DNA of 64,000 nucleotides from Balaenoptera acutorostrata (lineage: Eukaryota > Chordata > Mammalia > Artiodactyla > Balaenopteridae). Below are positions 1 through 64,000 of this stretch, piece after piece (the first letter of the stretch is position 1; each line of letters opens with the position of its first letter). Under the pieces are notes generated by a model. It was not told the DNA's origin. It ran no database searches and worked only from the letters and a program-made list of their open reading frames with translations. Where the stretch lies: contig NC_080082.1 in NCBI RefSeq assembly GCF_949987535.1, positions 49,204,374 through 49,268,373 on the forward strand, read 5' to 3'. The translations under genes and the position numbers were made by a program.

Positions 1-245
1 TTTGCATATATTGAACCATCCTTGCATCCCAGGGATAAATACCACTTGATCATGGCATATGATTCACTTAATGTGCTGTTGAATCTCATTTGTTTATATT
101 TTATTGAGAATTTTGCATCTATATTTGTCAGTGATATTGGCTTGTAGTTTTCCTGTAGTGTCCTGATCTGGCTTAAGTAATGCTGGCCTTGTAAAATGAT
201 TTTGGAAGTGTTCCCTCCTCTACAGTTCTTGGGAAGAACTTGAGA
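1..245 (-). mobile_element. L1 ORF2 remnant (reverse transcriptase region)
   Basis: Minus-strand L1 fragment. It aligns by eye to the same reverse-transcriptase segment found at about 17,200-17,460 and 23,030-23,290 (shared 'ccttgcatccc..ggataaat' and 'agtgatattgg'), with many substitutions and small indels. It runs off the left edge and is old and non-coding. Confidence 0.85.
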
Positions 246-261
246 AGGATTAGTGTTAACT

Positions 262-388
262 CTTTTTTAAAAAATTTTTATAATTTTATTTTTAATTTTT
301 ATAAATTTATTTATTTATCTTTGGCTGCATTGAGTCTTCGTTGCTGCACGCGGGCTTTCTCTAGTTGTGGAGAGCGGGGGCTACCCTT
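262..388 (-). mobile_element. CHR-type SINE fragment plus (TTCC)n
   Basis: An A/T-rich tail is followed by 'ggctgcattgagtcttcgttgctg' type sequence, the tail-proximal part of an inverted CHR SINE. The tRNA-related half is missing, and the element breaks off in a short TTCC microsatellite at about 386-402. Confidence 0.8.
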
Positions 389-414
389 CCTTCCTTCCTT
401 TGGTGGTTAAGTCA

Positions 415-1123
415 AGGTGTCCCACTCACCTCTAATATCTCTACAACCCAGGTGACAACTTTAATCCATCCAATTAATATGGTTGATGCTGAGGCATAAC
501 AGGGTTTATGGTGTTATAATATTTTAAAATTTCATATTTTCCTGATGCCTCAACATCGTCACAAACAGATAAAGTATGATAAGGCTGGTCCACTCCACAA
601 GTTCCCCTTCTTGCCGTTCCATGACTGTAACCTAGTGACCTTCAAATGCACCAGTGAAATCTGCTCAAACCTTTTGCTTGTGTACTCTTCCCTACCCCCC
701 CGTTATGGCGCTTGCCCACGGGTCCTCAGCCGTGTTTGGTGGAGCCTGTTCCCTTGGTGCTCCTCCCACATGGCCCCCTGTGAGGTGTGCCGTGCCTCTT
801 TCTCTGGGACCTAAGAGTATAATAAACCCTTTAATTTCGTATGCCTCTTTGAGCGTCATTTTCGCAGCCATGTTGGAATGACCCTTAAAGACCCCACAAG
901 GGGGACTTACTCCCCATTTACAGCACCCCAGCCCCCTTGGCCATCTGTGGGGGCAAACCCAGCCATGGCCCTGTCCTTACCCACCTTTGGAGCACTTTAT
1001 CTTTTCTGGGTCCTGCTATGCTCTCCCTTCAATATCCTCCTCCCCCTGTTCTTCGCTGTTTTGTTGAAATCTCAAATCCTGTAACGAACCCCTTCCCACT
1101 GTCTTTGGTATTGTGAGGTGATC
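415..1123 (+). mobile_element. Possible retroviral-type LTR remnant
   Basis: Non-coding stretch with an AATAAA signal near 820, a pyrimidine-rich upstream half and a GC-rich downstream half, like a plus-strand LTR with R/U5 after the AATAAA. I see no clear TG...CA ends, primer-binding site or internal retroviral genes. It could be another retroposon. A repeat-library search would decide. Confidence 0.35.
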
Positions 1124-1140
1124 AATTTTCACATTTCTTT

Positions 1141-1475
1141 TTAAAAAATAATTAATTAATTAATTAATTAATTTTTGACTGTGTTGGGTCTTCGTTGCTG
1201 CGCGCGGGCTTTCTCTAGTTGTGGCGAGCGGGGGCTACTCTTCGTTGTGGTGCACGGGCTTCTCATTGCGGTGGCCTCTCTTGTTGCGGAGCACGGGCTC
1301 TAGGCACGTGGGCTCAGTAGTTGTGGCTCACGGGCTCTAGAGCTCAGGCTCAGTAGTTGTGGCTCATGGGCTCAGTTGCTCCGTGGCATGTGGGAATCTT
1401 CCCAGACCAGGGCTCGAACCCATGTCTCCTGCATTGGCAGGGGATTCTTAACCACTGCACCATTACGGAAGTCCC
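1141..1475 (-). mobile_element. Full-length CHR-type SINE with 17-bp target-site duplication
   Basis: Inverted copy: (TTAA)n tail first, then the long CHR body, ending in the tRNA-like 5' end 'gcaccattacggaagtcc'. A perfect duplication, AATTTTCACATTTCTTT, flanks it at 1124-1140 and 1476-1492, which fixes both ends and shows an L1-type insertion mechanism. Confidence 0.95.
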
Positions 1476-1824
1476 AATTTTCACATTTCTTTATCCTCCG
1501 GTTTGTTCACTGGTGGGAGAGAACACGAGTGAAGGGGTTCAGCCCATCATCTGTAACTGGAAGTCTATATGATTTTACTTTTAGTGGTGTGTTGACATGC
1601 TGCCATGGGTTTCCTTGCATGGACATGTTCCCATTTTGGGCTGCCTTCCCGTTGGCTTGGTGTGGCCAGGACCCCGCAGATGCATCCAGGATGGCTGACT
1701 CTGAGAAGTTGTTGCCTGGCACAGTGGAGACAAGAAACTCAGCCTGGGAAGCAGTAAGTGATGTCTGCCTCTGCCCCATGCCTTCCAGGACTAGCAGTTC
1801 CTGGGGGTCCTGGAGGTCTGGATG

Positions 1825-1866
1825 GAACAGGGTGTATTTTTTTTTTTTTTTGAACAGGGTGTATTT
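1825..1866. repeat. Poly(T) run between two copies of GAACAGGGTGTATTT
   Basis: Identical 15-mers at 1825-1839 and 1852-1866 flank only a T homopolymer. This is what a retroposon insertion consisting of little more than a poly(A) tail would leave (minus orientation). Replication slippage is the alternative. Confidence 0.7.
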
Positions 1867-2189
1867 ACTGCCCCAGGACATACCCTTGTACTCCAAGTCT
1901 ACAGTGGGGTATTATCTAGAGAGATGCTTCTACAAAATCAACACTCTGGCAGTGGTTCCCCAACTTTTTCCAAGTAAGGACCTTGGCATTCTTTTTAAAA
2001 CAATTAAATAGAAGTCTCACTTTAAAATTGTCTTTTTGCAAAGCAATGTGTATATATGTTAGCCCATTAGGACAATTTAAATAGTTTACTTCTTGTAAAA
2101 CATTGTCTGCTTTCCTACTGGACATTTAAGACATTGTTTTGTAAATCAGTAGTGATAAATAATATAGTAGCCAAGTTTTATTTCTGGTC

Positions 2190-2520
2190 TTAATTGCATA
2201 CCTAGGATAAAGTCCTAAAGGTGGAAATGGTAGTATGAAGGGTTTTCAGATTTGTAATGATTCTGATGCACACTGCCACCTTACCCACCAGATCATTTGT
2301 GCCTACTGTCATTCCCTTCAACAATATGAAAATACCTTTTTTTTCTGACGTCCTCACTTATCCCTGGGTATTGCCAGTTAAAAAAAAGCTGTTCTATTTT
2401 GTTGAAAATGTTTTATTGTGTGTGCATTTTTTGATTGTTTGTGAGACTGAACATCTTTTCTACGTGATGGTCATATGCCTTTATTTTTTGTGATTTTCCT
2501 ATTAACGGCCATTTTCAAGT
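2190..2520 (-). mobile_element. Ancient LINE remnant
   Basis: Very diverged sequence resembling the 3' end of old L1 ORF2/3'UTR on the minus strand ('gactgaacatcttttctacgtg' corresponds to the L1 'tgagcatcttttcatgtg' segment). No open frame. Confidence 0.5.
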
Positions 2521-2780
2521 TTTCTAGTTTCGAGTTTGAATGTTCTTAAACCTTTACTCTTGAAGAACTTTCAGAATCAGTTCATCACATTACAGAAGAG
2601 AAAAAATATGTGTTAGAATTTTGATTTGAAATGCTTTCCAATTTTAGATTACTTTGGGCATAGTTGATACCCTTTTAATACTGAGTAATCCCTTCTAGAA
2701 TGCAGTTCATGTTTTCCATTTATGAAAGCTATTTGGTATCAGTAATGCTTTATGGATTAGGATCTTACCGTGCTTCATTT

Positions 2781-2910
2781 ATTTTTTTCTTTATTTTTTT
2801 GGCCGTACTGCGTGGCACGCAGGATCTTAGTTCCCTCATCAGGGGTCAAACCCGTGCCCCCTGCAGTGGAAGCGTGGAACCCTAACCACTGGACCACCAG
2901 GGAAGTCCCT
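2781..2910 (-). mobile_element. Short CHR-1-like SINE
   Basis: Inverted tRNA-derived SINE with T-rich tail, 'ggatcttagttccctcatcagggg' body and 'accaccagggaagtcc' end. An 11-bp target-site duplication, GTGCTTCATTT, lies at 2770-2780 and 2911-2921. Confidence 0.93.
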
Positions 2911-3470
2911 GTGCTTCATTTCTTTCTCTGGCACTGCTTCATTGGTCAGAACTTCAGACTGACGATAAACAATTGTGGGGTGATGGTGTGTTTTCTTTTC
3001 TCCTGGCTTTCGTGGAAAGGCCATGGAGACAGGTCCAGTTCCGTCTTCACTGTCAGTCTGGTTTTGGCTGTTGATTTCATGATGAACCCAGGAATTGCAC
3101 TTTGATAAGCAAATAAGATAAGAAGAAATCTATTCCAAATTCAAGAATGTTTTACGCATTGTGTTTGGCATTTACCTGTATTTGAAAAGAACTGCATAAA
3201 TGTGTGAAGGTAGAGTCCTGGTATGCATATGATTTCAGGACAACTTATAAAAATTATGGGAAAACATTACATTTAATTTAAATATGCTTTTTCTGAAATG
3301 TTGATTGTTGCAAAAATAGTATAGTGACTTACAGAGAGGCAAGGGTATCCTTGGTCTTGGGTGGCTCAGGGACCTGGGTCATGACCCTTGCTCTTATAGG
3401 GACAGGACTCAAGGGTTTGTGCCTTGCTTGCTGGTTCTCCCTAACTTCCTGTAGTTGCACTGCTGTGGCT

Positions 3471-3591
3471 TTTTTTTTTTTTTGGCCATGCCATGCGGCA
3501 TGTGGGCTCTTAGTTCTCTAACCAGGAATCGAACCCTTACCCCCTGCAGTGGAAGTGTGGAGTCTTAACCGCTGGACCACCAGGGAAGTCC
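3471..3591 (-). mobile_element. Short CHR-1-like SINE
   Basis: Poly(T) tail, then 'ggccatgccatgcggcatgtggg' through 'ggaccaccagggaagtc'. Near-perfect target-site duplication TGCTGTGG(G)CT at 3461-3470 and about 3592-3602. Confidence 0.93.
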
Positions 3592-4879
3592 TGCTGTGGG
3601 CTTCTGTCCGTTCCAGATGTCGGGGCAATGTAGAAGATGGGTAGAGAAGGTCGAGGCAGGGAAGGAGGGTGGGGGGGGTCAGGGGCAGCAGATTAGGCTG
3701 CCACGTGCCTGTCTTGACAGTAGGCTGGCTCCTCCCGACTTCCCTTCTGAGGTCAGTACCCACCACTTCCCCCTTTAGCTAAAAACACAAGCCACAGCTT
3801 GGTGAATGGCATGTAATGTCAGACAGCCTTGCCCTGCTGAGGTACAGGTCTTGGGGTGGGGGCAGTGCCTCACTGGGTCCGGCTCTGAGTCGGCACAGCC
3901 GACAGGACGGAAGCAGCAGCGGCAGAGCAGTTGCCGGAGAGGGACTGGGGCTGCCCGAGGGTCAGTGCAGGCACTTGCCAGTCCGCACAGGGAGCCTGGG
4001 CAGCGGCCGTGGCTCTAGTCAGAGCTCTGCGTCACAGAGCCCACGTCACTGATGTGTTCCTGTGGGGAGGAAGCTGAAGGCAGGGGTCTTCTGGGAAGGA
4101 AAGCAAGGAATATGGGGGTACCAGAGAGGGAAGGCTAAGCATCAGAGGACCGAGGCCCAGCACCCCAAGGTCACCATCCTGGGCAGCTGCCCATCTGCCC
4201 TGAGATTTCTTGATGAGAGATGGGTGGTTGTTTGTGTTAAACAGAGGTTTTCAGGGAAAATGGTTTGTGCTGTCGAAGGAGGTCAAGGGCAATGAACAAG
4301 AGAGCGTGTGCATGGCCCCAGACCCTGCTGTCCTCAGCCCTGGCTGCACCATGGCCTGTGCCTCGTGGGTCTTTGTGGTGCTGGCCACACAGTCCTGGAG
4401 TTGTGAGGCTGTGCTGACTTCCAGCTCCGTGGGCTGTTTCCACCAGCAGGCTACGTGCAGGTGTCCTTGCCCTTGGTGAGAAACTTGTTCCTGTCATCCA
4501 TGAGTTGGTGAGAGTTTTAGATTGACTCTGAGGGGAGGGGGGAGCATGGCAGCCGGGTGTGCCCCCTCCCCGCAGGGCTGCAGGTGGCGGGGTCCAGCTG
4601 AAGACCTGCGGACACCTCTTGCCTGTGGGTGGTGTGTTCCTTAAACTCTCGGTCTTTGGGGCCTGGCTGGGAACACGACTTGAGCTACCCACGGGGGGCA
4701 CTGGGCCTGACGTGTGGGTTCAGGGGCTCCTGATGGCCACCCTCAGGGATTCCTCTCCCCACGCCTCCGACCTCTCCTGTGGGGCAGGAATTCAGGCCAC
4801 TAAGTGTGGGAGGAGGGAGGGCATTGCAGATGGATGCCCTGAGCGTCTGGGGGAGCACTAGTGAATGAAGGGACGTTAG

Positions 4880-5265
4880 GTTGGAGTGTGTGTCTCTGCA
4901 CGTGTTAGTGTGTGTGTGTGTTCTGCCTGCAGTAGGGCTTCTGGCTAGGAGAGTGTGTGGGTCTCGTTTTGTATGACGGGCATAAGGCTTGGTGTGTGCG
5001 GTGTGTGAAAATTTAATTGTGTGTGTGTGAGTTGAATGCTCTGCTGGGAGTGTGTGAGTGTGTGTTTGGGGGGGCACATGAGACTTGCAGTGTGTGTGAC
5101 CGTGTGATTGCAGCAGCCCATCTGTCTCAGAATATGTGTTTGTGTGTGTCTAGAAGTGTGTGCGAGACCATGTGTGTACAATAGGGTGCATGTGATTATA
5201 TGAATGTGATTGTGGGGTTGTGATGGGGTGTGTCGGGCTGACTCTGCTGTGTGTGTGTCTGAGAG
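4880..5265. repeat. Degenerate TG-rich tract
   Basis: Many short (TG)3-6 runs separated by unique bases. It gives the minus-strand frames a His/Thr-rich composition, which explains the ACA/CAC-rich open frames there. Confidence 0.8.
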
Positions 5266-6839
5266 AGAGACCTGGTATGGGGGCGTGGGGCGGAAATGCA
5301 CCGCAAACACACTGCTGGGGTAACAGACCAAGGTCTGAGGGGAGATCTGAGGGCAGAGCACTCATTTAGAGAGTTTCATCCTAGAGACAGAGACACAAGG
5401 ATGATGGCAGCTGATAGATGTGGGACCAGGGAGGACTGCGAGGGGGCCCAGGGAGCTGGACCTCTGCGCTTCCCCTTGCGCCCTCCTTCCTTCTCTGGCC
5501 CTGAGAGTTCTGCTGTGCTGCCATCCCTAAGCTGAGAGGGCGGTGACATCTGGAGGGCCCTCTAGAGACAGGAGGGTCACTCTGCAGGGCACAGAGGGCT
5601 GGCGGGGGCGCTCCCTGAGGACATTAGGCCCCTCCGGGCTGCCCAGCTGGGGGGATTGTGTTCCTGACATACTTTGGCTACTTGGAGGGAAGTGCTCAGC
5701 GATGGTGTTTGTGTACCTGTCACACACTCACCTGTGTGTGTCCAGCCACTCACCTGTCACTCCATCACCCAATACACATGCTTGTCCACGAGTGCCGTGC
5801 AGGGGCTGTACCTCCCGTGTCTCACGCATCCATCACACACCTGCCATGCGACTGGTTCCGTGATGGCCTCACGAACCCCGCCATGCTCGCCTGAAGTTGA
5901 CTGCCACCCAGGTAGCTTCACTTGCATGACGCAGCCAGGTAACACACTTTTCTATGACAGTGCCTGGGCCCGGGGAAGGTTTGTACCTTCAGCCGTGAGG
6001 ACACTGCAGGGGTGGCGGTGGCTGGAGGCTAGGGACGTCACCCTGCTTGAGACATTTGCCTTACCTGCCTTTTATCCCATGAACTTGGTGACCTCTGAGT
6101 TGAGCCAAGAGAGTGATTAAGACTTCCCGCACTCCCAGTCCGCCTTCCTACCTCACTTGACCCAGTCCCATTCGCAGTCTGAGCCTGGATGTGGGGCCTG
6201 AGTGTTGGCCTTATTCCTGAGCTGTCTGGGTCTCAGCCAGGGACCGTTATCCCTGAGGCTGGACCAGGGCGTGGAAATTGCCAATTCAGAAACAATACTC
6301 TCATCCCTCGGCTCACAGCTTCTTCTCTGTGACCCTGCTCTGTTCAGCTCCGCCCTCACACCATCCACTTCTTTGCCTGTTCTCTGGTCCTGGGGTGGAA
6401 GAGTCACACTGACCCTGGGGAGAAGGGTTGCCTCGGCTGGGGGGAGATGGTGTGATTGAGGGTGTTGGGGCATCTTACGTGGGGACAATGGGGCCAAGGG
6501 CTAACTCTCACTGGGAACAGTTTCAGTGACCCTGAGAGCAGAGTGGGACCCTGACACCCCCCCGGGAAGGGTGGCAGTTGCACTGACCCTGTTTCCCTTC
6601 GCAGCAAAACTCCCTTTAAGACCTGACTAGTCTCGCTGTCTCCACTTCCACATCTCCCCCTCTGTCCTCAAGCTTCACCACTTGGCTTTCATTCCCACAT
6701 CTGCACTGAAGTGGTTCTCGGGGAGGTCACTGCTGACCTTGAGTTACCAGATGGACATTGCCTTGTCCGCCTCCGGAGAGAGATTTCTCCACGAAGGTCA
6801 TGGTGACTCCACTGAGAGAAGACAATAGAGACAAGATAT

Positions 6840-7090
6840 GTTTTAGATATAGATTTTATAGGAAATCTGGTGGATTTGATATGAATGATGAGGGAAGAGG
6901 GGAAATCTAGGTTCTAGGGTACCATTTATTGAGATGGGAAAGACTTCCTCATGGTTAGAAGGACGCAGGTTATTTGTGGGGAAATTAGGAATTACATTTT
7001 GGACTTTGGACACGCTAGATCAGAAGTATCCGAGAACATCCAATAGGAGATTTCAAATAGGCTGTTAGTTATGAGTTTGGAACTCATAGA
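6840..7090. repeat. Old interspersed repeat remnant, family not resolved
   Basis: The segment with 'ccatttattgagatgggaaagac' and 'catccaataggagatttcaaatagg' resembles a common mammalian interspersed repeat. A related copy is at about 43,860-44,400 ('gccattaactggaatggggaaatcac'). Family not asserted. Confidence 0.45.
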
Positions 7091-7787
7091 TATGGACTGA
7101 AGATACAAACTTGAGAGTTAATACCATAAAGACGGTGTTTTAACTTAATAATATCCATGAGATGATATGGGGAGAGAAAGAGGAAAGAGAAGAGGGTAGA
7201 TACCAAACATCTCTTGTGCACCACTTTGAATCATGTCAACCTCACCTGTTACTCTGGCCGCTGCTGAGACTACCAGTTTCATGAAAGTTTAGACCATCTC
7301 TAGATTAAGAAATGCTTTGCGTGGCATCAATAGTATTCCAGCCAGCATCGCCCCTGACCAAGGACTCATTTTACAACAAATGTAGTGTGCCAGTTGTCTC
7401 ATGCTTATTGAAGTTACTGGTCTTACCATGTTTCCCCTCAACCAGAAGCAGTTGGTTTGATAGTAGATTGCATGGCCTTTTGAAGAGTCAGATATACATG
7501 ATGCTAGCGCGGTAGTAACACCTTGTGGGGCTGGTACAGTGTCTGCCAGGATGCAGTGTATGCTCTAAATCAGCAATCAATATATGAATAACCAATCTAC
7601 TGACTGGGGGAGGAACGTCAACACTTCTTGCGGTCTTCTTGTGGGTTTCTTTTCCACATAGCCTGGATTCAAGAGTCTGACAATTAAGGATTGGCTGCTC
7701 TCACTATTACCCCAAGTGATCCAATAGCAACTTTTTTTTTTTGCTTTCTGTCCCTGCAACTTTGGGATTTAGAAGTTTTAGTTCTCA

Positions 7788-7985
7788 GGGACTTCCCTGG
7801 CAGTCCAGTGGTTAAGACTTCGCCTTCCACTGCAGGGGTTGTGGGTTCGATCCCCGGTTGGGGAGCTAAGGTCCCACATGCCTTGGGGTCAAAAAAACAA
7901 AACATAAAACAGAAGCAATATTGTAACAAATTCAATAAAGACTTTTAAAAAAATGGTCCACATAAAAAAAAAATCTTAAAAAAAA
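7788..7985 (+). mobile_element. CHR-type SINE, sense orientation
   Basis: Starts 'gggacttccctggcagtcc', has tRNA-like box B ('gggttcgatccccgg'), and ends in an A-rich tail of several A-runs. A 17-bp duplication, AGAAGTTTTAGTTCTCA, flanks it at 7771-7787 and 7986-8002. Confidence 0.95.
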
Positions 7986-8002
7986 AGAAGTTTTAGTTCT
8001 CA

Positions 8003-10845
<2,843 letters not shown>

Positions 10846-12575
10846 CAAAAACGTGGTTGCATCAGTGTACATCCCTAGTGGCAGTATATTCATTCCTGCT
10901 GCTCTGCAGCACCAGTAGCTGGTATTATAGGACGTTCTAATATTAGCCACTGGTAGGGAGGTATGCAGTGGTATCTCACTGTGCTTTCAGTTTGCTTTTA
11001 CTGATGTGTTGAGCACTTCTTCGTACATTTATTGGTAATTTGATGAAATGCCAGTGGAAGTATTTTCCCCATTTATCTATTGCATTTTCTTTTCTTTTTA
11101 TTTTCCCCCCTCTAATTGACTTGTAGCACTTCTTTCTATATTCTGGATAAGAGCCTTTCATTGATTATTTGTTGAAAATATCTTCCCCAACACAGTGAAT
11201 TACCTTTTAACTCTCTTAATGGTATTTTAATAAATGGAAGTTTAAAATTTAATATAACTGAATTTATCATTGCTACTCTTTAAGGTCAGGGTTTGTGTAT
11301 GTGTGTGTACGTGTGTGTGTGTTTTGTATAAAAAATCTTGCTGTTCCCAAGGTCATAAATATATTCTCTTGTATCCTTTCTAAAGGCTTTGATTTGCCTT
11401 TCCCATTGAGGTCTATAATCCATATAGTATTAAATTTTGTGTGTTGTTGTGAGGTAGGAGTCCAGTTACTTTTTCATGTAGACACCTTATTGTCCTGGTA
11501 GCCATAGGAAAATTTCATCCCTTTCCCACTGCTTTTCAGTGCCACCTTTGTCAAAAAAGGAAAGTGCCTCGTGTAGGAATAGAGATTTACTTACGTGTGT
11601 TTTATTTTATTCCACTGTTGTATTTGTCTGTCTCAATGCCAATACCATACAGTGTTAAGTACAAACTAAAGCTTTAGTTCTTGACTCTGGTAGAGAGAGT
11701 TCTTCCGTTTTGGCCTTGTTCCAGAGTGTCTGCTGTTTTGGGCCCTCTGCACTTCCATGTAAATTTAGAACCAGCTTGTTGAGTTTGACCTAACCACACA
11801 TTAAATCTGTAGATCGATTTGGAGATAATTTTAAAAAATTTAAGATATTTAGTATTCCTCTCTATGAAGATGGTACATGTCTCCATTTATTTGTCTTCAT
11901 TATTTTCTCTCAATAAAGTTTTATATATCTATATCTCTCTATATCTATCTCTCGATATCTATATCTAGATCTCTTATTCATTTATTAGTTCATTTATCCT
12001 AGGCATCTGTTATTTTTAATGCTGTTGTGAATGTTATCTCCTTTTAAAATATAATTTTCTAGATGTTTGTGCTGCCATATAGAACATTTTAATTATTCTA
12101 TACTGACTTACATGCGGCATTTAAAAGACTCTCTAATATTTTATCTGTAGATTCTTTTGGACTTATATAACTGTATCTAATACCTGTTCATTTCTTCCTT
12201 TTCAATCTACATAGATTATTCTTCTCTTGCTTTATTGCATTTGTAGGATCTCTAGTACAATGTTGAATAGAAATGGTAAAAGTAGGCATCCTTATCTTCT
12301 ATCTAAACCCAAGGGGAAGGTTTTTGCTTTGTTTTATTTTGTTTTTGACAGCTTTTTATCTTATATTATTATTGTTTGTTTTGGCATAATTTCAGGCTTA
12401 CAAGAAAGTTACAAAAATATTATAAAGTATTTCTGGCTACCCTTTATCCAGATTCAAGAGGATAGCTTTTGGTATTTCACCATTAAATAGGAAGTTTACT
12501 GTGGGAATTTTTTCTGGTAGACACTTGTTATTAGATTAAGGATATATTCTTTTATTTCTACTTTCTAAGAGTTTT

Positions 12576-12716
12576 AAATTTTTAATTCTTTTATTTATTT
12601 ATTTTTTTGGCGGTACCACGCGGCATGTGAGATCTCAGTTCCCCGACCAGGGATCGAACCCGCGCCCCCTGCATTGGAAGCATGGAGTCTAACCACTGGA
12701 CCGCCAAGGAAGTCTC
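12576..12716 (-). mobile_element. Short CHR-1-like SINE
   Basis: Inverted SINE inside the old L1: T-rich tail, 'ggcggtaccacgcggcatgtg', then 'ggaccgccaaggaagtc'. Target-site duplication TCTAAGAGTTTT at 12564-12575 and 12717-12728. Confidence 0.92.
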
Positions 12717-12902
12717 TCTAAGAGTTTTTGTAATTCAGGAAAAGATGATGAATTTTATAACACATCTTTTCTGCATTTATTGAAATAAACATATACTTTT
12801 TTCCCTTAGTTCTGTTGTGATAAGTTACATCAAAGGTTTTTCTAATATTAAACTTACCTTGCATTTCTTGTATAAATCCTCGTTAATCAACATACAGTAT
12901 CC

Positions 12903-13117
12903 TTATTTTTAGTCTTAATGTTTTCTAAAAAATATTTATTTATTTATTTATTTGGTTGCACCAGGTCTTAGTTGCGGCAGGCAGCCTTCTTAGTTGTGGC
13001 ATGTGAACTCTTAGTTGCGGCATGCATGTGGGATCTAGTTGCCTGACCAGGGATCAAACCCAGGCCCCCTGCATTGGGAGTGCAAAGTCTTATCCACTGT
13101 GCCACCAGGGAAGTCCC
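12903..13117 (-). mobile_element. CHR-type SINE
   Basis: Inverted SINE with an (ATTT)n tail and tRNA-like end 'gtgccaccagggaagtccc'. The flanks share an imperfect duplication AACATA(C/T)AGTATC at 12889-12901 and about 13118-13130. Confidence 0.88.
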
Positions 13118-13290
13118 AACATATAGTATCTTTTTGATATGTAATTTCATATACTTGTTAATATTTGGTTAAAATTTTTTTGTCTATGACCTTGAGTAGT
13201 TGGATTTTGATGTCATGACACTAGCCTCATTACATTAATTGGGGTATTTAGTGATGTTTTCCATTTGTTCCAAGAGATCTAGTTTCCCCC

Positions 13291-14730
13291 TTTCCCCAGT
13301 CTGCTCTGTACCCCAGGATATGGCCTTTTTTGGATTGTGTCACTGGGTTACTTTGTCTTTTGGTTTTTGGTGGGTTGGAAGGTGGGAGATATGGCAGGAC
13401 ATTGGAAGGCAAGAGGAAGGTGAGATTGGGTTATTTATTTTTCAGCTGCTTTCCTTCAGGGCTGCAGTTGGCAGTGGCTGCATTCCTCTCCTGGAGGCCA
13501 AAGGTCCTTTTCTTCAACTACAGGTCTCACTGGATTTTAGTTAGCAGCTTCTTTTCCTTGCCTTTCTTTAGGCATTTTGCTGTTGCTGGCCATGAGTGTT
13601 TTTGTTTTTGTTTTTGTGTTTAAATTGGTTTCCCTTGGCTCTGCTCATATCACAGCAATAGGCCATTCATTAAACTCTCCATGAATCCTGTGCAAGTGTC
13701 ATTTGTTTTCTGCAGGGATACCGACTGATACCCTACTTGTCTATTCTTTGGAAGCATTTGTACAATACTGGAGTTATTTCCTCATTGAGTGTTTGCTGGA
13801 ACTTACCAGAAGAGCCGTCTGCATCTGGGATTTTCTTGTGAGAATTTTTAAAAATTTAATTCAATTTTATAAAAAGAGGACTGCACAATCCTCAGCAATG
13901 GTCTCAGATTCTGATTGGCAATAAAACTCACAGACACAATAGGCATTCATCTGACACTAAATTTACTTACATTTATGAAAGGATAAAAGGACATACTACA
14001 TGCCCAGTATTTTCAGTTTTATTCTGGGGTCCAGCAGTGGTCTAAAGTTCCATACCACTGCACAGGATGATATCTGTTTGGGAGTTAAAGCCAAAGTGCA
14101 TGTGGTTCACCTGAGCATATTGCAACAGTATTATGCTGATCCAGAACATCTAACAAAATAGGAGGACAGCTCCTGTGTGCTTTCACTGCATGGGGTACAA
14201 TCATTTGTAAGATATATATCAATTGCCCACTTTAGTTCAAGGAAGTCATTGCCTAGCTTTCCAACAGCCTTTATATCATCCTAATCATACAGTCATTCAG
14301 TATCTATATACCAGTCATAGCTCTCCCTGTTCAGGTACAGTCCCCAAATAAAAGATTTCCCAATAAATAATATCTCAGACACAACATTTCTCATTTATCT
14401 AGGCATATTTTAGGGAGCCAGTGCTGAAGGAAGGTAAAACCAGTATCATCTTCCCAGGACTGGTTCTATGGAAAGATCCTAGGACAGCTAGCACTTTGCC
14501 CATAAGAACTATTTGGGGTTTCTCTTTCTTCTCATGTCAGTTTTTGGGATGTCTTTCTTGGAATTTGCACGTTTTATCTAAATTTAAAAAATTGTTATAA
14601 AGTTTTCATAATATCTACTTATTTTGATGACTAAAGGGTCTTTAGTGAAGTCTCCTTTTAAATGAATAATATTGCTTATTTGTGCCTTTTAAATGTCCCC
14701 ATCCCCACAGTTTTGTCAGTTTGTGGTAGA
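13291..14730. other. No supported gene; possible L1 debris at the right end
   Basis: AT-rich non-coding sequence. About 14,560-14,730 faintly resembles diverged L1 ORF2 on the minus strand. Nothing else is recognisable. Confidence 0.5.
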
Positions 14731-15190
14731 TTAAATTATTGCTTAAAAACATTTACTTTGTCTCCGCAGCTACATTGCAGCCGTATACCTCCTCACTCCA
14801 TTGATATTAGGCTCAGCTATGTCATGTGATTTGAACAATGGGATGTGAGCAGATAATAGGCAATCAATTGCTTCAATATGATTGTACAGTTGTTCTTTCT
14901 TCTCACATCTCTGTCATCACTACGAGACTATCTTTCCCCTGGTATATGCTGGTTCTTTAGCTTGAGCCCTGGAATGAGCAGGTGTAGATCAGACTCAAGC
15001 CCAACCTGCAGGAGGAGCCAAGTTCTGTGAGACCCATACGTTGAATGGGTATGGTCTAGCCAAGCCCAGCTTGTATCAGCTGAAATTCCAGCCAAATTAC
15101 AGCCCACAAGTGATCATAAGTGATTCACATTTTAATCCATTGAACTTTGGGGTTATTTGTTACACAGTAAAAGCAATCCACTCTAATCAT
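14730..15190 (+). mobile_element. Possible MaLR (MLT1-like) LTR remnant
   Basis: The order of motifs resembles old MaLR-type LTRs: 'catgtgatttgaacaatgggatgtgagc', a central 'ttgagccctggaatgagcagg', and the near-terminal 'tttggggttatttgttacacagtaa'. Ends are not clear, and the assignment rests on memory of the family pattern. Confidence 0.45.
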
Positions 15191-15439
15191 TAATTTCCAT
15201 AGATATGAGGATTTTCTCAACATTTTTTGCTATTGATTTCTATCATCATTGCATTGCTCTGGATGATTATATGCTCTGGATGATTTTAAAATACTTTGAA
15301 ATTTGAGGCTTACTTTATATCCTTAATACATGGTCAATTTTTATACTATCCTACATATGCTTGAAAACAGGGCATATTAACTATTACATGCTGCATTCTA
15401 TGTGTCTATTAAGTTGTTTCTAATTGTATTTTTTCCCCT

Positions 15440-15742
15440 TATTTTTTTTTTTAATTTTATTTATTTATTTATTTACTTATGGCTGTGTTGGGTCTTCGTT
15501 TCTGTGTGAGGGCTTTATCTAGTTGCAGCAAGCGGGGGCCACTCTTCATCGCCGTGCGTGGGCCTCTCACTATCGCGGCCTCTCTTGTTGCGGAGCACAG
15601 GCTCCAGACGTGCAGGCTCAGTAATTGTGGCTCGTGAGCCTAGTTGCTCCGCGGCATGTGGGATCCTCCCAAACCAGGGCTCGAACCTGTGTCCCCTGCA
15701 TTGGCAGGCAGATTCTCAACCACTGCGCCACCAGGGAAGCCC
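15440..15742 (-). mobile_element. Full-length CHR-type SINE at the left edge of the older L1
   Basis: Inverted copy with poly(T)/(ATTT)n tail, full body and 'gcgccaccagggaagccc' end. Its tRNA end abuts L1 sequence at about 15,743. The sequence left of the SINE is not L1, so I see no clean duplication, and the missing L1 3' end probably went in a deletion here. Confidence 0.92.
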
Positions 15743-18700
15743 TGTTTGTTTTTTTAATACTGAGCGGCATGAGCTGTTTCTATATTTTGGAGATTAAGCC
15801 TTTGTCCATTGATTCGTTTGCAAATATTTTCTCCCATTCTGAGGGTTGTCTTTTTGTCTTGTCTGTAGTTTCCTTTGATTTGCAAAAGCTTTTAAGTTTC
15901 ATTAGGTCCCATTTGTTTATTTTTGTTTTTATTTCCATTACTCTAGGAGGTGGATCAAAAAAGATCTTGCTGTGATTTATGTCAAAGAGTGTTTTTCCTA
16001 TGTTTTCCTCTAAGAGTTTTATAGTGTCTGGTCTTACAGTTAGGTCTTTAATCCATTTGGAGTTTATTTTTGTGTATGGTGTTAGGAAGTGTTCTAATTT
16101 CATTCTTTTACATGTAGCTGTCCAGTTTTCCCAGCACTACTTATTGAAGAGGCTGTCTTTTCTCCATTGTATGTTCTTGCCTCCTTTGTCATAAATTAGG
16201 TGACCATATGTGCGTGGGTTTAACTCTGGGCTTTCTATTCTGTTCCATTGATCTATATTTCTGTTTTTGTGCCAGTACCATACTGTCTTGATTACTGTAG
16301 CTTTGCCGTATAGTCTGAAGTCAAGGAGCCTGATTCCTCCAGCTCCGTTCTTTTCCCTCAAGACTGCTTTGGCTATTCGGGGTCTTTTGTGTCTCCATAC
16401 AAATTTTAAGATTTTTTTTTCTAGTTCTGTAAAAAATGCCATTGGTAATTTGGTAGGGATTGCATTGAATCTGTAGATTGCTTTGGGTAGTATAGTTATT
16501 TTCACAATATTGATTCTTCCAATCGAAGAACATGGTATATCTCTCCATCTGTTTGTATTATCTTTAATTTCTTTCATCAGTGTCTTATAGTTTTCTGCAT
16601 ACAGGTCTTTTGTCTCCCTCAGTAGGTTTATTCCTAGGTATTTTATTCTTTTTGTTGCAATGGTAAATGGGAGTGTTTCCTTAATTTCTCTTTCAGATTT
16701 TTCATCATTAGTGTATAGGAATGCAAGAGATTTCTGTGCATTAATTTTGTATCCTGCTACTTTACCAAATTCATTGATTAGCTCTAGTAGTTTTCTGGTG
16801 GCAACTTTAGGATTCTCTATGTATAGTATCATGTCATCTGCAAACAGTGACAGTTTTACTTCTTCTTTTCCAATTTGTATCTTCTCTGATTGCTGTGGCT
16901 AGGACTTCCAAAACTATGTTGAATAATAGTGGTGAGAGTGGACATCCTTGTCTTGTTCATGATCTTAGAGGAAATGCTTTCAGTTTTTCCCCGTTGAGAA
17001 TGATGTTTGCTGTGGGTTTGTCGTATATGGCCTTTATTATGTTGAGGTAGGTTCCCTCTATGCCCACTTTCTGGAGTGTTTTTATCATAAATGGGTGTTG
17101 AATTTTCTCAAAAGCTTTTTCTGCATCTATTGAGATGATCATATGGTTTTTATTCTTCAATTTGTTAATATGGTGTATCACATTGATTGATTTGCGTATA
17201 TTGAAGAATCCTTGCATCCCTGGGATAAATCCCACTTGATTGTGGTATATGATCCTTTTAATGTGTTGTTGGATTCTGTTTGCTAGTATTTTGTTGAGGA
17301 TTTTTACATCTATATTCATCAGTGATATTGGTCTGTAATTTTCTTTTTTTGTAGTATCTTTGTCTGGTTTTGGTATCGGGGTGATGGTGGCCTCATAGAA
17401 TGAGTTTGGGAGTGTTCCTTCCTCTGCAATTTTTTGGAAGAGTTTGAGAAGGATGGGTGTTAGCTCCTCTCTAAATGTTTGATAGAATTCACCTGTGAAG
17501 CCATCTGGTCCTGGACTTTTGTTTGTTGGAAGATCTTTAATCACAGTTTCAATTTCATTACTTGCAACTGGTCTGTTCACATTTTCTATTTCTTCCTGGT
17601 TCAGTCTTGGAAGGTTATACCTTTCTAAGAATTTGTCCATTTCTCCCAGATGGTCCATTTTATTGGCATAGAGTTGCTTGTAGTGGCCTCTTATGATGCT
17701 TTGTATTTCTGCAGTGTCCGTTGTAACTTCTTTTTCATTTCTAATTTTATTGATTTGAGTCCTCTCCCTCTTTTTCTTGATGAGTCTGGCTAATGGTTTA
17801 TCAATTTTGTTTATCTTCTCAAAGAATCAGCTTTTAGTTTTATTGATCTTTGCTACTGTTTTCTTTGTTTCTATTTCATTTATTTCTGCTCTGATCTTTA
17901 TGATTTCTTTCCTTCTACTAACTTTGGGTTTTGTTTGTTCTTCTTTCTCTAGTTGCTTTAGGTGTAAGGTTAGATTGTTTATTTGAGATTTTTCTTGTTT
18001 CTTGAGGTGAGATTGAATTGCTATAAACTTCCCTCGTAGAACTGCTTTTGCTGTGTCCCATAGGTTTTGGGTCATTGTGCTTTTGTTGTCATTTGCTTCT
18101 ATGTATTTTTTAAATTTCTACTTTGATTTCTTCAGTGATCTCTTGGTTATTTAGTAGTGCACTGTTTAGCCTCCATGCATTTGTATTTTTTACACTTTTT
18201 TCCTGTAATTTATTTCTAATCTCATAGTGTGGTGGTCGGAAAAGGTGCTTGATATGATTTCAATTTTCTTAAATTTACCGAGGCTTGATTTGTGACCCAA
18301 GATGTGATCTCTCCTGGAGAATGTTCCATGTGCACTTGAGAAGAAAGTGTAATCTCTTGTTTTTAGATGGAATGTCCTATAAATATCAATTAAATCCATC
18401 TGGTCTATTGTGTCATTTAAAGCTTGTGTTTCCTTATTAATTTTCTGTTTGGATGATCTGTCCATTGGTGTAAGTGAGGTGTTAAAGTCTCCCACTATTA
18501 TTGTGTTACTGTCGATTTTCTCTTTTTAACAGCTCTTAGCAGTTGCCTTATGTATTGAGGTGCTCCTATGTTGGGCGCATATATTTTTATAATTGTTATA
18601 TCTTCTTCTTGGATTGATCCCTTGATCATTATGTAGTGTCCTTCCTTGTCTCTTGTAACATTCTTTATTTTAAAGTCTATTTTATCTGATACGAGTATTG

Positions 18701-19543
18701 CTACTCCAGCTTTCTTTTGATTTCCATTTGCATGGAATATCTTTTTCCATCCCTTCACTTTCAGTCTGTATGTGTCCCTAGGTCTGAAGTGGGTCTCTTG
18801 TAGACAGCATATATATGGGTCTTGTTTTTGTATCCATTCAGCAAGCCTGTGTCTTTTGGTTGGAGCATTTAATCCATTCACGTTTAAGATAATTATCGAT
18901 ATATATGTTCCTATTACCATTTTCTTAATTTTTATGGGTTTGTTTTCATAGGTCCTTTTCTTCTGTTGTGTTTCCCACCTAGAGAAGTTCCTTTAGCATT
19001 TGTTGTAGAGCTGGTTTGGTGATGCTGAATTCTCTTAGCTTTTGCTTGTCTGTAAAGCTTTTGATTTCTCCATCGAATCTGAATGAGATCCTTGCCGGGT
19101 AGAGTAATCTTGGTTGTAGGTTCTTCCCTTGCATCATTTCAAATATGTCATGCCACTCCCTTCTGGCTTGTAGAGTTTCTGCTGAGAAATCAGCTGTTAA
19201 CCTTATGGGAGTTCCCTTGTATGTTATTTGTCGTTTTTTCCTCGTTGCTTTCAATAATTTTTCTTTGTCTTTAATTTTTGTCAATTTGATAACCGTGTGC
19301 CTCGGTGTGTTTCTCCTTGGGTTTATCCTGCCTCGGACTCTCTGCGCTTCCTGGACTTGGGTGGCTATTTCCTTTCCCATGTTAGTGAAATTTTCGACTA
19401 TAATCTCTTCAAATATTTTCTCGGGTCCTTTCCCTGTCTCTTCTCCTTCTGAGACCCCTATAATGCGAATGTTGTTGCATTTAATGTTGTCCCAGAGGTC
19501 TCTTAGGCTGTCTTCTGCTATTGATTCCTTCTAGTGTATTTTT
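15743..19543 (-). pseudogene. Older L1, 3'-truncated part: broken ORF2 and C-terminal ORF1
   Basis: Minus-strand L1 closely related to the intact copy next door. ORF2 is broken into pieces: 18,498-18,920 and 18,190-18,495 (endonuclease), 17,827-18,075, 16,957-17,658 and 16,137-16,832 (reverse transcriptase), and 15,780-16,103 (late ORF2). The breaks are frameshifts, stops and a small deletion near 16,880. The ORF1 C-terminal half is at 18,979-19,380 and upstream. The region 3' of about 15,743 is lost. At 19,527-19,543 the element is cut by the younger L1 and resumes at 26,698. Confidence 0.95.
19527..19543. repeat. Left target-site duplication of the younger L1
   Basis: CCTTCTAGTGTATTTTT here is identical to 26,681-26,697, and the rest of the older L1 continues after the second copy. 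The T run (19,539-19,549) is shared between the duplication and the inverted poly(A) tail. Confidence 0.93.
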
Positions 19544-20714
19544 TTTTTTCCACACACACACACTGTATTTTATTTTTACAAGAGATAGATAGACTGACAC
19601 CAAGCATTGTACATGGATGACCACAACAAAAGCAACAATGATTGCAATTACCAAACATGAAACACACTTATACTATGTCATAACATTGACATTCAGTCCA
19701 GTAATCCTCCACTGTAACAGCTCCTTTACTTTGCAGTGAAAATTGATTTGTATATTCTTTTCCTCTGAGTCCTTGTGGGATTTTTTTTTTTTTTAATTCA
19801 GACAGAAAGTCACAAAAATTATACTCATCCTCATCAGTTCACTCAGTCCCATGTAATTAATTTCTTTTTTTTCATCTTGATCTTTTGTTAGCACTTTTAT
19901 GAGTTCATCAGTTTTTCATTAGAGTTCTGAAAATGCTTATTCATTCAGTTCAGCAGTACAGTCAGTTACCAGAAACCTGTACTTGTCAGAGTCTTTTCCA
20001 TGAATTTCTTGAAGATGAAACTCTTTTATAGGAACATATTTGCAAAATCATCAGAGTACACCCAGAACTGTCTGTAAATGACAAAAGACTTAAAAATGAC
20101 CATGGTTAAAGATTTGATGAAAGTTCATAATAATGCAGTTGACAAGAAAATTAGTTATTTCTGAGATATACATTTTAAAGTAATAACTAGGATTATTACT
20201 TATAACATTATACCAGAACATATAAGATTTTTAGACGTTTCCTGTAATGTCTGAAACATTTATATTAACATATTTCCATACATATTTCCATACAAATACA
20301 AATATAAGATTTTTAGGAATTTCATGTAATGTCTGAAACATTTATATTAACATATTTCCATACATATTTCCATACAAATACAAATATAAGATTTTTAGAA
20401 ATTTCATGTAATGTCTGAAACATTTATATTAACATATTTCCATACATATTTCCATACAAATACAAATATAAGATTTTTAGAAATTTCATGTAATGTCTGA
20501 AACATTTATATTAACATATTTCCATACATATTTCCATACAAATACAAATATAAGATTTTTAGAAATTTCATGTACTGTCTGAAACATTTATATTAACATA
20601 TTTCCATACATATTTCCATACAAATACAAATATAAGATTTTTAGAAATTTCATGTAATGTCTGAAACATTTATATTAACATATTTCCATACAAATAACCC
20701 AATGAAAGTTTAGT
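19544..20714 (-). other. 3'-transduced sequence carried by the younger L1
   Basis: Non-L1 sequence lying between the L1 3' end (about 20,715-20,740) and a terminal inverted poly(A) at 19,539-19,549, inside the same target-site duplications. On the minus strand it ends with AATAAA (19,569-19,574) followed by a GT-rich stretch and the poly(A), as expected when L1 transcription reads into flanking DNA and uses a downstream poly(A) signal. The distal 650 bp look like ordinary 3'UTR-like sequence. The proximal part is an 82-bp tandem repeat. The source locus is not identified. Confidence 0.88.
20220..20697. repeat. 82-bp tandem repeat, about 6 copies
   Basis: The anchor GT(A)ATGTCTGAAAC or its variant recurs at 20,244, 20,326, 20,408, 20,490, 20,572 and 20,654, a constant spacing of 82. 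Each unit contains a shorter internal duplication (CATATTTCCATA). The outermost unit at 20,220 is the most diverged and the unit at 20,572 has one distinguishing change. There are no unique spacers. Confidence 0.97.
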
Positions 20715-20926
20715 ATTAGTTGTTTTGTTTGTTTTTTTATACTGCAGGTTCTTATTAGGCATCAGTTTTATACACATCCGTGTATACATGTCAATCCCAA
20801 TCGCCCAATTCAGCACATCACCATCCCCACCTCATCGCAGTTTTCCCCCCTTGGTGTCCATATGTCCATTCTCTACATCTGTGTCTCAACTTCTGCCCTG
20901 CAAACTGGCTCATCTGTACCGTTTTT

Positions 20927-23900
20927 CTACGTTCCACATACATGCATTAACATACGATATTTGTTTTTCTCTTTCTGACTTACTTCACTCTGTATGACAG
21001 TCTCTAGATCCATCCACTTCTCAACAAATGACTCAATTTCGTTCCTTTTTATGGCTGAATAATATTCCATCGTATATATGTACCACAACTTCTTTATCCA
21101 TTCGTCTGTTGATGGGCATTTAGGTTGCTTCCATGACCTGGCTATTGTAAATAGTGCTGCAATGAACATTCGGGTGCACGTGTCTTTTTGAATTACGGTT
21201 TTCTCTGGGTATGTGCCCAGTAGTGGGATTGCTGGGTCATATGGTAATTCTATTTTTAGTTTTTTAAGGAACCTCCATATTGTTCTCCATAGTGGCTGTA
21301 TCAATTTACATTCCCACCAACAGTGCAAGAGGGTTCCCTTTTCTCCACACCCTCTCCAGCATTTGTTGTTTGTAGATTTTCTGATGATGCCCATTCTAAC
21401 AGGAGTGAGGTGATACCTCATTGTAGTTTTGATTTGCATTTCTCTAATAATTAGTGATGTTGAGCATCTTTTCATGTGCTTCGTGGCCGTCTGTATGTCT
21501 TCTTTGGAGAAATGTCTATTTAGGTCTTCTGCCCATTTTTGGATTGGGGTGTTTGTTTCTTTGATATTGAGCTGAATGAGCTGTTTATATATTTTGGAGA
21601 TTAATCCTTTGTCCGTTGATTCATTTGCAAATATTTTCTCCCATTCTGAGGGTTGTCTTTTGGTCTTGTTTATGGTTTCCTTTGCTGTGCAAAAGCTTTG
21701 AAGTTTCATTAGGTCCCACTTGTTTATTTTTGTTTTTATTTCCATTACTCTAGGAGGTGGATCGAAAAAGATCTTGCTGTGATTTATGTCAAAGAGTGTT
21801 CTTCCTATGTTTTCCTCTAAGAGTTTTATAGTGTCCAGTCTTATATTTAGGTCTCTAATCCATTTTGAGTTTATTTTTGTGTATGGTGTTAGGGAGTATT
21901 CTAATTTCATTCTTTTACATGTGGCTGTCCAGTTTTCCCAGCACCACTTATTGAAGAGACTGTCTTTTCTCCATTGTATATCTTTGCCTCCTTTGTCATA
22001 GATTAGTTGACCATAGGTGCGTGGGTTAATCTCTGGGCTTTCTATCTTGTTCCATTGATCTATGTTTCTGTTTTTGTGCCAGTACCATATTGTCTTGATT
22101 ACTGTAGCTTTGTAGTATAGTCTGAAGTCAGGGAGTCTGATTCCTCCAGCTCCATTTTTTTGCCTCAAGACTGCTTTGGCTATTCGGGGTCTTTTGTGTC
22201 TCCATACAAATTTTAAGATGATTTGTTCTAGCTCCGTAAAAAATGCCCTTGGTAATTTGATAGGGATTGCATTGAATCTGTAGATTGCTTTGGGTAGTAT
22301 ACTCATTTTCACAATGTTGATTCTTCCAATCCAAGAACATGGTATATCTCTCCATCTGTTGGTATCATCTTTAATTTCTTTCATCAGTGTCTTATAGTTT
22401 TCTGCATACAGGTCTTTTGTCTCCCTAGGTAGGTTTATTCCTAGGTATTTTATTCTTTTTGTTGCAATGGTAAATGGGAGTGTTTCCATAATTTCTCTTT
22501 CAGATTTTTCATCATTAGTGTATAGGAATGCAAGAGATTTCTGTGCATTAATTTTGTAACCTGCAACTTTACCATATTCATTAATTAGCTCTAGCAGTTT
22601 TCTGGTGGCAGTTTTAGGATTCTCTATGTATAGTATCATGTCATCCGCAAACAGTGACAGTTTTACTTCTTCTTTTCCAATTTGTATTCCTTTTATTTCT
22701 TTTTCTTCTCTGATTGCCGTGGCTAGGACTTCCAGAACTATGTTGAATAATAGTGGTGAGAGTGGACATCCTTGTCTCGTTCCTGATCTTAGAGGAAATG
22801 CTTTCAGTTTTTCACCATTGAGAATGATGTTTGCTGTGGGTTTGTCATATATGGCCTTTATTATGTTGAGGTAGGTTCCCTCTATGCCCACTTTCTGGAG
22901 AGTTTTTATCATAAATGGGTGTTGAATTTTGTCAAAAGCTTTTTCTGCATCTATTGAGATGATCATATGGTTTTTATTCTTCAATTTGTTAATATGGTGT
23001 ATCACATTGATTGATTTGCGTATATTGAAGAATCCTTGCATCCCTGGGATAAATCCCACTTGATCGTGGTGTATGATCCTTTTAATGTGTTGTTGGATTC
23101 TGTTTGCTAGTATTTTGTTGAGGATTTTTGCATCTATATTCATCAGTGATATTGGTCTGTAATTTTCTTTTTTTGTAGTGTCTTTGTCTGGTTTTGGTAT
23201 CAGGGTGATGGTGGCCTCATAGAATGAGTTTGGGAGAGTTCCTTCCTCTGCAATTTTTTGGAAGAGTTTGAGAAGGATGGGTGTTAGCTCTTCTCTAAAT
23301 GTTTGATAGAATTCACCTGTGAAGCCATCTGGTCCTGGACTTTTGTTTGTTGGAAGATTTTTAATCACAGTTTCAATTTCATTACTTGTGATTGGTCTGT
23401 TGATATTTTCTGTTTCTTCCTGGTTCAGTCTTGGAAGGTTATACCTTTCTAAGAATTTGTCCATTTCTTCCAGGTTGTCCATTTTATTGGCATAAAGTTG
23501 CTTGTAGTAGTCTCTTAGGATGTTTTGTATTTCTGCGGTGTCTGTTGTAACTTCTCCTTTTTCATTTCTGATTTTATTGATTTGAGTCCTCTCCCTCTTT
23601 TTCTTGATGAGTCTGGCTAATGGCTTATCAATTTTGTTTATCTTCTCAAAGAACCAACTTTTAGTTTTATTGATCTTTGCTATTGTTTTCTTTGTTTCTA
23701 TTTCATTTATTTCTGCTCTGATCTTTATGATTTCTTTCCTTCTGCTAACTTTGGGTTTTGTTTGTTCTTCTTTCTCTAGTTTCTTTAGGTGTAAAGTTAG
23801 ATTGTTTACTTGAGATTTTTCTTGTTTCTTTAGGTAGGCTTGTATAGCTATAAACTTCCCTCTTAGAACCGCTTTTGCTGCATCCCATAGGTTTTGGGTC

Positions 23901-24745
23901 GTCGTGTTTTCATTGTCATTTGTCTCTAGGTATTTTTTTATTTCCTGTTTGATTTCTTCAGTGATCTCTTGGTTATTTAGTAACGTATTGTTTAGCCTCC
24001 ATGTGTTTGTCTTTTTTACGTTTTTTTCCCTGTAATTCATTTCTAATCTCATAGCGTTGTGGTCAGAAAAGATGCTTGATATGATTTCAATTTTCTTAAA
24101 TTTACTGAGGCTTGATTTGTGACCCAAGATGTGATCTATCCTGGAGAATGTTCCGTGTGCACTTGAGAAGAACGTGTAATCTGCCGTTTTTGGATGGAAT
24201 GTCCTATATATATCAATTAAATCTATCTGGTCTATTGTGTCATTTAAAGCTTCTGTTTCCTTATTTATTTTCATTTTGGATGATCTGTCCATTGGTGTAA
24301 GTGAGGTGTTAAAGTCCCCCACTATTATTGTGTTACTGTCGATTTCCTCTTTTATAGCTGTTAGCAGTTGCCTTATGTATTGAGGTGCTCCTATGTTGGG
24401 TGCATATATATTTATAATTGTTATATCTTCTTCTTGGATTGATCCCTGGATCATTATGTAGTGTCCTTCCTTGTCTCTTGTAACATTCTTTATTTTAAAG
24501 TCTATTTTATCTGATATGAGTATAGCTACTCCAGCTTTCTTTTGATTTCCATTTGCATGGAATATCTTTTTCCATCCCCTCACTTTCAGTCTGTATGTGT
24601 CCCTAGGTCTGAAGTGGGTCTCTTGTAGACAGCATATATATGGGTCTTGTTTTTGTATCCATTCAGCCAGTCTATGTCTTTTGGTTGGGGCATTTAATCC
24701 ATTCACGTTTAAGGTAATTATCGATATGTATGTTCCTATGACCAT
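20927..24745 (-). CDS. L1 ORF2 protein: endonuclease / reverse transcriptase
   Basis: An open frame of 1,272 codons, about the usual length of mammalian L1 ORF2p (1,275 aa in human). ORF2p nicks genomic DNA and reverse-transcribes L1 RNA at the nick. The N-terminal APE-like endonuclease (about 1-235) keeps the catalytic set: N13, E42 in LQETHF, D144 and N146 in GDFN, D204, D228 and H229 in SDH. The reverse-transcriptase core has the FADD box near residue 700, and [12 protein letters not shown] lies upstream of it. The C-terminal Cys/His segment has spacing CX3CX7HX4C (CWRGC...H...C). It starts 58 bp after ORF1 stops, the standard bicistronic L1 arrangement. No frame defect is visible; activity is untested. 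Confidence 0.96.
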
Positions 24746-24803
24746 TTTCTTAATTGTTTTGGGTTTGTTTTTGTAGGTCCTTTTCTTCTCTTGTGTTTCC
24801 CAC

Positions 24804-25709
24804 TTAGAGAAGTTCCTTTAGCATTTGTTGTAGAGCTGGTTTGGTGGTGCTGAATTCTCTTAGCTTTTGCTTGTCTGTAAAGCTTTTGATTTCTCCATCA
24901 AATCTAAATGAGATCCTTGCTGGGTAGAGTAATCTTGGTTGTAGGTTCTTCCCTTTCATCACTTTAAGTATTTCATGCCACTCCCTTCTGGCTTGCAGAG
25001 TTTCTGCTGAGAAATCAGCTGTTAACCTTATGGGGGTTCCCTTGTATGTTATCTGTCGTTTTTCCCTTGCTGCTTTCAATAATTTTCCTTTGTCTTTAAT
25101 TTTTGCCACTTTGATTACTATGTGTCTCGGCGTGTTTCTCCTTGGGTTTATTCTGTATGGGACTCTCTGCGCTTCCTGGACTTGGGTGGCTATTTCCTTT
25201 CCCATGTTAGGGAAGTTTTCGATTATAATCTCTTCAAATATTTTCTCTGGTCCTTTCTCTCTCTCTTCTCCTTCTGGGACCCCTATAATGCGAATGTTGT
25301 TGCGTTTAATGTTGTCCCAGAGGTCTCTTAGGCTGTCTTCATTTCTTTTTATTCTTTTTTCTTTAGTCTGTTCCGCAGCAGTGAATTCCACCATTCTGTC
25401 TTCCAGGTCACTTATCCGTTCTTCTGCCTCAGTTATTCTGCTATTGATTCCTTCTAGTGTAGTTTTCATTTCAGTTATTGTATTGGTCATCTCTGTTTGT
25501 TTGTTCTTTAATTCTTCTAGGTCTTTGTTAATCATTTCTTGCATCTTCTCAATCTTTGCCTCCATTCTTATTCCGAGGTCCTGGATCATCTTCACTATCA
25601 TTATTCTGAATTCTTTTTCTGGAAGGTTGCCTATCTCCACTTCATTTAGTTGTTTTTCTGGGGTTTTTTCTTGTTCCTTCATCTGGTACATAGCCCTCTG
25701 CCTTTTCAT
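24804..25709 (-). CDS. L1 ORF1 protein: RNA-binding chaperone
   Basis: An open frame of 301 codons. ORF1p trimerises, coats L1 RNA and is needed in cis for retrotransposition. The first third is charged and heptad-like ([19 protein letters not shown] and following), consistent with the coiled coil. The middle RRM-like part includes REKG before the conserved [15 protein letters not shown] segment. The C-terminal domain carries [11 protein letters not shown] and [14 protein letters not shown]. It is somewhat shorter than human ORF1p (338 aa), mainly in the variable N-terminal half. The truncated relative at 26,653-26,940 starts at the same Met ([13 protein letters not shown]), which supports the start. 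Confidence 0.95.
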
Positions 25710-26680
25710 CTTCTCTGTCTTTCTGTAACTGTGGTTTTTGGTCCACAGGCTGCAGGATTGTAGTTTTTCTTGCTTCTGTTGTCTGCCCTCTGATGGTTGA
25801 GGCTATCTAAGAGGCTTGATGGGAGGCTCTGGTGGTGGGTAGAGATGACTGTTGCTGTGGCGGTCAGAGCTCAGTAAAACCTTAATCCACTTGACTGTTG
25901 ATGGGTGGGGCTGGGTTCCCTCCCTGTTGCTGTGGCGATCAGAGCCCAGTAAAACCTTAATCCACTTGACTGTTGATGGGTGGGGCTGGGTTCCCTCCCT
26001 GTTGGTTGTTTTGCCTGAGGCAACCCAACACTGGAGCCTACCCGTGCTCTTTGGTGGGGTTAATGGCAGACTCTGGGAGGGCTCACGCCAAGGAGAACTT
26101 CCCAGGACCTCTGCTGCCAGTGTCCTTATCCCCACGGTGAAACAGAGCCACCACTCGCCTCTGCAGGAGACCCCCCAACACCAGCAGGTACGTCTGGTTC
26201 AGTCTCCCCCAGGGTCACTGCTCCTTCCCCTGGGTCCCGATGCACACATTACTTTGTGTGTGCCCTCCAAGAGTGGGGTCTCTGTTTCCCCCAGTCCTGT
26301 CACAGTCCTGCAATCAATTCCCACTAGACTTCAAAGTCTGATTCTCTAGGAATTCCTCCTCCCTTTGCCGGACCCCCAGGTTGGGAAGCCTGAGGTGGGG
26401 CTCAGAACCTTCACTCCAGTGGGTGGACTTCTGTGGTATAAGTGTTCGCCAGTCTGTGAGTCACCCACCCAGCAGTTATGGGATTTGATTTTACTCTGAT
26501 TGCGCCCCTCCTACCGTCTCACTGTGGCTTCTCCTCTGTCCTTGGACGTGGGGTGTCCTCCTTGGTGAAGTCCAGGGTCTTCCTGTCAATGATTGTCCAG
26601 CAGCCAGTTGTGATTCTGGTGCTCTCGCAAGAGGGAGTGAGAGCACGTCCTTCTACTCCGCCATCTTGGTTAATCTCCCC
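25710..26680 (-). promoter_or_regulatory. L1 5'UTR with a 75-bp tandem duplication
   Basis: This is the L1 internal promoter region. On the minus strand it starts near 26,680 with AACCAAGATGGCGGAG, matching the YY1-type motif at L1 5' ends. A 75-bp unit is duplicated at about 25,851-26,000 (second copy from 25,926) with two or three differences. The older L1 5'UTR at 27,080-27,180 has it once. Confidence 0.85.
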
Positions 26681-26697
26681 CCTTCTAGTGTATTTTT
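26681..26697. repeat. Right target-site duplication of the younger L1
   Basis: CCTTCTAGTGTATTTTT, identical to 19,527-19,543. Confidence 0.93.
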
Positions 26698-27865
26698 CAT
26701 TTCAGTTATTGTATTGTTCATCTCTGTTTGTTTGTTCTTTAATTCTTGTAGGTCTTTGTTAAACATTTCTTGCATCTTCTCGATCTTTGCCTCCATTCTC
26801 TTTCCGAGGTCCTGGATCATCTTCACTATCATTATTCTGAATTCTTTTTCTGGAAGGTTGCCTATCTCCACTTCATTTAGTTGTTTTTCTGGGGTTTTAT
26901 CTTGTTCCTTCATCTGGTACATAGCCCTCTGCCTTTTCATCTTGTCTGTCTTTCTGTGAATGTTGTTTTTGCCCCACAGACTGCAAAATTGTAGTTCTTC
27001 TTGCTTCTGCTGCCTGCCCTCTAGTGGATGAGGCTATCTAAGAGGCTTGTGCAAGTTTCCTGATGGGAGGGACTGGTGGTGGGTAGAGCTGGGTGTTGCT
27101 CTGGTGGGCAGAGCTCAGTAAAACTTTAATCTGCTTGTCTGCTGATGGGTGGGGCTGGGTTCCCTCCCTGTTGGTTGTTTGGCCTGAGGTGACCCAACAC
27201 TGGAGCCTACTCGGGCTCTTTGTTGGGGCTAATGGTGGACTCTGGGAGGGCTTACACCAAGGAGTACTTCCCAGAACTTCTGCTGCCAGTGTCCTTGTCC
27301 TCATGGTGAGCCACAACCACCCCCCGCCTCTGCAGGACACCCTCCAACACTAGCAGGAAGGTCTGGTTCGGTCTCCTATGGGGTCACTGCCCCTTCCCCC
27401 TGGGTGCCGATGCATACACTACTTTGTGTGTGCCCTCCAAGAGTGGAGTCTCTGTTTCCCCCAGTCCTGTCGAATTCCTGCAATCAAATCCCGCTAGCCT
27501 TCAAAGTCTGATTCTCTAGGAATTCCTCCTCCTGTTGCTGGACCCCCAGGTTGGGAAGCCTGACGTGGGGCTCAGAACCTTCACTTCAGTGGGTGGACTT
27601 CTGTGGTATAAGTGGTATAAGTGTTCTCCAGTTTGTTTTCTCCAGTTTGTGAGTCACCCACCCAGCAGTTATGGGTTTTGATTTTATTGTGATTGTGCCC
27701 CTCCTACCATCTCATTGTGGATTCTCCTTTGTCTTTGGATGTGGGGTATCTTTTCCGGTGAGTTCCAGTGTCTTCCTGTTGATGATTGTTCAGCAGTTAG
27801 TTGTGATTTTGGTGCTCTCGCAAGAGGGAGTGAGAGCACGTCCTTCTACTCCGCCATCTTGAACC
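26698..27865 (-). mobile_element. Older L1, 5' part: ORF1 N-terminus and 5'UTR
   Basis: Continuation of the older L1 after the insertion. The ORF1 start codon is at 26,940 (minus), and its frame runs into the insertion point. The 5'UTR extends to about 27,865, where 'ccgccatcttgaacc' is the inverted CAAGATGGCGG 5' end. It is diverged from the younger copy throughout. Confidence 0.93.
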
Positions 27866-27879
27866 AATTAGCTCACCCA

Positions 27880-28010
27880 TTATTTTACTTTGGCCTCACC
27901 ACAGCCTTGGAGATTGGAGGTATTTCAATTTTGTAAGTGGGAACCAGAGGCCCAAAGGAGGCCTGTAATATGTGCACAGTCACACAGTGAGTTAGCCAAC
28001 CTCATCTCCC
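27880..28010 (-). mobile_element. MIR SINE remnant
   Basis: MIR-like core in antisense: 'tgggaaccagaggcccaaagg...gtgcacagtcacacagtgagtt' matches the MIR 'gaggcccagagaggttaag...gtcacacagctagt' pattern. Confidence 0.7.
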
Positions 28011-28044
28011 CAGCAGTGGACGGGTGAGGGAAGCTATGTCATCT

Positions 28045-28200
28045 TTGGCAAACGTTTTATCCCCTCTGAGCCTCAGTTCCTTCCCTTGTAAGACTAGGAT
28101 GATTACTCCTATCCCTCAAGGTTGCTGGGAGGCTCGAATTTGTTCGATAGTGCACGTGACCTGTGGGTCCTGGTCACAGAAATGATCAGACACTCTGGCT
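28045..28200 (+). mobile_element. MIR SINE remnant
   Basis: Sense MIR: 'cccctctgagcctcagttccttcccttgtaagac...ggttgctgggaggctcgaat' matches the conserved MIR core. Confidence 0.75.
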
Positions 28201-28385
28201 GATGTAATTATCATTACCCCTCCCCCTCCCATTGAATTTGTGGAGGAGCAACATCTGACAGCATTAAAATCCAGCTGCAGTTGGAAGGCACTCTGATGGT
28301 CTCCACTGTGGGCACATCCTCCCTCTCCTCCAACTCCAAAGCCCAATCTCCAGTGAGTAAGCACTCTCCTGTGAACTGCAAGGAT

Positions 28386-28391
28386 TTTATT
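28386..28391 (-). terminator. Poly(A) signal of the SCGB1B-like gene
   Basis: AATAAA on the minus strand, about 100 bases after the stop codon at 28,493. This gives a compact 3'UTR, typical of secretoglobin genes. Confidence 0.8.
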
Positions 28392-28492
28392 GCTGGAATC
28401 CTCTAATCAGACACCTGGACATGGCAGGCTGCTGACACGACTTAGTGATCAGGCAAGTGGCTTCCTTGGGGTTCCTGGCAGGGACAGCTCCA

Positions 28493-29857
28493 TCAACACA
28501 AAGGACTTGAGTATATTTTATCCTGCAAAGAGAAGGTCAGGAAACCTGGTGAGGCCTCTGGGGTCCCGGAGACATCAAGCTGCACTGAACACTGGGGAGA
28601 GGCCTGCAGGCTTGTTTGGAGGGTAGCCTCTGGATCTGAGCAGGTAAAGGTGGATTCCTCCCAATGAAGCTTCCTCCAGTGGAACAGAGAAGAGGGGTCT
28701 CTCTGGTGGGTTGAGGGCAGTCTGGGATAGAGTGGGGGAGGCTGCTGAGGACCACCTGGCAGGGCTCCACAGTGGCCCCTGGGAGTCTCCAGGGATGAGC
28801 TGACCCCCATCTGTTTCCCCCCTCTGCCCCTCTGCCCCTTGGACACTTGCAGCTGAAGCAGTGGCTTGTTCCCACCACCTCTTGGGGCGGCAGAGAGAGG
28901 ATTCACTCTGGTCCTCCACTCTGGGCATCCCAGGCCTGGGGAAGGCAGGAGTGGAGCTTTTGGACTCAGCCTCCTCTTATGGCATTTGAGGCACAGAATG
29001 GCCCTTTGGGGTGCAGGGAACAAGGGCAATGTGGGTTTTAGGTGGGGTGGAGCAGGGGACTTGAGGCACTAAGGGAAAGGAACGGACGTTTGGAGAAGGC
29101 AAGGACTCAGTGTTAATGGTTTGCAGAAGATGCAGGTCATGGGCTGGAGAGGCTGCCATCAGGGAGGCCAGTGCTGAGGGCCTGACACCGAAGCCAGGTG
29201 GTGCCACAGAGACAGCAAGGCCTAGCCAGGCCCAGCTCAGGAGCTCCAGGGCTGGACTGAGTCTTCCTACCCGAGCCTCTCCCATGCTGTGCGTGTCCGC
29301 CGCATCCTCTCTACCTCCTCATTCATGAGGCTCTTTCTCCTCCCAGGTTCCCAGGGAAGGGCCCTGGTGGAGAGGAAATGAGCTCCCCCACCTCGCACTG
29401 CCCTGAGCAGACCCCCCTCACCCGCCCCAAGACAGGCGCCAGAGGCACAGACACGCACAGCCGGACCCACCAGAACACCGAGAGTGTTTTGCCTACCCTC
29501 ATCTGTCAACTTCCGGTCAGCGCAGCTCTTCAGTTGACTGGCAGTGTCCAGTACCAAAGGGTCTGTTTCATACTGTCTCATATTTGCCATATAGTCCTCA
29601 GGGGTTCCCGCCACGAACAGGCTAAGAGTCTCCCTCAAGGCCGGGCAAATGTCGCAATCTGAAACACAAAGATAAGGTGACCCTCCCTGGAAAGGCACCC
29701 ATCAGAGCACACTCTTCCCTTCCCCCTCCCGACATGCTCAGTGCTGCCCTGGGAAGGTGTCAGAACCCTTGGGGAACCCGTGTCCCAGCCACTCACTTCC
29801 GCCCAAGATCGGGAGCAAGGCAGTGCAGAGCAGCGGGAGAGCTCCAGCCCGCATCAT
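28493..29857 (-). CDS. Secretoglobin, SCGB1B / androgen-binding-protein alpha-like (Fel d 1 chain 1 homologue), three exons
   Basis: Three minus-strand exons join cleanly. Exon 1 is 29,857-29,797 (signal peptide MMRAGALPLLCTALLPILGG, donor GTGAGT). Exon 2 is 29,658-29,471 (188 bp, the usual secretoglobin size; acceptor TTTCAG, donor GTGGGT). Exon 3 is 28,522-28,493 (DKIYSSPLC, stop). The total is 279 nt and 92 aa. The mature start NCDICPAL, the central LKSCADRKLTDE and the final SPLC match the Fel d 1 chain 1 / ABP-alpha pattern, including the three cysteines used for disulfides. Members are small secreted helical proteins that pair with an SCGB2B chain and bind hydrophobic ligands. A second Met follows the first. 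The gene lies head-to-head with a broken SCGB2B-like gene 4.8 kb away. Splice sites and reading frame are intact; expression is unknown. The orthologue name is not certain. Confidence 0.9.
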
Positions 29858-29896
29858 GGGGTGGGTGGCAGGTGATCCCTACCCACCTGGACCCCC

Positions 29897-29902
29897 TTTA
29901 TA
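29897..29902 (-). promoter_or_regulatory. TATA box of the SCGB1B-like gene
   Basis: Minus-strand TATAAA in GGTATAAAGG, 40 bases upstream of the first ATG. This leaves a very short 5'UTR, as is usual for secretoglobins. Confidence 0.75.
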
Positions 29903-30524
29903 CCTGCCCTGGGCCCCACGCCTGTCTGACACTTCTTTTTCCAGGAGGTACTGCCAGGCGTCTCCCAGGCCACAGCTTGGAGTTGCCTGGGGCTGCACAG
30001 GGAGGGGCTGTGTGTGCCGGCAAGATGCTGGTCCTTCGGTCCACAGAGCGCCCTGGCTCAGCCTCCCTCCCATCTGGAGGCTCTGTGGGAGGGTCAGCTG
30101 ACACGGGAAGCTGAACAACTGAAAATCCCCAGGTTGACCAGAAAAGGGGCAGAAATGGTCCCAAATCAGGCCTCCTGAATGATGGCCCATGGCAGCCTGT
30201 CACAACTGCATGTGACTTTGAAAACAGTCTGGTCTTGATGTTATGGGTTTTTCAGGAAGCTCAGCGCTTACAAATGGTCTCAAAGGTAGTAAGTGCCAGG
30301 AAGGCCAGGGCACAAGTCCTGAACCCTTGGTCAGGCTCTCCGGTGGCTCCTTCCCTGCCCTGCTTTCATCACAGTGTCCTTGATCTTGTCAGTGGCCTCT
30401 GTTGAGCCACTCCCCCGAATTTGTTTCTGGAGCCCCGAAACCTCCCCTACATGATGGCCCAGAAGTTCTAGTTTTCTTGTTGATCAGTTGATCAAGTCCT
30501 GCCACCTGGTGACTTTGACAGTGT

Positions 30525-31130
30525 TACCAAACTCAGGCCTGGCTGCTCACCGCTTGAAAGCCAATACTCGAGAGGTTGGAAAGGAAAGTTTGCTTTATTC
30601 CAGAGGCCAGCAATCAGGGGAGAGGACGGATTCCTGCCCAAAGGCCAACTCCTAACTGCCGATCAAGGCGCAAGAGCTTTTAAGTGGGGTTTAAGGGGTG
30701 TATAGGCGAGGGAGGGGGCAGAGTAGCACAGTCAGGTCTGACAGTCATCTTGAAATTGGCAACGCGGTGGTCTGATCACCATCATCTTGATTGTTTTAAG
30801 TACAGTTAATCTTCAGTTCCAGGATCAGTTTGTTCCCATTTCCTTGAGGCCTGTTCTCAGAATTGTGTGAAATGGGGCGGCTTATGTCATGGCTACCATC
30901 TGGTCATCATGTACTCATCTTCCTCCACCTGGTGGGGCTTTAGTATCTGCAGAACAGCTCAAAGGATATGGTTCTGAATATTACCTATAGCCCCTGAGGA
31001 GTAACTTGAGGACTAGACTTTGTTTAATGACTAAACGATTATTTTGTCTTGTGTAGAGGCTTAGAGTTTAAAGTATAACTAAGTTCTAAGGCCATGGGGG
31101 TGGTTACAACAGCACCTCAATCTACACAGG
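30525..31130 (-). mobile_element. Retroviral-type solo LTR (probable)
   Basis: Sits in the intergenic space of the secretoglobin pair. On the minus strand there is an AATAAA (30,594-30,599) about 70 bases from one end, a GC-rich proximal part and an AT-rich U3-like part, and it may begin TG and end CA. No internal retroviral genes are seen. The family is not identified. Confidence 0.5.
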
Positions 31131-31249
31131 AATATTTTCCCCAACCTGCTTCTTCTCTTGAGTGTCTCTGTACTGTTCCCCCCATCACCTCTCCAGAGCT
31201 CTGACTTCAGGAAAAGCCAAGCCCCTTCTAGGCCCACAGTCCCCGGGCC

Positions 31250-32030
31250 ATTCGCACAACCAGTCCCGCACCCCTGCTGCCTCTGTGAACTTATCCCTGC
31301 CTTTCTTTCCTCCCTCAGTGACCTCCTTTCTGCTTCTTAACCAGCCCGAGTATGCTCCTGTAGCAGGGGTTTTGCATGTGCTGCCCTCCCTGCCTGGAAT
31401 GCTCTTCCTCCCAGTGGCTGCATGCTTCGTTGCCTCATTTCTCAGGTCTGTTCAAATATCACACGTCAGAGAAATTTCTCCATACTCTTTTTTTTTAAAA
31501 TACGTTTATTTATTTATTTTTGGTTGCGTTGGGTCTTTGTTGCTGTGCGCGGGCCTTCTCTAGTTGAGGTGAGCGGGGGCTACTCTTCGTTGCGGAGCAC
31601 GGGCTCTAGGCAAGCAGGCTCAGTAGTTGTGGCTCGCGGGCTCTAGAGCACAGGCTCAGTAGTTGTGGTGCATGGGCTTAGTTGCTCCATGGCATGTAGG
31701 ATCTTCCCAGACCAGAGCTCAAACCCATGTCCCCTGCATTGGCAGGTGGATTCTTAACCACTGCGCCACCAGGGAAGTCCTCCCCATACTCTTGACCCCT
31801 TACATCAAAGGCGCTGGCCCCCTCCTTCCCCCCATGGCACTCTCTTTTTTCCCCCTGCTTCATCTTCCTCCATAGCACTTCTTGCCATTGGTTGATTGTC
31901 TTTCACTCCCTCTTAGATGCATAAAGAGCTGCAGGAGAGCGAGAGCTTTGCTGTGTGTGCTGCTGCATCCCCAGGACTAGGACAGGGCCCAACACTCAGT
32001 GGGTGTTACACAATGTTTGTTAGAATAATG
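31250..32030 (+). mobile_element. L2 LINE 3' remnant split by a SINE
   Basis: 'gcctggaatgctcttcctccca', 'tctgttcaaatatcac', then 'ggttgattgtctttcactccctc' and 'cccaggactaggacagggcccaac' follow the order of the L2 3' end in sense orientation. A CHR SINE interrupts it at 31,490. Confidence 0.7.
31490..31783 (-). mobile_element. CHR-type SINE inside L2
   Basis: Inverted copy with (TTTA)n tail and 'gcgccaccagggaagtcc' end. Target-site duplication CCATACTCTT at 31,480-31,489 and 31,784-31,793. Confidence 0.95.
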
Positions 32031-32829
32031 GAAGGAATATTCCATTTCTCTGGAGTTGATAAACAAGAATATTTTTACTTCTATTTGCCGTAGATGTGCT
32101 TATGAATATTGCCTGGGATTAATTAAATTAGGTGAAGGTTTAAAATATTTTGATAAGTCAGAATTAAGTAACTTTTTGTTGGAGGCCCCTGGCTGGCCTT
32201 TTCTCTGAGTCACCTTTGGCAGAATAAGGTTTGCTGAAGCCCAGATTTGAAGTTGGGACACAAGTTGTGTGACCACAATCAGAACCTTATGCCAGATAGG
32301 ATTCATATCTGGTAACTGCTCTTGGCAAGGAGGCACCAAGTATTGAGCTCCAGCTGTCAGCTGGTCTCCATGGAGTCCTCCCTTGCCATGGCTACTGATG
32401 CCTGGGGGCCATACCTCTGAAGGTCACCCCATGAGGGGCTCAGGTGGCTGCAGATGTACCTCAGAGTTCCTGGGCAGGAACGTGAACACCATATGGCCCA
32501 GGCTGCACGTGCTTGCCCTTTGTCTGTGTGGGACAGGACTTCAGTGTGGTGGGACACCTGGGCACGGGTCACAAGCCTCCTGTCCTTCAGAAGACACTGC
32601 CCTCCATCCCCTCCCCAGCTCTGTGAGATGAGGAAGCCAGTAGCTTGGAGTGCTGAAGTAACACAGGTCGCTGCTATGGATCCAGCCCAGTGCCCTTCCG
32701 AGGATGCCACAAGACCATCTGAGACGTCCCTGGATGGTGGGGACATTTGGTGAGGTCAGGGCAAAGTGCTGAACAAGGTCAAGAGAGGAGTTGCAGCAGA
32801 TGTAGCCCTTTCCTAATGCAAGTTTTTTT

Positions 32830-33620
32830 AAAATAAAATTTTAATTTGGGATAATTTTAGACTTATAGAAAAGTTGCAAAGATTTATTGAAACTGAGAAT
32901 CAACATTGGAACATTACTGATAACTAAACCCTACTCTTTATTTGGATGTCACTAGGTTGTCCACTAATGTCCTCTTTGGGTTCCAGGATCCAATATACAA
33001 CCTATACACACTGCATTCATTGTCTTGTCTCCCCAGTCTTCTCTGCTCTGTGGAGTGACTCATTCTTTCCTTGTCTGTCATGGCCTTGGCAGTGTTGAGG
33101 AGGACTGGCCAAGTATTGTAGAATGATCCCCAAGCTGAGTTTGTCTGCTGTTGTTCTCATAATGTAGACTGGGGTACAGACTTTGGGTTTTGAGAACATC
33201 ACAGAGGTGAAGTGCCCTTCCCATCACCTTACATCAGGGTATATATGGCAGCAGTATGTCTTACCACTGGGTATATCAGCCTTGATTACTTGACTAATGT
33301 TGTGTTTGCCATGTTTCTGCACTGTTTTCCCCTTCCCCTGCTGTTTTCTTTGGAAATGAGTTACTAAGTCTAGCCCACTCTCAGGGAGGTCAGGGCAGTA
33401 AGTTCCCCCTCCTGGAGGGGATAATCTACATATATGATTCGGGATGTTTCTGTAGGGAATGTTTGTCTCTTCTCCCCCATTTATTTATTTAATCATTTAT
33501 TTATATCAGTATGGACTCACACATATTACTTTATACTTTAGGTTATCATCTAATATTCTGTTATTTATTTTGTTGGTCAAACTGTTTCCAATTTGGACAT
33601 TGGAAGCTTTCTCAGGCTTT
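32830..33620 (-). mobile_element. Old LINE-type repeat, family not resolved
   Basis: 'ataattttagacttatagaaaagttgcaaag', 'ggttccaggatccaatata' and 'catttatttatttaatcatttatttatatcag' form a recurrent mammalian interspersed pattern, and a piece of the same family lies at about 12,380-12,470. Long and non-coding. Orientation is by analogy with an old L1 3' end and is uncertain. Confidence 0.5.
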
Positions 33621-33709
33621 CTTCTGCTAGAGTTTTCAAGGACCATCTCATCTTGTTTGCACCAACAAACTGCTTTCCTAGAGTGGAAAGTTGAACTTGA
33701 CTCTTGAGA

Positions 33710-34600
33710 GAGTTTTCAGCACGTGGAGGGGCACCTCTGGTGGACCCAGCACTCTGGGCCTTAGGACTCCCATCCACAGTGGCCTGTAAGGCTGTGGGCC
33801 TCAGAGTCTCTGATGCAGGAGTCAAACCCCACAAACCCACAGCTGTTTACTGATGCTTCTGGATAGGCTATGCAGTCCAAGCACCTCTTGGGACCAGGTG
33901 CACTGATGGAGGAGGGCGAGACAGCCAGGAGAGGGGGCAAGGCTGGAGCCACTGGGAGTCAAGAGCGTGCCCAGGAACTTGCTCCCTTAAGGGTCTGAGA
34001 AAAGCTGGCAGCACGATCAAAAATGACAGACCTACCGGCCCCTAAGAAAACCCACGTGGCCACAAGTCCTGTGAATTCCCTGGTAGGGAGTGATTCAGAG
34101 CCCAAGGCTGGTGTCCGCCAGTCCTCGGGGCCCAGTCCAGAGACTGCAGCAGTTAAGATATTTAGGGGGCTTTGGTAAGGTCCAGCTCCTCATTCTTATC
34201 TCCAGGACTTAACCTTGGGGAAAAGGTAAGGATGCTGGATGACTCCCTGTAGTGGTGTAGACCTGTCCTTGACCCTCCCGTGCTTTCCTCTCCGCAGTTC
34301 GGGAGAGTACTGCCTTTGGAGCCCGGATAGGCTGGGGGGAAGGATGACCAGGAAAACAGGTGATGGCTGGGGCTGGGACAACAGAGCATTTGGCTCAGAA
34401 TGGAGTCCCTTAGAAATGTCAGCTCCAGCTGTTCTTTGGCAAAGATACCACCACGTCTTCTCCAGGAGCTCTGCTCTCAGAGTAGGAAGGGCTTCCCACA
34501 CTAAACACCCGCAAGGGCTGAGGGATCCATCTGCGCCAGGTGCCTGCCCTCAGGCCTGTGGAGCTCCCTGGAGGGGTGTGGGCTGGGCTCAGGGAGCTAG
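33710..34600. other. Unique sequence upstream of the SCGB2B-like gene
   Basis: No gene or repeat recognised. It is the 5' flank of the plus-strand secretoglobin. Confidence 0.5.
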
Positions 34601-34605
34601 TGGTT

Positions 34606-34611
34606 TATAAA
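34606..34611 (+). promoter_or_regulatory. TATA box of the SCGB2B-like gene
   Basis: TATAAA in TTTATAAAGC, 51 bases before the ATG. It mirrors the TATA box of the partner gene. Confidence 0.75.
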
Positions 34612-34656
34612 GCAGCAGAAACCCTGCCCTGAGCAGAGCATCCCAGCGCTGACACG

Positions 34657-36721
34657 ATGAAGGGAACACTGCTTGTGCTGGCCTTGCTGGTGACCAGAGA
34701 GCTGACCTTTGAGACGGGTGAAGGTAGGAAGGAGGGTACAGATGGTCTTCCTGACCCTTGCCCCATGCCATCTCACTGCATCCTTCCATAGTCATCTCCA
34801 GGCAGCTTCTAGGGACAGATTTAGAGGGCAGCTGGCAGATCAATGCCCAGGAGTCCTGCAGAAACCACCTGAGGCTTTCAGTCTTTGAATGCAGGGGGAG
34901 GTCATTAGCTGTGCACACTGTGAGGGATAGTTAGTTGGGGGTAGTGGTGCTTATTGGAAGGGAAGAAGCAGGCAGGCTGGTATGCCTGGGGGCAGTGGTC
35001 AAGGGCAGAGGGGTCTCCAGTCCTAGCCCCTCTAGCTGCTCCCTTCTGCTGGGAGTGCCTCATAGAGAATGTTTTCTGTCTGGGATATAACAGTCCTGGG
35101 AGAGGGTGGATCTCAGTGGGAGATGAGTCTGGAAGCATTGGATATGTGAGTTACTATCAAGTGGTGGGGAAACGGGAACCTCCTACCCCGGTCATTCCTT
35201 TGATGAAGTGTTTTCTGTCTGTGCTTTCAGTGGAAGCTTGCCCTATATTTTACGGAGTGGTTAGCACTGTGGTCCTCGGAAAGCAGGACACTGTTGGACC
35301 TAGCCCTCGAAACAGTCGGCACTACTGAACGGGAAAAAGCAGCCATAGAAAAAAATCCAGGATTGCTACAATGAGTTGGGATTTCTGGACAAGCTCAAGC
35401 CTCTGAAACTCATGGTAATTTACTCTCCCCATCCGCCACCCTGACAACCACATGCAGCATATTGCAATATGCCACGTGGTAATAGACCGTGCAGTCATGG
35501 GTTATGTGAGAGACAAGAGGTATAAACAATGAAACGCATAAACCTTTGCTCCACCCTACGGCACATATGATATGCAACCACAGGCCACCTGCACACCCAG
35601 CCTCTTCTGCTACCGAATATGTCCATAGCATGCCAATTAGCTCCCACACAGCAGTGGACTAATATCAATGCAACACACCAAGTGTGTTGACTCGTGATTT
35701 TTTTCTTGGTGAGGGGAATTAGCGTTGGAGGAGCAGAATTTTAATCTTTGTCAGGAAAGGAAGAATTCAGCTCACACGCACTAGGAGTCCTGTCAGAGCT
35801 CTTTTAGGAATATTGAAAATGACCCCCTGCCTTTAGACTCTTTTCCCAGGAAAGGACTCCCTTGGCTTTGTAAGGTTTCTGGCTTGTGGCCACTTCACTT
35901 CCTCTTGTGCCCACTTTGATGTCTATTCCTCTGGCTCAGAGCCCCACTTCCACTGACATTGTCTCAGTGCCTACAGGCCAGAATTCCACTCAGGTGTTTT
36001 GGGGCCTGAGGCTCCTGAGGCAGCTTCTAGCTTCATGCAGCTGCTCAGCTGCGCTAGTAATGTATCTCCTGAGGAAAGATCTTTCTTTCGTTGTTGTTCT
36101 TGTCATACCTCATACTACCAGATAGGTAGTCTGTCTTTTACCCTGTTTTCCTCAAAGTGTTGATACTGCATAGCGAGACGTTTTCCCATAAAGCAGAGTT
36201 TCTTGCACTAATATAAGCACACAGGGCACATGGGGTTGTTTACAACACCTGCATGCACCTGCATGACAGAAGGGGCTCAGGTGCAGGAGATGTGGCACAA
36301 ACCCAGCCTCCGCTACCTTGCTCCTCCCTCAGGACCAGCCCCTGCTACGCCCTGCAGAACCCTTGTCCTCTCCTCCCCTCCCTGGCATGGCTCGTTGCTC
36401 CGTCTCCATCCTGACACCTGTGCACAGGCGATTAGGGAGCCATCCTCCCCCTGGCCTGCCTGATGGCAGCCCCCTCTCCACTGGTGGGTCTGTGGGCCAG
36501 AGGTTCTTGCTGGGGATGCAGCTGAATCACTGAGGGTGAGGTGTGACGTGATCCTGGGGAGACAGGGTCTCCCTGCTGTGGGCTCAGGTCCTGTCCCTCC
36601 TCATCCTACTCCCTCCCAGGGTTCCATCCTCCTCAGCGACGAATGTGTTAACTATACAGTGTCCACGGCGATGGATGATATTCTAGGAGACATGTGTAAA
36701 CTGCTCCCTTTGGGGAGATAA
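34657..36721 (+). pseudogene. Secretoglobin, SCGB2B / ABP beta-gamma-like (Fel d 1 chain 2 homologue), frameshifted
   Basis: Three plus-strand exons. Exon 1 is 34,657-34,723 (signal peptide beginning MKGTLLVLALLVTRE, donor GTAGGA). Exon 2 is 35,231-35,414 (acceptor TTTCAG, donor GTAATT). Exon 3 is 36,620-36,721 (acceptor CTCCCAG, ends LLPLGR and TAA). Exon 2 opens with EACPIFYGV, matching the chain 2 pattern of CPIFY. Family-like sequence then continues in a second frame from about 35,279 (ESRTLLDLALETVG) and in a third from about 35,355 (IQDCYNELGFLDKL). That implies two net +1 shifts, one near 35,276 and one in a run of seven A at 35,349-35,355. As read, translation stops at 35,326. Splice sites, TATA box and exon 3 look preserved, so inactivation may be recent. 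Assembly or read error must be excluded. Confidence 0.88.
35415..36619. other. Intron 2 of the SCGB2B-like pseudogene
   Basis: No repeat or second gene recognised within the intron. Confidence 0.6.
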
Positions 36722-36929
36722 TCTTTGTGAGTGATGCCTGGTCTACGCTTGGTCTTCCTGCCCTGTTCTCCTTATCAGCTGCAGCTAGAATCCAACACCT
36801 GTCCCCACCTGACTCCGATAAAATAACTGCCGCTTCGCTCAGTGTGCCCATCGTCTGCGTGCTGTGTGGGGAGGATGTGAGGCCCAGCAGGAGATCTTGG
36901 GAGATGGTGAGAAGTGACACATGTGGTCA

Positions 36930-37085
36930 TTGAGAGCATGGGGACCGGACTCAGAACCAGGGTAAGCCTAGGCTCTGTCCTTGGCAAGCTGTGGCACCAT
37001 GGGCAAGTTTGCTGTAACTTTCTCAGGCCGTTCTCTCATCTGCGAAATGGGGATTGTGTGTGAAGATTAAGCAAAATAACACATA
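36930..37085 (+). mobile_element. MIR SINE remnant
   Basis: 'ggacctggactcagaacc'-like start, then 'ccatgggcaagtttgctgtaactttctcagg...ctcatctgcgaaatgggg', the conserved MIR core in sense. Confidence 0.75.
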
Positions 37086-37089
37086 TCTA

Positions 37090-38312
37090 ACCCCCGACTT
37101 CACCAGCCTGGAAAGATAAAAGTGTTGCCTGGGGCCACAGATAGCATATCTCCCACTCTGGCCTTTATCACAGTTGCAGAGTCTCTAGTCCTTTAAATGT
37201 CCCTCCAGTTATTGGAGGGCGACTCAGGAGATGACCTGAGTAGGCTCATCACAAGTCCCCTCTTTTTCCCACTGGCATTCACCATTTGCTACTTCTTAGA
37301 TGGATGTCTTCTGAGGATCCAAACCTTTCTTCAAGGACACTTAGTACCACTGCTGTCCTTGGGTTCTGCCACTGGGACCAGGACCCCCATGAAGTCTTGG
37401 GCCAGGAGGAAGGGAGTGGATGGAAGAAGCTAACCCAGAGGCAGTGTTGTTGTCATGGAAAGAGCTCAGGCTCTGAAGTCTTAATTGCAGAATGTGCCAC
37501 ATGGGGCACGTGTCCCGAGCCCTCCGAGCCTACTTCTAAAAGCATGAAATGGGTAATTGCGTTACCAGTAGGAGACTTGTGAAGCTACAAAGAAGGGACT
37601 AGGTTTCACCTCTGTCTCCTAGGGTCTAGGGCAATGTCAGCTACAGTGAGCATGGCCCACAAAAAGAGTGGCATAACTGGTAAAATCTCTCTACTGTCTG
37701 GCCAGGTGAGCAAAATAAGGTCACATGCCAGGAGCTGAACTTGGGACTTGGGGCTAAGAGGCCAGGGCCTTGAGTCCTGGCTCTTCTTTGACCTGATGGC
37801 TGAACTTAAGCATTTAAGTTCACCCGTTTGTCCATTCTACACCTTGATTTTATATCTGCCAAGTGCTGGATGCTCTGCCAGGCTTAGTATTAAGTGTTCA
37901 GGTCATCCTAAAAAGATGTAAAATTTTGTTGAAAAGTACAAAATAAAATTTGAACAGATAAAGAGCTAAATCATATCCTTGTATGAAATGAATTGACATT
38001 TTAGAAATGTCATCTGTTCCCAAACCCATCTAAATTAATCTTTGTTTGAATGAAGATTGACTTAATATTTGCCCCCCCAAAATAAATGCTTGAAGTCAAC
38101 CAAGGAAATTTTGAAAAGCAGGAGCTGTAAAGAGGATTGTTCTCACTGGGTACTGCAACAGAAGTATAAGTCTCCAGCTAATAAATACTCTAGCTTTAGT
38201 GGAGGAATATTTAGGTGGTCATTGTGACAGAAGAGAAAACACATGGATAGAGTCAAAGATAGTTTAAGATATAATAATAACAATTTATTGAATCATGAAG
38301 AAAGAATGGATT
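37090..38312. other. No supported gene
   Basis: Short random frames only, with a few A-rich segments. No repeat family recognised. Confidence 0.5.
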
Positions 38313-38331
38313 TTTAAAAAATGGCATTGAG

Positions 38332-38671
38332 GGGCTTCCCTGGTGGCGCAGTGGTTGAGAATCTGCCTGCCAATGCAGGGGACACGGGTTCAAGCCCTGG
38401 TCTGGGAAGATCCCACATGCCGCGGAGCAACTGGGCCCGTGAGCCACAACTACTGAGCCTGTGCGTCTGGAGCCTGTGCTCCACAACAAGAGAGGCCGCG
38501 ATAATGAGAGGCCCGCGCACCGCGATGAAGAGTGGCCCCCGCTTGCTGCAACTAGAGAAAGCCCTCGCACAGAAACGAAGACCCAACACAGCCATAAATA
38601 AATAAATAAATAAATAAACACAAAGTTAAAAAAAAAAAAAGATGTAACACTCAAGATTTCAGCTTTAAAAA
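38332..38671 (+). mobile_element. CHR-type SINE with a double A-tail
   Basis: Sense copy, 'ggggcttccctggtggcgcagtgg' through (AATA)n. The first A-run is followed by about 25 non-SINE bases and a second A-run, and only then by the target-site duplication AAAAAATGGCATTGAG (38,316-38,331 and 38,672-38,687). Confidence 0.93.
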
Positions 38672-39229
38672 AAAAAATGGCATTGAGAAAAATGGCCAAA
38701 GATTAAAACAATCGAGATGGATCTACCAAGCCTTTTCCTATGGATTTATGTGGATTAACGATTTAATTAACATTGCTCCAATAGTTAATTATTCGTCAGT
38801 CACAACTGGTTTCTCTGTCTCTCTGTCTCTCTGTTTCTCTCTCTTTCAGTATGACATTCATGATATCATAAATACTTTGTCTCCTAGGGCAGAATATACA
38901 ATGGAGAAAAGACAAACTCTTCAGCAAGTGGTGTTGGGAAAGCTGCACAGCCACATGTAAATCAGTGAATTTAGAACACATGCTCACACCACACCCAAAA
39001 ATAAACTTAAAATGGCTTAAAGACTTAAACATAAGACATGACACCATAAAACTCCTAGACGAGAACATAGGCAAAACATCCTCTGACATAAATCGTACCA
39101 ATGTTTTCTTAGGTCAGTCTCACTAGGCTATAGAAATAAAAGCAAAAATAAACAAATGGGACCTAATCAAACTTATAAGCTTTTCCACAGCAAAGGAAAC
39201 CATAAACAAAATGTAAAGACAACCCACAG

Positions 39230-39477
39230 CATTGACATACATACACTACCAAATGTAAAATAGATAGCTAGTGGGAAGCAGCCGCATAGCACAGGGAGAT
39301 CAGCTCGGTGCTTTGTGACCACCTAGAGGGATGGGATAGGGAGGGTGGGAGGGAGATGCAAAAGGGAGGGGATATGGGGATGTATGTGTATATATAGCTT
39401 ATTCACTTTGTTATAAAGCAGAAACTAATATACCATTGTAAAGCAATTATACTCCAATAAAGATGTTAAAAAAAAAA
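39230..39477 (+). mobile_element. Nested 5'-truncated L1 3' end
   Basis: 'gcacagggagatcagctcggtgc...cactttgttataaagcagaaac...ccaataaagatgtt' and a poly(A) form a short L1 3'UTR copy. It sits inside the other L1's ORF2. The flanks TAAAGACAACCCACAG (39,214-39,229) and TAAAGACAATCCATAG (39,478-39,493) are an aged target-site duplication with two differences. Confidence 0.88.
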
Positions 39478-40224
39478 TAAAGACAATCCATAGGCTGGGA
39501 GAAAATGCTTGCAAACAATGCGACCAACAATGGCTTAATTTCCAAAACATACAAACAGCTCTTACAACGCAATAACAAAAAACCAAACAGCCCAATCAAA
39601 AAATGGGCAGAAGACTTAAATAGACATCTCTCCAAAGAAGACATACAGATGGCCAATAGGCACATGTAAAGATGCTCAACATTGCTAATTATTAAAGAAA
39701 TGCAAGTCAAAACCACAATGAGAAAAAAAAAAAAAAAACAAAAAAAACCACAATGAGGTACCACCTCACACTGGTCAAAATGGCTATCATTAAAAAGTCT
39801 ACAAATAACAAATGCTGGAAAGGGTGTGGAGAAATGGGAACCCTCCTACACTGTTGGTGGAAATGTAAATTGGTGCAGCCACTATGGAAAACGTTATGGA
39901 GGTTCCTCAAAAAACTAAAAATAGAATTACCATATGATCTAACAATTCCACTCCTGGGCATATATCTGGACAAAACTATAATTCGAAAGTGTTCATAGCA
40001 GCACCATTTACAATAGCCAAGACATGGAAGCAACCTAAGTGTCCATCGACAGATGAATGGATAAAGTAGAAGTAGTATATATATATATACACACAATGGA
40101 ATACCACTCAGCAATTAAAAAGAATGAAATAATGCCATTTGCAGCAACATGGATGGAACTAGAGATTATCATGCTAAATGAAGTAAGTCAGAAAGACAAA
40201 GACAAATACCATATGATACCCTTT

Positions 40225-40570
40225 ATTTTATTTTATTTATCAATTTTAAAAATTTATTATTTATTTATTTATTTATTTATTTTTGGCTGCATTGGGTCTC
40301 TGTTGCTGCCCGTGGACTTTCTCTAGTTGTGGTGAGCAGGGGCTACTCTTCGTTGTGGTGCACAGGCTTCTTATTGCAGTGGCTTCTCCTGTTGTGGAGC
40401 ATGGTCTCTAGGCACGTGGGCTTCAGTAGTTGTGGCACATGGGCTCAGTAGTTGTAGTGCACGGGCTTAGTTGCTCCACAGCATGTGGGATCTTCCTGGA
40501 CCAGGGATCAAATCCATGTCCCCTGCATTGGCAGGCGGATTCTTAACCACTGTGCCACCAGGGAAGTCCT
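40225..40570 (-). mobile_element. CHR-type SINE inside L1 3'UTR
   Basis: Inverted copy: (ATTT)n tail, full body, 'gtgccaccagggaagtcc' end. L1 3'UTR sequence continues on both sides. Confidence 0.92.
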
Positions 40571-40969
40571 ATTTATATATGGAATCTTAAATATGACACA
40601 AATGAACTTATTCACAGAACAGAAATAGACTCACAAGCATAGAGAACAGACCTGTGGTTGCCAAGGGGCAGGGGTGAGGGAGGAATCAATTTGGAGCTTG
40701 GAATTAGCAGAGGCAAACTATTATATATAGACTGGATAAACAACAGGGTCCTACTGTATAGCACAGGGAACTATATTTGACATCCTGTAATAGCCATAAT
40801 GGAAAAGAATATGAAAAAGAATATATATATATATATACACACATATATATACACACACATATATATATAAACTGAATCACTTTGCTGTACACCAGAAACT
40901 AACACAACATTGTAAATCAACTATACTTCAATAAAAATAAATTAAAAACAAATAAACAAACCAAAAAAC

Positions 40970-41590
40970 AAAACCTTTGTCTCCTAATCAGATGCTTGGA
41001 GATGGTCTTAGGACATTAGTGCAATTTTCCCAGGTTGCCGCCTCCTGAATAAAGCAATTTTTCCTTTTCCAGCAACTCTTATCTCGCCAGTATCGACCTT
41101 TCCAACAGTGAGCAGCTGAATTTGGGTAGGGAACCAGCCTCCTCCAGTTACACTCCTGGGTTGAACACAGTCACTGACTACATAGACAGGGATGTTTACT
41201 GTGGGAACGGCAGCAGAGCTCCATACTTGACCACCTGCTCAGTCACCCAACATCCCTCCCCCATTTTCCCCAATATGACCCTGTCTAGAGTTTTCTCTCT
41301 TGTCACTGCCCAAATATACTGTAGCCCATAAAATCGACTTCAGCCCACATGTATTTGAAGAGAAATAAGATAGTATTTATTAGCTTCCAGATAATAGGTG
41401 GATGCACTGCGTATGGAAATGACAAGCTTTAGTGTGTCTTTTGATTTTGTAGCTTTGTGAAGCATAATACAATGTCTCTAATTATTTCTGTGATCGGTTG
41501 CAGAGTACACACCACGGAAATCTTTGTGCGTACCTTTGAGAGGAGCGAGACCCCATCTCTTTATGGGAACTTCGGGGTACCACTTCCGAG
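40970..41590. other. No supported gene
   Basis: Unique sequence between the L1 and the zinc-finger promoter. Nothing recognised. Confidence 0.5.
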
Positions 41591-41868
41591 AGCCTATTGC
41601 TGGGCATCTTGGCCTTTGCCGAGAGGTCTGGAGAGGGCGCCCCTAGCCAGCGTCCGCGTCTGGGTGAAAACTACATTACCCAGATGTCTCTGCGCTGCGC
41701 GTCTGCGGCGCTGGGCCAATGAAGGAGAGCGTCCGAGGAGAAGGACGCTCTCATACTTTGCGAAACCTGTCAAGGAGGGACTTCCGGCGTTCTCCCGGCG
41801 GCGGTCATTTTGGTGACCATGGGTCGGCCTGCTTAATCCGGTTCTGGAGCTCTTGGTCCGGCCCGAGG
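41590..41868 (+). promoter_or_regulatory. GC-rich promoter and probable first exon of the KRAB-ZNF locus
   Basis: CpG-rich block. It has an ACTACATTACCCAGATGTC element at about 41,670-41,688 that resembles the ZNF143/SBS motif (ACTACAnnTCCCAG...), a CCAAT box at 41,716-41,720 and a perfect 10-bp inverted repeat at 41,725-41,752. A likely non-coding first exon ends at 41,868 before GTAAAG. CpG density stays high to about 42,060. ZNF143-type motifs and CpG promoters are common at KRAB-ZNF genes. Transcription start is inferred. Confidence 0.7.
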
Positions 41869-42359
41869 TAAAGTGAGCGGGAAGGGGCGAGAGAGGACGT
41901 TGTCTGCAGCTCATAGAGGCGGGTCTGTGGCTCGGAGAGGGCGCCGCCTGGGGTGACTCCGCCCGGGGGCTGGGGTAGGGGCTTGGCTGAGCCCACGGCG
42001 CCCGGGCTTGGTCGCCCGACTCTCCCGGCTTCGCTCCGCCACAGGCTCTCTGGCGGCTGTGCTGAGGGACCCAGCAGAGGTTGATGCTCTGTGCCGCAGG
42101 CCTTCACCTGCCCAGACCCCCACCTCCGAATCCTAAAGCTTCGAATGAGGGGTGCCTGCTCGGGTCACTTCAGGTTGTCCCCTTTAAGACAGTGGAGCGT
42201 TCCTGGGTGGAGTCCCCATTTCTGACACCCAGTGTAATGAGTAGAGGACTTTTACACGCAGAGGGACCAACGTGCAGAGCCATGGAGGTGCGATTGAGGA
42301 GCATTCGGGAAACCTGGGGCGAGTCTCCTTATGGAAACTTTGTGAGCGGATGAGCCCTA

Positions 42360-42634
42360 TGTGGAATGGTAGTTGCCCGAGCAGCTGGGCCTGCATTCTG
42401 AAGACGCTGGTAGCCACGGAGAGTTGTGAGCAGATAGACTAGATTTGAGCTAGAATTCTAAAAGTTTCCTAAAGGATTCTGAGAGATCAAACTGCGTGCG
42501 GGGTAGAGGGTAGGGGTGGGCAGTTGAGGACAGTGGATATGGGGTGACGTTGTGGAGGCTACTGCAAACAGACCAGAATTACCATGGAGGCTGGACCGGA
42601 GAGGTGGCTGTAGAGTGGGGAGAAGTGATCCAAT
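42360..42634. repeat. Old interspersed repeat remnant, family not resolved
   Basis: Shares its pattern with 43,860-44,400 ('gggcctgcattctgaagacgctgg' against 'tgcctctattctggggacactgg'; both have 'tggaggctactgca' or 'gaggcttctgcag'). It is split from the rest by a SINE. Confidence 0.45.
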
Positions 42635-42643
42635 TATGAGAAG

Positions 42644-42835
42644 TTTTTTTTTTTTTTTAATTTATTTATTTTGGCTGCTCTGGGTCTTAGTTACGGCGCA
42701 CGGGATCTTTGTTGTAGCATGTGGGCTCTTAGTTGTGGCATGTTTGCAGGATCTAGTTCCCTGACCAGAGATCGAACCCAGGCCCCCTGCATTGGGAGTG
42801 CAGAGTCTTAACCACTGGGCCACCAGGGAAGTCCC
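42644..42835 (-). mobile_element. CHR-type SINE in ZNF intron 1
   Basis: Poly(T) tail through 'gggccaccagggaagtcc'. Target-site duplication TATGAGAAG at 42,635-42,643 and 42,836-42,844. Confidence 0.94.
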
Positions 42836-43239
42836 TATGAGAAGATTTTAAAGGACAGAAAAACTAGCATCCACTCAGCCCTCTTTCCCCATTTTTAACT
42901 AGGAGTTTATGAAACAACCACTCATTTCAACACCGAGAGATCAGTATTTTAAATGTGTAGGTATAGGTAGGCATTTCAATTCAACACTGAAATGTATGAA
43001 TTTAACAAGTTTATGCAAACACTTAATATTTGGTTCACACCTTAATATACCATAAAGCAGTATATTAAGACACTAAAAAGTCTTAAATATTACATTTTCT
43101 CAAATACTCAAAAGGTAAATATAACACACATCTAAAATTTCAAAAGCCATTAAATCATTTGCACTGAAAACATTGACAAAAGCCTTAATTCTGTGGATGG
43201 TAGTTATAGCTCATATTTAACACTTGACATACACTAAGG

Positions 43240-43400
43240 CATACAATACCAACATCAGCCCCATTAGGTTGGTACCATTTTTATGCCCATTCTACAGATA
43301 AAAACACTGAGGCACAGGAAGATTGAGTCCTAGTTTAAGGTTACACAGCTAGTAAGAGGCAGCACCAAGGACTGAAGCCCAGAAGTTAAAGTCAGGTCAT
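43240..43400 (-). mobile_element. MIR SINE remnant
   Basis: Antisense MIR core: 'tctacagataaaaacactgaggcacaggaagattgag...ggttacacagctagtaag'. Confidence 0.8.
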
Positions 43401-43859
43401 CTTGCTTCAGGGTAGGCATAGGAGGTTGGATCAGCCCTTGAGACCCCACCATGGATGCCCTTCACTCATAGTCTCACTCTTCCCACAGGTTTCCATGGCT
43501 TCAGAAGCACTTATGAGCAATGCACAGGTGACTAAAGATTGTCTCAGGCCCTCACTCTCCCCATCTCCCACTCATGGTCTCCAGGATGTGTCCTGGGACC
43601 CCCTGCCTGCCACTCTACTGTTATCATTGGTTCTGAGGCCTCTCCTCAGACTCAAGACCCTGAATCCAGGCCAGGGGTTATATGGAGGGGTCCCTGGTTT
43701 CTGGCCACTAATAGTCTGTCCTGTAGAAGGTATTAAATGTACTGGAATCACCACGTGCAAATGCTTAGAGGTGAGACTGAGTGGCAACCGCAGTTCTCCA
43801 TTACGTCTTACAGGATCAGAGAGCCGGAGTGCAGGAGTCAGGCCTGAAATGGCAGGCTG

Positions 43860-44400
43860 AGGAACTGTGCCTCTATTCTGGGGACACTGGGAGCCATGGA
43901 AGTTTTGGAGTAGAAGAGGGTCTGAATCAGATCTAAACAGACTTTCTCTGGTCGCAGAGGGGAGAGCAGACAGTAGGAGTGAGGGAGGCTTCTGCAGTAC
44001 TCCAGATGAGTGTGGTGACAGCTGGACCAGGTTGGTGGCTGGATCAGGGTAGTGGCTGTGGATGGGGGTTTGTGGATTTGTTTTTAAGGTAGGTCCAACA
44101 AAACTTTCTGACTAGAGAGGGGAGTTGTCTAAGTTTTGGCCTTTGCAGCTGGAAGGAAGGAGATGCCATTAACTGGAATGGGGAAATCACTTGTAGGCGT
44201 AATTTTCAAGAGGGAATATTAGGAGTTAGATTTTGGCCATGTTGAGTCTGAGATGCAGAGACCCCCCCCAAGTGGAGGCTTTGAGTGGACAGCTGGACAT
44301 AGGTCTGGATTTCAGGGGAAGGATTCAGGTTGGAGACGCCACAAGCTGGTGGCCTGTGTGTGGACTGGGGTGGAGCTCTGAGTCATTTAGGAAGGGGAGT
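43860..44400. repeat. Old interspersed repeat remnant in ZNF intron 2
   Basis: Sequence of the same type as 6,840-7,090 and 42,360-42,634 ('gaggcttctgcagtactccagatgag', 'gccattaactggaatgggg', 'gattttggccatgttgag'). Non-coding. Confidence 0.5.
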
Positions 44401-44409
44401 CTTCAGATC

Positions 44410-45545
44410 ATGGTGACAGTGTTGTTAGGGGACAAGGAAGAGGAGGGCCAGATTGGAGGACTGGGCCTCTCTCTGGAGCACCTGAATGGGGCTGGTGCAC
44501 ATCACAAAGGCATATGAGGGAGAGTAGCGGCTGTGCGGGAGGAGGTAGGTGTGGGGGAGAGGTGGGTCTGTAGGGGACCAAGGCTTCCAAGGGGGAGTGC
44601 ACATGAGGTGGATGTGGGAGCATAGCAGTAATGGAGGTGAGATGGCAGTGAGGCCAAGGGCTACTCCCCCCTCTAAAAGCACGCTAGAGTTTTGTGGTGA
44701 CCTTTGGTGAGGCCTGCAGGGTTTCACTCAGGCTGGCAGATAAGCTCAGGGGCAAATGGGTCAGCTGGGAGAGTAGCTAGGCCTGGGCTGGGGGACGGGA
44801 GGTTCTGGGTTTTGAATGAGGCTTGAATGGAAAGAGGAAGGCTGAGACTGGTGAAGGGACAGCATGTGTAACACAGCAGTAAAGAGAACTTAAAAGTATG
44901 TGGCACCTGCATGTGGTTCTAGGTGGCTGAAGCTGAAGCAAGGGAAGGGCATGGTGGAGAGGCCTTTAAAGCAGGGCTAGGGGCTTCCCCTGCCAGTGTG
45001 GGCCATCAGGGCTCTGGGGCAGGATGGATCGTAACTGCGTTTGGCAAGCACTCTCCAGATGCCTTGTGCAGAGTGGCATGTGGGGAGATGCCTTTGGTGT
45101 GGGCTGAGGTGGAGGAGGTAGCAGTGGTGGTGGGGGGTTGGAAATGTGGGGGAGGCGTTGTCAATGGAGTGATGTGCTCAGTGGAGAGAGCGAGAACTGA
45201 AGGTCCCAGGGGCTTGCTCCCAGCAGCTTAAAGGAAGAAAACTAAGCCCATGTCTGGTGTATCTGGGAACCCTTGGGGAACTTGCTGGCAAGAGTGGAGG
45301 TGGAGACTTTCATGCCATGCCCAGTGCTTGGATGGCATTTATTTATTTGCCCACATGCCTATCGTGGATGTGGGATGGCACATTGATCAATAGGAAAGAG
45401 GAGAATGCTGGCACCAGTGGCATCTGGGCCTTGTATATCCTGAGTTTTGGAGCTGGAGAGGAGTGGGGGCAGGGAGTGGATGTTTGGGGGACTGAGGGTC
45501 CTGGTGAGAGAGGCTGCTCAAGGACGTTGCCTTCCCCATCATGGT
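44410..45545. other. ZNF intron sequence, no gene
   Basis: G-rich intronic sequence upstream of the KRAB-A exon. Only chance open frames are present. Confidence 0.55.
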
Positions 45546-45547
45546 AG

Positions 45548-45694
<147 letters not shown>

Positions 45695-47173
45695 TGAGTG
45701 TCTTTGACTGGGTTCTTTCCTTCCTTGTTTCTCCAGGGGCCACTCTTTCCTTCACACAGCCAGACTGTGGACATTGCTCCCTCCCTGTGTTTTCTTTCAT
45801 AGGTGCTGTGGGTGCCAGGCTTGGCTGAGTGTACTTTCCCATCCTCTCCCAAGCAACCCTTCAGCATCCCTGAAGCCTTTCAGGGAAGGATATGGGAGTA
45901 GGAAGTCTGCAATGAAACCAGTGGATCCCAAAGACTTGGTCACCCTGGCAGAGTGACTGTCCAGATATATTGCAACTCTCTGCCCCAGTTCTGCCCCCTT
46001 CCCTCCAGCTGGCATTTTCTCATGCCTGACTGTGCCAGGAATTGCAGGCACCAACATGGTCATTACTTGTGGGGACCACTGGGCTATTCCTATAAGATAC
46101 TCCTCCAAGGTTCTTTTTGTAACATTAGTTTTTTTTCCTGTGGTCATGGGGTGGGTTGCTCTGCACCAGTGCTGTCTACTCACCTGCCTTGTCTTTCACT
46201 TAGGACTTGCATCTTCCAGGTTCCATGTTGTTGCCCACCTGGAGTTGCAGGGAGAGCTGTGGGTGCCTGACCGGGCAGGCCTGACTCCAGCCATAGCAAG
46301 AGGGCCCTGGAAGGGGACTGGCCTTGGGAGGTGGGACATGAGGGATGGCTCCATGTCAGGGCTGGGTTCACATCATACCAGGAACCTCTCTAGTGCCCAT
46401 TGTTGTTTTCATGCCAAGGTCAGGGGCCATAATTTACTTCTATCTTTTAATCTCCATTCTTGACAATTTGCCCCTTTATCATTTCTATTCTGACTTCTGG
46501 CCAGGGCTAATCCATGCCTGTCTGGCCTTCAGGTCTCCCTATTCCTCTCCACTGCTCCCTCGGAAGGGCTCTCCAGCATTGAGCTACACATAATGTATTG
46601 GTGAGATGTACACATATTCTGAGCAGTACATGAACACCAGCTACTTGGTTGCAGTTGATTTCCCCTTTTGTTCAGTGCTCATGTCACTAGCAGACAAGCC
46701 CCTGCTGAAAGCCATTTGCAGAGAAGTGAGTTGGGAGACCCAGCTTCTCCTTCCTGTACTGCATCCCACCTGTTTCCTTGCCCATAGTAGACCTCCCCAT
46801 TGTATGATCTTGCCAGGCTCAGAACTGCACAGCAGACCCTTTCTTACATCACTTCAGCCCCTCTGTCCTCCCAACAGTCCTATGTACTAATTCCTGGGTT
46901 TGTAAGAAGTACATTTGTGATAGGGCTGCCCCCTCCCACCAGAGGCTGCATGCTTTCAGATTGTTGGTTTTGAATGAAGGATGAGGAGGCACTTTCTCAA
47001 GGCGTGTTACAACTCAGGACTCCCAGGGCAGGTCCAACCACCCAGAAGGCCTACCCTTGTGCGATGTGTGGCCCAGTCTTGAAAGACATTTTGTACCTGG
47101 CTGAGCAGCAGGGAATATACCCCAGGCAGAAACTGCACATGTGTGCAGCATGTGTGAAACAACTCTGGTATAA

Positions 47174-47662
<489 letters not shown>

Positions 47663-48515
47663 TAAGTGCAGGGAATGTGGGAAAACCTACAGCAGAAGCA
47701 CCCACCTTGTTTGGCATAAAAAAACACTGGAGAAAGGCCTTATGAATGCAGCAAATGTGGGAAAGGCTATAGCAGCAAACACACACTTGTTCAACACCAG
47801 AGACTATACACTGGAGAATGGCCTTATGAATGCAGTGAATGTGGGACATTCTTTAGCCACAAGTCCAGCCTCATTAAACATCAGAGAAGTCACATTGTAG
47901 AAAAGCCTTAAGCTAATGGCCTTTCCTCATTTGTTACCAGAAAGTTCAAACTGGAGAAAGGCCTCTGCAGTGCAGGGTGTTTGCTCTCTCCTTGGTCAAC
48001 GGGAATGACACCAGGGAGAAGTTCTGAGAGTAGTCTTTATAAAGTAGCCATCAACCGAAAGTTGTATCTCATACATCTGAACATCCACAGTGGGGAGATT
48101 TCGTATGAGTGCCGGTTATGTGGGAAGCTCTCAGGACCTGTATTGCAGTTTGGCCTGCTCAAGGCCCTTGCCTGAGTTAAATCACTGCCAGTACCTGTGG
48201 CAGAAGCCATCTCGCCTCTGCCTGCTGGCTAATGTGCATCAGGTTACCCAGTGTGCCCAGGGAAGGCAGACCTCTGTACACCCCCCCTTCCCTGGAGGAA
48301 ATCATGAGTGGTCTAAGGCCATTGGAGGCATAATTACATTCACACACTGGGTGTGATTAGAGTTGGGGGGAGCGAGCTAAAGAGGATGTACCCCATCTGT
48401 AGTGCTTCCAGAAATATTCTGCTCACTAAAGCTGTGAGGGATGAGCATGTATAGATATTCTCAGGACTTCTAGATTTACATTTCTTCTATGGACAAGGTC
48501 ACTGGCAGAGCAAAT

Positions 48516-48521
48516 AATAAA
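48516..48521 (+). terminator. Candidate poly(A) signal of the ZNF locus
   Basis: AATAAA in CAAATAATAAAGC, about 600 bases after the last zinc finger and before the next repeat block. Confidence 0.6.
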
Positions 48522-48774
48522 GCTTTCTGGATTCCTGGGGCTACTTGGGCTGTTTACCTCAAAGCCACTGTTAGACAGGCAAGAAAATGGAGACTGAGAG
48601 AAGAGAGATATTGTAGTCCAAGAATGTGACTTTTGTGACTCACAGTCTTTATTGCTTGCTATTCTTTCCTTCCATTGAAGTAGAAGTGTCCCACCAGAGG
48701 GTTGAGAATAGTTACGGTCAAATCAATATGTTTGTCAAATATTCCAGTTTTTCAAGAGAAGCAGGAGATCCAGA

Positions 48775-49261
48775 TTTTTTGAAAGCTCGATTGAGATATA
48801 ATTGATGGGCAGTAAACTGTGTACATTTAAAGTGTAAAATGTGATGTTTTGTCATATGTATGGGCATATACATATATGATTTAATGATATTTAACAAATT
48901 CATCACCCTCCAAGTTACCTTATCCTCCTTTATAATCCCTCCTGTCCTCCCTCCCTAGCTCCCCATTCTCATGTCTTTCACTAAAAACTTCCAATTCTAG
49001 AATTTTGTATAAATGGAATAAATAACAAGATGTTTACTCTTTTTTGCCTTTTTTTCCTCCACACATCATCATTATTTTCAGATTTCTCCATGTTGCATGT
49101 ATGGGTACTTTATTTGCTTCATTAGAGAGTAGTATTTACTTGTATGGATATATCACAATCTGTTTTTCTATTCATCTTTTAATGGACATTTGGATTGATA
49201 CTAGTTTGGAGTTACTGCAAATAAAGCTGCTATGGACATTCATGTACTAGGCTTTCTCTTA
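48775..49261 (-). mobile_element. Old L1 3'-end remnant
   Basis: 'gattgagatataattgatgggcagtaaactgtgtacatttaaagtg' and 'tttctccatgttgcatgtatggg' follow the old L1M 3'UTR pattern. It appears to resume at about 50,230 after an LTR-like insertion. Confidence 0.65.
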
Positions 49262-49745
49262 GGTTTGTCAACTTAAAGAAAAACACAACATAAGGGTTGT
49301 GAGTTTAAGTTTTATTCAGGGTCTTACTGAGGACTATAGCCCAGGAGACAGCTCTGAGGAACTGCTCCAAAAACGTAGGGGAGGAGCCAGTATATATATG
49401 AATTTTTTGGCTAGGAAATACGTGTAGTCAAGCATACATCTTGGTAAAAGATTACTGCTAATCACAAAGAACAGATATCTCAAGTTAATGATTTTAGTGC
49501 TTTTCTATGTATGAGACGATGCAAGAATCTGGGGTCACTAAAGTTCTTCCTGAGATATGCATCTAATTATCTAGGGGCCCATTTATCCAAAGCACAGAGT
49601 GACTCATCCTGTTTTTTCATCCTGAATTCCCCTCAAGGTACACTGTTGGTGGTGACTGCAGTGGGTTGTGGCTTAACCCCTGTGTAACTGGATGATGAGT
49701 GATGCTCTTTGTTCTTTTTTTTTGTTCATGTTCCAATACTTAGGA
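49262..49745 (-). mobile_element. LTR-like insertion
   Basis: Interrupts the old L1. On the minus strand it has AATAAA (49,311-49,316) near one end and no coding potential, like a solo LTR. Family not identified. The ends are approximate. Confidence 0.5.
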
Positions 49746-49799
49746 GTAAAAGGTTTGAATGCCTCATTTGTGCCCACAGCATTTTAATTTATGCAGTGA

Positions 49800-50225
49800 C
49801 TGAGTGCTAACACAGAGATGTTAATACCATTGAAAGAAGATTTTATTACATTTCCCAAGGGAAAGGGCACATAGGACTACATGGAGATCACCACTGTTGG
49901 TCAGGAGGCAGAAAAGAGTGAGGGGAAGGCAGAGGCCACAGCCTTTATTGGGGTTTTCATGGGAGAAGCAAGGCAGAGTAAACAGCTTAGGATTGGCTAG
50001 TTTAAATAATGACAGCAGGTTTTGGACTAGAGAACTGGTCTCAGATTGTCTGGTACCTGGCCTTGTGTTGATTTAGGGCAGGGGAAATATTGGCTTTGTG
50101 TGTGACTTAGTTGGTGGTTGGGGCTATAATTTGGATCGGTTGGTTTGTATATTAGAGACGTACTTCTGGCTAAACCCTTTGCTGTCTCAAGAATGGGACA
50201 GTCCTGGGAGGGGTGGTCTCTCCAG
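49800..50225 (-). mobile_element. Second LTR-like or retroposon segment
   Basis: Two minus-strand AATAAA signals (about 49,835 and 49,951), a purine-rich middle, and no reading frame. It lies between L1 parts. It may be a different LTR or part of the preceding one. Confidence 0.35.
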
Positions 50226-50229
50226 CAAG

Positions 50230-51215
50230 CTTTTTAAGATATCAAAAAATACAGAAAATAAAGAACATGATAAATACACTGAGTCAAAGAGTAACTGGAT
50301 ATGTATCTCTTTATGAACTGACAAACTGTGTTCCAAGGTGGTTATACCATTTTACATTCCCACCCGCAGTGTATGAGAGTTTTATTTGCTCTATATTCTT
50401 ACCAGCACTTGGTGTGGTCAGTGTTTTTAATTGTAGCCATTTTCCTTAGGTGTGTAGTGGTATTTCTCTGTGACTTTATTTTGTATTTCCCTAATGGCCA
50501 GTGTTTAGAATTTTTACATGCACTTACTACCTACCATCCCTCTATTTTCTTTGGTTAAGTGTTCAGATCTTTTGCCTATTAAAATCTTTTTCTGATATAT
50601 TACTGATTTTTCAGATTTCTTAAATTCTAGATTCAAGTCCTTAATTAGGTATGAGATTTGCCAATACAGTTTTCTAGCCTGTGGCTTGATTTTTCATTCT
50701 CTTAACAGTTTTTCCTATGGCAGAGAGTTGTAATGTTGATAAAATAAAGTCCAATATATTGTTTTTTTCGTTTTATTGAACATGTGTTTGGATTGTATGT
50801 AAAAAGTCTTTGTCTAACCCATGGTAAGAAGATTCTCTCCTTTGCTTCCTAATGGAGCTTTTCAGTTTTAGGTTTATAATCCATTTTGAGTTAATTATAA
50901 TGCACTGTGTGAGGTTTGGAGTCAGAGTTCTTAAAAAAAAAAAAAGATATTCAGTTGCTTCACAACATTTGTTGAAAGAACTATCTTTTCTCCACTAAAT
51001 TGCCTTTACACATTTCTCAAAAATCAGTTGCTCTTATATGTGCTACTATTTGTCTATACTTTTTTCATCTATATTTTTGCAAATATCTTAGTCTTAATAT
51101 AATTTTATAATGTGTCTTGAAATCATGTAATGCAGTCCTTCAACTTTGTACTTCTTTTTCAAATTTCTTCTGGCTATTCTGAATCCTTTGCATTGCCATA
51201 TGAGTTTTATTTTAT
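50230..51215 (-). mobile_element. Old L1 ORF2-end remnant
   Basis: 'ctgtgttccaaggtggttataccattttacattcccaccc' and 'ggtgtgtagtggtatttctctgtg' match the L1 ORF2 C-terminal region in antisense, followed by earlier ORF2 sequence up to about 51,215. Heavily decayed. Confidence 0.75.
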
Positions 51216-51925
51216 TTTTTATTTTAATTTTTCTGTTTGTTTATTTGGTATTAGGGGAAGGGGATATTGTTTGTTTATTTTCTGGATAAGGTAAAAGAAC
51301 TCTTAAGGTTGAGGTCTTTGTACAAGGGATCTGGCAGGATGGGAGGGTGCAGGTCAGTCCATCTGCCAGGAAGTCCAGAGAATCTGTCGTAGCTCAGACT
51401 CAGGCCTTTTTCAAAAATAGGCAGAGAGAGGAGTTCAGCTTTGAGCATAGCAAAACTAGCTGGCACCTCAGTTGTCACCACAGAAGTTTCCTTGACTTGG
51501 GCAAAAGGAGTCCCTTTCTTTTCCTAATCCAGGAAATTGCATTAAAACTTTGAGAACTGTGGATGTGTGTGGAGGCTGACATCTTACTTGATATCTTCCT
51601 CTGGGAGTAGAGATTTTGTTCCTGAGAGTTTTTGAATTCTGGATGGATCAGGTAGGGAGAAAAAGATAAATGATTCAATTCTGCTTACCTAGGTATAATT
51701 TACAAATTGCTGTAAATCTTTTAAAAAAATTTCCTTGTATCTGCTGGTCTTGGAGAGTCTCCTAGAGAGGCGGGAGGTGGCTGCAGCTCACCCTGGGGAC
51801 ATAGACTCTGGCAGCAGCCATTCCTGGGAGCTCCTTCCACTGCATGGACCTCCAAATGAATTTTAGAATCTACTTGTTCTAATTGGGATAATGAGACATA
51901 GTGGATATTTTAAAAAATATGTCTA
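51216..51925. other. No recognised gene or repeat
   Basis: AT-rich to mixed sequence between L1 remnants. Short frames on both strands without motifs. Confidence 0.5.
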
Positions 51926-54900
51926 GTGGGAGGTTCAAGATGGCAATGTAGGAGGATTGTGAACTTATTTCCTCCCACAGACACACCAAATCTTCAGCTA
52001 AGAAGTATGAAACAATTTCCTCTGAAAAAAAACACCAAACTACCTGAGCAACTCCTACACATTGAGTGAAAGAGAAAATATCCATATGAAAGTGGGTAGT
52101 AGTGGCTGAGACACAATCTTGCTATAAACCCCACCCCCAGCATGGTGACTCACAATTGGGAGGGAACTTAAAACCTTGAGCTTTTCCTTGAGGAGAGAAA
52201 GATTTGAACAACACATCTGACACCCCAGCTTTTAAGACCTGCACCTGAAAGATAAGCCCCCAAAACAACTAGCTTCAAAAGCCAATGGGGCTTGTGTCCA
52301 TGAGACCCACAATGCAAGCCGAGAAACAGTTTATAAAGGGCTTGCAAGTATGGACTCACCCACCCAGGGCCCATGGCAGAAGAAGCTGACTGAAAAGTGG
52401 ACAGACTTTCTGTGAAAGAGGCTTATTTACTTAAGGCATTGGCCTGAGGAGCAGGCATCTAATTTAACACACATCTAAGGGCCTACTGAAATACTCTAAA
52501 AATAGAGGCCAGTAGAAACATCTTTGTGCTCTCCCTCTGACTCACCCCAGCTTGCTGGTATCTCCTGGTAAGGAACTTGTACACTTATCTGGCACCCTGA
52601 TTTTTGTGGCTGCAGCCCAGAGGACATTTCTAGATCGCTTGGCGCTGGAAGGGCTTATGCTTCAGGTCCCACAGGACTGTAATGAACAGAAAGAGTTCTT
52701 AATCAGCTGCCACCCCCTAGGGCACAGCAGAGATGCAACAGACTGAGGAGCCTAGTCTTTCTGTGAAAGAGGCCTATTAGCTTATCTTCATAGCTGTGGC
52801 CTAAGGGGAAGGCTTCTAATTAAACCCAAATCTAAGGGCTGACTATAGTCCTCTCCAGAAACCTCAGAAGATGGGTGCTATCTTCATGCTCTTCCTCTGC
52901 TGCACTCTAGAATGCTGGTATCTCCCTGTGGGGAGCTTGTAGACACATCTGGTGTCCCAGTTTTTGTGGCTGCCACACAGGGATGTACCATGATTGCCTG
53001 GCTCTGGTGGCTAGCAGGGCTTGTGTTCATGAGTTTGATGGGATGGTAGCACAGAAACGGTTCTTAACTGGCTGTCACTCCAGGCTCAGTGCAGAGGGAG
53101 CAGACAGAAATACCCATCTCTAGTATTCCTTTGAAAGAGGTATATTTCCAAACTTTAAAGGCTGCTATGTGAGAGTCTGGCTTCCAGTCAGCCTGAATCT
53201 AGGTGCTGACTGAGATCCTCCCGTTTGGGACTCAGATAGGTATTGGCACACCCTCAACTACTGGAAGCCACTAAAAATGAAGTAGATTGCTTGGACAACC
53301 ACAGAGGTTTGAGAGAGCAAAGAACTAGGGCAGGGTTGGATGATAAGCCTCATCCCCTCCACAAGATAACTCCTTCAAGACTGAGAGAGGTGGCGGTTTT
53401 ATCTAATGCAGAGAAACACGTAGAGAGTCAAGGAAAATGAATAAACAGAGGAATATATTCCAAATGAAAGATCAAGATAAAATCTCAGAAAAGATCTTAA
53501 TGAAACAGAGATAAGTGCTTTACATGATAAAGAGTTCAAAATAATGGTCATAGCAATGTCCACTGAGCTCAGGAGAAGAGTAGATAAAGAGAATTTCAGC
53601 AAAGATAGATAGGAAATATAAGAAAGTGCCAAACAAGAGTCACAGAGCTCAAGAATACAGTAACTGAACTGAAAATACAATAAAGGGGTTCAATAGCAGA
53701 CTAGATGAAGCAGAAGAAAGGATTAATGAATTTGAAGACAAGGCAGTGGAACTCACCCAGTCAGCACATCAGAAAGAAAAAAGAATGAAAAAGAGTGAAG
53801 CCAACTTAAGAAGCTTATGGAACAACATCAAGAAGACCAAATTTGCATTATGGGCATCCCAGAAGAAGAGAGAGAAAAGGGCAAAAAAACTTATTTGAAG
53901 TAATAATGGCTGAAAACTTCCCTAACCTGGGGAAGGAAACAGACATTCAGATTCAAGAAGCCCAGAGAGTTCCATATAAGAAGAACTGAAAGAGACCCAC
54001 ACCAAGACACATTATAATATGTGTCAAAAGTTAAAGACAAGGAGAGAGTCTTAAAAGCAACAATAGAAAAACAACTTGTTACATACAGGTGAACTCCCAT
54101 AAGATTATCAGATTTTTCATCAGAAAGTTTGCAGGCCAGGAGGGAATGAATGACACAGTATATACAAAGTACTGAAAGACTGCTAACCAACAATACTCTA
54201 CAATACTCTATGAGTCAAAGTTGTCCTCCAGAATTGTCCTGCAGACAAGTAAAAGCTAAAGGAGTTTATCACCACTAGACTGGCCTTACAAGAAATGCTA
54301 AAGGGACTTTTTAAAAAGAAAGGGTGCTAATTAGTAACAGTTAAATATTTGAAGGTATAAGTCTCACTGATACAGGTAAATATAGTGTAAAATTCAGAAT
54401 AATGTTGTTAAGGTAGTGGGTCAGTCACTTATAAAGCTAGTATGAAAGTTAAAAGACAAAAGTAGGAAAAATAACTATAACTACAATAATTTGTTAATAG
54501 ATACACAAGACAAAAAGATATAAATTGTGACATCAAAAACAAAATGTGGGAGGGAGAGTAAAAATGTAGAGCTTTAGAATGCATTCAAACTTAAATAATT
54601 TTCAACTTCAGATATACTGATATATAAGTTGTTTCATATAAGCCTCACTTAAACTATAAAGCAAAAATTCATAGTAAATAAAGAGAAAGCAATAATTGCA
54701 CACAACTGCAGAAAATTATCAAATCACAAGTGAGGAGAGCAAGAGAAGTAGAAAAGAACAAAGGCATTACAAAACAGCCAGAAAACAGTTAACAAAATGA
54801 CAACAAATACATACATATCAATAATTACTTTAAACGCAAATGGACTAAATCCTGAAAATAAAAATAGACTGGCTGAATGGTTAAAAAAACAAGACCCATC

Positions 54901-55670
54901 TATATGCTGCCTACAGGAGACTCACTTCAGTTGTAAGGACACAAACAAGACTGAAAGTAAAGGAATGGAAAAAGACAGTTCATGCAAATGGAAACCAAAA
55001 CAAAGCTGGAGTAGCCTTTCTTATATATGACAAAATAGACTTTAAGAGAAAGACTGTAATAAGAGACAAAGAAGGTAATTACATAATGATAAAAGGGTCA
55101 GTCCAACAGAAGAATATCACATTTGTAAATATTTATGGACTGAACATAAGAGCACCTAGATATATAAGCAATGCAGTAATAGTAAGAGATTTTAATATCC
55201 CACTTTTATAAATGGATAGTTCATTGAGACAGAAAATCAAAAAGGAAACATGGTCCTTAAATGCCACTTTAGGCCAAATGGACGTTACAGACAAATACAG
55301 TACATTCCATCCAAAAGCAATAGAATATACATTCTTGTCAAGCACACACGGAACATTCTCCAGGATATATCATATTTTAGGTCACAAAACAAGTCAATAA
55401 ATTTAAGAAGATTGAAATCATGTCAGGTATCTTTTCTGACCACAGTGGTCTGAAACAAAGAAATTACAAGAAGAAAACTGGGAAATTCACAAATATGTGG
55501 AAATTTTAAATCACGCTACTGAACAATCAGTGGGTCAAAGAAGAAATCAAAAGAGAAGTTAGAAAATCCTTGTGAAAAAAATAAAAATGGAAATACAACA
55601 TACCAAAACGTATGGGATGCAACAAAAACAGTTCTAAGATGAAAGTTCATAGCAATAAACTCCTGCATCG
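51926..55670 (+). mobile_element. Diverged L1: long 5'UTR, ORF1, start of ORF2
   Basis: Starts with 'gggaggttcaagatggcaatg', a degraded CAAGATGGCGG 5' end. The 5'UTR holds imperfect repeats of about 350 bp (52,400-53,150). Decayed ORF1 is at about 53,430-54,310 and the ORF2 start at 54,797 ([18 protein letters not shown], endonuclease). ORF2 is broken by about 55,030 but can be followed in pieces to about 55,670, where the 5' end of another L1 begins. The 3' remainder is not found. Confidence 0.85.
52400..53150 (+). repeat. Imperfect ~350-370-bp tandem repeats in an L1 5'UTR
   Basis: The anchor (T)TCTGTGAAAGAGGC(T/C)TATT recurs near 52,410 and 52,760, with a weaker copy near 53,126. The order of motifs is the same in each unit: 'gctggtatctcc', 'cttgtacac/gtagacac', 'tttttgtggctgc', 'agttcttaa/ggttcttaac'. 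Confidence 0.85.
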
Positions 55671-56329
55671 AGAGAGGAGTTCAAGATGTCAGCATAGGAA
55701 GATCCTGAACTCACCTCCTCTCATAGGTAATAAATTTACAGCTACATATGGAATAAATTTCCTCTGAAAAGGACCTGAGAACTAGATGGACAGTGCCTCC
55801 ATAAAAGAGACACATTGAGATGGGTAGGAGAGGCAGAGACATAGTCTCGCCTGGGACTCCACCCCAGAAGCAGTGACCTACAATCAGGAGGGATCCCCAA
55901 AATATGGAAATTTCCCCTGAGAAGTGAAGGGATTGAACCCCACATCAGGCACCCTCACCCTTGAGTCTGGCACTGGAAAGATAAGCCCCCTCCCCCTCAA
56001 ATGCCTGGTTTTGAAAATCAATGGGGACTAAGTCTAGGAGAACCATAGAACTGTAGGGAATGGAGGAACTGCTCTTAAAGGGCTTGTGCAGAGACCAATT
56101 TGTACTGAGAGCCAATGCAAGAGCCAAAATTTGAAGAGTGCCTAGACCATAAGCTAGGGAGACCCACTTACTGATCTTAAAGTGGTTGCTGGAGAGTCAG
56201 GAACCTGCTGGGACTTTCTCCAAGGACAACAGTGGCAGGCACCATTTTTGCAATTTCATTCTAACTTGCTGGTGATGGAGGTAGTGGGTGCCGTTTTTGG
56301 TGCGCTCCCTCTAGCCTGCTAGCACTTGT

Positions 56330-56840
56330 GGATGTGCTCTGCCCACCCTGCATTGCAACCCAGCTAGGTGAGTGTCCCAAGGCCCTGCCCACCCTGCACA
56401 GCAGCTGTGTTGCAACCTAGCCATGAGAATGCCCTGAACCCCACCCGTCCTGTGCAGCAGCTTCACCACAACCAAGTTGGGCAAGTGCACTATACCCCAC
56501 CCTCCCTGCACAGAAGATGCACTGCAGTTTGGCTGGGCCAACACCCTGCACCCAGCCCATCCCTGATGGCAGCTTCACCATAAATGGCCAGGTGAGTGTA
56601 TCATGCTTGGTCCTCCTGGTGCAGCAGTTGTACCTCAACTGGCCTGGGTGAGTGCCTTGTGCCATGCCCACCCCATACAACTGACCTGGGTGAGTGCTTC
56701 GTGCCATGCCCATCCCATACAGCAGCAGTGCTACAACCAGATTGGGAGAATGCCTTAAGACCTGCCCACCCCACAGTGTAGAAGCTGTGCCAAAATTGAG
56801 CTGGGTTAGTGCACGGTGCCCTGCCTTACCTGTACTGCAT
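56330..56840 (+). repeat. ~55-60-bp degenerate tandem repeats in an L1 5'UTR
   Basis: About eight or nine units, each with a 'gccc(a/c)cc(c)tgca(c)agcag' half and an 'accaca/ttgcaac(c)..ttgggcaagtg..(c)ctgt' half. Spacing is about 55-60 bp and units are clearly diverged. Confidence 0.8.
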
Positions 56841-56904
56841 GCTCACTGAACTCAGGAAAAGAAGGGACAGAAAGAACTTCAACAAAGTGATAGAAAAAGT
56901 CCAG

Positions 56905-57039
56905 GGACTTCCAGTCTGGGGTGGTCCAGTGGTTAAAACTTCATGCTTCCAATGCAGGAGGCACGGGTTTGATCCCTGGAACTGAGATCCCACATGCTGC
57001 ATGGTGCAGTCAAAACATTTTTAAAAATTAAAAAAAAAA
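56905..57039 (+). mobile_element. Short CHR-type SINE in L1
   Basis: Sense copy, 'gggacttccagtctggggtggtccagtgg', box B-like 'gggtttgatccctgg', A-rich tail. It interrupts the L1 just before its ORF1. Flanking duplication not clear. Confidence 0.88.
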
Positions 57040-58245
57040 TCCCAAGCAGAAGTTATTACTGAACTGGAAAATACACTTGAGGGGTTCAATAGCAGACTGG
57101 ATGAAGAAGAACAAATCAGTGAGCTGGAAGACAAAGCAATGGAAATCACCCAGACAGTGTAGCAAAATGAAAATAGAATTTTAAAAATCAAAGACAGCTT
57201 AAGGAACCTCTGGGACAACATCAAACAGAATAACATTTGCATTGTAGGGGTTCCACAACAAGAAGAGAGAAAGAACCTGAAAAGTTAATTGAAGATATAA
57301 TGGCTGAAAACTTCCCTAATCTGGGTGGGAAACAAATTCAGGTCCAGGAAGCCCAGAGAACTCCAAATAAGATGAACCCAAAGAGAACCACACCAAGAAA
57401 CATTTTAGTTAAAGTGGTAAAAGTTATACAGTGAATCTTAAAATCAGCAAGAAAAAAAACAACTTACTATGTACAAGAGAAACCCCATAAGGTTATCAGA
57501 TTTTTCGTCAGAAACTTTATAGGGCAGAAGGGAGTGGCATGACAGATTCAAAGTACTGAAAGGAAAAAGTTTCCAACCAAGGCAAGGTTACCATTCAGAA
57601 CTGATGGAGAGATTAATAAGAGTTTTACAGATAAGCAAAAGCAAAAAGAGTTCATCACAATTAAACCAGCCTTACAAGAAATGTTAACAGACTTACCTAA
57701 GCTGAACAGAAAAAAACACTAATAATAAGAAAACTTATGAAAGTAAAAAATCTTATTGGAAAAGGCAAGTATATAGTAAAGGTAGTGGATCAGTCACTTA
57801 TAAAGCAAGTATGAAGGTTAAAAGAAAAAAATAGTAAAATTAACTAAAATTACAGTAATTACTTAAGGGAAACACAAAATAAAAAGATATAAAAGGTGTT
57901 ATCAAAAATAAAAAACGTGAGGGTGGGGGGTAAAAATGTAAAGCCTTGGAATCTGTGTAAACTTATATTGCTATCAACTTATCCTACTACATAGGACGTT
58001 ATATGTGAACCTCACAGTAACCACAAAGAAAAAACTTATAGTAAACATACAAAAGAAAATGAAAAAGGAATCTAAACATAACAGTAAAGAAAACCAAAAC
58101 CACAAAAGAAGAAAGAAGAAAAGAAGAAGAGAGGAACTACAAAAGCAACCAGAAAACAATGAACAAAACAACAATAAGTACATACCTATGAATAATTACT
58201 TCAAATGTAAATGGAGTAAATCTGCCAATGAAAAGACATAAAGTG

Positions 58246-58557
58246 AGGACTTCCCTCCTGGTGCAGTGTTAAGAATCCACCTGCAGGGGACACGGGTTTG
58301 ACCAGATCCCACATGCCAAGGAGCAACTAAGCCTATGTGCCACAACTACTGAGCCTGCACTCTAGAGCCTGTGAGCCACAACTACTGAAGCCCGTGCACC
58401 TAGACCCCATGCTCTGCAACAAGAGAAGCCACCACAATGAGAATCACGCACACTGCAATGAAGAGTAGCCCCCGCTCGCCGCAACTAGAGAAAGCCCATG
58501 TGCAGCAACGAAGACCCAACGCAGCCAAAAATAAATAAATAAGTAGATTTATTAAAA
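58246..58557 (+). mobile_element. CHR-type SINE in L1 ORF2
   Basis: Sense copy with (AATA)n tail. Flanked by AAAAGACATAAAGTG (58,231-58,245) and AAAAGACAAAGTG (58,558-58,570), an aged target-site duplication. Confidence 0.92.
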
Positions 58558-59614
58558 AAAAGACAAAGTGGCTGAACGAATAGTAAAGAAAGACCCATTC
58601 ATGTGCTACCTACAAGAGACTCACTTTAGAAGTAAGGACACACATAGACTGAATGTGAAGGGATGAAGAGAGATATTCTATGCAAATTGAAACCAAAAGA
58701 AAGCTGGTGTAGCTGTGGTCATAGCAGACACAAATAGACTTCAGAACAAAGACTGTAATAAAAGACAAAGAAGGGTCTTTGACAAAAGGGTCAGTCCAGC
58801 GAGAAGATACAACATTTATAAACATATATGCACCCAACATAGGAGCACCAAAATATATAAAGCAAATGTTAATGGATCTATAGGGAGAAATCGAAAGCAA
58901 TCCAATAATAGTAGGGGTTTTTAATACCCCAATTGCAGCAATGTACAGATCATCCAGACACAAAATGAATAAGAAAACACTGACCCCCCCCAAAAATAAA
59001 TAAATAAATACATAAATAAATAATAAAAAGAAACAAAAAATTGACCTTAAATGACATGTGACTTAATAGATATATACAGAACTCTCCGTCCAAAAGCAGC
59101 AGAATACACATTCTTCTCAGGTACGCACAGAACATTCTTGAGAAGTTATCAAATGTTAGGCCACAAAACAAGTCTCAGTCAAGAAGACAAATCAAATCAA
59201 GCAGCTATTCTGACCACAGTGGTATCAAACTAGAAATTAAATACAAGATAAAAACTGGAAAAACCACAAAAACAGCATGTTGGAGATTAAACAACACGCT
59301 GCTTAACAACCAGTGGATCACTTAACAACTTACAGGAGAAATTTAAAAATACCTAGAGACAAAACAGAAATACAACACACCAGAATCTATGGGATGAAGC
59401 AACAGTAGGTCTAAGTGGGAAGTTCATAGCAATACAGGCCTACCTCAAGAAACAAGAAACAAGAACAATTTCAAATAAACAATGTAGCTTTACACCTAAA
59501 GGAACTAAAAAAAGAACAAATGAAGCCCAAAGGTAGTGAAGGAAGGTAAAAAACAAAGATCAAAGTGGAAATTAATAAAATACTGACTAAAAAGAAATTA
59601 AGAGCTACATTTTT

Positions 59615-59633
59615 TTTTAAACTTTGGGTTTGT

Positions 59634-59692
<59 letters not shown>

Positions 59693-59955
59693 TGGCTGTG
59701 TTGGGTCTTTGCTTCTGTGCGAGGGCTCTCTCTAATTGCGGCAAGTGGGGGCCACTCCTCATCGCGGTGCATGGGCCTCTCACCATCGCGGCCTCTCTTG
59801 TTGTAGAGCACAGGCTCCAGACGCGCAGGCTCAGCAATTGTGGCTCACGGGCCTAGTTGCTCCGCGGCATGTGGGATCCTCCCAGACCAGGGCTCGAACC
59901 CCTGTCCCCTGCATTGGCAGGCAGATTCTCAACCACTGCGCCACCAGGGAAGCCC
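59615..59955 (-). mobile_element. CHR-type SINE with long (TTTA)n tail
   Basis: Inverted copy with about 60 bp of (TTTA)n. Perfect 15-bp duplication AAGAGCTACATTTTT at 59,600-59,614 and 59,956-59,970. Confidence 0.96.
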
Positions 59956-61398
59956 AAGAGCTACATTTTTGAGAAGATAAACAAAATGGGAAAATTTGAG
60001 CTAGACTTACCAAGGGGGGGGGGAAGAGAGGACTCTAAATAAAATCAGAAATTTAAGTGGAGACATTACCACTGATACCACAGAAATAAAAAGGATCATA
60101 CAAGATTACTACAAACAATTATACACTAACAAATTGACAAGAAATAGACAAATTCCTAGAAACATACAATCTACCAAGACTGAAGAAATTAAGAAATAGG
60201 TAACCTGAATAGACTGATTACTATAAGGAGATTGTATTAGTAATCAAAAACCTCTCAACAAACAAAAGTCCAGGACCAGATGACGTCACTGGTGAATTCC
60301 TCCAAACATTCAAAGAACCTTTAATACCCTTCCTTCTCAAACTCTTCTGAAAAATTGAAGAGAAGGGAGTGCTTCCAAACACATTTTATGAGACCTGCAA
60401 TACCCTGATACCAAAACCAGACAAAGACACCAGAAGAAAAAACTATAGGCCAATCTCCCTGATGAACCTAGATGCAAAAATCCTCAACAGAATATTAGCA
60501 AACTGAATTCAGCAGTACATTAAAAGGATCATACACCATGATCAAGTGGGATTTATTCCAGAGATGCAAGATGGTTCAACATCCACAAGTGAACATGATA
60601 TACCACATTAACAAAACAAAGGATATACCTATGCTCATCTCAGTAGATGCTGAAAAAGCATTTGATAAAATTCAGCATCTATTTATGATAACTCTCAAAC
60701 AAGTGGGTATAGAGGGAACGTAATTCAACATAATAAAGGCCATATACGACAAACCCACAGCAAACATCATTCTCAATGGGGAAAAACTGAAAGCATTTCC
60801 TCTAAGATCAGGAACAAGACAAGGATGTCCACTCTCACCACTATTATTCAACATAGTTTTGGAAGTCCTAGCCATGGCAATCAGAGAAGAAAAAGAAATA
60901 AAAGGAATACAAATTGGAAAAGAAGAAGTAAAACTGTCACTGTTTGCAGATGACATGGTACTATACATAGAGAATCCTAAAGATGCCACCAGAAAACTAC
61001 TAGAGCTAGTCAATGAATTTGGTAAAGTTGCAGGATACAACTTGCACTAATGATGAAAAATCTGAAAGAGAAATTAAGGAAACACTCCCATTTACCATTG
61101 CAACAAAAAGAATAAAATACCTAGGAATAAACCTACGTAGGGAAACAAAAGACCTGTATGCAGAAAACTATAAGACACTGCTGAAAGAAATTAAAGATGA
61201 TACAAACAGATGAAGAGATATACTATGTTCTTGGATTGGAAGAATCAATATTGTGAAAATGACTATACTATCCAAAGCAGTCTACATATTCAATGCAATC
61301 CCTATCAAATTACCAATGGCATTTTTTACAGAACTAGAACAAAAAATCTTAAAATATTTATGGAGACACAAAAGACCCTGAAGAGCCAAAGCAGTCTT

Positions 61399-61742
61399 TT
61401 TTTTTTTATTTTTTTATTTTTTTTATTTTTATTTATTTATTTATTTATTTATTTTTGGCTGTGCTGGGTCTTCGGTTCGTGCGAGGGCTTTCTCTAGTTG
61501 CGGCAAGTGGGGGCCACTCTTCATCGCGGTGCGGGGACCGCTCTTCATCGCGGTGCGCGGGCCTTTCACTATCGTGGCCCCTCCCGTTGCGGGGCACAGG
61601 CTCCAGACGCGCAGGCTCAGCAGCTGTGGCTCACGGGCCCAGCTGCTCCGTGGCATGTGGGATCTTCCCAGACCAGGGCTCGAACCCGTGTCTCCTGCAT
61701 TAGCAGGCAGATTCTCAACCACTGCGCCACCAGGGAAGCCCC
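61399..61742 (-). mobile_element. CHR-type SINE with internal 24-bp duplication
   Basis: Inverted copy with perfect 14-bp duplication GCCAAAGCAGTCTT at 61,385-61,398 and 61,743-61,756. The block starting CTCTTCATCGCGGTGCG at 61,517 is repeated at 61,541. Confidence 0.96.
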
Positions 61743-63205
61743 GCCAAAGCAGTCTTGAGGGAAAAAAAACGGAGCTGGAGGAATCAGACTCCCTGACCGC
61801 AGATTATACTACAAAGCTACAGTAATCAAGACAATATGGTACTGGCACAAAAACAAATCTAGATCAATGGTACAGGATAGAAAGCCCAGAGATAAACCCA
61901 CACACCTATGGTCACCTAATCTATGACAAAGGAGGCAAAAATATACAATGGAGAAAAGACAGCCTCTTCAATAAATGGTGCTGGGAAAATGGGACAGCTA
62001 CATGTAAAAGGATGAAATTAGAACACTTCCTAACACCATACACAAAAATAAACTCAAAATGGATTAAAGACCTAAATGTAAGGCCAGGCACTATAAAACT
62101 CTTAGAGGAAAACATATGAGAAACACTTTTTGACATAAACCACAGCAAGATCTTTTTTGATCCACCTCCTAGAGTAATGGAAATAAAAACAAAAATAAAC
62201 AAATGGGACCTAATGAAACTTAAAAGCTTTTGCTTTCCTTTTGCAAAGGAAACTACAAAGAAGATGAAAAGACAACCCTCAGAATGGGAGAAAATATTTG
62301 CAAACGAATCAACGGACAAAGGATTAATCTCCAAAATATATAAACAGCTCATGCAGCTTAATATTAAAAAAAAACCCAATCCAAAAATGGGCAGAAGACC
62401 TAAACAGACATTTCTCCAAAGAAGACATACAGATAGCTAAGAAGCACATGAAAAGCTGCTCAGCATCACTAATTATTAGAGAAATGCAAATCAAAACTAC
62501 AATGAGGTATCACCTCACACCAGTTAGAATGGGAATCATCAGAAAATCTACAAACAACAGATGCTGGAGAGGGTGTGGAGAAAAGGGAACCCTCTTGCAC
62601 TGTTGGTGGGAATGTAAATTGATACAGCCACTATGGAGGTTCCTTAAAAAACTAAAAATAGAAGTACCATATGACCCAGCAATCCCACTACTGGGCCTAT
62701 ACCCAGAGAAAACCATAATTCAAAAAGACACATGCACCCCAATGTTCACTGCAGCACTATTTACAATAGCCAGGACATGGAAGCAACCTAAATGCCCATC
62801 AACAGATGAATGGATAAAGTAGATGTGGTACATACATACAATGGAATATTACTCAGCCATAAAAAGGAACGAAATTGAGTCATTTCTAGAGACGTGGATG
62901 GATCTAGAGACTGTCATACAGAGAGAAGTAAGTCAGAAAGAGAAAAACAAATATCGTATATTAACGTATATATGTGGAACCTAGAAAAATGGTACAGATG
63001 AACCAGTTTGCAGGGCAGAAATTGAGACAAAGATGTACAGAACAAATGTATGGACACCACGGGGGGAAAGTGGCAGGGGGTGGTGGTGGTGGTGTGATGA
63101 ATTGGGAGATTGGGATTGACACATATACACTGACATGTATAAAATGGATAACTAATAAGAGCCTGCTGTATAAAAGAATAAATAAAATTCAAAAAAAAAG
63201 CTGAA

Positions 63206-63816
63206 AGTCTGATTTCTGGAGTACTATAAATATATATATGTATATGTATAAATTATTTCTATATATAGATATTAAAATATCTATATAGATTTATAATTTA
63301 AACTGATTATTAGGTGCTAGGCTTTCTGGTAGGAATCTGTGATACAATGGTGAACAAGAGCAAGTATATCTCTGCCTTTGTAAATCTGATAGGGTAACCA
63401 AATCTAATCTAATTATGCTGTGTTATCCAATGGAAAAGCTTTGAAAAGTTTTTAAAAAGTGCAATGAAAAGAAACACCAAATCTGGGGATAGAGAGGTAA
63501 TGTTACTTTGTACTTGCTTTTTATGTGGATACTTGAATCATTTTATGATAAAAAAACAAACAATGAAAACCTAGTTGGGTCCAGCAGTTTCAAGTAAAGA
63601 TAAAATCACTTGGAAAGGCTCTTGACAGAAAGTCACACAGAGTCTTCAGTGATTTGAAAAAATCTATGTTTGAGATGTAGAGAGTTAGGGAACGTGTGAT
63701 GGGAAGTGAAGCAATAACTGTTATGTAATGACTGGATCTGAGAGATAATGTGGGAACAGTCAAGAATATTAACCGTAGTCCTAAGAGTAGTACAAGCCAA
63801 TTAGAGGTCTAATCAG
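63206..63816. other. No supported gene
   Basis: (TA)n-rich stretch at about 63,225-63,300, then AT-rich unique sequence. Confidence 0.5.
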
Positions 63817-63827
63817 AAGTATGAAAT

Positions 63828-63863
63828 CACAACATTGTAAATCAACAATAAAAAATTTTTAAA
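63828..63863 (+). mobile_element. Micro-insertion of the last ~36 nt of an L1
   Basis: 'cacaacattgtaaatcaac' + AATAAA + A/T-rich tail matches the extreme 3' end of L1 (compare 40,905-40,935). Perfect 11-bp duplication AAGTATGAAAT at 63,817-63,827 and 63,864-63,874. Confidence 0.85.
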
Positions 63864-64000
63864 AAGTATGAAATTAGTATCTCTCCTTATTATAATTTAC
63901 TAAGTATTCCATTTAAAATACCTTACATATGTGGTAAAAGCTTATATGTTTACAACTGTCAATGCTGACACCAGAACTACCTGGAACATACTTGTAGTTG

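Follow-up and report, generated by a model that had tools for sequence, protein, structure and literature searches.

A Fel d 1-type secretoglobin gene pair with an open alpha gene and a twice-frameshifted beta-gamma gene in the whale Balaenoptera acutorostrata

The stretch of Balaenoptera acutorostrata DNA analysed here (64,000 nucleotides of contig NC_080082.1, hereafter the window) carries one pair of secretoglobin genes of the Fel d 1 / androgen-binding protein (ABP) type, an SCGB1B/Abpa alpha gene on the minus strand and an SCGB2B/Abpbg beta-gamma gene on the plus strand. An earlier note on this DNA had placed such a pair at 28386-36822, and profile and PDB matches far above chance bear this out. 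The divergent, 5'-to-5' arrangement that it described was likewise found: alpha runs from 29857 to 28493 on the minus strand and beta-gamma from 34657 to 36721 on the plus strand, with 4.8 kb between the two ATG codons and an intergenic region of about 4.7 kb from which the genes diverge. The features of the two genes are as follows.

28386..28391, minus strand: alpha poly(A) signal AATAAA, exact match
28493..28522, minus strand: alpha exon 3, encoding DKIYSSPLC and then a stop
29471..29658, minus strand: alpha exon 2 with its most likely end, 188 bp, donor CTG/GTGGGT, containing the Uteroglobin matches
29797..29857, minus strand: alpha exon 1, with start codons, signal peptide and donor AA/GTGAGT
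29897..29902, minus strand: alpha TATAAA box, exact match, about 40 bp upstream of the first ATG
34606..34611, plus strand: beta-gamma TATAAA box, exact match
34657..34723, plus strand: beta-gamma exon 1, leader and donor AAG/GTAGGA, 87% identical to the first 23 residues of sheep protein P0007
35231..35414, plus strand: beta-gamma exon 2, frame broken twice
35280..35282, plus strand: first frameshift, in an A-run
35326..35328, plus strand: first in-frame stop after the frameshift, at the end of ORF 34954..35328 and 86 nt before the exon 2/3 junction
35349..35355, plus strand: second frameshift, in an A7 run
36620..36721, plus strand: beta-gamma exon 3, open, with a stop at its end
36817..36822, plus strand: beta-gamma variant poly(A) signal GATAAA

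The alpha gene has an open frame of 279 bp in three exons, encoding 92 amino acids. It had been described as complete, with leader, three cysteines, splice sites, TATA box and poly(A) signal, and all of these are present; our analysis refines only the end of exon 2. The predicted protein matched the Pfam Uteroglobin profile with an E value of 1.8e-21 (76.8 bits; curated cut-off, 24.8) and, among PDB entries, Fel d 1 chain 1 with an E value of 2.1e-20. Its mature cysteines C25, C66 and C92 stand at the places of those of Fel d 1 chain 1 (protein alignment A4), and the leader is presumably cleaved after C22, as in Fel d 1.

The beta-gamma gene retains its TATA box, leader, splice sites and exon 3. 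The two frameshifts reported for its exon 2 were confirmed, with frame changes at 35280-35282 and 35349-35355; open frames in both subunits are thus not found. Both changes fit a one-base excess relative to the sheep, musk deer, rhino and pilot-whale proteins. Searched separately against Feld-I_B, one of the three pieces scored above the cut-off (33.4 versus 24.1 bits) and the others reached 16.2 and 12.2 bits; read with X at both breaks, the protein matched Fel d 1 chain 2 with an E value of 5.6e-11. Chance similarity of the pair to Fel d 1 is ruled out by the Pfam Uteroglobin, Feld-I_B and PDB Fel d 1 matches. The beta-gamma poly(A) signal, which ends at 36822, is the variant GATAAA rather than AATAAA; the sole plus-strand AATAAA in 28000-37000 lies at 32832, upstream of the beta-gamma gene. 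Outside the breaks, in an alignment that took in 11 of 32 protein hits, beta-gamma is changed at 2 of 32 near-invariant positions, the other rows at 0 to 7. Since the gene is so well kept outside its breaks, the loss need not be old. With the premature stop 86 nt before the exon 2/3 junction, the transcript would be expected to undergo nonsense-mediated decay.

Further copies of the pair were sought in the window, its flanks and the genome. Profiles built on 12 relatives of alpha and 13 of beta-gamma, together with tblastn, returned nothing better than E 0.07 elsewhere in the window; in 189 kb of flank (100 kb left and 89 kb right, including 546 N), no profile match was better than E 0.33 and no tblastn match reached E <= 0.1. 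In the species' own assembly (2.77 Gb, 1374 contigs), an 82-aa alpha query found one place at E <= 0.001 (5 candidates scored). The Uteroglobin profile gave 5 matches at E <= 1 (18 candidates scored), four of them on contig C15 and one, the window alpha locus, on contig C25. Additional copies of the pair were therefore set aside: none lies in the window or flanks, and alpha occurs at one genomic place. For beta-gamma, the sheep protein gave a single weak match to the assembly, to exon 1 of the window locus (E 0.12; one candidate scored), and because this search missed the broken exon 2 of that same locus, a diverged second beta copy could escape it. The single exon 2 of SCGB1A1 (club-cell protein) found in the genome has an in-frame stop. 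When genome_contigs and viral_contigs were searched for contaminating whale DNA, 106 and 66 pattern matches, respectively, came up, and none was confirmed. To the left, some 29 kb outside the window, lies a LIM-domain exon, and to the right are C2H2 zinc-finger ORFs, in agreement with the human gene order, WTIP - SCGB - ZNF.

The closest relatives of the pair are Balaenoptera proteins from three species (P0001 to P0003) and Globicephala P0006, which shows that the pair comes from a cetacean, as the earlier note had supposed. Window alpha is 93% identical to that of B. ricei over 75 residues. Of the 32 beta hits, only P0006 is cetacean, and its record carries the label LOW QUALITY PROTEIN. There is no X in its sequence, and its last residues, VIYSPHPPP, are what the first bases of the beta-gamma intron in the window encode when read through from the exon 2 donor. 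In NCBI practice, a LOW QUALITY model without X is one from which bases have been removed, so this protein record would fit extra bases in the pilot whale too.

To delineate how far alpha itself has been conserved, we aligned the window protein with 13 of 23 hits and judged near-invariant positions on the 12 non-cetacean rows; ten hits (P0002, P0003, P0005, P0040, P0047, P0048, P0050, P0053, P0054 and P0055) were dropped as having ill-predicted ends, being unnamed or being near copies. Cetacean rows were compared with the 12 others and every other row with 11. Of 32 such positions, 8 are changed in the window protein, and of 26 in that of B. ricei, 7 are, compared with 2/32 in deer, 0/32 in rhino and 2/34 in zebra. 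Non-cetacean rows depart at 0 to 4 positions, save slow loris (8/35) and mole-rat (7/36), and as these two depart as often, the count alone is no proof of alpha decay. Six departures (P16, L28, T31, L32, T59 and G75) are common to the window and B. ricei, which points to altered constraint on alpha before the two whales parted.

How much the open alpha frame says about function depends on how readily it would survive without selection. Under two assumed indel ratios, which set the ranges given here, neutral survival of the frame together with its start and splice sites was 0.65-0.74 at 1% divergence, 0.17-0.30 at 4% and 0.01-0.04 at 10%; at the rate implied by the two hits in beta-gamma it was 0.21. 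Neutral survival is thus not rare, and the open frame is weak evidence of function. The earlier note had proposed that, in a whale, loss of one half would fit relaxed selection on chemical signalling and leave an orphan subunit. Relaxed constraint does fit the alpha sequence.

A functional orphan would be a secreted homodimer, or would pair with another secretoglobin, such as the SCGB2A-like gene on C15, in airway or mucosal fluid. In its favour are the open frame, which keeps its signals and all three mature cysteines, the close identity to B. ricei where the two proteins overlap, and the candidate partner secretoglobins in the genome (L002 and L004). Against these stand the altered near-invariant positions, the neutral survival values at 4% divergence and at the beta-implied rate, and the exit from exon 2 at an earlier site in all three rorqual alpha models; we regard this reading as unlikely. 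A more specific form, in which the ABP/Fel d 1 heterodimer disappeared from cetaceans, and SCGB1A1 from this species at least, and the orphan alpha took over as a homodimeric airway or mucosal secretoglobin, seems to us very doubtful.

The end of alpha exon 2 bears on whether alpha is dead as well. Exon 2 most likely ends at 29471 (CTG/GTGGGT). With the alternative donor AGG/GTAGGC (exon end, 29497), exon 3 runs into an immediate stop (LTDEG-stop); an end at 29498 keeps the frame, but there is no GT and 9 residues are lost. The unnamed ORFs P0053 and P0054, almost the same as horse P0040, continue through the same exon end. The earlier site is the exit from exon 2 in each of the three rorqual models: P0001 ends in LTDEG, P0002 in LTEEG, and P0003 likewise leaves there. 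Given these models, and with neutral survival of the frame common enough, alpha too may be decaying. If the window gene used the donor at 29497, as they do, its product would be about 75 aa long, would lack the last helix and the third cysteine, and both halves of the pair would already be dead. However, the distal donor outscores the 29497 site (7.63 versus 6.18 bits, by a rough matrix), the stretch between the two sites is present in all 12 non-cetacean rows of the alpha alignment, and the rorqual models may be prediction artefacts. We therefore consider it quite improbable that both genes are dead.

Two L1 ORFs in the window (24804-25709 and 20927-24745; 4725 bp in total) served as a control for assembly errors. 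They have no frameshift across 238 A-runs of at least 3 bases, nine of them of at least 6; at the 95% upper error rate from this control, two errors within the 184-bp exon 2 have a P of 0.006, a value biased because the element was picked for its open ORFs. A second L1, at 16.1-19.4 kb, is in pieces, through decay or error. Although both beta-gamma breaks fall in A-runs, a common site of length errors, the first of these runs has just 3 bases, the neighbouring L1 coding sequence, biased control as it is, has zero indels and the pilot-whale beta model is likewise LOW QUALITY, so that an intact pair misread through assembly errors is highly improbable.

Altogether, we consider it likely, as a single joint reading, that the locus is the cetacean version of the Abpa-Abpbg (Fel d 1-type) secretoglobin pair that ancestral placentals had, that beta-gamma has become a unitary pseudogene and left alpha as an orphan on which constraint is relaxed, and that the gene loss is real and ordinary in kind. 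The beta-gamma transcript would be degraded at its premature stop, or would yield a stub of about 54 aa with one mature cysteine; in either case the disulfide-linked alpha-beta heterodimer, which in other mammals carries small hydrophobic ligands, would no longer be made. As cetaceans no longer have skin sebaceous glands or a vomeronasal organ, the pair may have lost its use. In such an order of events, beta-gamma would have been disabled first, leaving alpha to drift as an orphan, still unbroken in this species. That one partner is open and the other broken is probably a matter of chance and time, and the pattern resembles what ordinary decay would do to a gene pair for scent or skin secretion once its bearers had taken to the water.

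This reading can be set beside published work. Passages of Laukaitis et al. (2008, PMC2291036) describe one Abpa-Abpbg pair in the earliest placental, expanded in cattle, rabbit and mouse and lost in primates, and report expression of the cat pair in salivary and sebaceous glands and Abp ESTs from the skin of cattle, sheep and goat. Parts of two other papers place the loss of most analysed sebum genes before the divergence of living cetaceans (PMC6526905) and the inactivation of ancV1R on the stem branch of cetaceans, in keeping with TRPC2 (PMC7290294). Relaxed constraint on alpha fits these sebum-gene and vomeronasal-gene losses. The text of PMC5957422 gave no match for whale terms or Bos taurus, and among the matches listed from the secretoglobin/ABP literature, in which subscription papers were mostly outside the scope, no title or abstract start concerned this locus in whales. 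If loss of the pair is true, a sender-side gene would join the cetacean losses already published for the receiver side (vomeronasal) and the gland side (sebum). The locus also poses the question of what becomes of one subunit when the partner of a pair dies.

Among known systems, cat Fel d 1 resembles the locus in having a chain-1-like and a chain-2-like gene, the chain 1 cysteine pattern and one gene pair. It differs in that the window's chain 2 partner is out of frame, so that, unlike in the cat, no heterodimer is expected. The Abpa-Abpbg clusters of cattle and rabbit share the head-to-head arrangement of alpha and beta-gamma genes, but, in the passages of PMC2291036 that describe them, they hold 18 and 43 homologues, respectively, whereas one pair, half of it broken, was found in the window. 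The loss of Abp in primates (human, chimpanzee and bushbaby), as described in parts of the same source, is similar in that an ancestral single pair was silenced by pseudogenisation; it took place in another lineage, and the whale alpha is still open.

Among the five Uteroglobin matches of the 2.77-Gb assembly (E <= 1), there is a single instance of SCGB1A1 exon 2, outside the window:

L007:6519-6340, within G000:C15:9575336-9575551, minus strand: exon 2 of SCGB1A1 (uteroglobin/club-cell protein), identified by a Uteroglobin match.

This exon is interrupted by an in-frame TAG, which falls near residue 50 when counted along the mature protein. Exon 1 is open (L007:8618-8568); no exon 3 turned up in a search with a loose motif. 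By eye, the remaining three Uteroglobin matches on the same contig resemble SCGB1D, SCGB2A, and SCGB1C.

Within the window, the surroundings of the secretoglobin pair include an L1 element and a zinc-finger frame, as follows:

20927-27861, minus strand: L1 element with both ORF1 and ORF2 open, from the ORF listing and domain matches.
47201-47665, plus strand: C2H2 zinc-finger reading frame.

The 5' end of the L1 lies about 0.5 kb past the poly(A) signal of the alpha (SCGB1B) gene. Its ORF1 encodes 301 aa. ORF2 is 1272 aa long and includes an endonuclease as well as a reverse transcriptase domain. The 5' region is present in two copies (25450-26668 and 26681-27861), which are 85-95% alike in four blocks. 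Adjoining the L1 3' end is an 82-bp tandem repeat (20138-20777), seen as six overlapping 230-nt copies with a spacing of 82. More zinc-finger ORFs are found past the right edge of the window, on L026 and L028.

Two proteins bear on the pair. The first 14 residues of P0003, a Balaenoptera physalus alpha model, are supplied by the strand opposite the 3' end of the beta (SCGB2B) gene (36851-36786, minus strand); this N terminus is probably a prediction artefact, though it possibly represents an upstream exon. The second, P0005, comes from ENA (longest contig, 4524 bases) and agrees at 106 of 107 residues with the translation of alpha exon 2 plus the adjoining intron (29590-29270, minus strand). 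It represents whale DNA in some other assembly, perhaps from the same or a sister species.
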